Assembly: GCF_002715865.1 (NCBI RefSeq)
Contig: NZ_CP017696.1
Coordinates: 1,488,001 to 1,552,000, forward strand
Reading direction: 5' to 3'
DNA: 64,000 bases
From: Bifidobacterium asteroides DSM 20089
Lineage (GTDB): Bacteria > Actinomycetota > Actinomycetes > Actinomycetales > Bifidobacteriaceae
The translations under genes and the position numbers were made by a program. Positions within the stretch are counted from its first letter, which is position 1. Each line of letters opens with the position of its first letter. The notes under the pieces were generated by a model. That model was given only the letters and a program-made list of their open reading frames with translations. It ran no database searches and was not told the DNA's origin. This document shows positions 1 to 64,000 of the stretch, piece after piece.

Positions 1-272
1 ACGATCTGCAGGTGCTTGCTGTAGCCCTTGGAGACGCCTTCGACCATGGAAGCCACGATGGAGCGGCTAAGTCCGTGCTTGGCCTTGGTGGTGCGGTCCT
101 CGTCGGCGGGGGTCATGATGATCTCATTGCCCTCGACCTTGCCGGTGATGCCCTCGGGCAGCGTGTATCCGTCGGAGCCCTTGGGACCCTTGGCGGTGAA
201 TTCCTGGCCCTTGAAGGCCACCTCCACACCTGCCGGAACGGCGATGGGGAGCTTACCAATATGCGATGCCAT
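1..272 (-). CDS. rplF: 50S ribosomal protein L6, 5' part (cut by window edge)
   Basis: N-terminal ~90 residues of L6, a large-subunit protein near the factor-binding region. Translation from the ATG at 272 begins MASHIGKLPIAVPAGVEV, the typical L6 opening, and continues through a KHGLSRSMV stretch usual for the family. It is the last gene seen of the minus-strand S10/spc cluster and follows rpsH by 16 bases. The 3' part lies beyond position 1, so no stop codon is visible. Confidence 0.93.
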   Translation of the reverse strand, partial: MASHIGKLPIAVPAGVEVAFKGQEFTAKGPKGSDGYTLPEGITGKVEGNEIIMTPADEDRTTKAKHGLSRSIVASMVEGVSKGYSKHLQI

Positions 273-288
273 GTTCAGCTCTCCTTTC

Positions 289-687
289 TCACCATACGTA
301 GGCGACGATCTCGCCGCCGATGCCCCTGTCGAGGCATTCCTTCTGGGTCATCAGTCCCGAGCTGGTCGAGATGATGGCGATTCCCAGCCCGCCCAGGGGC
401 ATAGGCAGGGAATCCGACTTGGCGTACCGGCGCAGACCGGGCTTGGAGACGCGCTTGATTCCCTGAATGGACTGACGTCCATCGGGACCGTACTTGAGCG
501 TGATCTCCAGATCCTGCCCGACGCGGGCATCCTTGGCTCGGTAATCGGCGATGAAGCCTTCGCGTTTGAGGATCTGCGCGATGTTCGCCTTGAACTTGGA
601 GTACGGCATGTCGACTGTTTCATGCTTGGCCGCACTCGCATTACGCAGACGTGTCAGCATGTCTGCGATGGGATCTGTCATTGTCAT
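289..687 (-). CDS. rpsH: 30S ribosomal protein S8
   Basis: S8, 132 residues, a primary binder of the 16S rRNA central domain. It starts [18 protein letters not shown] and ends with the conserved GGEIVAYVW. Length and both ends match the family. It lies between rpsZ and rplF in normal spc order. In E. coli S8 represses its own operon translationally; no matching site was identified here. Confidence 0.97.
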
Positions 688-767
688 GTGGGCTTATGCC
701 CTTCCTCGCCGTGGTTTCCGCCACCGGGCAGCAATCTGCCGGGGCCGCGGACCTTCAGCGTCGATCT

Positions 768-953
768 TTACCAACTGGACTTCGTCACACCCGGCAGCTC
801 GCCGCGATGGGCCTTCTCGCGAAGGCAGATGCGGCACAGGCCGAACTTGCGATAGACGGAATGAGGACGACCGCAGACCTGGCAGCGCGTGTAGCCACGC
901 ACCTTGAACTTCGGCTTGCGTGCCGCCTTGTTTCTCAGAGCGGTTTTTGCCAT
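768..953 (-). CDS. rpsZ: 30S ribosomal protein S14, zinc-binding type
   Basis: Short (61-residue) S14 of the zinc-binding C+ type. Two CXXC pairs are visible, CQVC and CRIC around residues 23-44, which should hold one Zn2+. It begins [19 protein letters not shown] and ends with the typical GVTKSSW. It sits one base after rplE. The Zn-free paralogue that many actinobacteria keep elsewhere is not in this window. Confidence 0.96.
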
Positions 954-954
954 T

Positions 955-1527
955 TCAGTTCTCCTTGAAGGGGAAGCCCAGCTGCTTGAGCAGTGCCCGG
1001 GCCTCCTGATCGTTCTTGGTGGAGGTCACCACGGTGATATCCATACCACGCTGGTGATCGATCTGATCAGGATCGATCTCGTGGAACATGGACTGCTCCG
1101 TGAGACCGAAGTTGTAGTTGCCCTGGCCGTCGAACTGGCGGTCACTGATGCCGCGGAAGTCGCGGATGCGGGGCAGGGCCAGGGTCAGGAGACGATCCAG
1201 GAACTCCCACATGCGCACGCCGCGTAAGGTGGCGAAGGCGCCGATGGCCTGTCCCTCACGCAGGTGGAACTGCGCCACGGACTTCTTGGCCTTGGTGATC
1301 TTGGGCTTCTGGCCGGTGATGGCCGTCAGATCCTTGACCGCGCCCTCGATCAGCTTGGAGTCGCGTGCCGCGGCACCCACGCCCATGGAGACCACGACCT
1401 TCTCGATCCTGGGCACCTGCATGGGGTTGGAGAACTTGAACTCCTTCTCCAGCTCGGGCACAATGCTGTCACGGTACTGCTGCAGCAAACGAGGGACTGC
1501 CGGTGCTTCAACGGTGGTATCGCTCAT
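955..1527 (-). CDS. rplE: 50S ribosomal protein L5
   Basis: L5, 190 residues, binds 5S rRNA in the central protuberance. Family landmarks include [18 protein letters not shown] near residue 36 and the KDFRGI-like RDFRGIS stretch. The ATG overlaps the end of rplX by 4 bases (1524-1527), so the two are probably translationally coupled. The first ~20 residues before the conserved core are normal for actinobacteria. Confidence 0.97.
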
Positions 1528-1859
1528 GACAGCTCCTTGCCTGACTTCTTGGCGAAGCGGGTGCGCACGACCTTGACCTTGCCGTCACGCGCCTCCTCCT
1601 TGATGTTCACGCCGATGCGGGTCGGCTTCTTGGTCTCCGGGTCGATGACCATCACGTTGGAGCGATGGATGGGCGCCTCGGTCGGGACGATGCCCGACTC
1701 CTGACCCTGTTGGGTGGCCCGCACATGCTTCTTGACGATCTGAATACCCTCGACGATCAGGCGGTCATTGGGCAGAATCCGCAGAACCTTGCCCTCCTTG
1801 CCGCGATCCTTGCCGCGGATGACCTTGACCTGGTCGCCTGTCTTGATCTTGGCTACCAC
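1524..1859 (-). CDS. rplX: 50S ribosomal protein L24
   Basis: L24, 111 residues, an early assembly initiator of the 50S subunit. The N-terminal KOW motif ([20 protein letters not shown]) is plain. It starts one base after rplN ends and overlaps rplE by 4 bases, so it is clearly part of the same transcript. Confidence 0.97.
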
Positions 1860-1860
1860 T

Positions 1861-2229
1861 TCAGATCACCTCCGGTGCCAGGGACACGATCTTCATGAAG
1901 CGCTTGTCGCGCAACTCACGACCGACCGGTCCGAAGATACGAGTGCCACGGGGCTCACGACCGGTGCCGAGGATGACCGCCGCGTTCTCGTCGAACTTAA
2001 TGTAGGAGCCGTCATGACGACGATGCTCCTTGACCGTACGGACGACGACCGCCTTGACGACCTCGCCCTTCTTGACCGACCCGCCGGGAATGGCATCCTT
2101 GACGGTGGCGACAATCACGTCGCCAATGCCGGCATAGCGTCGCTTCGACCCGCCGAGCACGCGGATGGCCAGGATCTCCTTGGCACCCGTGTTGTCGGCG
2201 ACCTGAAGCCGCGATTCCTGCTGAATCAT
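1861..2229 (-). CDS. rplN: 50S ribosomal protein L14
   Basis: L14, 122 residues, which contacts h14 of 16S rRNA across the subunit interface. It starts [19 protein letters not shown] and ends [10 protein letters not shown], both diagnostic. It is the first gene after a 79-base gap holding a strong hairpin (2254-2294) that separates it from rpsQ, the classical boundary between the S10 and spc operons. Confidence 0.97.
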
Positions 2230-2253
2230 TGATTCTCCTTAGCCGCGCTGGTT

Positions 2254-2294
2254 CTCCGCAGATACCCCGCACAGGGGCGGGATGAAATGCGGAG
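2254..2294 (-). other. Hairpin in the rpsQ-rplN gap
   Basis: A perfect 7-base outer stem (CTCCGCA at 2254-2260 with TGCGGAG at 2288-2294) encloses an inner CCCC/GGGG stem. It has no U-tract, so it is unlikely to be a simple terminator. It lies at the S10/spc operon boundary and could be an attenuator, a processing site or a ribosomal-protein binding structure. Confidence 0.5.
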
Positions 2295-2308
2295 CCTGGC
2301 CGAACTTG

Positions 2309-2575
2309 TTACTTGGCGCGCTCGACGATGGAGTCGAGACGCCAGCGCTTGGTCTTGCTCAGAGGACGGGTCTCCATGATACTCACGAAGTCGCCCACAT
2401 GGGCCTCGTTCTTCTCATCATGGGCCTTGACCTTGCGGTTGCTACGGACGACCTTGCCGTACAGGGGGTGGGTCGAACGCTGCTCCAGCTCTACGGTGAT
2501 GGTCTTGTCCATCTTGTCGGACACGACGTAGCCGCTGCGAACCTTGCGGAAGTTGCGCTCCTGCTTGTCAGCCAT
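2309..2575 (-). CDS. rpsQ: 30S ribosomal protein S17
   Basis: S17, 88 residues, a 16S rRNA 5'-domain assembly protein. The sequence [19 protein letters not shown] near the N-terminus is the family signature. It starts 2 bases after rpmC. The hairpin at 2254-2294 follows it. Confidence 0.97.
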
Positions 2576-2577
2576 GC

Positions 2578-2841
2578 TTACTTCTCCTCAGCTTTGCTTT
2601 CGGCCTTTGCTTCGGCGGGCTCCTGGCTGATGCCCAGCTCGCGCTCACGCAGGACTGTGTACATCCTGGCGATGTCGTGCTTGACGGCCTTGAGGCGGGA
2701 GGTGTTCTCCAGCTGACCGGTGGCCGACTGGAAGCGCAGGTTGAACAGCTCTTCCTTGGACTTCTTCAGGAAATCCTCGATCTCCGCATTGGTCTTTTCA
2801 TTCAGATTCTTGATGGAATACTCGGCTGTTCCGACTGACAT
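2578..2841 (-). CDS. rpmC: 50S ribosomal protein L29
   Basis: L29, 87 residues, located at the nascent-chain exit. The core [20 protein letters not shown] is conserved. An Ala/Glu/Lys-rich tail of about 15 residues makes it longer than the 63-residue E. coli form; such tails are common in actinobacteria. Its start overlaps the stop of rplP by one base. Confidence 0.97.
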
Positions 2842-3260
2842 CAGATGTCACCGCCTTCACGTGCAATAATCCGGCACTTCATGGGAAGCTTGTCAGTGGC
2901 GCGGCGAAGGGCCTCACGGGCCACATCCTCGCTCACGCCGCCAATCTCGAAGAGCACCCGGCCTGGACGGACATTGGCCACCCAGAACTCGGGCGCACCC
3001 TTGCCGGAACCCATTCGGGATCCCAGGGCGTGCTTGGTCAGGGGGCGATCCGGGAAGACCGTGATCCAGACGCGGCCGCCGCGCTTGATGTACCGGGTCA
3101 TGGCGATACGTGCCGCCTCGATCTGCCTGTTGGTCAGGTAAGCCGGAGCCAGGGCCTGGATGCCGTAATCGCCAAAAGCGATCTCGTTGCCGCCCTTGGA
3201 CATGCCCGAACGACCCGGACGATGCTGCTTGCGGTATTTAGTCCTCTTTGGGATAAGCAC
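2841..3260 (-). CDS. rplP: 50S ribosomal protein L16
   Basis: L16, 139 residues, near the peptidyl-transferase and A-site region. It starts [19 protein letters not shown] and contains [21 protein letters not shown], the conserved functional loop. It begins 3 bases after rpsC. Confidence 0.98.
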
Positions 3261-3263
3261 GGC

Positions 3264-4109
3264 TCACTCCTTTGCTTCGGTTGCGACGGGTGCCAAGGCG
3301 GTCTCTTCCTGAGCCGCCGCCGGCGGCACGGCCACACCGCTGTTCTGCTTGGCTGCATCCTGCTCGCGACGGGTACGCCCCTCGGAGGGACGGACGCCAC
3401 GACGGGGACGACGATCGCCGCGCCGACCGGGACGGTTGTTCTGCTGAGCCTGCTGCTCCTCGAACTGACGCTCGGTCATATCGCCCTTGTAAATCCAGAC
3501 CTTGACGCCGATGCGGCCGTAGGTGGTCCTGGCCTCGAAGAAGCCGTAATCGATCAGGGCGCGCAGAGTCTGCAGGGGCACACGACCCTCGCGATAGAAC
3601 TCCGAACGGCTCATCTCGGCTCCGCCCAGACGGCCGGACAGCTTGATCCTGATGCCCTTGGCACCGGCCCTCATGGCATCCTGCTGAGCCTTGCGCATGG
3701 CCCGGCGGAAGGTGACGCGGTTGGTCAGCTGCTCGGCGATGCCCTGAGCCACCAGCTGTGCATCGATGGAGGCGTTCTTGACCTCGAAGATGTTCAGCTG
3801 GACCTGCTTGCCGGTGATTTTCTCCAGCTTGGCACGCACGCGCTCGGCCTCGGCCCCACGACGGCCGATGACGATACCCGGCCGGGCGGTGTGGATGTCG
3901 ACGCGCACACGGTCGCGGGTCCGCTCGATGACGATCTTGGAGACGCCTGCGCGCTCCAGGTCCTTGTTCATCTCCTTGCGGATCTTGTCATCCTCAAGAA
4001 CGAAGTCGCTGTAACGCTCCCCCGCCTTGTTGGAGTCGGAGTACCACTTGCTGCGGTGCTCCTCGGTGATGCCGAGTCGGTACCCAAACGGGTTGATCTT
4101 TTGCCCCAT
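3264..4109 (-). CDS. rpsC: 30S ribosomal protein S3
   Basis: S3, 281 residues, part of the mRNA entry site. The start is the ATG at 4109 ([14 protein letters not shown]), which shares one base with the rplV stop; the open frame extends further upstream but only as read-through inside rplV. The KH domain ([18 protein letters not shown]) lies near residue 75. The C-terminal ~65 residues are an Arg/Gly/Ala/Glu-rich tail absent from E. coli and typical of actinobacteria. Confidence 0.97.
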
Positions 4110-4468
4110 TATCGGGCTCCTTCCTTGTCGGCCACCACGACGGTTATGTGGCTGGTCCGCTTGTTGATGCGGGCCGCACGACCCTGGGCGCGGGCGCGGA
4201 ACCTCTTCAGGGTGGTGCCCTCGTCCACGTAGGTCTCCCGAACCACCAACTCGTTCTCGCGGAAGGGCTGGTTTGCCTTGTCCGCCTTGACACGCGCGTT
4301 GGCGATGGCGCTCTCCAGGCACTTGCGGACCGGAACGGCCGCGTCCTGGGGGGCGAACTTCAGAATGGTCACGGCCTCGGTCGCCTGCTTGCCTCGGATG
4401 AGGTCGACGACGCGGCGAGCCTTGCGAGGCGTCACGCGAACGTGACGTGCAATTGCCTTAGCTTCCAT
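4109..4468 (-). CDS. rplV: 50S ribosomal protein L22
   Basis: L22, 119 residues; its beta-hairpin lines the exit tunnel and is a macrolide-resistance site. It begins [20 protein letters not shown] and carries the hairpin region [19 protein letters not shown]. It lies between rpsS and rpsC as usual. Confidence 0.98.
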
Positions 4469-4489
4469 GTGTCTCTACTCTCCCTCGCC

Positions 4490-4768
4490 TCAGCGGCGTG
4501 CTTTCTTGTCGTCCTTCACGTGACCCCTGAAGGTCCGGGTGGGGGCGAACTCGCCGAGCTTGTGGCCGACCATGGCCTCGGTGACGAAGACCGGGACATG
4601 CTTGCGACCATCGTGCACAGCGAAAGTGTGCCCGATGAAGTCCGGGGTGATCATGGAACGACGGGACCAGGTCTTGATGACGTTCTTGGTGCCCTTTTCG
4701 TTCTGCTCGTCGACTTTCTTCTGCAAGTGGGCGTCGACGAATGGGCCCTTCTTGATGCTACGAGTCAT
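4490..4768 (-). CDS. rpsS: 30S ribosomal protein S19
   Basis: S19, 92 residues, in the 30S head. It starts [19 protein letters not shown] and contains the conserved [19 protein letters not shown]. Spacing to rplB (15 bases) and rplV (21 bases) fits one polycistronic message. Confidence 0.98.
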
Positions 4769-4783
4769 CTTTCCGACACTCCC

Positions 4784-5614
4784 TTACTTGCGGTTCTTAC
4801 CATTTGGACGACGACGCACGATCATCTTGTTGGAGGCCTTCTTGGGCCTGCGGGTGCGGACCTCGCCCTTGCCCCAGGGAGACACCGGCGGCTTGCCGCC
4901 ACGAGTGCGTCCACCATGCGGGTGGTCGACCGGGTTCATGGATTCACCACGGGTGATGGGCCTGCGGCCCATCCAGCGGGCGCGTCCTGCCTTGCCGAGC
5001 TGAACGTTGGCATGGTCGTTGTTTCCGACCTCGCCCACCGTTGCGCGGCAACGGGAGTCGACGTTACGAATTTCGCCGGAGGGCATACGCAGCTGGGCGT
5101 AGGCTCCGTCCTTGGCCACCAGCTGGACCGCAGCACCGGCCGAGCGGGCGATCTTGGCGCCGCCCAGGGGCCGCAGCTCAATGGCATGAACGATGGTCCC
5201 GGTCGGGATATTGCGCAGAGGCAGGTTGTTACCGGGCTTGATGTCGGCCTGTGGACCGGTCTCGATGACGTCACCCTGCTTGATTCCCTGCGGTGCGATG
5301 ATGTAGCGCTTCTCTCCATCCGCAAAGTGCAGAAGGGCAATGCGGGCCGAGCGGTTGGGATCGTATTCGATCTCTGCAACCTTGGCGGGTACGCCGTCCT
5401 TGTCCCAGCGACGGAAGTCGATGAGGCGGTACTGGCGCTTGTGCCCACCGCCGCGGTGGCGGCTGGTGACGCGACCATAGGAGTTGCGTCCGCCTGTCTT
5501 GCTCAGCTTGCGAACCAGCGACTTCTCGGGCTTGGAGCGCGTGATTTCGGCAAAGTCCGAAACCGAGGCGTTGCGACGGCCCGCGGTCGTCGGCTTGTAT
5601 GTACGGATAGCCAT
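4784..5614 (-). CDS. rplB: 50S ribosomal protein L2
   Basis: L2, 276 residues, needed for subunit association and peptidyl transfer. It has the usual [14 protein letters not shown] start, [18 protein letters not shown] near residue 53, and the C-terminal [20 protein letters not shown] motif containing the functionally important histidine. Length matches the family. Confidence 0.98.
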
Positions 5615-5649
5615 AATCTAGTTCTTCCTTAACTTTTCTCGGCTAGCCT

Positions 5650-5952
5650 TCAGTTGTTGGTACCGAAGACATCGATCGACTGGCCCTCGGCCACCTTGAC
5701 GATGGCGCGCTTCTCGGCGGCGCGACGACCCCAGCCCGTACGGGTTCGGGTCCGCTTGCCCTGCCGATTGAGGGTGTTGACCGATGTGACCTTCACGTTG
5801 AAGATCTGCTCGATGGCCTGCTTGATGGCGACCTTGTTGGCATCAGGGTCCACCACGAATGTGTACTGGCCGCGATCCGAGTTGGCGTAGCTCTTCTCGG
5901 AGACGACCGGGCGCAGAATGATGTCGTGCGCTGGCTTGTGAATAGCTGCCAT
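5650..5952 (-). CDS. rplW: 50S ribosomal protein L23
   Basis: L23, 100 residues, docking site for trigger factor and SRP at the tunnel exit. The start chosen is the ATG at 5952 ([20 protein letters not shown]), just after rplD. A longer in-frame reading exists upstream but lies inside rplD. The core RPVVSEKSY and [17 protein letters not shown] are standard. Confidence 0.96.
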
Positions 5953-5957
5953 GAAAA

Positions 5958-6632
5958 TCAGGCCTCCTTGACGGTCTCGGACTTGGCGCCGCCCTTGACG
6001 GCCAGGAAGGCATCGAAGCCATCCTTGCTGAAGACGACATCCTCCGCCGTGACCACATCGTAGGTGTTGAGCTGATCGGCGAAGAGGACATGGACGGTGG
6101 GCAGGTTCCTCACGGAGAGCCACTCGTTGATGTTCTCACGGGACAGCACGACGGTGGTGAATCTGTTGTCGACCAGGGGCAGCAAGGCTGCCTTGGCGGC
6201 CTTGGTGGACGGGGTCTCACCAATGCCGAAGTCGACCACGTGCACACGTCCTGCGTTGACCCGGTCGGACAGGACATAGCGCAGGGCTGCGGCCTTCATC
6301 TTCTTGGGGGTGCGCTGGGAGTAGTCACGCGGCTGCGGGCCGTGGACAATGGCGCCACCGGTCCACTGGGGAGCGCGGATGGAGCCCTGACGAGCACGAC
6401 CAGTGCCCTTCTGCTTCCAAGGCTTGCGGCCGCCGCCGGAGACGGTGGACCGGGTCTTGACCGAATGCGTGCCCTGGCGGGCAGCAGCCAGCTGGGCGAC
6501 GACCACCTGGTGAATCAGCGGCACGTGCGAGCGGACGTCCTCCTCGGCAATGCCGAAGATCTGCTCGGGTGCGTCCACGGTCCCGGTGTTCTTGCCCTGG
6601 GCGTCGGTGATGTTCAGAGTCAACTTAGCCAT
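5958..6632 (-). CDS. rplD: 50S ribosomal protein L4
   Basis: L4, 224 residues, with an extended loop in the exit tunnel. The loop region [18 protein letters not shown] (around residues 65-85) is unmistakable. In E. coli L4 also represses the S10 operon, but no equivalent leader structure could be recognised here. It begins 4 bases before rplC ends. Confidence 0.97.
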
Positions 6633-6636
6633 GGTT

Positions 6637-7290
6637 TCAGGCTCCCTTCACTGCCGAACGAACCAGGACGATGGCACCGCGGGGCCCGGGCAGGGCACCC
6701 TTGATGGCGATGACGCCCTTCTCGGCATCTGCGGAGACGATGGTCAGATTCTGGACGGTCGAAGTGTCATGACCCATGCGGCCGGCCATGCGCTTGCCCT
6801 TGAGGATGCGGCTGGGCGTGGCGCAGGCGCCCACTGAACCCGGACGACGCTCGTTCTTGTGCGAGCCGTGGGTGCGGCGGTAGGACTTGAAGCCCCAGCG
6901 CTTGATGGTGCCGGCAAAGCCCTTGCCCTTGGTGGTGCCGGTCACATCGACCTCGCTGCCCTCGGGCAACAGATCCAGGCCCAGCTCCTGGCCGGGCTGA
7001 TAGCTGTCGGCGTCGGCGGTGCGGACTTCAACCAGGTGACGACGCGGGGTCACTCCGGCCTTGGCGAAGTGACCGGCCAGCGGCTTGGTCACCTTGGTGG
7101 GATCAATCTGCCCGTAGCCGATCTGGATGGCCTGGTAGCCGTCCTTCTCCTGGTTCTTGACCGCGGTCACCACGTTGGTGGACACGTCCACCAGGGTCAC
7201 CGGGACGAAGAAGCCGTTCTCGTCCCAGACCTGGGACATGCCCAGCTTGCGGCCCAGGAGAGCCTTGCGGTTCCTCTGCTCTTCAGCCAT
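6637..7290 (-). CDS. rplC: 50S ribosomal protein L3
   Basis: L3, 217 residues, an early 50S assembly protein reaching toward the peptidyl-transferase centre. The ATG at 7290 ([20 protein letters not shown]) has a strong GGAGGA ribosome-binding site directly upstream; a longer in-frame start at 7323 lies inside rpsJ and is rejected. The conserved [14 protein letters not shown] and [14 protein letters not shown] segments are present. Confidence 0.97.
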
Positions 7291-7306
7291 GCGGTTTCCT
7301 CCTCCC

Positions 7307-7615
7307 CTACAGCTTGATTTCAATGTTGACGTCCGCCGGCAGATCGATGTGCATCAGCGAATCCACAGCCTTGGGCGTGGGATCCACGATGTCGATCAGG
7401 CGCTTGTGGGTGCGCATCTCGAAGTGCTCGCGGGAGTCCTTGTACTTATGAGGAGAACGGATGACGACATACACGTTCTTCTCAGTCGGCAGCGGAACGG
7501 GGCCAACCACAGTTGCGCCCGCGTTCGTCACCGTCTCGACGATCTTCTTCGCCGATTGGTCGATGACCTCATGGTCATAGGACTTTAGCCTGATGCGGAT
7601 TTTCTGTCCCGCCAT
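7307..7615 (-). CDS. rpsJ: 30S ribosomal protein S10
   Basis: S10, 102 residues, first gene of the operon and partner of NusB in antitermination. It starts [19 protein letters not shown] and contains [20 protein letters not shown]. About 280 bases upstream lie between it and the adhE stop. They hold the adhE terminator hairpin and an AT-rich stretch near 7790-7820 that may contain the operon promoter; no clean -35/-10 pair could be assigned. Confidence 0.98.
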
Positions 7616-7830
7616 TGCCGTCCGCCCTTTCTAGCGATCTATGAACTGATTACCCAGTCTGTTTCAAGGGCACGGAACGACGGCCACTGGAGACATTCCT
7701 CCCGACAGGCCTCAGCCGGATCCATGCGCAGCCGTGGAGAATCCCGTGGGGATGGGAGTCCTCGCTGCACCCGCTATTGTGATTGACAAAATGCGAGCCC
7801 AAAACAGGCAACTTTCTTATTAAAGCACGA

Positions 7831-7880
7831 GGGTTCCCCTAGAAGAATCCGGGCGTGTCGCGCCTCTTCCAGGAGAACCC
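7831..7880 (-). terminator. Terminator between adhE and the S10 operon
   Basis: A 50-base hairpin with a 16-pair outer stem (two G-T wobbles), from GGGTTC to GAACCC, and an inner GGCG/CGCC stem. It begins 20 bases after the adhE stop. On the minus strand it is followed by a short T-rich stretch (GCTTTAATAA). It probably shields the ribosomal operon from adhE read-through. Confidence 0.7.
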
Positions 7881-7899
7881 CCGGCTCAATTATGGACTG

Positions 7900-10665
7900 T
7901 CAAGCCCGCTGGGAGGCCTCCTGGACCATATCCTCACCTTGGCGGGCGACCCTCATCCGGTGGCCCTCCTCCTGGCTGACCCCATAGTAGGCGGCCACAG
8001 CGATGTCCTTCATGTCCTCAATCAACGGAATACGGGGGTTGGCGGGCGTGCACTGATCCTCATAGGCGCGCATGCCGATCTGATCCAGGGACTTCCAGTA
8101 GAAGCCCTCGTCCACTCCGGCAGCCTGGAAGGAGGCATCCATGCCCAGGCGCTCGTCCCGGTAGGATTCCACAGCACGGGCCAAGAGCTCCACGCCTTCC
8201 TCGGTAGTTGCGGATTCGATGCCCAGTACGTGTGCCATCTGCCTGTAGCGCTCCGGGGCCACATACTCGCTGTACTTGGGCCAGCTGGTCGGCTCGTCCG
8301 GGATCCGTCCGTTGTAACGGATCACATAGGGCAGCAGGATGGAGTTGGCGCGCCCATGGGCCACATGGCAGAGGGCTCCGATGGTATGCGCCATGCCGTG
8401 GCACATGCCCAGGAAGGCCGAACCGAAGGCCATGCCAGCCATGGTCGCCGCATTATGCATCTTCTCCTGGGCGCGCACCTTGGCCTCGCCGCCGGCGGTG
8501 CCTACGGCAGGCTCCAGGTTGTCCCAGATCAGCTTGGCCGCATGCAGGGCCATGGCGTCGGTGTAGTCATTGGCATAGACCGAGACGAAGGCCTCCATGC
8601 AGTGGGTCAGGGCATCGAAGCCCGAGTCGCAGGCCAGGCTCTTGGGCTGGGTACGGGCCAGAACCGGATCCACGATGGCCACGCTGGGAGTCAGGGCGTA
8701 GTCGGTGACGGGGTACTTGTATCCGGTCTTATGGTCGGTGATGACCGCGAATGGGGTGACCTCCGAACCCGTGCCCGAGGAGGTGGGAATGCAGACCAAC
8801 CTGGCCTTGGTGCCCAGGGGCGGAATTTTGAAGGCCCGCTTGCGGATGTCGAAGAACTTCTCCCGGACATCGGCAAAGGAGATCTCCGGGTGCTCATAGA
8901 GCAGCCACATGATCTTGGCCGCGTCCATGGGACTGCCACCGCCCACGGCGATAATCGTGTCGGGACGGAACTCATCGCGCATCATGGCCGCACCGCGCTC
9001 CACCGTCTCGACGCTGGGCTCCGGCTCTACGTAGTCAATGATCCGGAAGGTGACCGGCTCGGACCGGGCCCGCAGCTGATCGATGATCTTGTCCACGATC
9101 CCCAGCTGCTCCATGACCTTGTCACAGACGATGACGGCACGTCGGATGCCGAACATGTCGCGCAAATAGCGGACGGAGTTGGGCTCGAAGTAGGTCTTGG
9201 GGGGCACCTTGAACCACTGCATGTTGCTGTTCCTCCGCGCAATCCGCTTGATGTTGATCAGATTGACCGCCTGGACGTTGCCCGAGACCGAGTTGCCGCC
9301 ATAGGAGCCGCAGCCCAGGGTCAAGGAGGGGGCGATGGCATTGTAGATGTCGCCGATGCCACCCAGGGAGCTGGGCTGGTTCCAGACGATCCGGCAGGCG
9401 TGCATGCGCTGACCGTACTCATGCACCAGCCTCTCGTCATCGGTGTGAATGGCTGCCGTGTGCCCGGCGCCGTAGCGCAGCATCTGCTCGCAGAGGGTGA
9501 AGCCCTCCTCCTTGTTGCTGGCCTTGAGTACAGCCTGAACCGGAGCCAGCTTCTCCAAGGTCAGGGGCTCCACGGAGCCGACCTGGTCGCATTGGGCAGC
9601 CAGGATGGTCGCATCCTCGGGTATCTCGAAGCCGGCCTGACGGGCGATGAACTGGGGGGACTTGCCCGGAACCTCGGAGTTGAGCCTGGGAGCAGACGCA
9701 TCGGCACCGGCATGGGCCCGCACGCCGAACATGTACTCCTCCAGCATGGCCTTCTCCTCAGGGTTGACGAAGTAGGCCTTGCGCCGCTTCATCTCCTGGA
9801 TCACCCGGTCATACACATCCTGATGGGCGATGATGGCCTGCTCTGTGGCGCAGATCATGCCATAGTCAAAATGCTTGGACAGAATCAGGTCGTTGACGGC
9901 CCTGGGGACGTTGACCCTGCGGTCCACATAGGCAGGGGCATTGCCGGCTCCTACGCCCAGGGCAGGCTTGCCCGAAGAGTAGGCGGCCTTGACCATGCCG
10001 GTGCCTCCGGTGGCCAGAATGGTGGCCACGCCGGGATGCCGCATGAGCGCGCCGGTGGCCTCGACTGAGGGATGCTCGATCCACTGGATGCAATTCTGAG
10101 GAGCGCCTGCCTCGATAGCGGCATCGCGGACGATCCGGGCCGCCTCCACCGAACAGCGCTGGGCGTAGGGGTGGAATCCGAAGATGATGGGGCAGCGGGT
10201 CTTCAGGGCCAGCAACGACTTGAAAATGGCAGTCGAGGTGGGGTTGGTAACCGGAGTCACGCCAGCCACTACACCCACCGGCTCGGCCACCTCGATGATG
10301 CCGTCCACGTCGTTTTCGCCGATGATGCCCACGGTGCGTTGCCTGGCCAGGTAGTTGGTCACATGCTCGCAGGCGAAGATGTTCTTGGTGGCCTTGTCCT
10401 CCACCAGACCGCGCCCGGTCTCCTCCACGGCCATCTGTGCCAGGGACAGATGCTTGTTCAGGGCCGCGATCGAGGCCTTGGCCACAATCCGATCCACCTG
10501 TTCCTGGTTGAGCTCCTCAAAGGCGCGTAAAGCCGACTGCGCGCGGACGACCAGAGCATCCACCTCCCTGCTGGCCAGCTCACTGCTGTCGACCCGGCCA
10601 CCTTCCCTGCCTGCTGCCGGATCCTTCATTTGTTGCTCATGCTTCTGCTTCTGCGTTCCAGCCAA
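7900..10665 (-). CDS. adhE: Bifunctional acetaldehyde-CoA/alcohol dehydrogenase
   Basis: AdhE converts acetyl-CoA to acetaldehyde and then ethanol, oxidising two NADH; it is the ethanol branch of the bifid shunt and forms spirosomes in the cytosol. The N-terminal aldehyde dehydrogenase half includes the catalytic-Cys region HFDYGMICATEQ. The C-terminal iron alcohol dehydrogenase half has GGGSPMDAAK (NAD binding) and the metal-binding histidines in FLGMCHGMAHTIGALCHVAHG. The start chosen is TTG at 10665, because AGGAGG lies 9 bases upstream. In-frame ATGs at 10713, 10683 and 10629 have no convincing Shine-Dalgarno, and the AGGAGG itself would be coding if they were used. Expression is probably redox-controlled through the Rex-like palindrome at 10722-10739. 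Confidence 0.96.
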   Translation of the reverse strand: MAGTQKQKHEQQMKDPAAGREGGRVDSSELASREVDALVVRAQSALRAFEELNQEQVDRIVAKASIAALNKHLSLAQMAVEETGRGLVEDKATKNIFACEHVTNYLARQRTVGIIGENDVDGIIEVAEPVGVVAGVTPVTNPTSTAIFKSLLALKTRCPIIFGFHPYAQRCSVEAARIVRDAAIEAGAPQNCIQWIEHPSVEATGALMRHPGVATILATGGTGMVKAAYSSGKPALGVGAGNAPAYVDRRVNVPRAVNDLILSKHFDYGMICATEQAIIAHQDVYDRVIQEMKRRKAYFVNPEEKAMLEEYMFGVRAHAGADASAPRLNSEVPGKSPQFIARQAGFEIPEDATILAAQCDQVGSVEPLTLEKLAPVQAVLKASNKEEGFTLCEQMLRYGAGHTAAIHTDDERLVHEYGQRMHACRIVWNQPSSLGGIGDIYNAIAPSLTLGCGSYGGNSVSGNVQAVNLINIKRIARRNSNMQWFKVPPKTYFEPNSVRYLRDMFGIRRAVIVCDKVMEQLGIVDKIIDQLRARSEPVTFRIIDYVEPEPSVETVERGAAMMRDEFRPDTIIAVGGGSPMDAAKIMWLLYEHPEISFADVREKFFDIRKRAFKIPPLGTKARLVCIPTSSGTGSEVTPFAVITDHKTGYKYPVTDYALTPSVAIVDPVLARTQPKSLACDSGFDALTHCMEAFVSVYANDYTDAMALHAAKLIWDNLEPAVGTAGGEAKVRAQEKMHNAATMAGMAFGSAFLGMCHGMAHTIGALCHVAHGRANSILLPYVIRYNGRIPDEPTSWPKYSEYVAPERYRQMAHVLGIESATTEEGVELLARAVESYRDERLGMDASFQAAGVDEGFYWKSLDQIGMRAYEDQCTPANPRIPLIEDMKDIAVAAYYGVSQEEGHRMRVARQGEDMVQEASQRA

Positions 10666-10721
10666 GGTATTGGCCCTCCTCATGTTCCGCGGATGCCGGT
10701 CCACGAAAGGCATCCGTCATA

Positions 10722-10739
10722 ACGTGACGAAAGTCACAA
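10722..10739 (-). promoter_or_regulatory. Rex-like operator overlapping the adhE -10
   Basis: On the minus strand the 18-mer reads TTGTGACTTTCGTCACGT. This matches the Rex consensus TTGTGA-N6-TCACAA at 10 of 12 defined bases. The probable -10, TATATT (10738-10743), shares two bases with the palindrome, so a bound repressor would block the promoter. Rex senses the NADH/NAD+ ratio and commonly controls adhE in Gram-positive bacteria; its role here is inferred. Confidence 0.6.
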
Positions 10740-10897
10740 TATAGACCGGAGGGGGCACCATTGAGCCCCAGGATGAGCGAACGTTCGCTTGAAGCGTGTC
10801 GTGTGGGAATCCGTTGTTTTGCTGGTCATTTTCCGCACTGCAACGTGCGCTTTGGCGTTCGCTTCAGACTGGGCCGTCCAGGCGTGAATCCAGGCAT

Positions 10898-10932
10898 GAA
10901 AAATCCCCAAGGTCCGTGAGAACCTCGGGGAT
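10898..10932 (-). terminator. Terminator after rpsI
   Basis: Minus-strand hairpin with stem ATCCCCGAGGT paired to ACCTTGGGGAT around a short loop, followed directly by TTTTT. It starts 18 bases after the rpsI stop. A standard intrinsic terminator. Confidence 0.88.
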
Positions 10933-10949
10933 GGAAGAAACTGCGAACG

Positions 10950-11441
10950 TCAGCGCTTGGAGAACTGCGGAGCTCGACGGGCCTTGTGCAGACCGGCCTT
11001 CTTGCGCTCCACCACGCGGGCGTCGCGGGTCAGGAACCCGGCCTTCTTCAGGGCAGGGCGGTTGGCGTCCCGGTCGATGGCGTTCAGGGCGCGTGCGACG
11101 CCCAGACGAACTGCGCCGGCCTGGCCGGTCACGCCGCCGCCCTCTACGCGCACAACCACGTCGAACTTGTTCTCGAGCTTGAGCAGCACGATAGGCGAGT
11201 TGACCTCGCGCTGATGCAGCTTGCTGGGGAAGTACTCCTCCAGGGTGTGCCCGTTGATGCTCCACTTGCCGGAGCCCGGAATCAGACGGACGCGGGCGAC
11301 TGCCTCCTTGCGGCGGCCGGTGCCGTAGCCCGGCTCGATTGCGGAGGTGCCGGTGCCTGCGCCGGCGTTGGTCTCGGAAGTGTAGGAAGCGCTGGTCTCC
11401 TCGGCCTCGAGAACCGCGGAGCTGTTGTTGTTGTCAGCCAT
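10950..11441 (-). CDS. rpsI: 30S ribosomal protein S9
   Basis: S9, 163 residues; its C-terminal tail reaches the P-site tRNA. The core begins at [17 protein letters not shown] (about residue 40), and the protein ends RRAPQFSKR, matching the conserved tRNA-contacting tail. The N-terminal ~38 residues are a low-complexity Ser/Thr/Glu extension typical of actinobacterial S9. GAGGAG precedes the ATG. It forms an operon with rplM, 20 bases upstream. Confidence 0.97.
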
Positions 11442-11461
11442 GGTGATTATCTCCTCTGGTC

Positions 11462-11911
11462 CTACTTGGCCTGCTGGGCGACCTGATGGATCTTGTACTC
11501 AATGGGCTGCTGCGAGGTGTGAGGATGCTCCTCGCCTGCGAAGACCCGCAGCCTGGTCAGCTGGACCTTGGCCAGCTTGTTCTTGGGCAGCATTCCCTTG
11601 ACCGCCGTCATGATGATGCGATCGGGGTTGTGCTCCATCAACTGCCCATAGGAGTCGCGACGCAGACCGCCGGGACGGCCGGAGTGGGTGTAGAGCACCT
11701 TGTCGCTCTTGTTGCCCGTCAGTACCATCTTGGACGCGTTGATGACGATGACGTTGTTGCCGGAGTCGGCGTAGGGCGCATAGGTGGGCTTGTTCTTGCC
11801 GCGCAGCAGATCGGCCACCTGGGCTGCCAGACGCCCCAGCACCACACCGGAGGCGTCGACGATATACCAGTCATGTGTCAGATCGGCTGGTTTCGGGGTG
11901 AAAGTCTTCAC
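11462..11911 (-). CDS. rplM: 50S ribosomal protein L13
   Basis: L13, 149 residues, an early 50S assembly protein. It starts [20 protein letters not shown] and has [20 protein letters not shown] and the PHTSQQP end. First gene of rplM-rpsI. Its promoter is about 155 bases upstream, leaving a long leader that contains a GTCCT/AGGAC pairing and could hold an autoregulatory structure. Confidence 0.97.
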
Positions 11912-12066
11912 GATTCAACCTTTTCCTTGCATTGTGTTTCGGGCTCTCTGCGCCGCATGCTGCCATGCTGGCCGAAAGCCATGTATTCCGTGGGCTCCCT
12001 TAAAGTCCTAGACGGCGAGTGGGAAAAGCGCTTTGAGGACCCCTTAGGGAAACACAACAATCCATT

Positions 12067-12094
12067 ATTGTAACGCCTGAGTGCCGTTCGTCAA
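12067..12094 (-). promoter_or_regulatory. Promoter of rplM-rpsI
   Basis: Minus-strand -35 TTGACG (12089-12094), 16-base spacer, -10 TACAAT (12067-12072). Both hexamers are close to the sigma-70/HrdB consensus. The resulting leader before rplM would be about 150 nt. Confidence 0.7.
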
Positions 12095-12113
12095 AATTCG
12101 CGTCGTCCCGGTC

Positions 12114-12746
12114 TCAGCGGGTGGCTGCCGCCCGTGCCACCTGCCCGTCCGGGTCCTGGCGAAGGGCGTCGAGGGTGGCCTGCCTGGTGTTGGGATTCAG
12201 AGCCACGGCCCGGCGGACCATGGCGGCCAGCACATGGGGGGCATTCTGCTCATCGCGAGTGCCGAGGGCTCCCAGAAAGTCCAAAGTATCAGCATCAGTG
12301 CGCTCGTCCTGGGCACCCTCCAGGCGCATCTTCCAGGAGGTCATGGGATTGGTCAACGCAGCAGCCCTGACTCCTGCATCCTCGTCCTTGGTGAGCAGAC
12401 CGGCCAGCCAGTTCTTGTCATCCTTGTTGGCGGCCACGGCCCGACGGACCTCCGGGCTGGAATCCTGGGAGAGCTTGACCAGAATGTTGGGGAAGGGCAT
12501 GGTCTGCGCCAGGTAGATCCTGTCCTCCACCGGCGTGTGCTCGTTGCCGGCCACGGCCTCCAGCAGTGCCGTGAAGCGGGAGAAGGCGGCCTGGTCGGAC
12601 CTGTCGGGCAGAGGGCTCCGGGCGAATTCGTGCAGTTCGTCCGTATCGGTGGAGTGCCTGAGCCTTTCATAGAAAACGGTCAGGGCCTCGTGGGGCTTGC
12701 CGGCTGACGGGGATTCGGTTTCCGGTTGGTCCTGGGGATTGGTCAT
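12114..12746 (-). CDS. Leucine-rich-repeat-variant (LRV) protein, function unknown
   Basis: A 210-residue acidic cytoplasmic protein with helical repeats such as SSPEVRRAVAANKDDKNWL and DAGVRAAALTNPMTSW (about residues 90-140). These resemble leucine-rich repeat variant/HEAT-like domains found in actinobacterial proteins of unknown role. There is no signal peptide or catalytic motif. The stop lies only 20 bases from the -35 of rplM. A related short helical module occurs at the C-terminus of the FHA protein at 61898-63502. Confidence 0.75.
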   Translation of the reverse strand: MTNPQDQPETESPSAGKPHEALTVFYERLRHSTDTDELHEFARSPLPDRSDQAAFSRFTALLEAVAGNEHTPVEDRIYLAQTMPFPNILVKLSQDSSPEVRRAVAANKDDKNWLAGLLTKDEDAGVRAAALTNPMTSWKMRLEGAQDERTDADTLDFLGALGTRDEQNAPHVLAAMVRRAVALNPNTRQATLDALRQDPDGQVARAAATR

Positions 12747-12854
12747 GCGGCCAGCTTAGGTCGTCTCCCTGATAACAGACTCGGCCCGGAACCCCCTCTA
12801 GCATGGAGATAGCGCAAGAACCGAGGAGACGATAGGCATAGGAGGCAAGCCGAT

Positions 12855-13517
12855 TTGCTCACCATACTGGATAGGCCGCAGAAACCGGCCACAGGCTCTC
12901 TGACCGAGCGGAAGTCCGAGTTCATTGGCCAGGCCTGCCATATAGAGGACCAGGAGGCGGCCATGGCATTCGTCCAGGAGGTGCGCTTACAGCACCCCAA
13001 GGCCCGACACGTCTGCCACTGCGCAATCTGGGGGCCCGAGGGCCGCACCAGCGAGCGCATGAGCGATGACGGAGAGCCCTCCGGAACGGCCGGCAAGCCC
13101 ATGCTTGAGGTCATGCGTCGACAGGGGCTGACCGACTGCGTCCTGACCGTTACCCGATACTTCGGGGGGATCCTTCTAGGGTCAGGGGGGTTGATCCGAG
13201 CCTATTCCTCAGCAGCCTCCCTGGCGCTCGAGGCGGCGAGATCAGCACGCGTGCTCCCGACGCAACGGTTCACGATCACTGTGGACTACCCGGAGTACGA
13301 CTCCCTCTGCCGTCTGATCCGCAACTCCGGGGGCCACGTGGAGACCGAAGACTTCACCGACCGGGTGCGCTTGACCTACGACCTGGAACCCGCAGCGGTG
13401 CCGTCCTTTGATGGACGGTTGGCCGACCTTCTGCAGGGCCGGGCCCAGCCCAGTGCCCTCGGCGAAGGCCGCAGGCTGATTCCTCTGTCTGAGGACAGGG
13501 CTTCATATGCTTCATGA
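12855..13517 (+). CDS. yigZ: YigZ/IMPACT family protein
   Basis: A 220-residue UPF0029/YigZ protein. The N-terminal IMPACT domain is recognised by KSEFIGQACHI, the motif DDGEPSGTAGKPML and VTRYFGGILLGSGGLIRAYS (about residues 70-120). A ferredoxin-like DUF1949-type domain follows. The biochemical role is poorly known; eukaryotic IMPACT regulates Gcn2. The start is a TTG with AGGAGG 9 bases upstream (12840-12845); no better ATG is available. Confidence 0.92.
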   Translation: MLTILDRPQKPATGSLTERKSEFIGQACHIEDQEAAMAFVQEVRLQHPKARHVCHCAIWGPEGRTSERMSDDGEPSGTAGKPMLEVMRRQGLTDCVLTVTRYFGGILLGSGGLIRAYSSAASLALEAARSARVLPTQRFTITVDYPEYDSLCRLIRNSGGHVETEDFTDRVRLTYDLEPAAVPSFDGRLADLLQGRAQPSALGEGRRLIPLSEDRASYAS

Positions 13518-13737
13518 TGGCCAAGACGAGCCATACAGCCGTTGCCCGGCTGCGGCCTACCTGCCAGACAGGCTCATGCCAAGTATCGCCGGTCCTCCGC
13601 CGTGCGGACTATGACCCTGCCAGACCGTGACCCGGGCAAAGATATAGAAATTACAGAAAAGAGCACAGAACAAGAAAGACCTTTGAGAAGGACTAAGACC
13701 GGCAATCGTGCATAATAAGCGATCACCGGTCATCAGG

Positions 13738-13824
13738 CGGAGACGAGGAGATTCGAACTCCTGGACCGCTTGCGCAGTCAACACCTTAGCAGGGTGCCCC
13801 TTTCGGCCACTCAGGCACGTCTCC
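13738..13824 (-). tRNA. tRNA-Ser (anticodon GCT)
   Basis: An 87-nt class II tRNA on the minus strand. The acceptor GGAGACG pairs perfectly with CGTCTCC; the anticodon loop CTGCTAA gives GCU, reading AGC/AGU. A long variable arm is present and the T-loop is TTCGAAT. CCA is not encoded. The flanking 13518-13737 and 13825-14049 contain no other gene I can support. Confidence 0.95.
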
Positions 13825-14049
13825 ATGTAGGCTCCCGAGCCAGGACCTTAGCCCCAGAGTTTCGAGAACAGAACAATAGAATACCATGATTTACCGACCT
13901 GACTCGCCGGGGCGGCTGAAAGCGGCGAGCAGGGAACGGATTCGTTTATTTTCATGGATTAAAACCATAAAAGTGAATCTTTTCCAAGAATTTACGTATG
14001 AGAATAATTTATCGCATGTTCCTCCGGGACCTCCTCCTATCATGGAGCT

Positions 14050-15321
14050 ATGAGTACCGCACCAAGGCTTGCAGCCGCCAAGAAGGACTGGGGACATGAC
14101 GAGACCGGCTGCACGGTACTGCACATTGACATGGATGCCTTCTACGCCTCCTGCGAAGTCGCTCGACACCCGCAATTGCAAGGCCGTCCGGTCATCATCG
14201 GCACCGGACGACGTTCGGTGGTCTCCGCAGCCAGCTACGAGGCCAGAACCTTCGGCATCAACTCGGCCATGCCCCTGGCGCGTGCCAGGCGACTGTGCCC
14301 CCAAGGGGTCTTCCTTCCGGTTGACATGACCTATTACCGGAGTATCTCAAGACGGATATTTGATACGGTTTTCTCACGAATCACCAATCAGATCGAGCAG
14401 GTCTCGGTAGACGAGTGCTACATGGACGTGTCCGGGGCGCTCATGCGCTGGGGCATGCCCACAGCCATCGCCCGGTGGATCCGAGCCAGCGTGGCCCGCC
14501 AATTCCACGTGACCTGCTCGGTGGGCATCGCCACCAACAAGCTTGTGGCCAAGATGGCCTCCACCAACGCCAAACCCGATGGCATGCTGCTGATTCCCAA
14601 GACCCGCCAGGCCGAGTTCGTCCAGCTGATGCCCCTGCGCGGCATTCCCGGCATAGGACCGGCCCTGGAGAAGCGGCTGAACGCCTGGGCCATCAAGGAT
14701 GTAGCCGACCTGGCCACCATGAGCGAACGGGATCTGACCCGGGCCACAGGTTCAACAGTTACAGCCCGGAAGCTGGCACAGGCCTCCCACGGATTGGACG
14801 ACGATCCGGTCCAGCCGCGAGCGCCAGAGAAGTCCCTGGGCGCGGAACGCACCTTTCTGCACGACACCACCAGCATGAAACAGGTCTGCGACCTCCTGCG
14901 CGTCTGCAGCAACGAGGTGGCCACCGGACTGCGATCACACGACCTGATCGCCCGGACCATCACCGTCAAACTGCGCTTCGATGATCTGCGCTATATGACC
15001 AAGGCCCACACCCTGGAAACCCCGGTCAACTCAGCCAACCGGATCTATCCGCAAGCGGTCGGTCTGCTCAAGGCCATGTTGGGGCTGCCCGATGGCGTGC
15101 CCATGGATACCCCCCTGCCCAGGCTGATTCGTCTGGCCGGTGTCAGCGCATCCGGTCTGAGCCGGGTGGAGGACACTCCCATCCAGCCATCCCTGGACGA
15201 CATCATCCACGAGAGCAGACGTCACACCGGCAGCGAGTCTCAGCGCCTGGATCAGGCAGAGGCCACCATGGACTCCATCAGGAGCCGCTATGGCAAGGGC
15301 TCAGTCAGCATGGGCCTCTAA
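14050..15321 (+). CDS. dinB: DNA polymerase IV (Y-family translesion polymerase)
   Basis: A 423-residue DinB-type error-prone polymerase. Catalytic motifs are visible: HIDMDAFYASCE (metal-binding Asp, about residue 30), YEARTFGINSAM, and VSVDECYMDV with the second acidic pair (about residue 122). A helix-hairpin-helix (LRGIPGIGPALEKRL) and little-finger domain follow. I see no clear LexA box upstream. It ends convergently with the aminotransferase, overlapping by 4 bases. Confidence 0.95.
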   Translation: MSTAPRLAAAKKDWGHDETGCTVLHIDMDAFYASCEVARHPQLQGRPVIIGTGRRSVVSAASYEARTFGINSAMPLARARRLCPQGVFLPVDMTYYRSISRRIFDTVFSRITNQIEQVSVDECYMDVSGALMRWGMPTAIARWIRASVARQFHVTCSVGIATNKLVAKMASTNAKPDGMLLIPKTRQAEFVQLMPLRGIPGIGPALEKRLNAWAIKDVADLATMSERDLTRATGSTVTARKLAQASHGLDDDPVQPRAPEKSLGAERTFLHDTTSMKQVCDLLRVCSNEVATGLRSHDLIARTITVKLRFDDLRYMTKAHTLETPVNSANRIYPQAVGLLKAMLGLPDGVPMDTPLPRLIRLAGVSASGLSRVEDTPIQPSLDDIIHESRRHTGSESQRLDQAEATMDSIRSRYGKGSVSMGL

Positions 15322-16472
15322 GCGGCGCTACGCAGACGTCCTAAGGCCAGCTCCAGCTGCTCGTCAGTGATGGTTGACGAGAATCGCAGACAGTGGCCGT
15401 CCCCATAGAACTCCCCTGGACTGGCCAGAATACCAAGACGGGACAGGTCCGCCATATCGGCCCAACAGTCGCCCGAACGGGCTTGCGCCCAGATATAAAG
15501 GCCTCCTTGAGGCATGACGGCATCGTATCCGTAAGATCTGAGAGCTTCAGCCAGGGCATGCAGACGACTGGCGTAGACGCCACGCTGGGCCATCACAGCC
15601 TCACCGTCCTCCAAGGCGGCCCGCATGGCCCGCTGCACCGGACCTGGCACAATCAGTCCCATCTGCTTGCGGTAGGCGGTCATGGCCTCCACCAGACGAG
15701 CATCGCCGGCCACCAGGGCTGCCCTGTATCCGGCCATGTTGGACTGCTTGCTCATCGAGTACAGACAGAGTATCCCACTGGCATCGCCGCCACAGACTTC
15801 AGACTCCAGTATGCAGGGCGATGCGGGAATCTGCGCATCCCGCCCATCCTGGGCGGGCCCTGACCAATCCAGCAGGGCATAGCACTCGTCACTCAGGACA
15901 GTGACCCCTATAGAACGGGCCGCCCGTACGATCTTAGCCAATCCGGCCCGGCCGATGATTCGACCGCTGGGGTTGCCCGGCGAATTGATCCATATTGCTC
16001 GAACGCCTGGCAGATTCACCCATGAATCCGTATCAACAGGATTGTCCACGGTCGTCACCTGGGCCCCGGCCAGCTGGGTTCCGATGGCATAGGTGGGATA
16101 GGATACCGTCGGTTGCACCACCCGGTCCCCCGGTCCCAGATGCAGGAGTGAGGCCATGAGCGCCACCGCCTCCTTGGATCCCACCGTGGGCACCAGATCC
16201 GCCCCCAGGGCATCCAGATCGACTCTGCGGCGACGTCGGAACCAGTCGGCCGCGGCCTGCCTCAGGGGGGCGTCACCGGCGGTTTTTGGATATCCCCGTG
16301 CCTGGCCGTCATCCGCAGCCGCCGCCAAGGCCTCCTTGACCGACCTGGGCACAGGATCCACCGGCGAACCCACCGACAGGTCCACCAGACCACCGGTGCA
16401 TTGCTCCGCACGCCGACGGTAAGGGTCAATCCTTGACCAGTCATAGGGGGATTCAAAAGAGTGAAAACCCAT
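15318..16472 (-). CDS. dapC: Succinyldiaminopimelate transaminase-type aminotransferase
   Basis: A 384-residue fold-type I PLP aminotransferase. Visible features are VGSKEAVALMASLL (PLP phosphate region), NSPGNPSGR, SDECYALLDW and the Schiff-base Lys in YSMSKQSNMAGYR. The combination with fdxA just upstream is the usual actinobacterial fdxA-dapC pair, supporting assignment to lysine/diaminopimelate synthesis. The ATG at 16472 (MGFHSFESPYDWSRI) matches the family start; a longer frame to 16538 runs into the terminator region and is rejected. Confidence 0.88.
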   Translation of the reverse strand: MGFHSFESPYDWSRIDPYRRRAEQCTGGLVDLSVGSPVDPVPRSVKEALAAAADDGQARGYPKTAGDAPLRQAAADWFRRRRRVDLDALGADLVPTVGSKEAVALMASLLHLGPGDRVVQPTVSYPTYAIGTQLAGAQVTTVDNPVDTDSWVNLPGVRAIWINSPGNPSGRIIGRAGLAKIVRAARSIGVTVLSDECYALLDWSGPAQDGRDAQIPASPCILESEVCGGDASGILCLYSMSKQSNMAGYRAALVAGDARLVEAMTAYRKQMGLIVPGPVQRAMRAALEDGEAVMAQRGVYASRLHALAEALRSYGYDAVMPQGGLYIWAQARSGDCWADMADLSRLGILASPGEFYGDGHCLRFSSTITDEQLELALGRLRSAA

Positions 16473-16489
16473 GGCCCGCCTTCCTCGTA

Positions 16490-16527
16490 TAAATAAGCCG
16501 CGGCGGGATGACTCCCATCCGCGGCTC
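16490..16527 (-). terminator. Hairpin between fdxA and dapC
   Basis: Minus-strand stem AGCCGCGG (16519-16526) paired to CCGCGGCT (16496-16503), with a GGATGGGAGTCATCCCGC interior that itself pairs, then TTATTTA. It resembles a weak terminator and may partly separate fdxA from dapC expression. Confidence 0.6.
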
Positions 16528-16543
16528 GTCAGCCTCATTTCAA

Positions 16544-16861
16544 CTACTTGTTGGGTGGCAGGGCTGCCACACCCTCCGGATCGTGATCGTAGGGACCGAC
16601 CGCAGCAGCGCCGCCGGCATCCCCCACCTGGGCGAAGAAATCAGTCGCCGCATCCTTATACCAGGTCCACTCCTCGGGCAGGTCGTCCTCGTAGAAGATG
16701 GCCTCCACCGGGCAGACCGGCTCGCAGGCGCCGCAGTCCACGCACTCGTTGGGGTTGATGTAGAGCGAACGGACGCCCTCATAGATGCAGTCCACCGGGC
16801 ATTCGTCCACGCAGGCCTTGTCCTTGACATCCACGCAGGGCTGAGCGATGACGTAGGTCAT
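16544..16861 (-). CDS. fdxA: Ferredoxin, 7Fe-8S type
   Basis: A 105-residue ferredoxin that carries electrons in the cytosol. The N-terminal cysteines are C-x7-C-x3-CP, a 3Fe-4S-type arrangement, followed by the full [12 protein letters not shown] motif for a 4Fe-4S cluster (about residues 39-50). An acidic C-terminal extension is typical of actinobacterial FdxA. It follows the APC permease by 57 bases and precedes dapC. Confidence 0.93.
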
Positions 16862-16918
16862 AGGTTACCTCCTGAGTATGCGAATATTCACTCTACACTC
16901 CAGCGCCGACGCTCCAGG

Positions 16919-18442
16919 TCAGTGAAGACCGGCCTGGGTGGCCTTGGATATCTTCCCGCTGAGCTGATGACGGCCGAGCAGGGAGTGCCGATAGGAGTAG
17001 CCGAAGTAGATGGCCAGGCCCGCAGCCAACCAGACCACGAACCGGATCCAGGTCAGCACGGTCAGGTTGAGCATGAGCCAGAGGCAGGCCAGAGCGATCA
17101 GAATGGGCACCCAGGGGTTGCCGGGCATCTTGAATGACCGGGGCAGGTCAGGCCGGCGCTTGCGCATGATGGGCAGGGAGATGGCCACCAACAGGAAGGC
17201 CGAGAGCGTGCCGATGTTGACCATGTCGGACAAGACGTCGATGGGGAAGCAGGAGGCCACCACGGCCACCACGATGCCGCCCAGGATCTGGATGCGGGCG
17301 GGCGTGCCATGGCGGCCAGTGCGGGACAGGGCACGGGGAAGAAGCCCGTCGCGGCTCATGGCGAAGACGATGCGGGTCAGCCCCAGCAGGAGCACCATGA
17401 CCACGGTGGTCAGCCCCACCACGATGCCGAAGGAGATGATCTTGGCAGCCCAGGGAGCGCCCACCATCTCGAAGCCGGTTGCCAGTGAAGGGTTTTTGGC
17501 CTTGGCCAGATCCTTGTAGGAGACCATGCCGGTGGTGACGATGGCGACCAGGATGTACAGGGTGATGACGATGAGCATGCCCAGGCCGATTCCACGGGGA
17601 ATGGTCTTATGGGGCTCCTTGGCCTCCTCGGAGGTGGTGGCGACGATATCAAAGCCCACGAAGGCGAAGAAGACCAAGGCTGCGCCTGAGAGAATGCCGG
17701 GGACACCGTAGATTGTGGGCTGCATGCCGGAAACCCACTGCCAGAGGGGCTGACCCATGATTCCTGGCACACTGGCCCCCGGAACGGCCGTGGCCGGCTC
17801 AGAAGGCGGGATGAAGGGCCGATAGTTGTCCACCTTGACGTAGAAGAAGCCCACCACAATGACGAAGACCACGATGCCGATTTTGAGGACGGTCAAGGCG
17901 CCGTCGAACCGGGCCGAGAGCTTGGTGCCCAGGACCAGAAGGACCGTGAAGAGGGTGACGACCACCAGCGGGGCCAGGTCCACATCCATGCCGCCCACAT
18001 GGAAGCTGGAGCTGAACGAGGTGCCCCCCATTAGATGGATGAAGTCGTTCAGGTAGACGCCCCAGTACTTGGAGATGACCGAAGCGGCCATGAGCATCTC
18101 CAGAATCAGGTCCCAGCCGATGATCCAAGCCACCAGTTCGCCCATGGTGTTGTAGGTGAAGGTGTAGGCCGAGCCTGAAACCGGGATCATGGAGGCGAAC
18201 TCCGCGTAGCACATGACGGCTGCCGCGCAGACGATGCCTGCGATGACGAAGGAGATGATGACGGCCGGACCCGCATGGAAGGCCGCCGCCTGGGCCCCCA
18301 CCGAGAAGATGCCGGCGCCCACGGCCACTGCGACGGCCATGATGGCCAGGTCCCAGGTGGTCAGCGTCCGCTTGAGCGACCTGCCTTCCTCCCCGGTCTC
18401 CGCCAGGGTCTGTTCAACGGATTTCTTCCTGAATAATTCCAT
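16919..18442 (-). CDS. APC-family amino acid permease
   Basis: A 507-residue, 12-helix transporter of the amino acid-polyamine-organocation superfamily, probably importing a cationic or other amino acid at the cytoplasmic membrane. The first helix has the family GAGIFSVGAQAA motif (about residue 42); SGSAYTFTY and FAFVGFDIVATTSEEAKEPHKTIP (helix 6 and the following loop) are also diagnostic. Substrate cannot be decided from sequence. The start ATG has GGGAGCAGG just upstream. Confidence 0.9.
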   Translation of the reverse strand: MELFRKKSVEQTLAETGEEGRSLKRTLTTWDLAIMAVAVAVGAGIFSVGAQAAAFHAGPAVIISFVIAGIVCAAAVMCYAEFASMIPVSGSAYTFTYNTMGELVAWIIGWDLILEMLMAASVISKYWGVYLNDFIHLMGGTSFSSSFHVGGMDVDLAPLVVVTLFTVLLVLGTKLSARFDGALTVLKIGIVVFVIVVGFFYVKVDNYRPFIPPSEPATAVPGASVPGIMGQPLWQWVSGMQPTIYGVPGILSGAALVFFAFVGFDIVATTSEEAKEPHKTIPRGIGLGMLIVITLYILVAIVTTGMVSYKDLAKAKNPSLATGFEMVGAPWAAKIISFGIVVGLTTVVMVLLLGLTRIVFAMSRDGLLPRALSRTGRHGTPARIQILGGIVVAVVASCFPIDVLSDMVNIGTLSAFLLVAISLPIMRKRRPDLPRSFKMPGNPWVPILIALACLWLMLNLTVLTWIRFVVWLAAGLAIYFGYSYRHSLLGRHQLSGKISKATQAGLH

Positions 18443-18617
18443 CCTGCTCCCAATCGTGACTTATTGTGCCGCAAACTCCTCCGGCCCATCACTATAGGAG
18501 ATGGGGGCGCACAACTCCGGACTTTGCTCATTTCGGGATATTACCCTCTGGCAGGCCTTCCGGAATCGGCGACTCGAGCAAGGCGCAGCAATCCGCCAAT
18601 AGACAAGTAGACAACAA

Positions 18618-18646
18618 GGCACCCCAGCCGTTCCGACCGGGGTGTC
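18618..18646 (-). terminator. Terminator after uxaA
   Basis: Minus-strand hairpin of CACCCCGGTCG paired with CGGCTGGGGTG around a short loop, then TTGTTGTCT. It lies 20 bases past the uxaA stop. The rest of 18443-18666 shows no gene. Confidence 0.6.
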
Positions 18647-18666
18647 CACTGGATACAACCCGTACT

Positions 18667-20283
18667 TTATTCAGTCGGGCCATCCTTGAATATGGCGATG
18701 TCCTGCATGCCGTTACGCTCATTGCAGGTCGGCTCACCGTTGACCACTGCAAGGACCTTCTCACGGAAATCATTGAAAACCCGATCACCTGGCTCATCCA
18801 GAAGACGGCCGGCGTCGAAGTCAATCCAACGATGCTTCTTGGTGGCCAAAGGCGTGTTGGTCGCTACTTTCACAGTAGGCACGAAGGTTCCGAAGGGAGT
18901 GCCCCGTCCAGTAGTGAAGAGGACCACCTGCGCTCCGGCCGCGGCCATTCCCGTACTGGAGACAAGGTCGTTGCCTGGCGTCTGCAACAGTGAGAGCCCG
19001 GGCCTGGAGATATGGTCGCCATAGTTGAGCACATCCTCGACCTCGCAACGACCGCCTTTGCGGATGCATCCCAGGGATTTATCCTCCAGAGTGGTTATTC
19101 CGCCCTCCTTGTTGCCCGGAGAGGGGTTGTCGGATATGACTTCGCCGTATTTGCGGAAGAATCCCTTGAAATTGTTGATAAGGTCGACGACATCATGGAA
19201 GACCTGCTCGTCGCGTGCCTGGCTCATCAGGACCTGCTCGGCCCCGAACATTTCAGGAACCTCGGCCAGGACCACGGAACCGCCCTGGGTAACCACCCAT
19301 TCAGCGAACCGACCGACCAACGGGTTGGCCGTGATGCCTGACATTCCATCGGACCCGCCGCACTTGACGCTGACCTTGAGTTCGGACAGGGGCACCTCTT
19401 CACGGTGATCACCTTTGGCCGCCTCGTTAATCTTGTCCAGGAGGGCATCGGCCTCATCCAGCTCGTCCTCCACCTCCTGGCATATGATCCAACGAACCCG
19501 GTTCGCGTCATACTCCCCCAAGGTGCTCAGCATGTCCTCCATCTGATTGTTCTCACACCCCAGACCGACGAGGAGCACACCCCCGGCGTTGGGATGTGTG
19601 GCGATGTCCTGAAGACAACGCCTGGTGTAGACCAGATCGCCGCCGAGTTGGGAGCATCCATAAGGATGACGCGCCACGATCACCGAGTCAAAGGATCCGT
19701 TGCCGGGATGGCGGGCTGAGAAAGACCGTGCCATGGCGTTGCACAGACTGTTGATGCAACCTACGGTTGGGACGATATAGAGATCGTTGCGGATGCCTAC
19801 CTTGCCCGTCGCGCGCCGGTATCCTTGGAAAGTCCCGGTCGGACTGCCCGGTTTGACCGTGTCGGTAACCGGCTGATAACGGTAGGTCAGGTCGGCGCCC
19901 AGGTTGGTGGCCAGATTGTGTGTATGGACCCATTGCCCCGTTCTTATAGCCTCCTTGGCATGGCCTATGGCATAGCCATACTTGATGACGTCCTCACCCT
20001 TGGCAATGTCCTGAAGCGCAAGTTTGTGTCCACGGGGAATTTGGTCAAGCACCGTCACCTCGCCATGCCCCTCGACCAGGACCCTTTCGCCGGGCTCCAG
20101 ATTCCTGGCAGCGACAGCCACCATATCCGTAGGATTAAGCAGGATTGTGTCCTGACCGGTCCGCGCCGGTATATCCTTGATATAGTCATGCTTCAAACCA
20201 GTGGCTTTGCCGTCGCCGCATGTGGAGACGAATCCTGTGGAGCCGCCCTCTGGAATCATGCAATGCCTCTTTGCTTCACTCAT
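18667..20283 (-). CDS. uxaA: Altronate dehydratase
   Basis: A 538-residue member of the UxaA/GarD hydro-lyase family that turns D-altronate into 2-keto-3-deoxygluconate (KDG), step 3 of galacturonate breakdown. An N-terminal SAF-like domain (about residues 45-100) is followed by the large dehydratase domain with RHPYGCSQLG, VGLGCENNQ, KCGGSDGMSGITANP and TTGRGTPFG. These motifs and the neighbouring uxa/uxu genes favour altronate over galactarate as substrate. The start at 20283 has only a weak GAGAG; the ATG at 20259 (MIPEGGSTG) has AAGAGG 6 bases upstream and may be the real start. It lies downstream of the pectinase gene on the same strand but behind a strong terminator. Confidence 0.9.
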   Translation of the reverse strand: MSEAKRHCMIPEGGSTGFVSTCGDGKATGLKHDYIKDIPARTGQDTILLNPTDMVAVAARNLEPGERVLVEGHGEVTVLDQIPRGHKLALQDIAKGEDVIKYGYAIGHAKEAIRTGQWVHTHNLATNLGADLTYRYQPVTDTVKPGSPTGTFQGYRRATGKVGIRNDLYIVPTVGCINSLCNAMARSFSARHPGNGSFDSVIVARHPYGCSQLGGDLVYTRRCLQDIATHPNAGGVLLVGLGCENNQMEDMLSTLGEYDANRVRWIICQEVEDELDEADALLDKINEAAKGDHREEVPLSELKVSVKCGGSDGMSGITANPLVGRFAEWVVTQGGSVVLAEVPEMFGAEQVLMSQARDEQVFHDVVDLINNFKGFFRKYGEVISDNPSPGNKEGGITTLEDKSLGCIRKGGRCEVEDVLNYGDHISRPGLSLLQTPGNDLVSSTGMAAAGAQVVLFTTGRGTPFGTFVPTVKVATNTPLATKKHRWIDFDAGRLLDEPGDRVFNDFREKVLAVVNGEPTCNERNGMQDIAIFKDGPTE

Positions 20284-20341
20284 GCTCTCAAGCTAACGAA
20301 CCTTCTAAGACACCGGTCACTTTGTTGCCAACCTTTGCGCA

Positions 20342-20385
20342 GAAAAAGGCCCCGGTCCCCCTCCTCCGAGGCGGGGTCCGGGGCC
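20342..20385 (-). terminator. Strong terminator after the pectinase gene
   Basis: Minus-strand GGCCCCGG-A-CCCC arm pairs with GGGG-A-CCGGGGCC, then TTTTTCT. It lies 9 bases after the pectinase stop and separates it from uxaA, which therefore needs its own promoter in 20284-20341. TTGGCA with TTAGAA 17 bases on is a weak candidate. Confidence 0.9.
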
Positions 20386-20393
20386 ATATTCGA

Positions 20394-23300
20394 CTAGCGT
20401 TCCGACCTTGGATGCCGGTTAATCCCAATCAGGGCGGCCAGCCCCATGAGGATTCCTGCAACAGAAGCCAGGACGAGCCGGGTCACATCCGTACCGGTCC
20501 GGGAAAGAGCCGAACCTGGGTCCTTCGACCCTGTTGAGAATCGGTTCTTTCCTCCCTTGTCCGTCTTCCCGACCGGATGGGCGGGCCCGGGCTTGACCGT
20601 CCCTGTCCCGCCGGCATTGTCTCCACCACCCATTCCCGCAGAACCGGAATCCGAACCCGGCCTGACCGTGATCGCAAAGGTGGATACGTTGGAAGCAACG
20701 TCCCTGTTGAAGGCCTGGAAGGTGAACTGATCGCCCCCGCTGAATCCTGGCTGAGGAGTATAGGAGAAGGTGCCGTCCCCACGCATGGTAAGCAGACCGT
20801 GCCGAGGCTGATCCTTGGCCTTGAAGGAGAGCCTGGCCCCATCCTCGCTCTGTGCATAAGGAATCAGGGTCGCATTCAGCGTAACACCTTGGTCAGTGGA
20901 ACCCTGAGCATCCACAGTGATCGGCGTGGCCGGTGATGGCGTAGGCGAGACTATCCTCGTGGGATCCCAGTCGTCGGCTGCATTGATGCCTGCTGAGCGC
21001 GCAAAGACCCGCTGGATCGTATAGTCGGAGGCCTCTTGCTCCGATAGGGTTTTCGCCCACGGAACGCGACTCGGCTTGGCGTCGTTCTCATAGGTGGACC
21101 CATACTCGGAGAACCTCGCCGTGGACTGGTTGGATGCATTCCCCCAATCGTTCCACCCTTCGGACAGGATGTGCCGCGCCATACTGGTGTCGATGAAGGC
21201 CACGCTTGCATATGGTCTCCAAGGACGGCCCAGATAGGTTTTGAGGGAACCGCTGTAGGGGTTCTCGGCAGTCAGCTTGCTATTCAGGAAGACAAAGCCG
21301 TACTTCTGCTCCTTCGGCGTGCTGGCGGCAGTCACGTATCCGTTCAGAACGGAATGCAAATCGCAATGGTCGAAAACCGCGATGGCTGATCCGAAAACGA
21401 AATCCACCGACCCCGCAATAGTCGAATTCCTGAAGTACATTCTGTTGGTCTGCACAGTCGGCTGGTCCGGAGGATTGCTGCTGGCGGTCTCATCCGTACG
21501 GTTCTGCAAGTACAGGGTGTCCTGGTAACCCAGGATCCGGCAATTGTCGAAGGAGGCATGATCCGCGTTCACATCCAGGGCGACTGCCTGGCCGACAGTA
21601 GAACCAGCCAGCGTCTGTATGGTGATGTCCCTGGCCACGAAATCCCCGCCGGTGATCTTGACGGCATAGTCGCCATAAGTGCCAAGGGGATTGCCGTCAG
21701 GACCCAGATCCGTGGGTTTGTCATCATAAGTCAGGACGGTGCCATCCGGATCCTGGCCCTGGATGGTCACATAGGGACGGTCGATAAGCAGCTTCTCCCG
21801 ATAGGTCCCATGCTTGATGAAAATCACCCTCCGCTGGGCGTTCCTCTCCGGAATCGAAGCCAGAGCCTGCCCAACGGTCCGGAAGTCACCATGCCCATCA
21901 GCCGATACCACGATGGGGATGACCCCCTCCTTGTTGTCCGGAAGGACCAAGACCCTGGCCACGGCTTTGACCTCTGTGCCGGGGACGGTCCCCTGCACAT
22001 CGAAGCCATCGATATTCTGGCTGGCGTAGCGAGAGGGCTCGACCTTATCCCAGTTGACCGGCAGAATCCTTCTGCTTCCGTCATTGAGGACGGCCTTGAC
22101 CGCGATGGGCATCACCAGCCTGCCAGGGGTGGTTTTCACGATGCTGTCGTCGATCGAAGCTATCGCGACCTTGGAAACATGAACCGAGGCCGTGATCTTG
22201 TCGCCCCCGGAATTCCCGGCAACCTGGAAGTCACCCTCGCGGTTGTAGGAGTCAGCGCCGATAGCCTCCCATGTAGCCTTGGCGGGTATGGCGCTTCCGT
22301 CGTCCAATGTGCGATAGATGGTCGTCGGCATGACCGGAGCCACGCCCACCGTGGTCATCACTTCAATCGGGACGTATCCGGTTTGTACCTGCTGATTGGT
22401 CATCAGTATCGGCAGGATGCCTTGAATGCCGGAGCCATCCGTGGCTGTAGCCGTAACGAGCACAGTGCCGTTGGACTTGGCTTGGAGGAGACCGTTCTGA
22501 TCAATCACGCCAGCACTGGTCTGTCCCAGATCAGGACGAAGAACCTGCCAGGTCACGGCATTAGAACGGCCGGGGCCGATCAGTCGTGCAGCAATCTGGA
22601 GGGATCCGCCCCTGCGATCGATGACGCCGGCCGGAGCCGTCAGCTCTATGCCTTGAAGACCAGCACCTGCGGCGGCATCGGACGCGACGACCAGATCATC
22701 CACGGCCATGGAGACCTCTTGGGTGTTGGAATTGGCCATGTGCACTTCAAGCGCAGCCACCCCGGCGGCCTTGGTGTCGCTCAGCGGCACCTGGGTGACC
22801 GAACCCTGTCCGGCGACAGAGGCGTCGATCTTCTTGGCATCGGTGTCCATGTGAACCTCAAGGGTGTACCAGGTACCAGCCTCCAACTCATTGGTGAGGG
22901 TCCGATCACCTGATTTTCCAGTCAGAACCAACTTGGACTGCCGGAAGACGAAAGAAGCCGCAGACTTGCCATTGCTGTCCTTGTAGGTGAAAACGGCATT
23001 GGAGGCCGTGGCGGGATCACCTGGGAACATGAATGAGAGGGAGGATTTGACCAACCCCTGTTGCTGGCTGAAGGTGCGCTCAATGGTCTCATAGCCAGGA
23101 CCCTTGTCGTCCAGGAGGAGGTATCCCCTTCCGCCATCGTGGCGCACAAACGCACCGCCACCGGTCTGGGAATCCTTGGTCTTCCAGCCCTTGGGCAAGG
23201 AGGCGCCCTCGGCCTCGAAATCGTCATGGACCGGGAACCCGTCGTCCTTGTAGACCTTACCGTCGCGGGTGACGTTGACGGAGCGGGAAGCCGAGAGACC

Positions 23301-24953
23301 ATCGGTCAGGCTGGTCTTGACAAAGGACACATTCTGGGTTGTGTCCAGGGAGGCGCCGTGGAATCGGCAATCGTCGAAGCGAATGTCCTTGAGGTACTTG
23401 ACCAGGCCGTGGCCGAAGTTGGAGCCACTGATATCGATGATGTTGTCCTTGCCTGCAGGCTTGTCCCAGTTAGGCGCCGTGATATGGGAGAACTTGAAAT
23501 TCTCGGTCTGCGGCAATGGGGTCTGCGAATCCAGGTCATCGACCGAAGTCCGGTCATAGTTGGTGATGACGCTGATCTTGTTGATCACACTGTCACGCAC
23601 CTGGATGTTGCGCACGTACCCGCCCCGCTTGGGGCTGACCTTTACTCTGATGCCGGGATTGACCGCGCCCGAAGTAAGATCGACCGGGACGATGGTCGAA
23701 TCCTCCACGAAGACGTTGCGGACCCCTCCCGACATCTCGCTGCCGATGGTCACACCACCATGACCGGAGTTGAAAACGTCACCACGGAAATAGATGTTTT
23801 CAGAGGGGCGGGCTATGGCGATGCCTTCGGCATCCTTCCCGGACTTGATGGCGCTGCAATCATCGCCGGTAGAGAACGATGTGCCAAGGATCCAGACGTT
23901 TGACGAGGAGTTCGGATCGAAACCGTCGCCATTATGGACCGAGGTGACCAACTGGAGGCCATACGCCGTAATGTCCTTGCTGTAGACGGGGACCACGGTC
24001 CACATCATCCCGTTGCGGATATGAATGCCATCCAGATAGACGCCACCCACGTTCTTCATGCTGATCAGGCTGCCGCCGCCCACATGCTGGCCTGGCTGGT
24101 AGATGTCTGAAGGTATATCAAGATTCCCGCCGTCGCCGTTGTGGGTGAAGTCGTCGTAGGCCTTGCGCAGGAGCAGGCCATTGGCCTCATCGCCGATGGT
24201 TCCCGGACCCATGATTTTGATGTTCCTGGTGGTCACTCCTGCCTTGCTGTCCATCTCACCGGCGTTGAGGAGACTGGAATAGGCGGGGTTGCGGCCCATC
24301 ACGTCCTCTATGTCATGTCGTGCCGAGGTGAACGGATAGTCAGCCAGTTCCCTGCTGGGCTTGAGCTGGGCGCCGGCGTCAACAAAGAAGCTCATGTCGC
24401 TGTGCAGGTTCAGCGCCCCGGAAAGGTAGGTGCCGGCAGGCAGATACACCTGGCAGTTCTTCTCCTTGCAGGCGTCAATGGTCTTTTGTATCGCTGCCGT
24501 ATCCTTCGTGCTGCCGTCGCCCGAGGCACCGAAATCACGCACATTGTAGCGCTTGGGAGTAGCCGTTGTGGTCAGGTGAAGCTTGGTTGACTGGTACGAC
24601 AGCGTACCGTCAGCGCCAACCGCTCGGACTGTGAAGTCGTAGCCGTGCTCTGGCTGCAGACCCAGGACCTTGAAGTAGGTCATGGGGGTGGTTCCCACCT
24701 CCTTGCCGTCACAGTAAATCCGATACCCGGTGATCTTGTCATACCCAGCTGGCTTGCTCCAGGTCAGCACCACCGATTGGTCGGTCAGCGATGCAGGAGC
24801 CTGGGCCAGAGCCGATGGCGTCTCAACCGCGATGGGACCAGTTTCGTCCGCCCAAGCGGTTTGAACGCCGGTGACTCCCATGGAGCCCATACCCGCCAAC
24901 ATGGCCACTGCAGCTATAGCAGCCCAGACGGCGGAATATCGTCTTCGAATCAT
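20394..24953 (-). CDS. Secreted, wall-anchored polygalacturonase-pectinesterase fusion (GH28-CE8)
   Basis: A 1519-residue extracellular pectinase. The ATG at 24953 has AAGGAGG and starts a signal peptide (MIRRR, hydrophobic core, cleavage near AWA-DE at 35). Domains in order: fibronectin III (about 45-130); GH28 polygalacturonase (about 135-560) with all catalytic motifs, NGDGFD (341-346), GDD (363-365), GHGG (397-400) and RVK (436-438); a jelly-roll/LamG-like segment (about 575-760); three Ig-like modules (about 765-1005); CE8 pectin methylesterase (about 1012-1330) with GYQDTL (1142-1147), DFVFG (1184-1188) and LGRPW (1241-1245); a cadherin-like module (about 1345-1430); Gly/Pro linker; LSRTG (1483-1487), membrane helix and RHPRSER tail, i.e. 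a sortase signal with Ser in place of Pro. It should de-esterify and cut homogalacturonan at the cell surface. A LacI-like palindrome lies 70 bases upstream. Confidence 0.93.
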   Translation of the reverse strand: MIRRRYSAVWAAIAAVAMLAGMGSMGVTGVQTAWADETGPIAVETPSALAQAPASLTDQSVVLTWSKPAGYDKITGYRIYCDGKEVGTTPMTYFKVLGLQPEHGYDFTVRAVGADGTLSYQSTKLHLTTTATPKRYNVRDFGASGDGSTKDTAAIQKTIDACKEKNCQVYLPAGTYLSGALNLHSDMSFFVDAGAQLKPSRELADYPFTSARHDIEDVMGRNPAYSSLLNAGEMDSKAGVTTRNIKIMGPGTIGDEANGLLLRKAYDDFTHNGDGGNLDIPSDIYQPGQHVGGGSLISMKNVGGVYLDGIHIRNGMMWTVVPVYSKDITAYGLQLVTSVHNGDGFDPNSSSNVWILGTSFSTGDDCSAIKSGKDAEGIAIARPSENIYFRGDVFNSGHGGVTIGSEMSGGVRNVFVEDSTIVPVDLTSGAVNPGIRVKVSPKRGGYVRNIQVRDSVINKISVITNYDRTSVDDLDSQTPLPQTENFKFSHITAPNWDKPAGKDNIIDISGSNFGHGLVKYLKDIRFDDCRFHGASLDTTQNVSFVKTSLTDGLSASRSVNVTRDGKVYKDDGFPVHDDFEAEGASLPKGWKTKDSQTGGGAFVRHDGGRGYLLLDDKGPGYETIERTFSQQQGLVKSSLSFMFPGDPATASNAVFTYKDSNGKSAASFVFRQSKLVLTGKSGDRTLTNELEAGTWYTLEVHMDTDAKKIDASVAGQGSVTQVPLSDTKAAGVAALEVHMANSNTQEVSMAVDDLVVASDAAAGAGLQGIELTAPAGVIDRRGGSLQIAARLIGPGRSNAVTWQVLRPDLGQTSAGVIDQNGLLQAKSNGTVLVTATATDGSGIQGILPILMTNQQVQTGYVPIEVMTTVGVAPVMPTTIYRTLDDGSAIPAKATWEAIGADSYNREGDFQVAGNSGGDKITASVHVSKVAIASIDDSIVKTTPGRLVMPIAVKAVLNDGSRRILPVNWDKVEPSRYASQNIDGFDVQGTVPGTEVKAVARVLVLPDNKEGVIPIVVSADGHGDFRTVGQALASIPERNAQRRVIFIKHGTYREKLLIDRPYVTIQGQDPDGTVLTYDDKPTDLGPDGNPLGTYGDYAVKITGGDFVARDITIQTLAGSTVGQAVALDVNADHASFDNCRILGYQDTLYLQNRTDETASSNPPDQPTVQTNRMYFRNSTIAGSVDFVFGSAIAVFDHCDLHSVLNGYVTAASTPKEQKYGFVFLNSKLTAENPYSGSLKTYLGRPWRPYASVAFIDTSMARHILSEGWNDWGNASNQSTARFSEYGSTYENDAKPSRVPWAKTLSEQEASDYTIQRVFARSAGINAADDWDPTRIVSPTPSPATPITVDAQGSTDQGVTLNATLIPYAQSEDGARLSFKAKDQPRHGLLTMRGDGTFSYTPQPGFSGGDQFTFQAFNRDVASNVSTFAITVRPGSDSGSAGMGGGDNAGGTGTVKPGPAHPVGKTDKGGKNRFSTGSKDPGSALSRTGTDVTRLVLASVAGILMGLAALIGINRHPRSER

Positions 24954-25021
24954 CAGTTTTCCTCCTTGAAAACCGTTATTGGCCCCTGGGGCGCTGTCAC
25001 TGCACGAGAAGCACAAAGGCC

Positions 25022-25034
25022 CACAAACGTTGTG
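25022..25034. promoter_or_regulatory. LacI-type operator candidate upstream of the pectinase
   Basis: Palindrome CACAA-ACG-TTGTG with a central ACGT, about 70 bases before the pectinase start and 100 bases after the GH43 stop. Its AARCGNT core resembles LacI-family operators. It suggests independent control of the pectinase within the cluster; the cognate regulator is unknown. Confidence 0.4.
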
Positions 25035-25133
25035 AACATGCATTTCCGGCAGACCTGGTCCGCCGTTCAGCTCGAAAAGTCTTGCGGCATGGATCCCCTT
25101 GCGCCCAGGTGGGCCTATTGAATGCTGCAGCTC

Positions 25134-26759
25134 TTATCGATCCCCTGACACCTCCTTATAGCCAAAACCTTTGAAGTCGGCATATGAACAATGGGCATCC
25201 ATATCCTGGGCACAGATGCCGACCATGGCTCCGGAGAAGACGGTCTTCCCCCGGAGCGCTCCTACGTGGTCATCACTGAGATGGTTGGCTGGCAGGGTGT
25301 CCCCCAAAGGCTGGAGCTTCTTGCGTTCACCCTGGAAGTCGTCCGGGTCCTGACCGAAATAGAAGCGGGCCCTCGATCCCCGGACTTTCACTGCAAGGCC
25401 CACACCCACACCAGGCTGAAGAGGCAGCAAGTCGCTCCCGAACCCAAAGTGATTCCCTTCGTTGATGAGGACGCGGACCACCGGGCAGTCACGCTCCTCC
25501 TCCTGTGCAGTGGCGTAAGCGTACATCCAGTTGGCAGTGTCGTAGAAGAGGACCAGGCCGGCGGTCTGCTGGAAGTTGGCAGGTTCGAACTCCATCCAGG
25601 TAAAGGCATCAAAGTCGAAGGTCTGCCAGCGACGGGCCAGCAGGGTCTGCCTGTGCAGGCTGGACAGGCTCTGACCGCCATTGAGCCGCAGCCAACCCGG
25701 ACGCTCCTTAAGGGAATAATCGAGCTCAGGGCGCAGAGGGCCACGAAGGGTCTTGAAGGAGGCAGGCAGGCCGCTGGTCGGCGTAAATCGGACGGATTCG
25801 GAATAATCCACAACCTGTTTGGCCGTGCTCCCCTTGACTTCCACATGAAGAGAAGGATTATGACCGCCATTCGCCAGGAGCGGCCAGTCGTCCTCATCCC
25901 AGATGATGGGATCCAGGCTGGTCTCCCTGCCCAGAACGCAATCACCCCTGCGGCCCAGAGGACGCGAGCAGAGATAGGCTATGTACCATTGACCCTTGTA
26001 TTCCAAAAGACTGCAGTGCCCTGCCTTCTGGATGGGCCCGTCCGGATCGTCCCTAGAAGTGATCAGAGGCGTATGGGGGGATTCCTCCCAAGGTCCTGTC
26101 AGTTTGCGTGAACGCACCACTGTGGCTGCATGATTCCACTCGGTTCCACCAGCTGCGCATACCAGATAGTAGTAGCCGTGTCGACGATAGATCTGCGGTC
26201 CCTCACAGACCCCCAGACTCGTGCCCCGAAAGATGTGGCGGCGAGGTCCGACCAGACGCTTGGCGTCGGTATCAAACTCCTGAATGACCACGCCGGCGAA
26301 ACGCTCATGGTCCATTCGCCAGTCATAGAGCATATTGACGAACCACGAACGCCCATCCTCATCATGGAAGAGGGAGGGGTCGAAGCCGGAAGCCGTTACA
26401 AAGACCGGATCGGACCAGGGTCCGGTAATGGAAGGGGCAGTGACAATGTAGTTCAGCGTGTCCTTATATATGGTCCCGGTCTTCACATCGGTGAAGACCA
26501 GCCAGTACAATCCCTTGGCATAGGAGAGATGAGGCGCCCAGATAGCCCCCGCATTCGGATCCCCCATCAGGTCGACCTGGCTGGTCCGGGTCAGGGGCGA
26601 GCACACCCACTGCCAGTTCACCAAGTCTGTCGAGTGATATATGTCGACCCCTGGCCACCATTCGAAGGTGGAATTGGCTATGTAATAGTCCTTCCCCACT
26701 TGGAGGGCAGATGGGTCGGGATGGAATCCCGGGATGATGGGATTGGTCAGACTGCTCAT
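25134..26759 (-). CDS. Glycoside hydrolase family 43 (beta-xylosidase/arabinofuranosidase type)
   Basis: A 541-residue GH43 enzyme without a signal peptide, so it acts in the cytoplasm on imported oligosaccharides. The five-bladed propeller holds the catalytic triad: Asp15 (PGFHPDPSA, base), Asp127 (GFDPSLFHD, pKa modulator) and Glu186 (CEGPQIY, acid). A C-terminal beta-sandwich (about residues 330-541) is typical of XynB-like members. Start is the ATG at 26759 with GAGGA upstream; the frame is open further upstream inside the permease gene but that part is not homologous. It is 8 bases from the permease, so probably co-transcribed. Xylosidase versus arabinofuranosidase cannot be decided here. 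Confidence 0.92.
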   Translation of the reverse strand: MSSLTNPIIPGFHPDPSALQVGKDYYIANSTFEWWPGVDIYHSTDLVNWQWVCSPLTRTSQVDLMGDPNAGAIWAPHLSYAKGLYWLVFTDVKTGTIYKDTLNYIVTAPSITGPWSDPVFVTASGFDPSLFHDEDGRSWFVNMLYDWRMDHERFAGVVIQEFDTDAKRLVGPRRHIFRGTSLGVCEGPQIYRRHGYYYLVCAAGGTEWNHAATVVRSRKLTGPWEESPHTPLITSRDDPDGPIQKAGHCSLLEYKGQWYIAYLCSRPLGRRGDCVLGRETSLDPIIWDEDDWPLLANGGHNPSLHVEVKGSTAKQVVDYSESVRFTPTSGLPASFKTLRGPLRPELDYSLKERPGWLRLNGGQSLSSLHRQTLLARRWQTFDFDAFTWMEFEPANFQQTAGLVLFYDTANWMYAYATAQEEERDCPVVRVLINEGNHFGFGSDLLPLQPGVGVGLAVKVRGSRARFYFGQDPDDFQGERKKLQPLGDTLPANHLSDDHVGALRGKTVFSGAMVGICAQDMDAHCSYADFKGFGYKEVSGDR

Positions 26760-26767
26760 AACATTCC

Positions 26768-27769
26768 TCACTGCTTGACCGCGCCGGCCGAAAGACCGGA
26801 TTGCCAGTACCGCTGCAGGAAGAGGAAGGCGATGATCAACGGCACGATGGCTATCAGTGACCCTGTCAGAATCATATTGTTGGGCACCACATGGTAGGTG
26901 GCGTCGCCCCCCATCTTCATCCAGACGTTCAGGCCCACAGTCAGTGGGTAGTCCTTGACATCGGAGAGCATGATCAGAGGCAGGAAATAGTTGTTCCAGA
27001 CACTGACCAGGGCGAAGAGGAGTGTGGTAACAAAACCGGGGGCAAGCAGAGGCATGGCAATCTTCCAGAATATGGTCCAGGTGTTGGCGCCATCGATCCT
27101 CGCGGCCTCCACCAGGGATATGGGGATGGAAGTCTGAGCATAGATGATCATCAAGTACAGACCAAAGGGGTTGGACAGCTGAGGAATGATGACGGCCCAC
27201 GGTGTATTGGTCATGCCTATCTTCGAGTACAGGAGGAAGAGGGGAACCGTGATGACCGTAGAAGGTATCGACATGAAAATCAGCGTGACCCAAAGCAGGG
27301 CTTTACGGCCGTGGAACTTCATGGTGGCAATGGCATACCCGGCGAAAGTGGCGAAGAGCGTGGCTCCCAAGCCGGCTACGATTGCATAGACCAGGGTGTT
27401 GATCAGCCAACGGCCGTAAGTTCCATCCTGGAAAACGAACACGTCATGGATATTCTGGAAGAAGGCGTTTTGGTCAGAGAACCAAAGCCCGGGAGAGCTG
27501 TAGAGTCCCTCATTGGTCTTGGTCGAGGAGAAGACCAGCCAGATCAAGGGGATCAGACAGTAAATGACCATGATCAGCATGATCAGGTGCAGGAGGATAT
27601 CCATGACCTTTTGCGCTGGGGTCAGACGGACCGGGACGCCATTGCCACCGGAGGCCTTCCGCAGCCTTATGGCATGATCCTTCCGCGCTAATTTAGCATC
27701 CCGCCTGCTCAGTGATGCAGACCGCCTTTGGGCGGGCCTGGGTCGGGATTCGGTTTGTGTACTGGACAT
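26768..27769 (-). CDS. Carbohydrate ABC transporter permease, MalG type
   Basis: A 333-residue inner-membrane permease of a CUT1 sugar importer with six predicted helices. The ATPase-docking EAA loop reads EAARIDGANTWTIFWKIAMP. The N-terminal ~75 residues are a basic cytoplasmic extension, longer than usual. It follows the MalF-type gene by 3 bases. No ATPase gene is in the window, so it probably uses a shared MsmK-like ATPase encoded elsewhere. Confidence 0.93.
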   Translation of the reverse strand: MSSTQTESRPRPAQRRSASLSRRDAKLARKDHAIRLRKASGGNGVPVRLTPAQKVMDILLHLIMLIMVIYCLIPLIWLVFSSTKTNEGLYSSPGLWFSDQNAFFQNIHDVFVFQDGTYGRWLINTLVYAIVAGLGATLFATFAGYAIATMKFHGRKALLWVTLIFMSIPSTVITVPLFLLYSKIGMTNTPWAVIIPQLSNPFGLYLMIIYAQTSIPISLVEAARIDGANTWTIFWKIAMPLLAPGFVTTLLFALVSVWNNYFLPLIMLSDVKDYPLTVGLNVWMKMGGDATYHVVPNNMILTGSLIAIVPLIIAFLFLQRYWQSGLSAGAVKQ

Positions 27770-27772
27770 GGT

Positions 27773-28693
27773 TTACCTCTCCTCCCAGCGGTTGCCCAGG
27801 GTCTTGACAACGGTGATGATGATCATGGTGAACAGACCGACGACCAGAGAGACGGCAGCCGCGTAATTCAGATCATTGCCGCTGAAAGCCAGGGAATAGG
27901 TGTACAGGTTGGGCGTGTAGTAGCTGGTCACGACCTCAGGCGCAATGGTCTGCATCATGCTGGGTGTGTTGAACAGCTGCAGCGCATAGATGATGTTGAA
28001 GAGCAGGGTCATGACCACCGAGGAACGGATCTGCGGAATCTTGACGGACCAGGCGATTCTGAACTCGGACGCTCCGTCCACTCTGGCCGATTCGTAGAGC
28101 TCCTCGGGCAGAGCCTTCAAGGACGAATAATAAATCAAGGTGTTGTACCCCATGGATACCCAGATGCTGATGTTGATCATGGCGAAGATCATCAGCTCCT
28201 TGGACATCATGTTGGGCGCGTGGCCGTTGAAGAGTCTGAAGAACTGTCCAATCAGGCCATAGTCGGTGCCGTAGATGTAGCTCCACATCAGAGCGGCGAT
28301 TACATTGGGAACCGCATAGGGCAGGAAGAGCAGGATGCGCGGGATGGCCACATGCCGGATCCTCTGGGAATCCAGCATCAAGGCCGCCAGGAGGGCAAGG
28401 AAGGTCATGAGCGGCACTTCAATGATCGCAAATACGGCAACCCGCTTGAAACCGTCCCAAAGCAGGGGGTCCTTCAGGGCCCTGATGTAATTGGCGAAGC
28501 CTGTGAACTGCTCGCCGCCTATCATCTGCTGCTTGAACAGACCCAGATAAAAGGCATAGACCATCGGGATTATCGTTCCGCCGAGGAAGACGATCACGTA
28601 AGGCAGGCACCACAACATTCCAATGTGCTGGAGCCGTTCCTTGCGCGATTTCACCCGAGACCCGGGTCCCGCGGATACACTCACTGCGCTCAT
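27773..28693 (-). CDS. Carbohydrate ABC transporter permease, MalF type
   Basis: A 306-residue CUT1 permease and partner of the MalG-type protein. The EAA loop is ESARVDGASEFRIAWSVKIP (about residue 200). Several transmembrane helices are evident, starting at LWCLPYVIVFLGGTIIPMVY. It is separated from the binding-protein gene by a hairpin (28726-28755) that probably lowers permease expression relative to the binding protein. Confidence 0.93.
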   Translation of the reverse strand: MSAVSVSAGPGSRVKSRKERLQHIGMLWCLPYVIVFLGGTIIPMVYAFYLGLFKQQMIGGEQFTGFANYIRALKDPLLWDGFKRVAVFAIIEVPLMTFLALLAALMLDSQRIRHVAIPRILLFLPYAVPNVIAALMWSYIYGTDYGLIGQFFRLFNGHAPNMMSKELMIFAMINISIWVSMGYNTLIYYSSLKALPEELYESARVDGASEFRIAWSVKIPQIRSSVVMTLLFNIIYALQLFNTPSMMQTIAPEVVTSYYTPNLYTYSLAFSGNDLNYAAAVSLVVGLFTMIIITVVKTLGNRWEER

Positions 28694-28725
28694 GGCGCTT
28701 TCCTTTCTTGAAAGTTCAAAATGGA

Positions 28726-28755
28726 AGCCCCGAGGCCAAGCCGGCCTGCGGGGCT
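28726..28755 (-). other. Intercistronic hairpin between binding protein and permease genes
   Basis: Minus-strand AGCCCCG-AGGCC arm pairs with GGCC-CGGGGCT, followed by CCATTTTG rather than a U-tract. Such structures after a binding-protein gene usually stabilise the upstream mRNA or act as partial terminators. Confidence 0.65.
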
Positions 28756-28765
28756 ATATCCGCTG

Positions 28766-30163
28766 CTACTTGGCGGTGATCTTGAAGCCCTGCCCATCGG
28801 CATAGGTCTTCAGGGAAGACTGCCACTTGGAGAAGGAGCCGAACAGGTCTCCGCCCTTCTTCATCTGCGGCACGACAATATCCTTGAAATCCGTGGCGTA
28901 CTGTGAGTTGAAGGGAAGAACCGACCAGTCGGCATTGAGGGCATCAGCCGACTTGAAGTAGACCGCATTGACCTTCTGACCGCCAAAGTAGTCGTTGGGC
29001 ACATTGGCGGCATCCTTGTCCGTCTGGAAGGATTTGGCCGCGTTGAAGAAGCTTCCCGTCTTCTGGAAAAGATCGATGGACTGCTTATCCGAACCCATCC
29101 AGTTGATGAAGGCGACGGCTGCGGCCTGCTTCTCCTTGGCACACTTTGAGGTCACGGAAAGCAGCGATCCGCCTATTTCGCCGGTCTTCAGACCAGTGGA
29201 TCCATCACCCCATGCCGGCGGGAGGGCCACTTCAAACTTCCCCTTGAGAGAGGGCTGCTGCTGGACGAAGGAGGTGCCTTTCCAGCAACCATCGAACTGG
29301 ATGCCCCATCGGCCCTGGGCGAATCCGCGGTTGTACTGGTCGCTCTTATTGGCCACCGGCTCAAGCACATCCTCATCGATCAGCTTTTGAATGAAATCGA
29401 CGGCCTCCTTGACCTTGGAATTGGTCATGTCAAGCGTCACATCCTGAACGCCCTTGACGGTCCAGGGCTTGGCGCCGGACTGACGGATGATGGAAGCCAT
29501 GTAGCGAACATCGGTGGTGTCTATGAAGCTCATGTACCTGTTGGGATCGGCCTTGTGCAGGGCGATGCCTTCTTCCTCGAATTCCTTCCAGGTGGTAGGC
29601 ACCTTCAGACCGAACTGATCCAGAACGTCATGACGAACAAACATGACCTCGGGCCCCTGATCCAACGGGGTGCCATACAGTCCGTCGGCTACATGGACAT
29701 TTTTCCAGGCTGCGTCATTGTAGAGTTTGCCCATGTCGGACTCAATGCTCTTGTCCGCGAAGTTCAGAAGGGAATTCGTCACTGCGAACTGGGGCAGGTA
29801 GTCATACTCCAGCTGGACGATGTCAGGAACATCCTTGCCTGACTTCAATATGTTCTGAAACTTCGTGTAGTGATCTGAGGAAGCACCGGTTTGCGTCACG
29901 TTGATCTTGATATTAGGGTACTTGGCCTGAAAGGCGTCGATATTGGCCTGCTCGATGTCGTAACGCCATGTCCAGAAGTTCAGTGTCACCTTCTTGTCGG
30001 ACTTGAGCGCCTTGTTCACATCGCTCATCGTCATGCCACTGTTTTCCTTGGCGACTTTTGACGAGGAGGAATTACCGCCGCCTCCGCAAGCCGATAGACC
30101 GATGATCATAGCCAGCCCGGCACAAACGCTCAAGGCTTGCTTCCCTTTTGTTCTCCAGCTCAT
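28766..30163 (-). CDS. Sugar ABC transporter substrate-binding lipoprotein
   Basis: A 465-residue extracellular solute-binding protein (family 1). The signal peptide ends in the lipobox LSAC-GGGG (Cys near residue 23), so it is membrane-anchored. The mature part has the family 1 pattern VTLNFWTWRYD and DVPDIVQLEYDYLPQF. Start is the ATG at 30163 (MSWRTKGKQ) with AAAGG upstream; the open frame to 30250 covers the promoter and is not translated. It is the first gene of the transporter-GH43 operon. Ligand unknown; context suggests pectin- or hemicellulose-derived oligosaccharides. Confidence 0.92.
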   Translation of the reverse strand: MSWRTKGKQALSVCAGLAMIIGLSACGGGGNSSSSKVAKENSGMTMSDVNKALKSDKKVTLNFWTWRYDIEQANIDAFQAKYPNIKINVTQTGASSDHYTKFQNILKSGKDVPDIVQLEYDYLPQFAVTNSLLNFADKSIESDMGKLYNDAAWKNVHVADGLYGTPLDQGPEVMFVRHDVLDQFGLKVPTTWKEFEEEGIALHKADPNRYMSFIDTTDVRYMASIIRQSGAKPWTVKGVQDVTLDMTNSKVKEAVDFIQKLIDEDVLEPVANKSDQYNRGFAQGRWGIQFDGCWKGTSFVQQQPSLKGKFEVALPPAWGDGSTGLKTGEIGGSLLSVTSKCAKEKQAAAVAFINWMGSDKQSIDLFQKTGSFFNAAKSFQTDKDAANVPNDYFGGQKVNAVYFKSADALNADWSVLPFNSQYATDFKDIVVPQMKKGGDLFGSFSKWQSSLKTYADGQGFKITAK

Positions 30164-30196
30164 ACCAGCTGCCTTTCGATAATCTTCATTGATTTT

Positions 30197-30225
30197 GCGA
30201 ATATCATTTTCGCTATTTTCGATAG
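30197..30225. promoter_or_regulatory. Probable LacI-family operator region of the transporter operon
   Basis: Two adjoining inverted repeats, GCGAA-N7-TTCGC (30197-30213) and CTAT-TTTCG-ATAG (30213-30225), sit over the -10 and start-site region of the minus-strand promoter. Both contain ATTTTCG, as does the repeat near the divergent LacI gene (CGAAA-CT-TTTCG, 30373-30384). The shared half-site suggests the divergent regulator binds both. Confidence 0.4.
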
Positions 30226-30250
30226 TAGTTGTGACATCTCTCACAGTCAA
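30222..30250 (-). promoter_or_regulatory. Promoter of the ABC transporter operon
   Basis: Minus-strand -35 TTGACT (30245-30250), 17-base spacer, -10 TACTAT (30222-30227): near-consensus. The spacer contains the palindrome described at 30229-30246. Confidence 0.75.
30229..30246. promoter_or_regulatory. TGTGA-N6-TCACA palindrome inside the transporter promoter
   Basis: The plus strand reads TTGTGA-CATCTC-TCACAG, a perfect TGTGA-N6-TCACA. It matches the Rex consensus at 11 of 12 bases and is also the CRP-type consensus. It fills the spacer between -35 and -10, so binding would repress. It resembles the operator at adhE (10722-10739). Confidence 0.5.
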
Positions 30251-30372
30251 ATCGTCTAACTATTGAGAATAATGCCTGCAATGACCGCTTTATCGTCTTT
30301 ATCCCCAGGTTAAGCACGGAATATCATTACCGATAAATTCACATTTTCATTACATATTAGTCCGAATGTGAC

Positions 30373-30391
30373 CGAAACTTTTCGTTATACT
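30373..30391 (+). promoter_or_regulatory. Promoter/operator of the LacI regulator gene
   Basis: Perfect inverted repeat CGAAA-CT-TTTCG (30373-30384) immediately before a -10 TATACT (30386-30391). No good -35 is visible. The arrangement suggests autoregulation. Confidence 0.4.
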
Positions 30392-30424
30392 GTTTCTGTT
30401 CAATCCATGATGCTAGGGGGAACT

Positions 30425-31480
30425 GTGAGCCCGAAATCGTCGTCCCAAAATGGCAAGAATCCAACCTTAGCCGATGTCGCAGGTCTGGCCGGAGTCTCTA
30501 TCGCCACTGTCTCCAAGGTGATAAACGGGAAGAGCGATGTGGCCGACAAGACTCGCGAACGGGTTGAGGAAGCCATTGATCAGCTCGGGTACTTCAAGTC
30601 TGACAGAATCGGGACCTCTTCCAACCTAATTGAATTGGCCCTGCAGCATCTAGACAATCCATGGACCCTGAACCTCCTGGACGGGGCTGCCGAGGTAACC
30701 TCCAGCCGCGGAATTCGGCTGGTTCTGAGCGAGATAGGCGATCCTCGCCTTCTGTCCACAACCTGGCTGGACGAGGTCCTGGCCCGCAGGCCTCTGGGAG
30801 CCATCCTGATCTTTTCCAATCCATCGGCTGACCTGTCCAGACGATTCGCATCCCGCCGCATACCTGCGGTCTTCGTTGACCCATGGGGAAACCCCGTCCT
30901 GGGGACCATGTCGGTTCAGTCCGACAACTGGTCCGGCGGTCTGTTCGCCACACGCCATTTGATTGAGCTGGGCCATCAACGTATTGGCACCATCACAGGA
31001 CCAGATGGGGTCATGTGCTCCATAGCACGCCTTGACGGCTACCGAACCGCCCTGCACGAGGCTGGTTTGGAATCCGATCCAAGATTGATACGCCAGGGCC
31101 AATTCAGCGTGGCCGACGGTGAACGGTTCGCCATGGAGCTATTGAACCTCGACGATCGTCCCACCGCCATCTTCGCCCAAAGCGACTTCCTGGCCATGGG
31201 AGTCTACAAGGCAGCCAAGCACCTGGGGATCAGCATCCCCGATGAACTCTCAGTCGTCGGCTTTGACGACATACAGACTGCGGCGTTCATGGGCCCCGCT
31301 CTGACCACCATCCATCAGCCTTTGACCGAGATGGCAGCCAGGGCGGCGAAGATGATCCTGGATACCAGGTCAGGCAAGGCCGTAGACCCGAGAGCCATCC
31401 TGCCCAACACGCTGGTTGTCCGCGAATCGACCTGTCCGCCGCCAAATCGCATGAACCAGGGACGGACAGGAATCGTATAG
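30425..31480 (+). CDS. LacI-family transcriptional regulator 1
   Basis: A 351-residue regulator. The helix-turn-helix (TLADVAGLAGVSIATVSKVING, about residues 14-35) is followed by a periplasmic-binding-protein-like effector domain. Start taken as GTG 30425, with AGGGGG 4 bases upstream; the frame is open back to 30368 over the promoter. It is divergent from the transporter operon, which it most likely represses until an oligosaccharide or uronate is bound. Confidence 0.92.
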   Translation: MSPKSSSQNGKNPTLADVAGLAGVSIATVSKVINGKSDVADKTRERVEEAIDQLGYFKSDRIGTSSNLIELALQHLDNPWTLNLLDGAAEVTSSRGIRLVLSEIGDPRLLSTTWLDEVLARRPLGAILIFSNPSADLSRRFASRRIPAVFVDPWGNPVLGTMSVQSDNWSGGLFATRHLIELGHQRIGTITGPDGVMCSIARLDGYRTALHEAGLESDPRLIRQGQFSVADGERFAMELLNLDDRPTAIFAQSDFLAMGVYKAAKHLGISIPDELSVVGFDDIQTAAFMGPALTTIHQPLTEMAARAAKMILDTRSGKAVDPRAILPNTLVVRESTCPPPNRMNQGRTGIV

Positions 31481-31510
31481 CGCAAGTCTACCCTGCCGAC
31501 TGCTCGGGCC

Positions 31511-32917
31511 TTAGCCCTCGAAGAGGGCCAGAGCGTTCTCATAGGAGACCGCACGCACCAGAGGAGCCAGATACTCCTTGTCATCAGGTATGATGCCCTG
31601 GGCGGCCCAGTCGCCCAAGAGCCCGCAGAGCACCCTGCGGAAGAGCTCATGCCTGGGGAAGGACAGGAAGCTGCGGGAGTCCGTGGTCATCCCTACCGCA
31701 TTGCCCAGGAGCGAGGTTTCAGCCAGAACTTCGAGCTGCCGACGCATCCCGGTGACGGTGTCGTTGAACCACCAGGCGTTGCCCAACTGAAGCTGGCCCC
31801 TGTCATCGCCTCCGAAGCAGCCCAAATCAGTTGCTATGGCCATGTAGTCGTTGGGATTGAGGGAATAGACGATGGTTCTGGGCAAGATGTTCGAACTCTG
31901 CGCCTGGTCAAGAAGGGCGGCAAGGGGGGCGGCAACCGAGTTGTCAGCCATGGAATCGTAACCCGTGTCGGCTCCAAGCTTCTGGAAAGCCGTCGAGTTG
32001 TTGTTGCGGCTGGCCTGAAGGTGCAGCTGCATGGTCCAGCCCTTATCCTTGTAGATTCGCATCAGCTCGAGAAGGATGGCCGCACGATATTGGGCCTGTT
32101 CATGCCTGTCCAGGCCTAGTCCGGCCTTGGCCTTGCTGAAAATGGCATCCAGGTCCTCAGCAGTCGCCGGAGCGAACTCCACCACATCGACAGCATGGTC
32201 GGAGAGTCTGGAACCATGCCGGTGGAAGTACTCCACCCGATCACGCAGAGCGTCGACCAGTCCGCTGAAGTCATTGATCGGCTTGCCGCAGACCGACTCC
32301 ATTGTGCCGATCCAATCGCCATACCCTTTGGCGGTCGGATTCAGGGCCGCATCCGGACGGAAGGCGGGAACCATCCTAAAGGGCTCCCCCTCCTTGGCGA
32401 ATCGATCGTGATACTCCAGATTATCCTCAGGGGAATCCGTGGTGCAGACGATCTTGACGTTCATGCGACGCAGAAGCGCTCTTCTCGAGAAGTCCGGGGT
32501 GGCCAGCTCTTCATTCGTCTGGTCAAAGATGGACTTTGCGGTCTTGGTGGTCAGGGGTTCGGAGATGCCGAAGTACCTCTGCAGCTCCATGTGCGTCCAC
32601 AGATAGACCGGGCTACCCACAGCCTGTTCCATGGTCTGGGCATAAGCCATAAATTTATCCCAAGGGTCACCGTCCCCTGTGATCAGCCGCTCCGGAACGC
32701 CATTGGCCCTCTCCAGCCGCCATTTATAATGGTCTCCATAATTGTGGCCATCCGTCAGCCAGGCATCGACAATATTATCGAAGTTGGGATCCTCATAAAT
32801 CTCCTTGGCGTGCAGATGGCAATGATAATCCACCAGAGGAAGATTCTCAGCCACATCATGGAACAACTCCCGAGACAACTGCGTCCCGAGAAGAAAATCG
32901 TCATCCAGGAAAGCCAC
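31511..32917 (-). CDS. uxaC: Uronate (glucuronate/galacturonate) isomerase
   Basis: A 468-residue amidohydrolase-superfamily isomerase converting D-glucuronate to D-fructuronate and D-galacturonate to D-tagaturonate. The metal-binding DYHCHLHAKEI (about residue 30), MTTDSRSFLSFPRHELFRR and typical length identify it. Start is GTG 32917 (read MAFLDDDFLL) with AAGGAG 6 bases upstream, matching the usual UxaC start; the frame continues to 32974 without family similarity. It ends tail-to-tail with the LacI gene and is preceded by two more LacI genes on the same strand. Confidence 0.95.
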   Translation of the reverse strand: MAFLDDDFLLGTQLSRELFHDVAENLPLVDYHCHLHAKEIYEDPNFDNIVDAWLTDGHNYGDHYKWRLERANGVPERLITGDGDPWDKFMAYAQTMEQAVGSPVYLWTHMELQRYFGISEPLTTKTAKSIFDQTNEELATPDFSRRALLRRMNVKIVCTTDSPEDNLEYHDRFAKEGEPFRMVPAFRPDAALNPTAKGYGDWIGTMESVCGKPINDFSGLVDALRDRVEYFHRHGSRLSDHAVDVVEFAPATAEDLDAIFSKAKAGLGLDRHEQAQYRAAILLELMRIYKDKGWTMQLHLQASRNNNSTAFQKLGADTGYDSMADNSVAAPLAALLDQAQSSNILPRTIVYSLNPNDYMAIATDLGCFGGDDRGQLQLGNAWWFNDTVTGMRRQLEVLAETSLLGNAVGMTTDSRSFLSFPRHELFRRVLCGLLGDWAAQGIIPDDKEYLAPLVRAVSYENALALFEG

Positions 32918-33107
32918 TACAAACTCCTTAGTCGAAAACAGCAAGTTCGGCATTCGAATTTCCGCGATGCTCAAAATCCTCCTGTACAGACCAACGGACA
33001 GGCGGAACAGTCACACGATCGGAACTCACATATGCTATTAGTCAGCCTATGCACGCCTGAAAAGGGACGGTCTTGATGTTGCCATGATTTGCCGGAACCT
33101 TTCCTGG

Positions 33108-34118
33108 TCAGGAATCCGACGTAGCCTTACCCGTGCTCTCCCTGACGATCAGGCGGGAGGGAATCGTGATGCTCTGCGCCGGATTAGTTCGGCCATTCAG
33201 CCGATCCAGAAGGATGCCGGCTGCTGTCTTTCCCAGTTTCGGCGGGGTGTTACCCACGCTGGACAATGGCGGATCACTTACCTGTGCCATAGTGTCGTTG
33301 TCGAATCCGATGATCACATAGTCGTCCGGACAGCGAATACCCTGACGACGCATGGCAGCCATGAAACCCAAGGCCATCAGGTCATTGTGGGCAATGACGG
33401 CACCTGTGGGATCATTCAGATACTGCTTCGCCAAGGCATAACCCCCGACGAAGGTGGGAAGACCCGGCCAAATTCGTCGAACAGCCACTCCACGCTTGTG
33501 GAATTCTTCGTAAGTGTGATTCCACCTGACTCCCACAGACCATGATGCGGAAGGTCCATCGAGATAGGTCACCCGTGAAAAACCCATGGAAACCAGCAGT
33601 TGCGCGGCCTGACGGATACCAGTGCCGATATCTATGGCCACACTGGGCACCCCACGCACAGTCCGGTTGACCACGACGATGGGCCTGGTTTGGGCGCACT
33701 TGCGGATCATGGCATCAGGCATTCTCGATGAGGTCAGAATTACCCCGTCCACGTAGGCGGCAATCCTGTTGAAGGCCTGCCGCTCTCTGCTGGCACTTTC
33801 CTCGGATTCAGCGACGATAAGGGCAAATCCAGCCAGATTGAACTCGTGTTGTACAGAACGGATGATGTCGGAGAAGAACTGGTTGGCGATGTCAGGAACG
33901 ATGATGGCAATCATGCCCCGCAGCGTCCTGGACGGAACCGTATCGACCGGCTCCGTATAGTACCCCAGTGCGTCGGCTGCAGCGAATATCCGCTTGGTTG
34001 TGGCCGCACTGACCCTATCAGGCCGAGCGAATGCCCTTGATACCGTGGAGGGGGAGACTCCTGCCTTGTCAGCCACCTCTCTGATCGTGACACGCCTGGA
34101 ACGGTTATGACCGCTCAT
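33108..34118 (-). CDS. LacI-family transcriptional regulator 2
   Basis: A 336-residue regulator with helix-turn-helix TIREVADKAGVSPSTVSRAF (about residues 10-30) and an effector domain. It is clearly paralogous to the next gene: both contain PDAMIRKCAQ, DPTGAVIAHNDLMA and GFDNDTM. Its ATG overlaps the end of that gene by 4 bases, so they are translationally coupled. It precedes uxaC and probably responds to a hexuronate or pathway intermediate. Confidence 0.93.
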   Translation of the reverse strand: MSGHNRSRRVTIREVADKAGVSPSTVSRAFARPDRVSAATTKRIFAAADALGYYTEPVDTVPSRTLRGMIAIIVPDIANQFFSDIIRSVQHEFNLAGFALIVAESEESASRERQAFNRIAAYVDGVILTSSRMPDAMIRKCAQTRPIVVVNRTVRGVPSVAIDIGTGIRQAAQLLVSMGFSRVTYLDGPSASWSVGVRWNHTYEEFHKRGVAVRRIWPGLPTFVGGYALAKQYLNDPTGAVIAHNDLMALGFMAAMRRQGIRCPDDYVIIGFDNDTMAQVSDPPLSSVGNTPPKLGKTAAGILLDRLNGRTNPAQSITIPSRLIVRESTGKATSDS

Positions 34119-35182
34119 GACCGGGATTCCTTCTCTGCCCCGTTCCTGCCCAAAGGCTTGCTCGACCTGGCACCCGTGCTCTGCCTGATGACCAGACGGG
34201 CCGGAACCGTCGGGGCTACAGACAGGTTGGCTCCGGAAAGGCGCTGCATAAGGAGGTCGGCAGCCCCCCGCCCAAGGACCGACAGGGACATATGAATGGT
34301 GGTCAGAGGCGGACTGCTCACCATGGACATGGTGTCGTTGTCGAACCCGATGACAGAGATATCACGAGGGCACTCGCAACCAAGCCTTCTGAGGGCCACA
34401 ATCAGGCCGATTGCCATCAGATCATTATGGGCGATGACCGCACCTGTAGGGTCGTCCATATACTTCTCTGCGAAGGAATAGCCTCCGTAAAAGGTAGGAG
34501 CGCAAGGCAGCGAACGCTTGACGCTCATCCCCTTGGCGTCGCATTCATTGAAGATATGCCGCCACCGGATACCTCCTGACCACGAGGCCGCGGGACCATC
34601 CAAATAGGTGAGACTCCGGTAACCCAATGAGTACAGGTAGTCGACCGCTTGGCAGGCCCCCTTGGCCACGTCGATGCTAATGCTGGATACACCGCGAACG
34701 TCACGGTTGACGCTGACCAAGGGACGCAGCTGGGCGCACTTTCGGATCATGGCATCGGGCATCCTTGGGGAGACCAGGATGATTCCCGAGACCACGGGAG
34801 CGACCGTATCGACGATCCTGCGCTCCCGGGTGATGGACTCCCGGGTATCAAGAATCAGGGTTTCAAAGCGGAAGCGCTCACACTCGTCCTGGATGCTACG
34901 AATGACGCCGGTGAAAAACTGATTGCCCAAGTCGGGCACAACGACCGCAACCAGCCCCCTGCCCTGCGAACCTGACCGGCTGTCGACGATATCGCTGTGA
35001 TAGCCCAGTGCATCAGCGACCTTCTGAACCATTCGGGCCGTCGAAATACTGACCCGATCCGGGCGCGAGAAGGTACGCGAGACCGTTGAAGGGGACACTC
35101 CGGCCTGGCGAGCCACATCATATATGGTGATACGGCGGTTGTCCGTGGAGGAATCGCTACCCGAATCTGCTCCGGTCTTCAT
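34115..35182 (-). CDS. LacI-family transcriptional regulator 3
   Basis: A 355-residue paralogue of regulator 2 with helix-turn-helix TIYDVARQAGVSPSTVSRTF (about residues 19-39) and conserved effector-domain segments. It is divergent from uxuB-uxuA; the shared intergenic region holds a LacI/CcpA-type operator (35372-35386). The Shine-Dalgarno GAAGGAAGG is somewhat far from the ATG. The coupled pair may form hetero-oligomers or sense different uronates. Confidence 0.93.
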   Translation of the reverse strand: MKTGADSGSDSSTDNRRITIYDVARQAGVSPSTVSRTFSRPDRVSISTARMVQKVADALGYHSDIVDSRSGSQGRGLVAVVVPDLGNQFFTGVIRSIQDECERFRFETLILDTRESITRERRIVDTVAPVVSGIILVSPRMPDAMIRKCAQLRPLVSVNRDVRGVSSISIDVAKGACQAVDYLYSLGYRSLTYLDGPAASWSGGIRWRHIFNECDAKGMSVKRSLPCAPTFYGGYSFAEKYMDDPTGAVIAHNDLMAIGLIVALRRLGCECPRDISVIGFDNDTMSMVSSPPLTTIHMSLSVLGRGAADLLMQRLSGANLSVAPTVPARLVIRQSTGARSSKPLGRNGAEKESRS

Positions 35183-35371
35183 TTATACGTATCAGCCTTC
35201 CTTCGTCTGCCCCATATCGCATGAAATACACGCCAACGGCGCCGAGCACTTCCTGGCATCCAAGTATAAGTGACTTCCCGGTTCTATGGCAGCCGACAGC
35301 AGTCTGATGAGAAACAAACTGCAACTACGAAAGCAGACAGGCACCAACTTGATAGGTTCGGAAGCAGGATG

Positions 35372-35386
35372 GGCAAGCGTTTACGC
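35372..35386. promoter_or_regulatory. LacI/CcpA-type operator between LacI 3 and uxuB
   Basis: The minus strand reads GTAAACGCTTGC, a full match to GNAARCGNTTNC, the LacI-family half-site pattern with central CG. It lies about 45 bases before uxuB and 190 before the regulator. On the minus strand it overlaps a possible -35 (TTGCCC; -10 TATCAA 16 bases on) of the regulator gene. Confidence 0.6.
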
Positions 35387-35427
35387 CTGGTCTCCGCGAT
35401 ATGTTTTTTTGATAAAGGAAGGCACTG

Positions 35428-37071
35428 ATGCTTCACCTTAGTGACGATATACATAATGAGTCCGCAGCCTGGCAGAAGGCCGGCGTGACTTTGCCAACCT
35501 ACGACATCGAAGCCATGCGCCAGGCCACCAAGCGCTCGCCTACCTGGGTCCACTTCGGGGCCGGCAATCTCTTCAGGGCGGTTCACGCCCCCATTGCCCA
35601 AAAACTTCTGGATTCAGGCGCCACCGACCGAGGCATATTGGTGGCCGAATCCTTCGACCCCGCCATTGTCGATCAGGCCTACACCCCCTTCGACGACCGC
35701 TATCTTCAGGTCATCCTGAAAGCGGACGGATCCATGAAAACCTCCTTGGTCGCCTCCGTTGCGGGCGCCTACCCGCTGGGCGAGGATCCGAAGCCCTTGC
35801 ATGATCTGAGGCAGGTCTTCCGCAACCCCAGCCTGCAGATGGTCACCACCACCATCACCGAGAAAGGCTATGCCCTGGTCGACTCCCAAGGTCGGCCACT
35901 GCCGTGGATCGCTCCGGAATTCGAGGGCGGACCTGATAAAGCCAAGAGTGCCATTGCAGTCATCACGGCCCTCCTGCTGGAGCGCTACCAGGCCGGTGCC
36001 CTTCCACTGGCCCTGGTCAGCACCGACAACTTCTCACGAAACGGGGAGCGGTTCGGCCAAGCCGTCAGACAGATGGCTGACGAGTGGATAGGAAGGGGCC
36101 TGGCCGAAAAAGGCTTCGGCGACTACCTCAGAGACAAGAACAAGATCACCTTCCCGCTGACCATGATCGACAGAATCACTCCCAACCCCGACAAGGAGGT
36201 GGGTCGTCGCCTCAAGGCTCTGGGCATCGCCGACGCGGAACCCTTCCGGACCAGGGGCGGAACCGCCATGGCCCCCTATACCAACACCGAGGAAACCTGG
36301 TATTGGGTAGTTGAGGACGACTTCCCTGCAGGCCGCCCGCCTCTGGAGAAAGCAGGGGTCTACATGGCCGACAAGGATACGGTCAACGCCGCCGATCAAA
36401 TGAAGGTCACCACCTGCCTGAACCCCCTGCACACGGCCCTGGCCGTCTTCGGGATGCTTCTGGGGTATCCGACCATGTCAAAGACCATCGCCGACCCGGA
36501 CCTCAAGGCCTTGGTCACCCGCCTGGGGTATGTGGAAGGACTGCCCGTGGTCGAGGATCCGGGCATCTTCTCCCCCAAGGAGTTCCTCCGCCAAGTCATC
36601 GAGATCAGGGTCCCCAATCCCGGCCTGCCCGATACACCGGCACGCATCTGCGCCGACACCTCCCAGAAGATTCCGGTCAGATACGGAATCACCATCAGCA
36701 AGTACATCCGAGCCAAGGATCTTGACACAGCTGATCTGGAAGCCATCCCGCTGATCATCGCCGCCTGGCTGCGGCTGCTGATCGGTTCGGAAGGCAATGG
36801 AACCGACGATGCCGGACGGCCGGTCAAGCTGAGCCCGGACCCGCGCCTGGAGGAGCTTCAAAGTATTCTGGTCGACATCCCACTCAATGGGTCAGCCAAA
36901 AAGGAGACTCTGGCGACGACCATCAAGTCCATCCTGGCCGATACCTCCATCTTCGGAACCGATCTGAACACCACCCCGCTGGCCGACAAAATCGAGACCT
37001 TCCTGACCGCCATGTGCCAGGGCAACGGCGCTGTAGCGAGCACCCTTCACAAGGCTGCAAGCGCCTGGTGA
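35428..37071 (+). CDS. uxuB: Fructuronate reductase (mannitol dehydrogenase family)
   Basis: A 547-residue long-chain polyol dehydrogenase reducing D-fructuronate to D-mannonate with NADH. The N-terminal Rossmann part has the VHFGAGNLFRAVHAP nucleotide-binding motif (about residue 40); the C-terminal domain has the KITFPLTMIDRITP catalytic-region motif. Assignment to UxuB rather than mannitol dehydrogenase rests on uxuA 70 bases downstream on the same strand. Confidence 0.9.
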   Translation: MLHLSDDIHNESAAWQKAGVTLPTYDIEAMRQATKRSPTWVHFGAGNLFRAVHAPIAQKLLDSGATDRGILVAESFDPAIVDQAYTPFDDRYLQVILKADGSMKTSLVASVAGAYPLGEDPKPLHDLRQVFRNPSLQMVTTTITEKGYALVDSQGRPLPWIAPEFEGGPDKAKSAIAVITALLLERYQAGALPLALVSTDNFSRNGERFGQAVRQMADEWIGRGLAEKGFGDYLRDKNKITFPLTMIDRITPNPDKEVGRRLKALGIADAEPFRTRGGTAMAPYTNTEETWYWVVEDDFPAGRPPLEKAGVYMADKDTVNAADQMKVTTCLNPLHTALAVFGMLLGYPTMSKTIADPDLKALVTRLGYVEGLPVVEDPGIFSPKEFLRQVIEIRVPNPGLPDTPARICADTSQKIPVRYGITISKYIRAKDLDTADLEAIPLIIAAWLRLLIGSEGNGTDDAGRPVKLSPDPRLEELQSILVDIPLNGSAKKETLATTIKSILADTSIFGTDLNTTPLADKIETFLTAMCQGNGAVASTLHKAASAW

Positions 37072-37144
37072 CATCGGCAGTCCACTGACTGAACAGGGCA
37101 CACAATGACCGGGTCCCCCGATCCGGATGTAAGGAGAAAACATC

Positions 37145-38272
37145 ATGCACATGGGATTCCGCTGGTATGGCCAGGGCAACGACACCATCAGCCTGGACGA
37201 TATTCGTCAGATTCCTGGGGTGGAGACCATCGTCTGGTCCCTGCACCATAAACAGGCGGGCGAGGTTTGGCAGCCGGACGAAATTGAAGATGCCATGGCC
37301 ACAATCACCAAGTTGTCCGCCAGGGATCGGGCGGCAGGCATAACCAAGACCTTCAACGCCGACGTGGTTGAGTCTGTCAACGTTCATGAGTCCATCAAGA
37401 CCGGTTCGACGGTCCTCGGAATCAGCCGGGACCAGGCCATCGACGCCTACATCGAGACTGTAGCCAACCTGGGCAAGGCCGGGGTCAAAGTCGTCACCTA
37501 CAACTTCATGCCGGTCTTCGACTGGCTGCGCACGGAGATGTTCCACCCTTGCCCAGACGGGTCCACCGCCCTCTACTACAACCAGCACCAGGTGGATCAG
37601 CTCAGCCCACAGGGCATCATCGACGAAACCCTGAAGGGGGCCGGATCCCTGACTGTTCCCGGCTGGGAACCTGAACGGCTCGCCCATCTGCCTGAACTGA
37701 TGGAGGCCTATCAGGGAATGGACCACGAGCAGATGTACGCCAACTACAAGTACTTCCTGGATGCTGTGATCCCCACCTGCGAGCGCTACGGGGTCAAGCT
37801 GGCCGTCCACCCCGACGACCCTGCCTTCGACCTGTTCGGCTGGCCGCGCGTGGTCTCCAGCAAGGAGGGGATCCAACGAGTGCTGGACCTGAATCCCAGC
37901 CCCTGCAACGGACTGTGCCTGTGCCTGGGATCCTTCTCATCCAGACGGGGTAACGATGCCGTGGATGCAGTCAAGACCTTCATGGACAGGATCTACTTCA
38001 GCCACGTGCGCAACATCCGGTTCACCGACGAGCAGGGCTCTTTCTACGAGGTGGGTCACCGGGCCAGCGAGGGGAACGTGGACACCGTCGGCATCATGAA
38101 GGCTTACGCCGAGGCCGATTACCAGGGCTACATCCGCCCCGACCACGGACGGCATTTGTGGAGCGAGAACACGGAGGCCGGTAGACCGCGGCCAGGCTAC
38201 GGCCTTTATGACCGCGCCATGGGCATCCAGTATCTGCTTGGAGTCTGGGACGCTTACCGCTACAACCGTTGA
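37145..38272 (+). CDS. uxuA: Mannonate dehydratase
   Basis: A 375-residue UxuA that dehydrates D-mannonate to KDG using a divalent metal on a TIM-barrel fold. It starts MHMGFRWYGQGNDTISLDDI and contains the conserved KLAVHPDDPAFDLFGWPRV and YIRPDHGRHLW. Its ATG follows AAGGAG. Forms an operon with uxuB. A strong terminator follows. Confidence 0.95.
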   Translation: MHMGFRWYGQGNDTISLDDIRQIPGVETIVWSLHHKQAGEVWQPDEIEDAMATITKLSARDRAAGITKTFNADVVESVNVHESIKTGSTVLGISRDQAIDAYIETVANLGKAGVKVVTYNFMPVFDWLRTEMFHPCPDGSTALYYNQHQVDQLSPQGIIDETLKGAGSLTVPGWEPERLAHLPELMEAYQGMDHEQMYANYKYFLDAVIPTCERYGVKLAVHPDDPAFDLFGWPRVVSSKEGIQRVLDLNPSPCNGLCLCLGSFSSRRGNDAVDAVKTFMDRIYFSHVRNIRFTDEQGSFYEVGHRASEGNVDTVGIMKAYAEADYQGYIRPDHGRHLWSENTEAGRPRPGYGLYDRAMGIQYLLGVWDAYRYNR

Positions 38273-38288
38273 TGGGGCAAAATCAAGC

Positions 38289-38336
38289 AAGGGCCCCCTT
38301 GTCATGCTGTTCGGCAAGGTGGCCCTTTATTTTTTC
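38289..38336 (+). terminator. Terminator after uxuA
   Basis: AAGGGCC (38289-38295) pairs with GGCCCTT (38321-38327), with inner CCTTG/CAAGG pairing, followed by TATTTTTTC. A clear intrinsic terminator 16 bases past the uxuA stop. Confidence 0.88.
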
Positions 38337-38431
38337 ACTGCCGCCATTCCAGTAACTTATTGCTTGGTCTCATCCGTCATGACATGCCTGGCCCGACGGC
38401 GAAGCAGACCTGAATGTGGAGCAGCAGAAAT

Positions 38432-38502
38432 CCTTAACAATAAGGAAGTGTCTGATGCCAAGGTCGGGTCAATCGCAAACCCGACCTTGGCATCAGACAC
38501 TT
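38432..38502. repeat. Perfect 24-bp inverted repeat plus adjoining small hairpin
   Basis: Two arms of 24 bases (38446-38469 and 38479-38502, starting AAGTGTCTGATG) are perfectly complementary around a 9-base loop. Immediately left is CCTTA-ACAA-TAAGG (38432-38445), another perfect hairpin. Neither is followed by a T-tract in either direction. They lie in the 355-base gap between convergent uxuA and uxaB, which holds no gene I can support. It could be a bidirectional 3'-end structure or a decayed mobile-element end pair. Confidence 0.75.
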
Positions 38503-38627
38503 ATTCAGTGTTCCCGTCAGGACCACGCCCTGTGGGAAGTTTCCTTCAACCTGGGAAAGCCGACATACCTGCAAACGCGGGAATCAAATTGCCTCGAAGC
38601 AACTGACCCCTCGTTTGCACCGTTGGC

Positions 38628-40073
38628 TCATGCCAATCGGTCAATCAGGGGCTGGACACCCCGGTCGGCCAAATCGTCCAGGTTCTTCTGTACAGCTTCC
38701 ACTAGTCCAGCAATCCTGGTCAGGTCATGGCCCCAAATGGAAGCATCGGAAAGAATCCGACTGACAAAATCCCCCTGATCGGCAGCCTTGTGGAAGGCAT
38801 CGATGACCTTTTGATCATCCTGAATCTTCACAGCATCACCGGCCTTGCCGCCATAAGTCCACAAGAGGCAGGACAGCGCCAGGATGATGCGTTCGGGAAG
38901 CCCACGCCCCTGCTCTACGTTGGCCGTGACCAGCGGGAGAAGGCGGGAGACGAATTTGGAGACCGAGTTCAACCCTATGGAGTCCAAAGAATGCTGGACA
39001 AAGGGGTTGTCGAACCGCTCGCGAACCGCAGCAGCGAAGTTCTCCAGCTCCTCCTTGGGCAGGGTCTGGACGGGAATGATCTCCTCCTCCATCTCGCGGG
39101 TAATGAAAGAGCGCATGGTCTTATCGCCCATGACCTGCCCTACGGTCTTGAATCCGGCCAGCCGAGCCACCTGGGCCATGGTGGTATGAGGACCGTTGAG
39201 CAGATAAACCTTGCGCTCACGGTAGGGCTGTACAGCATCGCAGGTCACCAGGTCGATTCCTGCCTTCCGCGCGGGAAGCAGCTCATCAACCTTGCGCTGG
39301 GCGGTCTGGTCACCGGCTACGACCCAAAGCAGGAAGGGTTCGGCCTTGACCATGTTCTGATCCTCGTAGCCCAGCATCTCCCAAAGCTCCTGGGCATCTT
39401 CACGCGGGTAGCCGGGGACTATCCGATCCACGAGAGTGGATACGAAAGTGTTCTCCCGATCAAGCCATTCGATGAAGTCCTTACCCCACCCGAACCGTTC
39501 AGCGACATTTATCAGAGCACGATGCAGGGCCGGACCATTGTCAGCGATGAGCTCGCAGGGCATAATCAGGTAGCCTGGCATGGACCTGTCGAACCGACGC
39601 TTGAGCAGATGAGCCAACTTCGCCGGATATCCCGCTGGTGGCTGGTCCGTGACCTTATCCCCATCGTTGACGGCAATGCCTGCTTCGGTGGTATTGGAGA
39701 TGATGATCTTCGTATCGGGATCATCGGCCAGAGCCAGAAACCCATCCCAGTCCCGGTAGGGGTCGACCGTCTTGCCGATAGAGTCAATCAGCTCATGGCT
39801 GCGGACGGGCTTACCATCCTTGAGACCTTCCAGAATGACTGTATAGAGCCGCTCCTGGTCCTCCAAGAAATGGACCCTGCCGTTTTCAAGGGGTTGGACA
39901 ACTGCTACGTTCCCCCCGAACAAGCCCTTGTTGTTGAGCTGCTGGACTATCCAATCAACGAATGCTCTGAGGAAATTTCCCTCACCGAACTGGATGATCT
40001 TGATGGGTCGTTGAGCTGCCTGTGTACCAGTCAGCCCCAGATGCACGGCCACTGCTTCCTGTAGTCTTTCCAC
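38628..40073 (-). CDS. uxaB: Tagaturonate reductase
   Basis: A 481-residue mannitol-dehydrogenase-family enzyme reducing D-tagaturonate to D-altronate with NADH. The nucleotide-binding IIQFGEGNFLRAFVDWIV (about residues 26-43) and VYLLNGPHTTMAQVARLAG (about residue 285) are typical of UxaB and unlike UxuB. The start is a GTG with AAAGGAA upstream. It is the last gene of kdgK-eda-uxaB. Confidence 0.93.
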   Translation of the reverse strand: MERLQEAVAVHLGLTGTQAAQRPIKIIQFGEGNFLRAFVDWIVQQLNNKGLFGGNVAVVQPLENGRVHFLEDQERLYTVILEGLKDGKPVRSHELIDSIGKTVDPYRDWDGFLALADDPDTKIIISNTTEAGIAVNDGDKVTDQPPAGYPAKLAHLLKRRFDRSMPGYLIMPCELIADNGPALHRALINVAERFGWGKDFIEWLDRENTFVSTLVDRIVPGYPREDAQELWEMLGYEDQNMVKAEPFLLWVVAGDQTAQRKVDELLPARKAGIDLVTCDAVQPYRERKVYLLNGPHTTMAQVARLAGFKTVGQVMGDKTMRSFITREMEEEIIPVQTLPKEELENFAAAVRERFDNPFVQHSLDSIGLNSVSKFVSRLLPLVTANVEQGRGLPERIILALSCLLWTYGGKAGDAVKIQDDQKVIDAFHKAADQGDFVSRILSDASIWGHDLTRIAGLVEAVQKNLDDLADRGVQPLIDRLA

Positions 40074-40169
40074 AATGCTTCCTTTCCGTCCGCTTGCATC
40101 CCGCCCATACGGGAGATCCGGTCAGACCATCGAACTTGGCGACCGATGACCAGCCCGGGACCCAGACAC

Positions 40170-40835
40170 TCAGCCTTGCACCACCTGCCTGGCCTGAGCA
40201 CAGGCATCAGCAACGGCCTTCCAGTCGCCTTGGCGCTGGGCCTGGGATGGTACTGGGAAACTCCCGCCCACAGCAAAGACGTTGGGCAGGTCCATGTATT
40301 CCCGGGCGTTCCCGAACCCGACTCCCCCGGTGGGCAAGAAGTTCATCTCGGCAAAGGGACCAGAGAGCGCCTTCAAGGTCTTGATGCCGCCGTAAGCCTC
40401 GGCTGGGAAGAACTTAGTGAAACGCAGACCAAGATCATAGGCTTTCTCAATGTCGCTGGGAGTCGCCGTTCCGGGCAAGACCGGTATCCGGGAGCCCAGG
40501 CACCAGTCGACCACAGCATCGCTGAAGGCCGGGGAGACGATACCCTTGCAACCTGCCTCCACTGCCTGGCGTGCCTGCTCAACCGTGTGCACGGTTCCTG
40601 CCACCAGGGTCACCTCGGGCACCTGATCGTGAATAGCCCGCATCCCGTCCAGGGCGGCAGCCGATCGGAAAGTGACCTCTGCAATGGGCACTCCACCGGA
40701 AGCCAGGGCCCTGGCCAGAGGAACCGCTTCCTCGGGTGAATGCAGGGTCACCAGGGGGACCACTTTGATTGTTCTTATCAGATCGATCAATCCGATCCGG
40801 TCCTCCGGTACGTCCTTCTTGTCAAACTCGCTCAT
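40170..40835 (-). CDS. eda: KDPG/KHG aldolase
   Basis: A 221-residue class I aldolase splitting 2-keto-3-deoxy-6-phosphogluconate into pyruvate and glyceraldehyde 3-phosphate. The catalytic Glu is Glu53 (IAEVTFRS) and the Schiff-base Lys is Lys140 (LRFTKFFPAE); the phosphate-binding PTGGV follows. It completes the hexuronate route and injects triose phosphate below the fructose-6-phosphate phosphoketolase step. Confidence 0.95.
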   Translation of the reverse strand: MSEFDKKDVPEDRIGLIDLIRTIKVVPLVTLHSPEEAVPLARALASGGVPIAEVTFRSAAALDGMRAIHDQVPEVTLVAGTVHTVEQARQAVEAGCKGIVSPAFSDAVVDWCLGSRIPVLPGTATPSDIEKAYDLGLRFTKFFPAEAYGGIKTLKALSGPFAEMNFLPTGGVGFGNAREYMDLPNVFAVGGSFPVPSQAQRQGDWKAVADACAQARQVVQG

Positions 40836-40927
40836 GCCTGCTTCCTTCTCTTGTGGAATTGAACTTGTTGAATCGAATCCATCGCCTGTCCATGGAGGGC
40901 TTCTGATCGTCGCCCGGATAAACCGGC

Positions 40928-41932
40928 TCAGCCAACCTGCCTGACCGTCGCCCGCTGGTGCCCGGCAATAAAGTCATTTAACCGGGCCTTGTCGGGCAAG
41001 CCTTCATTGTCGGATACCACCTGGGTCTGCATGGCGCCAACGGCACACCCGCGCTCCAACGCTTCGGACATGCGTCGGCCTTCAAGCAGGGCCGACAAGA
41101 CACCGGCTGCGAAACCGTCGCCGGCACCTACTGTGTCCACAACCGCATCAACCTTGAAACCAGGAACGTAGACACCATCGTGACCGTCCGTCGCGTAGGC
41201 TCCATCGGGCCCGTCCTTGACCACCGCATAACGGGCGCCATTGTCAATGAAGGCCTGGCCGATATCGTGGACATTGTCCAGCCCGAACAGATGTCTGCCC
41301 TCGGAAATGCCTGGAAGGACCAGATCAGCCTTGGCGCTCAAGGACAGGAGCGTCTGCTTCATTTGCTTGTCGCTCTTCCAGAGAGCCGGACGTTCGTTGG
41401 GATCAAAGGAAACGAAAATCTGATTGGCCCGTGACAGCTCAACCAGCGCTTTGCTGGCTTCCAGGGCACTTTCCGAAAGCGCCGGAAGGATTCCGGTCAT
41501 ATGCATCAGCGAGATTCCGCTGCAGTCGATGGCCTTGACATCGGCCGGACCCAAGGCCGAAGCCGCCGATCCCTTTCGAAAGTAATAAGTCTTGGGGTCT
41601 CCCTGCTCTACCTTGGACTTCATCATAAAGCCAGTGGAACGAGTGGCATCCTTGCCGACCAAGGAGGTGTCCAGGTCGTTCTGCCGCATGAAGTACAGAA
41701 TCCGTTCGCCTATCGGATCCTGGCCTATGCGAGTCATATAGACCGGATGCTGGCCCAATCGTTCCAGGCCAATGGCCACGTTGAGCTCCGCACCTGCCAC
41801 CGAGGCGCTGAAAGATCCAACCTCGCTACAGGGCCCCTCCTCGCCTGCAGCGAAGAGTCCCATACCCTCGCCGACCAGGAGGACCTTGCCGGGACGGACG
41901 CCGCTGACCGTTATGTCGTGGGAAACCGCCAT
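40928..41932 (-). CDS. kdgK: 2-keto-3-deoxygluconate kinase
   Basis: A 334-residue PfkB-family sugar kinase phosphorylating KDG to KDPG with ATP. The PfkB signature DTVGAGDGFAAGVLSALLEG (about residues 263-282) contains the catalytic Asp. The gene neighbours eda and uxaB, which sets the substrate. The ATG is preceded by GGAAGGAA. It heads the minus-strand kdgK-eda-uxaB operon; no convincing promoter hexamers could be picked in the upstream 180 bases. Confidence 0.93.
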   Translation of the reverse strand: MAVSHDITVSGVRPGKVLLVGEGMGLFAAGEEGPCSEVGSFSASVAGAELNVAIGLERLGQHPVYMTRIGQDPIGERILYFMRQNDLDTSLVGKDATRSTGFMMKSKVEQGDPKTYYFRKGSAASALGPADVKAIDCSGISLMHMTGILPALSESALEASKALVELSRANQIFVSFDPNERPALWKSDKQMKQTLLSLSAKADLVLPGISEGRHLFGLDNVHDIGQAFIDNGARYAVVKDGPDGAYATDGHDGVYVPGFKVDAVVDTVGAGDGFAAGVLSALLEGRRMSEALERGCAVGAMQTQVVSDNEGLPDKARLNDFIAGHQRATVRQVG

Positions 41933-42110
41933 ACCATTCCTTCCATGACCAGGACCGATGGATCCGACAGGTCTGTCTCAACCAGCGACAACGCAGGTGA
42001 CGGTCCGATTCGTCCATTGATGTTTTCAAGCTATGTGATGGAGCGGTGGCGGAGGAATATGTTGCCAGCTGTTGCTTATCCCGGCATTTTTGTTGGACGC
42101 TCGTTTTTTT

Positions 42111-42148
42111 AAAAAAGACCCTCAGATCTTTGCGTCGATCTGAGGGTC
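42111..42148 (-). terminator. Terminator after murB
   Basis: Perfect 12-base stem GACCCTCAGATC/GATCTGAGGGTC around an 8-base loop, followed on the minus strand by TTTTTT. It ends murB transcription before the kdgK promoter region. Confidence 0.95.
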
Positions 42149-42174
42149 GGAAGAAACGGAGTGTGAAGCAGGGG

Positions 42175-43407
42175 CTACCAGGCCAAATCAATACCCGGGG
42201 TGACAGGTTCGGGAATCAGGTGGATGCCGAAGGTGGAATCCACGCCTTTCTGGATGGCACGGGCCAGTGCCACCATGTCGTCTGAGCAGGCACCTCCCCG
42301 GTTGGTCAAGGCCAGTGTGTGCACGTCGGACAGAGCGGCAGCCGACCCCTGCTCCAAGGCGAATCCCTTGTGGAAACCTGAACGATCGATCAGCCAGGCT
42401 GCTGAGGTCTTGACCAAGGCCGAGTCTCCGACAGGGTAACGAGGGGCATCCGCCGGGAGGGCATCCGCGGCCTCACGACTGATGATCGGATTGGTGAAGA
42501 AACTCCCGCAGCTGTGGCGGTCAAGCAGCGCCCGTTCGCCCCTGGGGCCGTGAAGGTCATCCTGGACCGCCTCCAGAGCCTCTTCCAGGTCGGAGGTTCG
42601 ACGGCATGATCCCATCCACTTGGTCAGGTACCTGTAGGGATCCTCCAGCATCCCCTTGCCGGCTCTGACGGTCAGGACCGCCTGCCGAATCCGCTCCAGC
42701 GGAAGGATTGCTCCGGGCTCCACGCCCAGGGCCTTGGCCAGCTGGACCGAACCCACACGGGCTTCCGATCCGTGTCGCAGGATCAGGGTGACCGAAAGAA
42801 CCACGTAGCGCGGTGTGGGGAAGAACCGTGTGTCGGGAACAGCCGGCGCCTGGTACATGGTCTGCTTGAGCAGGGAGGTCCTGTATCCGAAATCCAAATC
42901 CGAGGCCTGCAGATAAGCGGTGACTTTGTCCTGGCGATCCCATACCTCAACCGAGTCGACCAGACGTCCGACCTCCTGGCCGTAGGCGCCGATGTTCTGG
43001 ACCACCGAAGCCCCGACAGTACCTGGGATGCCGGATAGACCCTCCACCCCGATCAGATGCATGCGCACGCAGTAGGAGACCAGGTCATCCCAGTTGGTCC
43101 CGGCCGTGGCGTTGATATGAACGACGGGAAGGCCGCCCTCAGGCGGGGCCACCTCGTCGGGAACGCTGATGTCCTGACGGGTATCACGGACAACCACGCC
43201 AGGAAAGTCCTGGTCTGAGGCAAGCAGGTTGGAACCCCCGCCGATCAAGCAGAGGGGCAGCCCCTTGGAATCCGCACCCTCCACAGCCTCGATCATGCCC
43301 ACACGGCTCCGGGGCTGAACGAAAGCGGCCATGCTCCCGCCCACACCCACAGTGGTGATATCGGCAAAGGTCGGGGTTGAGGTGTTGACAGTGACTGCTT
43401 CTGGCAT
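42175..43407 (-). CDS. murB: UDP-N-acetylenolpyruvoylglucosamine reductase
   Basis: A 410-residue FAD flavoenzyme reducing enolpyruvyl-UDP-GlcNAc to UDP-MurNAc with NADPH, the second committed peptidoglycan step. FAD-binding segment LCLIGGGSNLLASDQDFPG (about residue 52), GVEGLSGIPGTVGASVVQNIGAYGQE (type I MurB) and HSCGSFFTNPI with the catalytic Ser region are present. The ATG at 43407 (MPEAVTVNTSTP) is preferred; the frame is open to 43500. It is divergent from the metY-like gene. Confidence 0.95.
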   Translation of the reverse strand: MPEAVTVNTSTPTFADITTVGVGGSMAAFVQPRSRVGMIEAVEGADSKGLPLCLIGGGSNLLASDQDFPGVVVRDTRQDISVPDEVAPPEGGLPVVHINATAGTNWDDLVSYCVRMHLIGVEGLSGIPGTVGASVVQNIGAYGQEVGRLVDSVEVWDRQDKVTAYLQASDLDFGYRTSLLKQTMYQAPAVPDTRFFPTPRYVVLSVTLILRHGSEARVGSVQLAKALGVEPGAILPLERIRQAVLTVRAGKGMLEDPYRYLTKWMGSCRRTSDLEEALEAVQDDLHGPRGERALLDRHSCGSFFTNPIISREAADALPADAPRYPVGDSALVKTSAAWLIDRSGFHKGFALEQGSAAALSDVHTLALTNRGGACSDDMVALARAIQKGVDSTFGIHLIPEPVTPGIDLAW

Positions 43408-43767
43408 GTCTTTCACTGTATCATCGCAGGTGACTGGGTTGGCCCGGAGCCCCGCTTCTCCGCCTGCCATCGGATCTGTTGCCCTGATTCGCTTTCTCAA
43501 TCCATTGGCTCAATCAGGTGAATCAAGGCAGACACGCCGTATGTCCTTGGCCTGCGCATGGCAGACAAAAGCAAAATATGGACACACATTGGTCGGCTCT
43601 CTGGTTTTACCCCCTGTCAACCGATGCTTACCCATAAGGACGGCTGAGGCTGAATAACCTCCTATAAGGAATGCCTATAGAGGCACTGTTGTCGAAGTAT
43701 CTAAAAACGGGTTTGATGATCCCTGAAGCACGCGAGCGTCTAGACCACAATCAGAGGAACACACCAC
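43408..43767. other. Intergenic region between murB and the metY-like gene
   Basis: 360 bases of divergent regulatory DNA without a gene I can support. A perfect palindrome TGCCT-ATAG-AGGCA lies at 43672-43685, preceded by CCTATAAGG, about 85 bases before the metY-like start; it may be an operator. I looked for a SAM riboswitch core and found none. Confidence 0.45.
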
Positions 43768-45099
43768 ATGAGCGAAGGATTCGCAACAAAAGCCGTCCAT
43801 GAGGGCTATGACTGTCAAGGCCTGGGTCCAGGCGCGGCCAGCGTCCCCATTTACCAGTCGGCAGCCTTTGACATGGTCACCGCAGACCGGGGAGACGCCC
43901 TGGCCGCCGGCGAAATTCAAGGATTCTCATACTCCCGCCTGGCCAACCCCACGGTCAAGGTCCTGGAGGACCGCCTGGCAAGCCTGGAGGGTGGCAAGGG
44001 GGCCGTGGCCATGGCCTCAGGGATGGCAGCCGTGTCGTCAGCCCTCATGTGTGCAGCCGAAGGTGGCGGACGGCTGATCTCTCCTGTCGATCTTTATGGA
44101 ACCTCGGTGGATGCCATGAAGACCTTCTTTCCAAACTTCGGCATTGAAACGGATTTTGTGGATGACATCAACGACCTTGACGCGGTGGAGTCCCTGATCC
44201 AGGACAACACCAGGGCCATTTTCGCCGAATCCGTGGCCAACCCGTCCACAGCAATCGCCGACATCCCCGGTCTGGCCGATCTGGCCCACCGGCATGGGCT
44301 GGCACTGATCATCGACAATACGGTGCCCACGCCATACCTGCTCAACCCGATCGACTTCGGTGCCGACATCGTCGTCCATTCGACCACCAAGGGGATCAGC
44401 GGCCACGGCAACGCCCTGGGCGGGGTCATCGTGGATGCCGGACGGTTTGATTGGGGCAACGGCCGCTTCCCGCAAATGAGCCAGCCCGAACTGATCATCA
44501 GCGACGAGCGGCACGGATCCATGATCAGCTTTCTGGATGCCTTCGGCAAACTGGCCTTCCTCCACAGGATCCATACCAAGTACCTGCACACCTTCGGGGC
44601 GGTTATGAGTCCTTTCACCGCCTACCTGCAGCTGACCGGCCTTGAGACCCTGGCCCAGCGGGTCGACACCGAGGTGAAGACCGCAGCAACCCTGGCCCGC
44701 CACCTGCTGACCATCCCCCAGGTGGAACAGGTAAACTATTCGGGCATTCCCGAGGGTCGGCACCAGGGCGATGCAGACCAGCAGGACCGCCTGGCATCGA
44801 CCCTGCTGCCCAGGGGAGTCGGCACGATCCTCTCCTTCAAAGTCCAGGGAGGCTACGAGCAGGTCAAGCGCATCGTGGACTCGGTGCGTCTCATGAGCTA
44901 TATGCCCAACATCGGCGACTGCCGCACCCTGATTGTGGATCCGGCCAGAATCACCCACAGGGAGGTTCCAGGCCACTACCGCCTCAGCGCAGGGGTAGGC
45001 GACGATCTGATTCGAATCTCCGTAGGGCTGGAGAACCCGGGCGATCTGATCGCCGACCTGGATCAGGCATTCGCGATTGCCTACCGGAGCAATCTTTGA
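43768..45099 (+). CDS. metY: O-acetylhomoserine sulfhydrylase-type Cys/Met metabolism enzyme
   Basis: A 443-residue gamma-family PLP enzyme, most like O-acetylhomoserine aminocarboxypropyltransferase, which makes homocysteine from O-acetylhomoserine and sulfide. The N-terminal FATKAVHEGYD and YSRLANPTV, the MASGMAA phosphate-binding turn, and VHSTTKGISGHGNALGGVIVD with the Schiff-base Lys are visible. Cystathionine gamma-synthase is possible, but the length (~440) and GHG motif favour MetY. No terminator with a T-tract follows on the plus strand. Confidence 0.88.
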   Translation: MSEGFATKAVHEGYDCQGLGPGAASVPIYQSAAFDMVTADRGDALAAGEIQGFSYSRLANPTVKVLEDRLASLEGGKGAVAMASGMAAVSSALMCAAEGGGRLISPVDLYGTSVDAMKTFFPNFGIETDFVDDINDLDAVESLIQDNTRAIFAESVANPSTAIADIPGLADLAHRHGLALIIDNTVPTPYLLNPIDFGADIVVHSTTKGISGHGNALGGVIVDAGRFDWGNGRFPQMSQPELIISDERHGSMISFLDAFGKLAFLHRIHTKYLHTFGAVMSPFTAYLQLTGLETLAQRVDTEVKTAATLARHLLTIPQVEQVNYSGIPEGRHQGDADQQDRLASTLLPRGVGTILSFKVQGGYEQVKRIVDSVRLMSYMPNIGDCRTLIVDPARITHREVPGHYRLSAGVGDDLIRISVGLENPGDLIADLDQAFAIAYRSNL

Positions 45100-45101
45100 A
45101 T

Positions 45102-45131
45102 AAAAAAGAACCCGGCCGAACGGTCGGGTTC
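45102..45131 (-). terminator. Terminator after rpmG
   Basis: Minus-strand GAACCCGACC arm pairs with GGCCGGGTTC around GTTC, followed by TTTTTTATTC. It ends the tRNA-Tyr/Thr/Met-rpmG transcript. Confidence 0.92.
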
Positions 45132-45157
45132 CGATGAAGCCAAAAAACGGGAAGAAC

Positions 45158-45325
45158 TCAGCGGGTCTCCCGGTGCAGGGTATGCTTGCCGCAACGGGGG
45201 CAGAACTTCTTGAGCTCCAGACGGTCAGGAGTGTTACGACGGTTCTTGGTCGTAATGTAATTACGCTCCTTGCACACGGTGCACGCCAGCGTAATGCCAG
45301 GACGGATATCTGCGGCTTTTGCCAT
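45158..45325 (-). CDS. rpmG: 50S ribosomal protein L33
   Basis: A 55-residue L33 on the minus strand beginning [20 protein letters not shown]. Four cysteines (CTVC and CPRC pairs) mark the zinc-binding C+ form. Core [20 protein letters not shown] is standard. It follows tRNA-Met by about 46 bases, an arrangement often seen in actinobacteria. Confidence 0.96.
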
Positions 45326-45371
45326 GGTTCACCTCTATAGTCGTTGCACGACCGACGTATGTCGGCCACAG

Positions 45372-45445
45372 TAGCGAGGAAGAGACTCGAACTCTTGACC
45401 TTACGATTATGAGTCGTACGCTCTAGCCAGCTGAGCTACCCCGCC
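45372..45445 (-). tRNA. tRNA-Met (anticodon CAT)
   Basis: 74 nt. The acceptor GGCGGGG pairs with CCTCGCT through two G-U pairs; anticodon loop CTCATAA gives CAU; T-loop TTCGAGT. The first acceptor position is paired, so it reads as an elongator rather than an initiator. CCA is not encoded. Confidence 0.92.
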
Positions 45446-45449
45446 AGAG

Positions 45450-45521
45450 AGCCTCGGGTGAGAATCGGACTCACGACCTCTTCCTTACCAAGGAAGTGCT
45501 CTGCCACTGAGCTACCGAGGC
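45450..45521 (-). tRNA. tRNA-Thr (anticodon GGT)
   Basis: 72 nt. Perfect acceptor GCCTCGG/CCGAGGC; anticodon arm CTTCC-TTGGTAA-GGAAG gives GGU, reading ACC/ACU. Discriminator U, CCA not encoded. It lies between tRNA-Tyr and tRNA-Met in one transcript. Confidence 0.95.
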
Positions 45522-45522
45522 G

Positions 45523-45604
45523 TGGCGGATAGAGGATTCGAACCTCTGAAGCATTACGCGGCTGATTTACAGTCAGCTCCCTTTGACCGCTTGGGAAATC
45601 CGCC
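45523..45604 (-). tRNA. tRNA-Tyr (anticodon GTA)
   Basis: 82 nt with a long variable arm, as expected for bacterial tRNA-Tyr. Acceptor GGCGGAT pairs with ATCCGCC; anticodon arm CTGAC-TGTAAAT-CAG gives GUA. Discriminator A, CCA not encoded. First tRNA of the cluster. Confidence 0.94.
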
Positions 45605-45644
45605 ATGCCGCACTAGAACCGGAGCTCCGTACGGCAACTTGCCT

Positions 45645-45673
45645 ATAATGACATGTTTTTCCATTTTCCGCAA
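45645..45673 (-). promoter_or_regulatory. Promoter of the tRNA-rpmG cluster
   Basis: Minus-strand -35 TTGCGG (45668-45673), 17-base spacer, -10 CATTAT (45645-45650), about 40 bases before tRNA-Tyr. Confidence 0.55.
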
Positions 45674-45713
45674 GTCCCGCTCCAACGTCGTGTCTTCCGC
45701 GTCGGAACGGGAC
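45674..45713 (-). terminator. Possible terminator after nrdF1
   Basis: GTCCCGTTCC (minus strand, 45704-45713) pairs with GGAGCGGGAC (45674-45683) with one mismatch and a 20-base loop. No T-tract follows, so this is a weak call. Confidence 0.4.
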
Positions 45714-45720
45714 GGGCAGC

Positions 45721-46872
<1,152 letters not shown>

Positions 46873-46886
46873 TTAGGACATGTGTC

Positions 46887-49082
46887 TTAGAGCATGCAGC
46901 TGACACAGCCCTCGACCTCGGTGCCCTCCAGTGCCTGCTGGCGGATCCTGATGTAGTAAAGGGTCTTGATTCCCTTGCGCCAGGCATAGATCTGAGCCTT
47001 GTTCAGATCGCGGGTGGTGGCCGTGTCGGGGAAGAAGAGGGTCAGAGAGAGTCCCTGATCCACATGCTGGGTGGCCTCGGCATAGGTGTCCACAATCTTC
47101 TTCCAGCCGATCTCGTAGGCGTCCTCGAAGTAGTCCAGGTTCTCGTTGGTCATGTAGGGAGCCGGGTAGTAGACGCGCCCGATCTTGCCCTCCTTGCGGA
47201 TCTCGATTTTGGAGGCAATCGGGTGGATGGAGCTGGTGGAGTGGTTGATGTAGGAGATGGACCCGGTCGGCGGAACGGCCTGGAGGTTCTGGTTGTAGAT
47301 GCCGTCCTTGAGGATGGCCGCCTGGAGTTCCTTCCAGTCCTCCACTGTGGGAATGTGGACCTTGTACTGGTCGAAGAGGTCCTTGATTCGCTGGGTCCTG
47401 GGCTCCAGGGAACGGCTGCCCTCGGTGTACTTGTCGAAATAGTTCCCCTGCCCTGCCGGCTTGGCATAGTCGGACTTGGCGAAGGAGGCGAAGGCCTTCC
47501 CCCGCTCCACGGCCAGGGCATGGGAGGCCCTGTAGGCGTGGTAGGCCACGGTCATGAAGTACATGTCGGTGAAGTCCAGCCCCTCCTCGGATCCGTAGTG
47601 AATGCCCTCGCGGGCCAGGAATCCATGGAGGTTCATCTGACCCAGGCCGATGGCGTGACCCTCGTCGTTGCCCCGCTTGATGGAGGGGACGGCCTCGATG
47701 TTGGTGTGGTCAGAGACGGAGGTCAGGGCACGAACCGAGGTTTCGACTGTATCAGCCAGGCCGCCGTCCATGGCCTTGGCGATGTTGAGGGATCCCAGGT
47801 TGCATGAGATGTCCCGACCGATATGCTCATAGTTCAGGTTCTCGGAGTAGGTGCTGGGCTCCTGGACCTGCAGGATCTCCGAGCAGAGGTTGGACATGGT
47901 GATCCGGCCGTCGATGGGGTTGGCCTTGTTGACCGTGTCCTCGAAGAGGATGTAAGGGTAGCCGGACTCGAACTGGATCTCGGCCAGGGTCATGAAGAAG
48001 TCGCGGGCGTCGATGTACTTCTTGTGGATCCGCTTGTCCTTGACCATCTCCTCGTAGTGCTCGGTGATGGAGATGTCGGCGAAGGGCTTGCCATAGACCC
48101 GCTCCACGTCGTAGGGCGAAAAGAGGGCCATGGGCTCCTTGCGCTTGGCCAGCTCGAAGGTGATGTCGGGGATGACCACGCCCAGGGCCAGGGACTTGAT
48201 GCGGATCTTCTCATCCGCGTTCTCCCGCTTGGTGTCCAGGAAGCGCATGATGTCAGGGTGGTGGGCCGACAGGTAGACGGCGCCCGCACCCTGGCGGGCA
48301 CCCAGCTGGTTGGCGTAGGAGAAGGAATCCTCCAGGAGCTTCATGACCGGGACCACGCCACTGGACTGGTTCTCGATGTGCTTGATGGGTGCGCCCATCT
48401 CGCGCAGGTTGCTCAGCAGCAGGGCCACGCCGCCGCCCCTCTTGGACAGCTGCAGGGCAGCGTTGACGCCGCGGGAGATGGACTCCATGTTGTCTTCGAT
48501 GCGCACCAGGAAGCAGGAGACCGGTTCGCCGCGCTGAGCCTTGCCCAGGTTCAGGAAGGTGGGGGTGGCCGGCTGGAAGCGTCCGGAGATGATCTCGTCC
48601 GTGTACTTCATGGCGGCCTGCTCGTCCCCGTCGGCCAGCTCCAGGGCCACGGCCACACAGCGCTGGGGGAAGTCCTCCAGGTAGCGCTTGCCGTCGAAGG
48701 TCTTCAGCGCATAGGAGGTGTAGAACTTGAAGGCGCCCAGGAAGGTCTCGAATTCGAAGCCGCTCTCGGCCGCATGCTGATAGATCCTGTCCAGGAACTC
48801 AGGTGTGTAGCGCTCGAAGACCTTCCGGTCGTAGTACTCGTGATCCAGGAGGTAGGTGATCCTCTCGGCGGTGGAGGGGAAGGCCATGGTGTTGGGCCCC
48901 ACGTGCCGGTCCATGTACTGGCGCTCGGCCTCGCGGTCCTTGTCGAACTGAATCCTGCCGTCCTTGTCGTACAGGTTCAGCATGGCATTCAGGGCATGGT
49001 AGTCGTGAGCCGGATCGAAGGTCTCCTCATCCTCGGATGCGGTCCTGTCCAGGGCCAGGGACGTGTCCTCGTTTGCTCCCAT
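46887..49082 (-). CDS. nrdE: Class Ib ribonucleotide reductase, catalytic subunit
   Basis: A 731-residue NrdE reducing ribonucleoside diphosphates. Motifs: [21 protein letters not shown] with the first active-site Cys, NLCSEILQ with the radical Cys, SCNLGSLNI with the second redox Cys, [12 protein letters not shown], the YY pair in [10 protein letters not shown] for radical transfer, and the C-terminal CVSCML shuttle. There is no N-terminal ATP cone of the NrdA type. Start chosen at ATG 49082 (MGANEDTS) with AAGGA 6 bases upstream. It is the only large subunit in the window and must serve both NrdF1 and NrdF2, or NrdF2 needs another NrdE elsewhere. Confidence 0.96.
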
Positions 49083-49133
49083 CGGGTGTCCTTTCATGAG
49101 TATTGCGGTGATGATGTGTGTAATGAAATTGGC

Positions 49134-49631
49134 TCAGGACTCGGGGTGGTTGCGGAAGAAATCCACAACCCCGCGGCGGACCTTCTCCTGGTCCTCCTTG
49201 GTGCCCATGAGCTCGAAATAATAGAGGAAGGGCACATTGCACTTGCGGGAGATGATGTCCCCCGCCATGCAGAAGGCCTCCCCAAAGTTGGTGTTGCCCG
49301 AGGCGATGACCCCGCGGATGCCGGCCCGGTTGGCCGGATCGTTCAGGAAGCGCTTGATCTGCGGCATGACAGCCTTCTTGGCCGATCCTCCCCCATAGGT
49401 GGGGACGATCAGGATGTAGGGCTGTCGAATGTTGAGGGGCGGATCCTTGGGCCTCAGAGGGATGCGGAAGACGTCAATCCCCTCGTCATCCAAATGGCAG
49501 TTGGCGATGAACCGGGCGGTGTTGCGCGAGGCCGACGAGAAGTAGACCACGGCCCCCAGGCGCTGACCCTGGGCGGCGAACTCGGGAGCGCTGAGCTCCG
49601 AATCAGTTCCGGCGGTCTGCTGTTGCTCCAT
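49134..49631 (-). CDS. nrdI: NrdI flavodoxin-like activase 1
   Basis: A 165-residue NrdI, an FMN protein that supplies an oxidant to the NrdF metal site. Phosphate and flavin contacts are visible: VVYFSSASRNTARF (about residues 28-41), [13 protein letters not shown] and GVIASGNTNFGEAFC. It starts the nrdI1-nrdE-nrdF1 operon; GGAGGA precedes the ATG. Confidence 0.94.
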   Translation of the reverse strand: MEQQQTAGTDSELSAPEFAAQGQRLGAVVYFSSASRNTARFIANCHLDDEGIDVFRIPLRPKDPPLNIRQPYILIVPTYGGGSAKKAVMPQIKRFLNDPANRAGIRGVIASGNTNFGEAFCMAGDIISRKCNVPFLYYFELMGTKEDQEKVRRGVVDFFRNHPES

Positions 49632-49721
49632 GCTTCCTCCTGATCAGGCCATCCAGAGCCTGTCTTGACGGTGATGCCCGTCCTGAAGACGGACCGATCA
49701 GAACCCGCCCAGCGCGAGCCT

Positions 49722-49771
49722 GAACTACTATATGTGCTATCGATATTGAAAACGGTGAGCATATATAGGGT
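49722..49771. promoter_or_regulatory. Degenerate NrdR-box pair upstream of nrdI1
   Basis: Two AT-rich imperfect palindromes, around CTACTATATGTG (49722-49740) and GAGCATATATAGGG (49756-49771), about three helical turns apart. They resemble the better NrdR boxes at 51379-51426 but have 1-3 mismatches each. They lie in the 175-base gap between nrdF2 and nrdI1, which also must hold the nrdI1 promoter. Confidence 0.4.
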
Positions 49772-49806
49772 TTTATGTGCCCAATATCACACCGGTTCCA
49801 ACTCTC

Positions 49807-50871
49807 CTAGAAGTCCCAGTCGTCGTCGTCCGTGGACTCGGAGTGCCCCATGACGTAGGAGGAGCCCGAACCCGAGAAGAAATCATGGTTCTCGTTGGCC
49901 GATGGCGACAGGGCCGCCAGGATCTCCGAACTGACATCGGTCTGGTCGGCCGCGAACCGGGCCGGATAGCCCAGGTTCATCAGCGCCTTGTTGGCATTGT
50001 AGCGAACGAAGGCGAAGACGTCCTCGACGAAGGGGAAGCCCTCATAGATCTGCCCCGAGTAGACCATCTCAAGGTCGTAGAGCTTGTCCAGCAAATCGTT
50101 GGTGAACTTCTCCAGCATGGCCTGGTCGGCCTTGGTCCTCTCCTCCAGACCACGCTGATACTTGTAGCCCGAGTAATAGCCATGGATGGCCTTGTCGCGT
50201 AGAATCAGCCGGATCATGTCGGCCGTGTTCATCAGCTTGGCATGGCTGGAGAAGTAGAGGGGCAGGTAGAAGCCGGCATAGAGCATGAGCGAGGAGAGCA
50301 TGGTGGAGGCCACCTTGCGCTTCAGGGGATCCTCACTGACATACTCGTGCAGGACCGTGTGGACGCGCTCCTGGAGGACGTCGTTGGCCACGGCCCAGCG
50401 GTAGGCCTTGTCGATCTCCTCGCTGGAGCAGAGGGTGGAGAAGACCGAGGAGTAGGAGCGGGCATGAACCGACTGCATGAAAGCGATATTGGTGTAGATG
50501 GCCTGCTCCTGCTCGGTGCGAGCGTGATCGATCTGCACCAGCTCGCCAATGGTGGCCTGGGTGGTATCCAGCATGGTCAGTCCGGTGAAGACACGGACCG
50601 TGGTCTGGCGCTCGTGGTCGGTCAGGGTGTTCCAGGATGGGATGTCGTTGGACAGGGGCACCTTCTCGGGCAGCCAGAAGTTGGAGACCAGGCGGTTCCA
50701 GACCTCCAGATCCTTCTCGTCGGTGATGTTGTTCCAGTTGACCGGGCGAATCCTGGCCTCAGGGGTGACCCGGTACTGGGGTGGGGTGATGGACTTGCGC
50801 ATCATCTCGTCGTCGGCATAGACGCCGGCCTCGGACTTGTTGCTCTCTTCGGTGTTTTCCTGCTGGCTCAT
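49807..50871 (-). CDS. nrdF2: Class Ie-type (metal-free, QSK variant) ribonucleotide reductase R2 subunit
   Basis: A 354-residue NrdF homologue. With a constant +35 offset from E. coli NrdF, the ligand positions are Asp102, Gln133 (was Glu), His136, Ser193 (was Glu), Lys227 (was Glu) and His230; the radical-site Tyr140 is kept ([36 protein letters not shown]). Gln-Ser-Lys is the known signature of class Ie R2 proteins. These hold no metal and instead use a tyrosine hydroxylated to DOPA by NrdI-derived superoxide. The remainder of the fold and the DDDDWDF tail are intact, against decay. It overlaps nrdI2 by 4 bases. NrdR boxes lie upstream of the pair. Confidence 0.92.
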
Positions 50872-51356
50872 GACAAAACCGCCTTTCGTGAATCAGTCGA
50901 CTGCTGCTGGAGCTGCACTCCCATTCCGGCCAGGATGGCCCTGACCGCCTGAACATCCTCCGAGGTGCCCAGCAGCTCAAAGCGATAGAGCTCGGGGACG
51001 CCGCATCGGCGGGCTATCAACGGGCCGGCCGCGCAATATGCGCTGCCGAAGTTCCGGTTGCCCGAGGTGACGACTCCGCGGATCAGTCCGCGATTGACCG
51101 GATTGTTCAGGAAGTGGATGACCTGCTTGGGCACGGCTCCCTTGGCTGACCCACCGCCATAGGTGGGCACCAGCAGAAGGTAGGGCGCATCCATAACGGG
51201 CATGGGCTGGCGCCGCTCGTACAGAGGAATGCGGATTGGCTCCTCCACGCCCAGCCGCTGCACAAAGCGGTGGGTGTTGTTGGAGACGCTGGAGAAGTAC
51301 ACCAGCTTGGAGGCGCCATCCGGGGGATCGTGCCGATCCACATCTGCTGAGGACAT
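50868..51356 (-). CDS. nrdI2: NrdI flavodoxin-like activase 2
   Basis: A 162-residue NrdI paralogue with [14 protein letters not shown] (FMN phosphate loop), [13 protein letters not shown] and [15 protein letters not shown]. In class Ie systems NrdI makes the superoxide that modifies the R2 tyrosine, so the 4-base overlap with nrdF2 is functionally telling. Start chosen at ATG 51356 ([10 protein letters not shown]), AAGGAG about 11 bases upstream; the frame is open to 51416 over the NrdR boxes. Confidence 0.92.
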
Positions 51357-51378
51357 AGTGACTGCTGCTCCTTGGTAA

Positions 51379-51394
51379 ACACTATATATTGGAT
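51379..51394. promoter_or_regulatory. NrdR box 1 upstream of nrdI2
   Basis: ACACTATATATTGGAT; the central CTATATATTG fits the NrdR consensus CWATATATWG. It overlaps a likely -10 (TATATA on the minus strand), with TTGGCT as a possible -35. Paired with box 2, 32 bases away. Confidence 0.75.
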
Positions 51395-51410
51395 TGACTT
51401 GGCCAGCCAA

Positions 51411-51426
51411 CCACAATATATAGGTT
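51411..51426. promoter_or_regulatory. NrdR box 2 upstream of nrdI2
   Basis: CCACAATATATAGGTT; CAATATATAG fits CWATATATWG exactly. It is 32 bases (three helical turns) from box 1, the normal NrdR pair spacing. NrdR is the dATP/ATP-sensing repressor of nrd genes. Confidence 0.75.
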
Positions 51427-51536
51427 TATCCAAGACGACACAAGTTCGCAGGAGCAGAATTGCCTTTGCTGTGACATTCCATACAAGGATGGAGACGGCA
51501 ATGATTTAGGTTTACGCTCGCGCCAGTGCACGACCT

Positions 51537-52661
51537 TCAGTCAGAAATGGAATCCTGCGGTAAACCCTGTCGACGCAGATCAGCGCAAACTTCCAGGACC
51601 CGGTCGTTGGCCTCCCGCTCCCCCACAGTGATGCGGATGCCCTCGCCTGGGAAGGTTCTGACCGACAGGCCTGCGGCGCGGAAACGCCGATCAGCACGCG
51701 CGGCGGCCGGTCCCAAAGGAAGCCAGTAGTAGTTGGCCCGAGGTTCAGGAATCTTCCACCCCTGCCCCTTCAAACCAGCCAGGATTCTGGTCCGTTCCTG
51801 CTTGAGTGCCTGGACCCGTTCGGCCAGACGATCCTGTGCGTCCAGGCTTGCCATTGCCGCGCTCTGGGCCACATCGGTGACTCCGAAGGGCAGGGCGACC
51901 TTGTTCATGCCGGCAATGATCGGTTCGGCAGCCACAGCGTATCCGATTCGCAGACCAGCAAGTCCATAGGCCTTGGAGAAGGTCCGTGCCACTATCACAT
52001 TGGGATGCTCGCGCATGAACGACAATCCGTCGGCTCGATCAGGGTCGTCGTTGAACTGTATATAGGCCTCGTCAAAGAGCACCGGTAGATCTGAAGGCAG
52101 GGCTTGAAGCAGACGTTCGGCCTGATCGCGGTCGACGTTGGTCGCGGTCGGATTGTTGGGGTTGTTGACAATGACCAATCTGGTGTGCTCGTTGACCGCT
52201 GCGATCATGGCCTCGATGTCATGCCGCCCCCGCCTATCCAGGGGCACGGGCACCCCGGTGGCGCCGGCCATGGTGATGATGATGGGATAGGCCTCGAAAC
52301 TGCGCCAGGGGTAGACCACCTGGTCGCCGTGACCGGCCACCAGGTCAACCAGCTGGGTGATGACCTCAGTGGATCCGCATCCCAGCTGAATGCATGCTGG
52401 ATCCACGCCGTGAAGCCTGGCCAGCCGCTCCACCAGACGGGTGCCACGCATGTCCGGATAGCGGTTCAGATGCCCCAGGGCCTGCTCCGAGACGGTTTGA
52501 AGCACGCCCGGCAGGGGCGGGTATGGGTTCTCGTTGCTGGAGATCTTGTAGCTGGTCAAACCGGGAACGGCTGGTGCCGGGCTGCCCTGTCGGTATCCGG
52601 GAAGGGAATCAATGCTGGCGCGATGACGATAGTACATGGGCACCATGCTAGTGGCCGCCAT
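51537..52661 (-). CDS. hisC: Histidinol-phosphate aminotransferase-like PLP enzyme
   Basis: A 374-residue fold-type I aminotransferase of the HisC family. Features: YKISSNENPYPPLPGV (about residue 38), CGSTEVITQLVD, VNNPNNPTATNV, the Asp in VLFDEAYIQF, Schiff-base Lys in FSKAYGLAGLRIGY, and TVGEREAND near the C-terminus with the phosphate-side Arg. It stands alone rather than in a his operon, so it may act on phenylpyruvate or another keto acid. The start is uncertain among nearby in-frame codons. Confidence 0.82.
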   Translation of the reverse strand: MAATSMVPMYYRHRASIDSLPGYRQGSPAPAVPGLTSYKISSNENPYPPLPGVLQTVSEQALGHLNRYPDMRGTRLVERLARLHGVDPACIQLGCGSTEVITQLVDLVAGHGDQVVYPWRSFEAYPIIITMAGATGVPVPLDRRGRHDIEAMIAAVNEHTRLVIVNNPNNPTATNVDRDQAERLLQALPSDLPVLFDEAYIQFNDDPDRADGLSFMREHPNVIVARTFSKAYGLAGLRIGYAVAAEPIIAGMNKVALPFGVTDVAQSAAMASLDAQDRLAERVQALKQERTRILAGLKGQGWKIPEPRANYYWLPLGPAAARADRRFRAAGLSVRTFPGEGIRITVGEREANDRVLEVCADLRRQGLPQDSISD

Positions 52662-52703
52662 ATGTCCCTGCGGTATCTGTTCCGCTGCACGGTCCTGACA
52701 AGA

Positions 52704-52744
52704 CGAAAGTGGCCCCCGGTCCTTCCACAGGACCAGGGGCCACT
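52704..52744 (-). terminator. Terminator after groES
   Basis: Minus-strand AGTGGCCCC-TGGTCC pairs with GGACC-GGGGGCCACT, followed by TTTCGTC. It begins 13 bases after the groES stop. Confidence 0.85.
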
Positions 52745-52757
52745 AATCACCGCCTCT

Positions 52758-53051
52758 TTACTTGAGGATGGCCAGAACGTCGCGCGCGGACACAATCAGA
52801 TAGTCCTCGCCGCCGTAGTTGACCTCGGTGCCGCCGTACTTGGAGTACAGAACCTTGTCGCCCACCTTGACATCCATGGGGATGCGCTCGCCCTTGTCGT
52901 CACGACGGCCGGGGCCTGCCGCCAGCACCTCGCCCTGCTGGGGCTTCTCCTTGGCGGTATCAGGGATGACCAATCCGGAAGCGGTCTTGGTCTCCGCCTC
53001 AGCCTGCTTGATGACGATCTTGTCTTCCAACGGTGTGAGTGAAATCGACAC
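52758..53051 (-). CDS. groES: Co-chaperonin GroES
   Basis: A 97-residue GroES heptamer subunit. Mobile-loop region [19 protein letters not shown] and the [14 protein letters not shown] roof segment are conserved. Start is a GTG (read [11 protein letters not shown]) at 53051 with AGGAGG 6 bases upstream; the frame is open to 53135. It is not followed by groEL, as is usual in bifidobacteria. Control by HrcA is indicated by a perfect CIRCE element at the promoter. Confidence 0.97.
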
Positions 53052-53153
53052 TGTGGACCTCCTACATCTTGTGAGAACAGCCAATGAACCCACGCCGGAA
53101 CGTCGATGAGAGGCTGACGAACACTCACCACGCATTCCTTTGCGCTACAAGTC

Positions 53154-53182
53154 ATAGTAGCGCGAAATTAGCACTCTGCCAA
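53154..53182 (-). promoter_or_regulatory. groES promoter
   Basis: Minus-strand -35 TTGGCA (53177-53182), 17-base spacer, -10 TACTAT (53154-53159). The -35 lies inside the CIRCE element. Confidence 0.75.
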
Positions 53183-53194
53183 CTTGAGTGCTAA
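53168..53194. promoter_or_regulatory. CIRCE element (HrcA operator)
   Basis: Perfect TTAGCACTC-N9-GAGTGCTAA, the exact CIRCE consensus, placed across the groES -35 and spacer. HrcA bound here represses groES until heat shock. Confidence 0.97.
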
Positions 53195-53228
53195 CGCTGG
53201 TGGTGAAAGATGAATTGCCGAGTTGTCC

Positions 53229-54674
53229 TCAGGACTTGGCCGCCGGACGACGCCGGGCCAAAATGGCCTCCACGCCGATGGACAGGGAGTCCTCGCTGCG
53301 ATCGGGCACCTCGACCTGGGCCTGCATCTCCCGCTTGTGAAAGTCGTCGGGCCGGCCATCAGCCTTCTTCTGAGCCTGCTTCTGATCCGGTTGCTTCTTT
53401 TCGGGGGGACGGGCCACGGAAACCTGCCGCGTGGATTTGATCTCCAGGCTGTGGGGACCCTCGTCTTCGTTATTCTTGCCGTCCTTGTCCGCTTCATCGC
53501 CACGGGCCGATCCCAGGGAGAAGGAGATCAGATCCTGGCCCGCCGCCATGCCGAAGGCGTCCAAGGCCGGAGAGGGGTTGATGCGCTTGAGCTCATTGGT
53601 TGCGTCGTCCTGGGCCTTAGACGGGGACGATGAAGACGGGTGCTCTTTGCCGGCAGAGGCAGAGACCGATCCGGATTTGCCTGAATGGGCGGCGGATTGG
53701 ACAGACACCGATCCTGGCGAAGTCGACCGAGCTACAGACTCGGAGGCCGAGGACTTGTCCACTGAAGACTTGGGCGCTGCAGGCTTGGAGGCGGTCTTCT
53801 GGGCCTTTGAAGATTGGGGGGTTGCCGGTTTGGAAGCCGTCGGCCCAGAAGCTGCTTGTTTGGCTGGGGTCCTTTCAGAGGTCTTCCTGGCGTCGGACGG
53901 ACCGCTGGACGTATGCCCGGTCTGCGCAGCGGTCTTTTCGGGCGGCTTGACGGACCCGGCCGGACCCTTAGCCTTGCTGCTGGCTGTCGACTTTGCAGGC
54001 TTGGTCGAATTGTGCTGCCTGGCCTTGAGGGCTGCCTGCTGATCAGCCTTGGCCTGGGCCAGCGTTCGACGAATCTCACTCTTGTCAAGCACATCCGTGG
54101 CCGTTTCCGTGCGGCCCTCATTCTTTGCCTGCCCAGGCTTGCCGGAGGTCTTGCTCCTGGTCAGACTGGCCACCTGCTGACGACGTTGCCGGGCACGCCG
54201 CTGGGCCAAATTGCGCTCCCAGGCCCGAGCCTGGGCTGAAGCATGTGCGCCGGCAGCAAGCACCACTATCACCAGGGCCAGAGGAATCAGAGTGAACCAT
54301 GGGCTATAATCCAAAGCGAAAGAGAGCCCAGCCACCAGCAGGGTGACGACCAGGAGGACAAGGACCAGAATGCGACGACGGCGTATGGCCGCGCGACGCA
54401 ACTGTCTGATCTGCTTGATGCGCTGGGCCTGACTCCGCCGGTTGCCATCCTGCTGCCCTTGCTGCATGACCAACCCTTTCACCGTCCTCGACTGCCTGTC
54501 GCAGAACCTCATCCCGTCTTCCCGACCCACCATGTGCAGGGAGGTGGAAAGCCTGTCCTGGCGATGCTCCGAGGCCCGCTTCATGCCCTTGATGGTGCGA
54601 AACGGCAGCCAACCCAGCACCAGAATCACCGCAATCACCAAAACCACGATGCTGCTGAGTGATCCATAAGCCAT
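53229..54674 (-). CDS. Membrane protein with long Ser/Ala/Lys-rich segment, function unknown
   Basis: 481 residues. Hydrophobic helices are at about 7-25, 101-118 and 126-146, with basic loops (RRAAIRRRRI) between, and a basic/coiled stretch at about 150-215. Residues ~220-360 are a low-complexity Ser/Ala/Lys/Pro region. A more conserved-looking C-terminus (ALDAFGMAAGQDLISFSLGSA and SLSIGVEAILARRRPA) ends the protein. The N-terminal helix with RTIKGMKRASEHRQDRLSTSLH may be a short juxtamembrane motif. The low-complexity part resembles a spacer crossing the cell-wall zone or a disordered cytoplasmic tail; topology is uncertain. Confidence 0.75.
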   Translation of the reverse strand: MAYGSLSSIVVLVIAVILVLGWLPFRTIKGMKRASEHRQDRLSTSLHMVGREDGMRFCDRQSRTVKGLVMQQGQQDGNRRSQAQRIKQIRQLRRAAIRRRRILVLVLLVVTLLVAGLSFALDYSPWFTLIPLALVIVVLAAGAHASAQARAWERNLAQRRARQRRQQVASLTRSKTSGKPGQAKNEGRTETATDVLDKSEIRRTLAQAKADQQAALKARQHNSTKPAKSTASSKAKGPAGSVKPPEKTAAQTGHTSSGPSDARKTSERTPAKQAASGPTASKPATPQSSKAQKTASKPAAPKSSVDKSSASESVARSTSPGSVSVQSAAHSGKSGSVSASAGKEHPSSSSPSKAQDDATNELKRINPSPALDAFGMAAGQDLISFSLGSARGDEADKDGKNNEDEGPHSLEIKSTRQVSVARPPEKKQPDQKQAQKKADGRPDDFHKREMQAQVEVPDRSEDSLSIGVEAILARRRPAAKS

Positions 54675-54749
54675 AAGTACTACGTTAGTTGACGGTATGC
54701 CCCAAGCGGCAAGTCAAACCCAGCGTGTCGACCATATCCACCCAGGGGT

Positions 54750-55403
54750 TCATAAACGAGCCAGCAGATTGGGATCGAATTGGTCGCTGACCCAAGCAAA
54801 GGTCAGGTGGTCCCGCCACCGTCCGTTTACGTACATGTAGCTATGGCGCAGCCCTTCCGGCTCCATGCCCAGCTTTCGGACGACACGCAGGGACCGCTGG
54901 TTTTCAGGCAGAATCGCCACCTCCAGACGGTGCAGATGGGGCCCCCTCCTGTCCCTGAAGGCCCAATTCGCCAACATGGCCAGGGCCAGGGGCGCAAATC
55001 CGTGGCCGATCCAATCCTGGTCCACCCAGTAACCCGCTACCGCCGTACACATGGACCCGTAGCGGATGGCACCCAGGGAAATCTGCCCCACGATGCTCTG
55101 ATGAAACTCCATCAGGAAGACCGCTGAAGTGCCGTCCTGCCGGGAACGCTCCAACTCCTGCATCCACTGGGCATATGTCATGCCAGGCCCGTGGCGGGGA
55201 TCCCCTGATTCCCATGGAGCCAGCCAATCACGATTCCTCCATCGGACTGCGTTCCAGGCTGCCTGGTCACCCTCACGAATGGGCCTCAGTAGAAAGTCCC
55301 CATGGCCTGGGGGCGGAGTCAGACGATCAGGCAGATTCAGAGCATGGTCCGAACGGGCTCGGGAACCCTGCCAGACCTGGCGGAAGGTATGCAGAACCGA
55401 CAT
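54750..55403 (-). CDS. GNAT acetyltransferase, RimJ/RimL type
   Basis: A 217-residue acetyl-CoA-dependent N-acetyltransferase. The RimJ-like start LRPIREGDQAAW, the central VAGYWVDQDWIGHGFAPLALAML acetyl-CoA-binding segment (about residue 128), and VVRKLGMEPEGLRHSYMYVNGRWRDHL are typical of enzymes acetylating ribosomal-protein N-termini or similar targets. It is divergent from the cyclo-ligase gene. The substrate is unknown. Confidence 0.88.
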   Translation of the reverse strand: MSVLHTFRQVWQGSRARSDHALNLPDRLTPPPGHGDFLLRPIREGDQAAWNAVRWRNRDWLAPWESGDPRHGPGMTYAQWMQELERSRQDGTSAVFLMEFHQSIVGQISLGAIRYGSMCTAVAGYWVDQDWIGHGFAPLALAMLANWAFRDRRGPHLHRLEVAILPENQRSLRVVRKLGMEPEGLRHSYMYVNGRWRDHLTFAWVSDQFDPNLLARL

Positions 55404-55482
55404 GACTCCATATTCTCACCGAACGGCAGCCGAGGCAGACATGCGTCCACCAAGGAGAGCCCCTGCTGGTAGAACTGAGGAC

Positions 55483-56160
55483 ATGAACGAGCAGGATCGC
55501 ATCGATATGGATAAGCAGAATCGGCGCGGCCTACTGCTTGAGGCCCGACGGCGTATCGACCGGGCTCAATGCCAGGATGCGGGCCGCAAGCTGGCTGATC
55601 TGCTGGCCGACCAGGTAATTGCCAAGGTCGAACGCTTCCGAAGCGAACAGAGCCTGACCGTGGCTGCCTTTGCCTCCATTCGGGGGGAGATAGCCATGGA
55701 TTCCAGCCTGGATCTCCTGCTGGGCCGGGGCTGCCAGGTGCTCATTCCCATGCTGGGTACGGGCACCCAGGTCGGTTGGGGGCGCCTACGATCAGAGCAG
55801 GATCTGGAAGGCATGAGGCGGATTCCCGGCTGGCGGCCTGACGAACCCGATATGTCGGCCTTGCCGGCGCAGGCCTTGAATCAGGCTGATCTGATCATGG
55901 TGCCGGCGCTGGCCATCGACCATGACGGCATTCGTCTGGGTCGGGGCGGCGGCTGGTATGACCGGGCCCTTGCCCTGCGTGCCGAACAGACTCCAGTGGT
56001 GGGCATCTGCTGGCCCGGCGAATTCGTGGAAGACCCTCTGCCCCATCTGGACCATGATCTTCCTGTGGATGCGGTCCTGACACCCGAAGGTTTCACGCCC
56101 ACAGCCACAGGTCTGTCACGAATGCCCGGAGCGGACCATAATGGTGATGAACAAGACTGA
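55483..56160 (+). CDS. 5-formyltetrahydrofolate cyclo-ligase
   Basis: A 225-residue enzyme converting 5-formyl-THF to 5,10-methenyl-THF with ATP. The signature DGIRLGRGGGWYDRAL (about residues 145-160) and VGICWPGEFV follow the family. Starts at 55483 (GAGG only 2 bases before) or 55507 (AGGAT upstream) are both possible. It is followed by the FmdB gene and a SAF protein. Confidence 0.9.
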   Translation: MNEQDRIDMDKQNRRGLLLEARRRIDRAQCQDAGRKLADLLADQVIAKVERFRSEQSLTVAAFASIRGEIAMDSSLDLLLGRGCQVLIPMLGTGTQVGWGRLRSEQDLEGMRRIPGWRPDEPDMSALPAQALNQADLIMVPALAIDHDGIRLGRGGGWYDRALALRAEQTPVVGICWPGEFVEDPLPHLDHDLPVDAVLTPEGFTPTATGLSRMPGADHNGDEQD

Positions 56161-56261
56161 CGAGGGGCCCGGTGCCGATTCTTCTGGTCGAAGCCACCAC
56201 TAGGATATTGGGTGTTGAACCAATCGTCGCGCGAACCGACCATCAGCGGAGGGAAAGAACG

Positions 56262-56477
56262 GTGCCCACCTATCATTATCGTTGCAAGAACTGTGGATAC
56301 GACTTTACCAAGGAGCAGTCCTTCAGCGACGAACCCATCACCATCTGCCCCAAGTGCGGGCAGCAACAGGTCCGCAAGGTCTTCTCCGCAGTGCCCATCG
56401 AGTTCAAGGGCCATGGTTTCTACCGGACCGACGGAGCCTCATCTTCCTCCTCTTCAAGCTCCACAAGCAGCAAGTAG
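56262..56477 (+). CDS. FmdB-family zinc ribbon protein
   Basis: A 71-residue regulatory-type zinc ribbon. It starts from GTG (MPTYHYRCKNCGYDFTKEQS) with GGAGGG 8 bases upstream. Cysteines CKNC and CPKC form the ribbon; the tail is a Ser-rich run. Proteins of this family are often found next to folate and mechanosensitive-channel genes in actinobacteria; the function is not settled. Confidence 0.9.
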   Translation: MPTYHYRCKNCGYDFTKEQSFSDEPITICPKCGQQQVRKVFSAVPIEFKGHGFYRTDGASSSSSSSSTSSK

Positions 56478-56549
56478 ACCGAGAGGCACATTCGACCACA
56501 TCGACCATGCGGACCCATACGTCGGCCAGGATTCTGGCAGGCTGGGGGC

Positions 56550-57348
56550 ATGGTCGATTGTTCCATCTTCAGCAATAAGGACAAGCCCTCAGCCACCGCG
56601 GGATTCCTGACCCGCCGACGTCGGCTTTTCCGGCTGCGGCGCACAGGGGCCGCCCTGGCATTGGGGCTGGCGGTCTTCTGCACCCTACAGATCCTGCTCC
56701 AGGCCCAGGGCCGCCTGTCTGTACTGGTCGCAGCGCGGCCTATTGCACGCGGATCAACCATCGAGCCTGGCATGGTTGAAACGCGGATTCTGCATGGCAG
56801 GGAACGGTTGCCTGGCCTGATCTCCTCATTTGGGCAAGTACGTGGGCGTCGACTGATGATAAGCATCCATACAGGGCAACCGCTGACAACGGCCATGATC
56901 AGCAGCAGACCGGCACAACCACCCGGGACCACTCCGGTGACCGTCCGCCTGGCCGACGACCCGGGAGACCTGCAGGCCGGCGACCAGGCGAGCCTGCTTG
57001 CTTCCGGAGACTGCCCAGCTGGTGCCGGTCCGCATCATGCCCAGACGGGTTCCCTGCCACCGGCCTCTGGGCAGACCTCAGGCGGCGGGCGCTGCATGAT
57101 AGCCGAGCAGGCACTGGCTCTACAGCCGGCACAGACCATCGCCAAAGATCGATCCGGCCTGGAAGGTCGGGAGGGTGACCAAGTCCGACAATCGTCCCAG
57201 GCCGTCTTCGCCCTGGATGCCAGTCAGGCTCTGCTTTTGTTATCGCTGGATCCATCTACACCCGTCATTGCGATCCGCCCAGACAGAGTCTCTGTACCGA
57301 CACCCTCCAATCATGTCGGAAAACCGAAACCATCCTGGGCCCGCGATA
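56550..57348 (+). CDS. SAF-domain membrane protein, 3' end uncertain
   Basis: A SAF-domain protein with a basic N-terminus and one membrane helix (GAALALGLAVFCTLQILL, about residues 33-50). The SAF domain (VLVAARPIARGSTIEPGMVETR, about 58-80) lies outside. The family usually ends after a region like ALDASQALLLLSLDPSTPVIAI (about residues 220-242). Here the frame stays open through mscL to 58727, giving a 725-residue reading that is not credible. The end given is the first stop in the adjacent frame (TAA at 57346-57348). Either a frameshift removed the natural stop or the gene has a long overlapping tail. Confidence 0.55.
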
Positions 57349-57408
57349 ATGGAGTAAGAAGCAGGCATGGGCTCTCTATGCCTCACATCAGCTACGGAAG
57401 GATGGACA

Positions 57409-57936
57409 ATGGCCTCAATCAATCAGGTGGCGGCCAAGGATACCGCCGAAGCAGTCCACAAAATCTCGCAAATCAGCAACAAGGGCGTCCTGGGCGAGTT
57501 CAAGCAGTTCATCTCCCGCGGTTCCATGGTGGATATGGCCGTAGGTGTGGTTATGGGTTCGGCGGTGACCAGCGTGGTCAACGCCATCGTCAACAATCTG
57601 ATCAGCCCCCTGATCGCCATGATCTTCGGCAAACCGGACCTGTCAGGGCTCCTGACCATCACCTACCGGAACGCCACCATCTCCTTCGGCGCCATTCTGA
57701 CGGCCCTGCTCAACTTCCTCTTGATCGCGATCGCCGTCTACTTCTGCATCATCATGCCCATCAACAAGCTGCGGCAGCTGAGCCGGGCAGCCTCGGGGAT
57801 CAAGGATCAGCCCAACGCACCCAGCCCCCAGGACCAGACCCTTCAGCTGCTCCGTCAAATCGCCGACGACATTCACCAGTCAACGAGCGCAGACAGTCAA
57901 AAGGCTGGAACCGAACTGCCCAAGAGCCAGGACTAG
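57409..57936 (+). CDS. mscL: Large-conductance mechanosensitive channel
   Basis: A 175-residue MscL, a homopentameric channel releasing solutes on osmotic downshock. The first helix VDMAVGVVMGSAVTSVVNAIVNN and second helix SFGAILTALLNFLLIAIAVYF are plain. The N-terminal ~20 residues and a charged C-terminal helix (about residues 130-175) extend the 136-residue E. coli protein. Start at ATG 57409 (MASINQVA) with AAGGA upstream. Confidence 0.94.
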   Translation: MASINQVAAKDTAEAVHKISQISNKGVLGEFKQFISRGSMVDMAVGVVMGSAVTSVVNAIVNNLISPLIAMIFGKPDLSGLLTITYRNATISFGAILTALLNFLLIAIAVYFCIIMPINKLRQLSRAASGIKDQPNAPSPQDQTLQLLRQIADDIHQSTSADSQKAGTELPKSQD

Positions 57937-57945
57937 GACCGGCCG

Positions 57946-58182
57946 TCAATCGCCGCGCTCATTGGGGAAGAGCCCCCAGTGAGGCGGCAACTCGCCCAGG
58001 ATCCGCCGATCATCCCCATCAAGACGATCCTGCGCACAGACACGGTCCTGGGGATCCTCCTCGGTGCCATCAACATCGAACCGTTCTGTGCCTGGACGAA
58101 CAACCCGCCGATGGCGACGCCGATGCGGGGCTGCAGACTCACCAGCCTGGTTTCCCCGATCTAGCTGATTATCCGCCATCAA
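57946..58182 (-). CDS. Small charged protein of unknown function
   Basis: A 78-residue hydrophilic protein rich in Asp and Arg (GTERFDVDGTEEDPQDRV, LDGDDRRILGELPPHWGLF). Its start overlaps the stop of the helicase-like gene by 4 bases (58179-58182), suggesting translational coupling as the third gene of the FHA operon. No known domain was recognised. It lies antisense-adjacent to mscL without overlap. Confidence 0.55.
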   Translation of the reverse strand: MMADNQLDRGNQAGESAAPHRRRHRRVVRPGTERFDVDGTEEDPQDRVCAQDRLDGDDRRILGELPPHWGLFPNERGD

Positions 58183-61100
58183 CGCGCCTGTTGGTAGATA
58201 TCGGCCAGGATGGCGACGATCCTGTCGGCTTCCTTGTCGGGGTTGACAAAGGCCGAAACACTCCAGACGGTCATGACCGACCAGCCAAGATACTGCAGGT
58301 CCTCGGTGGTGAACCGGTGACGTTCCCGAGTGGACTGAGTGTGCATGAACTCGGCGTCATCTGTCAGCACGGCCAAAGCATAGGGCTTGTTCTTGAGCCC
58401 CACCACCAGCGGAATTCGGGGCGCCTGGTCGTACCCGTAATCCAGAGCTACATCCAGCCCCCGGGTCCGCAGCCGCTGGGCCAGATCCCGGAAGAGCACA
58501 TTAGTGGACTGCCCGGCCTGCCCGGGCCGGGCCGGTTCCGCGTCGTGATGCTCAACCCAGGTCAACAGCTCCTTGAGCAGACGCGGTCCCGGCTGGTGAA
58601 TGCGGTCGTCCTCCAGATCATCAGCGGAGAACGCCGCGACGATGTCCAGATTCCGATCCGGCAGGACCAGAGCATCCAACAGCATGCCCTTGCCCCCTTC
58701 GCCCTCCAAATCGCCGAATTGCTGTAAGAGACGGCCATGGGTGGTCTTGGCAAAGCCCAGAGTCAGGATCACGTCCGTGGCCCGAGCACCGCAGACCTCG
58801 TCAATGCCGACGATGCGTACATGCCGCAGGAACTTGGCGAAGACCCTGTCCTTGGCTGCCGCCGACTTGAGTTCTGCACCCAACCGGGAGCGGTGGGTAG
58901 CCGACAAGGTGACCACAGTCAGCAGATAGCTGTTCGGCACCAGGGAGAAGGATCCAGCCTTGCGTTTAAGCATGTCGACAACGGCAGCAACCTCCTGTTG
59001 GCTGGACTCGACCAGGCCGGTGGCCATGACTGGGACGCCAGCGCCTTCCACCCTGGTCAGGGTCACTCTTCCAGGCTGCCGGCAGTCGGGCACAGGTGCC
59101 GACAGATCCCCGTAGCCATGGTCTTTCAGGAAGGCGTCCAGCCGAATGGAACGACGCGAGGGACGAGCCTTGACGGTGACCGGTACCAGATGGTCAACCA
59201 GCTGCAAGAGGCCATCCGAGGTAATGGTGGGCCGGTGGGCTATGACCGCCACCTGCCGGGCCCGAGCCAGCACGGTAAGCACCTGGATGGAAGGCATATG
59301 GGCCCCGGCATCGATGATGACCGTATCGGCCAGCTGTGTCGGATTGGTCCTGGTCGCCAGCGTGGCCGGAGTCGCGATAATGATGGGCTTGGCCGCTGAC
59401 AGTATGCCAGGGTGAGCCTGTTGGAAGACCGTAAGGGAGGCGCCGGGGCTGCCGGCCAGCATGGTATGCAGCTGATTGGCCTCCTGGGTGCGTGAGAAGA
59501 GCAGCTCGGACAGGCGCTTTTCGCTCTCCTGGGCAACCATGGGCCCTACGCTGGCCACATGCTGGGCATCCACCTGGCTGAAGCGGTCGGCTGCATTGGA
59601 CAGGGCGGAACCGTCCTGATTGGAGATGATCTGCGAGGAGCGCATGATGTCATCGAAGACCGTGGTCCACCAGGCCAGCTGCAGTTCGGCTCGTACAGCC
59701 TTGCCTTCAACCTGGCGGTTGCGCAGGTCCTGAACCAGGTCCTGCAGCCCCGCCTTGCTGAATTCGCCCTCCAGGGCGCATCGCTCAGGCAGGGTATCCA
59801 GGGCTGTATGGTCGTCAAAGAGGGCCTTGAGCCGCTCCTCCACCTTGTTGAAGTCCATGGTCTCCAAATCACCGCCAGCCGGAGTCGAGTCCAGCACGGT
59901 GTCCAGAGCTGTCATGTCACGAATCAGGGATTCCTGAGTGTCAATGATGACGTCCAGCTTGGGCGGAAGAACCGGCCAGCCGCCATGGGGGACGAAGGTT
60001 CGCCATTGCTCGGCCTGCTTGGAGACCACCACCAGCGACTCATGCAAATCCTCGACCTGGGCGCCGGGTCTGAGCAGGCTCTTGGCCTCCTTGACCAGAC
60101 GTCGACGTTCCCAGAATCCCAGATTGGTGCCATTGGCCTTGCGATCGGCCTTGGACTTGGTGGCCTCAATCATGGCGGGGATGTCGCGTTCGAAGATGGA
60201 AGGCTGGAAGACATCCAGGACCCGGCGCAGATTCTTAAGGACCACCACCTGCCGCCCCCAATCCTTGACGGTGGCCGGCACGGGAAATCCGCAGGTCTCT
60301 ACAGTGGATTTGACCTGCTCTCGGGTATCTGGCAGAAGCCTCTGCAGAAGACGAACCACGCGGGAGTACGCATCCACAGCCTCGTTCTCGCTGACCAGGG
60401 TTGCGCCGTACCAAGGGGTGTCCTTGGGGCCGATGACGAATTCGCCCAGCTCGGCGGCCCTCTCCAGCTTGTCCGCCCAGGCATCCAGCTCGGGCTGCAG
60501 GTTGTGGGCCGTGGCCGCGCCCAGACGGACGCGGGTGGCGGGATGCGTGGGCATATTGGCAATGTTGGCCAGATTCTGAATGGTCTGATAGGCCGAAACC
60601 CCCCAGCTGGAGTCCACCCCATGCAAATCGCCCAGGTAGCGGGTCAGACGGGAACGGACACCCACAAGCTCGTCAGCCACCTGGTCGAAGTGCTCACTGG
60701 CCTTGCCGGGTTTGAACCCCACCGCATCAATCAGCCGCTGATCCAGGACCCGACCCAGCTGATCGTCAGTCAGGTCAAGGGCCATGTCAGCCATCCCGGC
60801 AGCATCCAGACGATGCTGGAAGCGCCGCTTCTCCTCCACTACGCAGGGCACATAGAGCACGGTTCTTCCAGCAGTGACGCAGCGCGAAGCAATGGCCAAG
60901 GCATCGTCGGCGCTGTGACGGCCGGTCTGCTCATCCACAAGCACGCTGTGCCCGGTCGCCACCAGCTGGGCGGCATAACGGACCCGGTTGTCCACATCCC
61001 CGGCCTCAAACTCGCTGTGAGGGTCAGCATCGAAGGGGCTGTAGTCGGGCACAGGCCCGCCCTTGAGCCGCTCGGAGGCTGCCTGGTCGCCAGTCAAGAC

Positions 61101-61901
61101 ATCCAGCAGGTCGTTGCCGGTGGACCCGGCTGTCATCCGATCCAGGATCCGAAGGCTTTCGCCCAGCAGCTGGGCCGATGGCTCGATGAAGCATCCCAGA
61201 ACGATTTTTCGTTCGATAGTGAAGTCGCTGATATGCGGCGTGATCAGGGCCGTCATGTCCTTGAACAGCGAAGAAGTTTCGGGGGTGCCGCCCTGGTAGT
61301 GGGAGGCGGAAAACAGGCGGTCCGGATCCAGGGTGATGCCCCGCTCGCGCATGGCCGAAATCAAGGCAGGATTAAGATCCACCTTGCCAGTGAACCTGAT
61401 GGAGGCTCTGGATGCTCCCTGCGTGCTCTCGTCGATACGCACGGGATAGAGCAGTACAGGCATGTCACGCCCCTGCCAGGCAGCCACCCCCACCACCATG
61501 GAGAGCTGGGCGAAACCGCTGGCATGCTCCTTGGCGGCCTGATCGTCCAGAACCCGCTCCATGCGCCGGTGGGCCGCGCGCAGCATGCCACGGTCCCGGA
61601 AGAGCGCATCCAGATGGACCTGGCCGCTGGCGAAGAGCTGGGCAATGCCTGAAGGATGCGCATGCGTCAGGTCCATCTGAGCCGCCAGTTGCGACACATT
61701 CTCCAAGGGGGTCAAGCCCACCTGGTTCTGGTAATCCTGGCGCCATCCCCGAATTCGCTCCAGGGGAGTCAACGGGGCCTTGACCTCTTCAGCCGCACGG
61801 TCGGAGGAGGAGCCAGCCGTTGATGCCTGTGCATCTTCAGCCCGTTTGTCCTCTTCCGATCCCCCGGTGCTCATTACCGTCTCGCTCATCCGTCCACTCA
61901 C
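58179..61901 (-). CDS. Degenerate SF1-helicase-like protein with Vsr-like C-terminal domain
   Basis: A 1240-residue protein laid out like the DUF4011-type SF1 helicases with a restriction-endonuclease-like end, but with eroded motifs. The motif I position near residue 320 reads VLVDEQTGRHSADD instead of GxGKS/T. The motif II position near residue 860 reads VIIDAGAHMPS instead of DEA. The C-terminal fold (about residues 1150-1240: LDVALDYGYDQAPRIPLVVG, RERHRFTTEDLQYLGWSVM) matches Vsr/MTES_1575-type nucleases in shape, but the ExK pair is missing. It overlaps the FHA gene by 4 bases. It may be a structural or regulatory derivative rather than an active helicase-nuclease. Confidence 0.7.
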   Translation of the reverse strand: MSGRMSETVMSTGGSEEDKRAEDAQASTAGSSSDRAAEEVKAPLTPLERIRGWRQDYQNQVGLTPLENVSQLAAQMDLTHAHPSGIAQLFASGQVHLDALFRDRGMLRAAHRRMERVLDDQAAKEHASGFAQLSMVVGVAAWQGRDMPVLLYPVRIDESTQGASRASIRFTGKVDLNPALISAMRERGITLDPDRLFSASHYQGGTPETSSLFKDMTALITPHISDFTIERKIVLGCFIEPSAQLLGESLRILDRMTAGSTGNDLLDVLTGDQAASERLKGGPVPDYSPFDADPHSEFEAGDVDNRVRYAAQLVATGHSVLVDEQTGRHSADDALAIASRCVTAGRTVLYVPCVVEEKRRFQHRLDAAGMADMALDLTDDQLGRVLDQRLIDAVGFKPGKASEHFDQVADELVGVRSRLTRYLGDLHGVDSSWGVSAYQTIQNLANIANMPTHPATRVRLGAATAHNLQPELDAWADKLERAAELGEFVIGPKDTPWYGATLVSENEAVDAYSRVVRLLQRLLPDTREQVKSTVETCGFPVPATVKDWGRQVVVLKNLRRVLDVFQPSIFERDIPAMIEATKSKADRKANGTNLGFWERRRLVKEAKSLLRPGAQVEDLHESLVVVSKQAEQWRTFVPHGGWPVLPPKLDVIIDTQESLIRDMTALDTVLDSTPAGGDLETMDFNKVEERLKALFDDHTALDTLPERCALEGEFSKAGLQDLVQDLRNRQVEGKAVRAELQLAWWTTVFDDIMRSSQIISNQDGSALSNAADRFSQVDAQHVASVGPMVAQESEKRLSELLFSRTQEANQLHTMLAGSPGASLTVFQQAHPGILSAAKPIIIATPATLATRTNPTQLADTVIIDAGAHMPSIQVLTVLARARQVAVIAHRPTITSDGLLQLVDHLVPVTVKARPSRRSIRLDAFLKDHGYGDLSAPVPDCRQPGRVTLTRVEGAGVPVMATGLVESSQQEVAAVVDMLKRKAGSFSLVPNSYLLTVVTLSATHRSRLGAELKSAAAKDRVFAKFLRHVRIVGIDEVCGARATDVILTLGFAKTTHGRLLQQFGDLEGEGGKGMLLDALVLPDRNLDIVAAFSADDLEDDRIHQPGPRLLKELLTWVEHHDAEPARPGQAGQSTNVLFRDLAQRLRTRGLDVALDYGYDQAPRIPLVVGLKNKPYALAVLTDDAEFMHTQSTRERHRFTTEDLQYLGWSVMTVWSVSAFVNPDKEADRIVAILADIYQQAR

Positions 61902-63502
61902 TTCCGCACGGCGTTCAGATATTCGTGATACCCGTCATTGTTGCGCAGGGCCGCGTCGATGTCCTGGTCGCCCTGAGCCTCCAACCAGGCGTACAAATCA
62001 TCATAGAGGGCCGGGTTCATCGCCAGGAAAGGCAGCAGCTGCCGATGCTTGGCCATGGCGAACTGAAGGGCGAAGTCCCCGGTGCGTTTGGCATCATCGG
62101 AACTCATCCCGTCCACCACGATGGCCTCCTGGCCACGGTCATAGTCACCCTTGGAAACCCGCTCGAAGACGGATCCGGGCTCAAAGGCGGGCTGATAACG
62201 CTGGTCGTCATCCGAATTATCCACTGACTGGGGACGCCGGACCTGATCCGATTCCTTCTTGGACAGGCGGGCCAGCTCTACAGCTCCCAGCGGGGTGAAC
62301 TCCTGGGCCGTATTCGCTTCGTCCCTCCGACCTTGCTGAGTCTGGCCATTTGCATAGCCACTGCGGCCGGAAGCTGCACGATCATCACGATGTCCACGTT
62401 CGTCATGAGCATCACGGGCATCCTGGTCGTAACGGTCCTGACCAGAAGCGGATTCAGCGGAACGGGAACGGCGGGCATCTGCGAAAAGGTCACGGTCGAC
62501 AGGCTGGCTCTCCTCCTCCTGGGTGCCGACCAGCGGCAGACCCTGCTCGGATTCGTGCTCCTGCCATGGCAGAGGCCGACGGGCTTCGCCACGAGCGTCC
62601 TGGGCCTGGAAGTCAGCACCTCCACGCCGGTCACCCTGGCGGTCTTCGAATGCCCTGTCATCCGACTGGTCGGCATAGATCCTGCGGCGGTCCGATTCCT
62701 GACCATCCGCTGAGCCGGCTTCGGTCGGCTCCCTATCAGCCCGGCCATGCTCGGCTGAATCGGAATCTTCAGGATACCGGGCCTGCGAGCCTCGCGAATC
62801 CGAGGACGCGGCTCCATCGGGGAAAGGCTGCACCGAATTGTCCTGCGAGTTGCGAGCGACTGTGGCAGACCTGGGACGATTCCGTGAAGCACTGTCGGCC
62901 TCTTGGGAAGAATCAGCTGTCTTGGCAGCACCCAGGGCCATATCGTGAAGGGCAGTGACCCGGTTGCGGACCCCATCGGCCTTGAAGATGCCAGTAGGCT
63001 CGCCGGCACGCATATCCAGAATGTCGTCGACCGACATTTCAGCTGCATCAGGCTCCACCATGCCCCGGGGCTGTGTGGAGTATGAGAAGAGGTCAGGCAC
63101 CCGGGTCGAAGGATCGGTCTTATCCTCTTCGGGATTGCTGATGCGCACGAAGTCGACGGGAACATCACCGAATTGGAAACGAGCTGAGCTGCTGGACAGC
63201 GGGAAGTCGGCATCCACAGGCAGCCTGACCAGCGATCCGTCGGACTGGATCAGATAAGACCCGTTGGTGGAACCCATGTCGCGCAGGGTGGCCAGACCGT
63301 CCTGATCGACGGCGAAAATGGCATGCCTTTTGGACATGGATTTAGTCTGATCGGGCACCTCCAGACGACGCCGACCGTCATCGGGCAGCGGACGCAGAGG
63401 CTTACGACCAATCTCTACGGTCTCGCCAGGCTTGAGCCGGGTCTCTTCCGCCCCATTGAACTTGATTATCCACACCTGCCCCGGTCGCCGATCGTCACTC
63501 AC
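61898..63502 (-). CDS. FHA-domain protein with disordered linker and LRV-like C-terminus
   Basis: A 534-residue protein. The N-terminal FHA phosphothreonine-binding domain (about 25-115) has EIGR, SMSKRHA and MGSTNGSYL, all the ligand-contacting motifs. Residues ~130-450 are low complexity, rich in Arg/Asp/Ser/Gln, and probably disordered. The last ~60 residues (HRQLLPFLAMNPALYDDLYA, QGDQDIDAAL) form a small helical LRV-like module. It heads the FHA/helicase-like/small-protein operon, suggesting a Ser/Thr-kinase-dependent partner function for the helicase-like protein. Confidence 0.85.
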   Translation of the reverse strand: MSDDRRPGQVWIIKFNGAEETRLKPGETVEIGRKPLRPLPDDGRRRLEVPDQTKSMSKRHAIFAVDQDGLATLRDMGSTNGSYLIQSDGSLVRLPVDADFPLSSSSARFQFGDVPVDFVRISNPEEDKTDPSTRVPDLFSYSTQPRGMVEPDAAEMSVDDILDMRAGEPTGIFKADGVRNRVTALHDMALGAAKTADSSQEADSASRNRPRSATVARNSQDNSVQPFPDGAASSDSRGSQARYPEDSDSAEHGRADREPTEAGSADGQESDRRRIYADQSDDRAFEDRQGDRRGGADFQAQDARGEARRPLPWQEHESEQGLPLVGTQEEESQPVDRDLFADARRSRSAESASGQDRYDQDARDAHDERGHRDDRAASGRSGYANGQTQQGRRDEANTAQEFTPLGAVELARLSKKESDQVRRPQSVDNSDDDQRYQPAFEPGSVFERVSKGDYDRGQEAIVVDGMSSDDAKRTGDFALQFAMAKHRQLLPFLAMNPALYDDLYAWLEAQGDQDIDAALRNNDGYHEYLNAVRK

Positions 63503-63684
63503 GTTTTCGACCTCCCAAATCTGCAGCCGCCTTCACTCGGTACTACCGCCTATTCTGTCATGAAACCCAGAGATAGGATTGATTGCGTGCCGAATTAACT
63601 GATAAAGGACACATGAAAGACCCACAGACATGCCGGCGCAGTGGGCCCTTCCTGCAGGCAGGGCTTTGGCATCGAAGTGAACGA

Positions 63685-63743
63685 CATAAAACGGCGGCCG
63701 CCCTTGCTCCTGAAAACCATCAGAGTCAATCAGCGGCCGCCGT
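63685..63743 (-). terminator. Terminator after the edge gene
   Basis: Perfect 11-base stem ACGGCGGCCGC/GCGGCCGCCGT around a 31-base loop, followed on the minus strand by TTTATGTCG. It lies 8 bases after the stop of the gene at 63751-64000 and upstream of the FHA gene. Confidence 0.75.
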
Positions 63744-63750
63744 CATCGGA

Positions 63751-64000
63751 TCAGGCCTGGTCGTCCTCCCCCTCGTAATGGTCGTCAGCTGGGTGCGGAG
63801 TCATATGGACGACGAATTGGTCATCCTCGGGCACCGTGCTGCAGTTGAGGCGATCGGAGCCTGAGATATGGCAGGAGACCGTCCCGAAAGCAGGTACGCT
63901 TACCGGTCGCCAGCTTGCGCCCCAGCCATTGACGGTCAGGGCCGCACGGATGGGTTCTTTGGTCGGATTATAGAGGATAACGCTGAGCTCGCCGTCGTCG
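63751..64000 (-). CDS. 3' end of an unidentified gene (cut by window edge)
   Basis: The last 82 codons of a minus-strand gene, stop TGA at 63751-63753. The readable tail includes SVILYNPTKEPIRAALTVNG and an acidic end (DDHYEGEDDQA). The beta-rich pattern with VPAFGTVSCHI resembles the C-terminal accessory domain of a glycosidase, but this is only an impression; I do not recognise the family. Confidence 0.6.
   Translation of the reverse strand, partial: DDGELSVILYNPTKEPIRAALTVNGWGASWRPVSVPAFGTVSCHISGSDRLNCSTVPEDDQFVVHMTPHPADDHYEGEDDQA

Follow-up and report, generated by a model that had tools for sequence, protein, structure and literature searches.

The closest described systems to the gene pair presented here are the class Ie ribonucleotide reductases of the QSK kind. 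The R2e-QSK protein of Gardnerella contains only trace metal; its Tyr150 is converted to DOPA only upon co-expression with NrdI, a conversion that increases when NrdH and the entire operon are included, and CDP is reduced only by the DOPA form with reduced NrdI (PMC11846895). No radical was present after purification, and the amount of product remained below that of the VPK control (PMC11846895). The same publication reports 275 QSK genes in 266 genomes, every one of which belongs to Actinomycetota; 104 of these genes are arranged as nrdIF, and virtually all QSK genomes in which nrdE is missing beside the pair encode it in another stretch (PMC11846895).

The genome of Bifidobacterium asteroides DSM 20089 is a single contig of 2.19 Mb, and the window studied here, meaning the whole stretch of DNA analysed (64,000 nucleotides), corresponds to bases 1488001–1552000. 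It carries a pair of genes, nrdI2 and nrdF2, that matches the nrdIF pattern with a separate nrdE described in PMC11846895. NrdF2 is thus a further example of the already described QSK kind, of which a characterized close relative is known.

The nrd locus and its promoters

The nrd genes of the window are all on the minus strand, in the order nrdI2, nrdF2, nrdI1, nrdE, nrdF1. nrdI2 (50868..51356) codes for a flavodoxin-like NrdI, as indicated by the open reading frame, profile matches (TIGR00333, 148.6 bits, and PF07972, both obtained with the 182-aa frame) and a tree. The listed frame of 182 aa starts at TTG 51416; the ATG at 51356, which yields a protein of 162 aa, is the better start, as the ribosome-binding site AAGGAG lies upstream of it at 51373–51368. 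The coordinates proposed in the earlier note, including this start, were right. nrdI2 overlaps by 4 bases with nrdF2 (49807..50871, 354 aa). The native operon consists of nrdI1 (49134..49631; open reading frame, profile and tree), nrdE (46887..49097), which profiles and a genome search identify as the only full-length class I R1 gene found in the genome, and nrdF1 (45721..46851), which according to its open reading frame, profile match and site alignment encodes a normal R2b with the site DEHYEEH. The true start of nrdF1 is probably an ATG at about 46716 rather than the listed GTG. Three tRNA genes (Met, Thr and Tyr, minus strand) are located just downstream of nrdF1, at 45371–45604.

Besides the full nrdE, the genome contains one 3′ fragment of nrdE elsewhere, one NrdH gene situated away from the operon, a class III NrdD and one NrdR. 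As the strain retains both a normal R2b and a class III enzyme, the QSK protein is an addition and not the sole route to deoxyribonucleotides. Judged by NrdF2, the nearest named relatives are Bifidobacterium choladohabitans, B. mellis and B. apousia (97–98% identity), which are species of the honey-bee gut.

Two NrdR boxes precede nrdI2 on the minus strand. Box 1 (51411..51426), found by pattern search, occurs in 13 of 13 aligned upstream regions; box 2 (51379..51394) follows 16 bp past it and occurs in the same 13 regions, with one base changed in L230. The usual spacing of NrdR boxes is 15–16 bp, as given in an excerpt of PMC12051234. When the window was searched with a 16-base NrdR pattern, one nrdI2 box was recovered at 3 mismatches, a result equalled in 2 of 100 shuffles. 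A shorter pattern recovered both nrdI2 boxes without mismatches, together with two overlapping one-mismatch matches at 35.1 kb, and four matches were reached in 1 of 100 shuffles. Upstream of nrdI1, a weaker NrdR-like box was recognized by eye at 49757..49772 (minus strand), with similar sequences in 13 of 15 regions, and a second one, also by eye and with a 32-bp period, at 49725..49740 (minus strand); the box at 49757..49772 was matched by neither of the two pattern searches. In two genomes with no detected nrdI beside nrdF-QSK, an NrdR box is found upstream of nrdF-QSK itself. With a pair of boxes before both nrdI2 and nrdI1, the nrdI2-nrdF2 and nrdI1-nrdE-nrdF1 units each seem to have a promoter of their own and to be controlled by NrdR. 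One DtxR-type consensus had no match in the window at up to 3 mismatches, which argues weakly against control by metal.

The active site of NrdF2

Profile searches place NrdF2 among the class Ib-type R2 proteins, and it shares 60% identity with NrdF1 over 315 columns. At positions 102, 133, 136, 140, 193, 227 and 230 NrdF2 reads D-Q-H-Y-S-K-H and NrdF1 D-E-H-Y-E-E-H. Site alignment thus bore out the substitutions that the earlier note had reported at the three positions where R2b has a Glu ligand, namely Gln133 (codon 50473..50475), Ser193 (50293..50295) and Lys227 (50191..50193; minus strand, coordinates computed from the open reading frame). It equally confirmed the claim that Asp102, both histidines (His136 and His230) and the radical tyrosine are intact; Tyr140 (50452..50454, minus strand), the predicted DOPA and radical site, corresponds by alignment to Tyr150 of 8RAG. 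Tyr339 is also kept. Trp66 and Tyr339 are invariant across 27 aligned sequences and the acidic tail is retained; by what is known from other R2 proteins, we take the two residues to serve radical transfer and the tail R1 binding. The top PDB matches of NrdF2 are 8rag and 8rah (608 bits), with Gln, Ser, Lys and the tyrosine in register.

Two other assignments were considered and rejected. NrdF2 does not qualify as a class Ib R2 (dimanganese NrdF), since the three Glu ligands are absent, whereas NrdF1 possesses the full ligand set; nor is it a class Ie protein of the VPK variant, as Gln, Ser and Lys are present instead of Val, Pro and Lys. The further features of a class Ie QSK system, an NrdI gene and a genomic R1, are provided by nrdI2, nrdI1 and nrdE.

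The QSK site among relatives

The seven site positions were compared in 86 R2 proteins, representing 80 named loci, the window and one further locus of the same genome: 44 carry DQHYSKH, 41 carry DEHYEEH, one is an odd third copy and none is intermediate. Among the distinct core sequences of a wider set of loci, those of the window included, 65 are QSK and 40 are EEE, and none is mixed. Counted by place, this set holds 86 QSK and 69 EEE entries, the same genomes being repeated in these counts; four rows (‘-PHP---’ twice and ‘----C--’ twice) were dropped as short frames beside real genes. Thirteen additional R2b genes of the genus, outside the wider set, all read DEHYEEH.

In a quick R2 tree of 84 rows chosen from the wider set, built without the seven site columns and arbitrarily rooted, all 46 QSK rows fall on one side of a single branch (support 100, starred), and NrdF2 of the window lies within a group of 21 Bifidobacteriaceae QSK rows (99, starred). 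This tree and the NrdI tree discussed below were both obtained by a brief search that yields a single support value, and contain no VPK rows. NrdF2 is accordingly placed in a QSK clade apart from R2b. The ‘Aerococcus-type QSK clade’ named in the earlier note does not hold: Aerococcus urinae is listed as VPK, and the QSK genomes found all belong to Actinomycetota (PMC11846895).

A second full R2 gene is present in 18 of 27 genomes of the genus, and in all 18 this second gene is QSK. For QSK and R2b alike, 105 pairs were compared, drawn from 15 of those 18 genomes in which both occur; mean pN/pS was 0.067 in QSK and 0.066 in R2b. Furthermore, QSK is the sole PF00268 protein found in seven other genomes of the family (G047, G051, G053, G125, G128, G140 and G141).

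Predicted mechanism and alternative explanations

By analogy with the Gardnerella enzyme, NrdF2 is predicted to form an R2 dimer of the ferritin-like fold that contains neither Mn nor Fe and in which Lys227 would occupy one metal position. Tyr140 would be hydroxylated to DOPA by oxygen and reduced NrdI, the product of nrdI2 being the presumed supplier of the oxidant, and the DOPA would then be oxidized to a DOPA radical. This radical would initiate catalysis in NrdE by way of Trp66, Tyr339 and the acidic tail; the one full-length NrdE is probably common to NrdF1 and NrdF2. We infer that NrdF2 would resemble Gardnerella R2e-QSK in lacking metal, in depending on NrdI for DOPA and in being active. 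The class Ie QSK identity put forward in the earlier note is supported; the relative with about 80% identity is metal-free and DOPA-dependent (PMC11846895). We are confident that nrdI2-nrdF2 represents a class Ie (QSK) gene pair with a metal-free DOPA mechanism, a confidence that concerns the nature of the pair and does not extend to its acquisition.

The loss of three ligands in a gene adjoining a normal nrdF1 would also be expected if NrdF2 were a decaying R2b duplicate with a dead site. However, an identical trio in 65 distinct sequences with no mixed sites, the grouping of these sequences in one clade, the conserved promoter boxes and the seven relatives in which QSK is the only PF00268 protein found all argue against such decay, and the pN/pS values, equal to those of R2b, indicate that NrdF2 is subject to purifying selection of R2b strength and is not decaying. 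The judgement of the earlier note that random decay is unlikely was thus sound, and we regard a dead site as extremely improbable. It is likewise very unlikely that NrdF2 still binds and uses one metal ion: Asp102, His136 and His230 are left as possible ligands, but in the structures 8RAG and 8RAH a lysine occupies metal position 1 and a water molecule position 2, and the protein concerned holds only trace Mn/Fe (PMC11846895).

Compatible with the class Ie explanation is the proposal that nrdI2-nrdF2 acts as a metal-independent backup of NrdF1 under metal limitation. The presence of one full nrdE and two R2 proteins with a common acidic tail speaks for this role, as does the inference of the authors of PMC11846895 that QSK and normal R2 proteins can use the same R1. 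Against it, the window yielded no match to the one DtxR-type consensus, and NrdR boxes stand before nrdI2, with weaker ones before nrdI1, instead. We consider such a backup role possible but rather doubtful, and the usefulness in a metal-starved gut niche that the earlier note proposed is not supported.

Origin of the nrdI2-nrdF2 pair

NrdI1 is placed with the native bifidobacterial NrdIs in a quick tree that covers 72 of the NrdI proteins found. NrdI2 falls into a group of 33 rows that contains only QSK-linked NrdIs (six from the genus of the window and 27 from other Actinobacteria); the support of this group is 93, not starred, and its branch is long. The pair was probably acquired from another actinobacterium. 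The QSK-linked NrdIs of Gardnerella and B. thermophilum are placed with the native NrdIs. On a simple reading, nrdI2 and nrdF2 would have arrived jointly, and in Gardnerella the QSK gene would have displaced the native nrdF within the old operon. Against this reading, the QSK gene has no detected nrdI neighbour in five of the 18 QSK genomes of the genus (G013, G014, G015, G023 and G024), so that nrdI2 would have disappeared from these genomes or been gained in a separate step. In view of this and of the modest support for the NrdI2 group, it is uncertain whether the two genes were acquired as a pair.

A third R2 homologue outside the window

The same genome encodes a third R2 homologue, NrdF3 (G000:C1:11765-13102, minus strand, in L116), recognized by its R2 family match, with relatives in L149–L160. 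It appears twice owing to a repeat of at least 16.7 kb shared by the contig ends (L116 and L118; 99.8%, 0 mismatches, 31 gaps), which is most simply explained as terminal redundancy of an uncircularized assembly with small indels. Strong matches to NrdF3 occur in 13 of 189 genomes of the family, its own included, and the other 11 unbroken copies are 60–75% identical to it. The only broken copy among the 13, that of G122 (L152, 5076-6371, minus strand), contains an in-frame TGA.

All 12 unbroken copies match PF00268, and an NrdF3 profile retrieves R2 structures first. Their site reads EEHYEIS in eight, EEHYQIS in three and ESHYQLS in one; compared with R2b, the Asp ligand is replaced by Glu, one Glu by Ile or Leu and one His by Ser. 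The Tyr of the site is thus kept, but the radical-path Tyr near the C terminus is missing, as the last 60 residues contain no Tyr in any of the 12 copies; all end in DDDWDF and so retain the R1-binding tail. Judged from these residues, NrdF3 looks unable to pass on a radical. In each of the 12 relatives, the PF00268 proteins found are limited to a QSK R2 and NrdF3, and none is an EEE R2b; the genome of the window is alone among the 13 in carrying all three R2 kinds. Three QSK genomes (G125, G128 and G051) have neither R2b nor NrdF3.

NrdF3 shares 38% identity with NrdF1 and 34% with NrdF2 (313 columns). Seven of the 12 relatives have NrdF3 downstream of nrdI and nrdE, three of them with an intervening gap of 1–2 kb; for the other five, the 12 kb covered revealed neither nrdE nor nrdI. 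Its greater closeness to NrdF1 and its gene position suggest descent from R2b, a descent that the R2 tree, with a very long NrdF3 branch and an arbitrary root, cannot show. In the genome of the window, a second nrdE, reduced to a 3′ fragment (L116:14409-15008, minus strand; residues 542–736, 85% identical to NrdE of the window), lies near NrdF3, and a dehydrogenase-like gene separates the two. As NrdF3 stands here beside an nrdE fragment of only 195 residues, it may have arrived recently in this genome or be a remnant there. L116:1-1111 is repeated at 15456-16569 (98.7%) and includes pieces that, by eye, resemble a MerR-type regulator and a DEAD-box helicase.

NrdF3 evolves more rapidly than QSK or NrdE: its mean pN/pS is 0.35 (66 pairs), compared with 0.11 for QSK (55 pairs) and 0.12 for NrdE (21 pairs). 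The dN/dS values of the eight least diverged NrdF3 pairs, 0.17–0.49, point to purifying selection, though weaker. It is conceivable, though we put this forward tentatively, that the uptake of QSK freed the old NrdF and that NrdF3 is a conserved pseudoenzyme that would bind NrdE or pair with the QSK protein, helping or throttling metal-free reduction; yeast Rnr4 is presumably an analogue of such a partner. The main rival to this kept function is that NrdF3 is slowly decaying in a clade for which R2b has become dispensable. Beyond the family, among 297 genomes sampled from the order, only the genome of the window gave a match (E<=1e-60); this draw is a sample and not a census, and the other known NrdF3 carriers cannot be in it. 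We found no description of NrdF3 in the open-access literature on R2 proteins of bifidobacteria, R2 pseudoenzymes, Rnr4-like R2 proteins and class Ie in Bifidobacterium.

Comparison with known systems

The residue finding is correct, and the proposed chemistry of NrdF2 is very likely. The added interest of this strain beyond the known kind resides in its setting of one R1 and several R2 proteins, and in NrdF3. With one full-length R1 gene, and with genes for a metal-type and for a metal-free R2 that are separated by about 3 kb and both seem to be under NrdR control, the window provides a natural side-by-side test within one genome and makes it possible to ask when the cell employs either R2. 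NrdF3, if its function is kept, would exemplify a standard R2b that persisted in a non-radical partner role once a metal-free R2 had taken over, and would offer a route to studying R1 regulation.

The R2e-QSK of Gardnerella vaginalis (Bifidobacterium vaginale; 8RAG/8RAH) is about 80% identical to NrdF2 (315 columns; proteins of L010 and L012); the seven site residues are the same and both proteins end in TDDDDWDF. In Gardnerella, however, QSK is the only class I enzyme and belongs to an nrdHIEF operon (PMC11846895), whereas here an nrdI-nrdF pair precedes a class Ib operon that is intact, and nrdH is located elsewhere. The VPK proteins of class Ie, from Mesoplasma florum, Aerococcus urinae and Streptococcus pyogenes, would by analogy share the metal-free DOPA-radical mechanism, but have Val, Pro and Lys where NrdF2 has Gln, Ser and Lys; they are found mostly in Bacillota and their genes are ordered nrdFIE in virtually all cases (PMC11846895). 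The class Ib R2 proteins (dimanganese NrdF), exemplified by NrdF1, belong to the same family as NrdF2, have a similar tail and an NrdI nearby; unlike NrdF2, they possess the full set of metal ligands and are expected to contain a metal cofactor.
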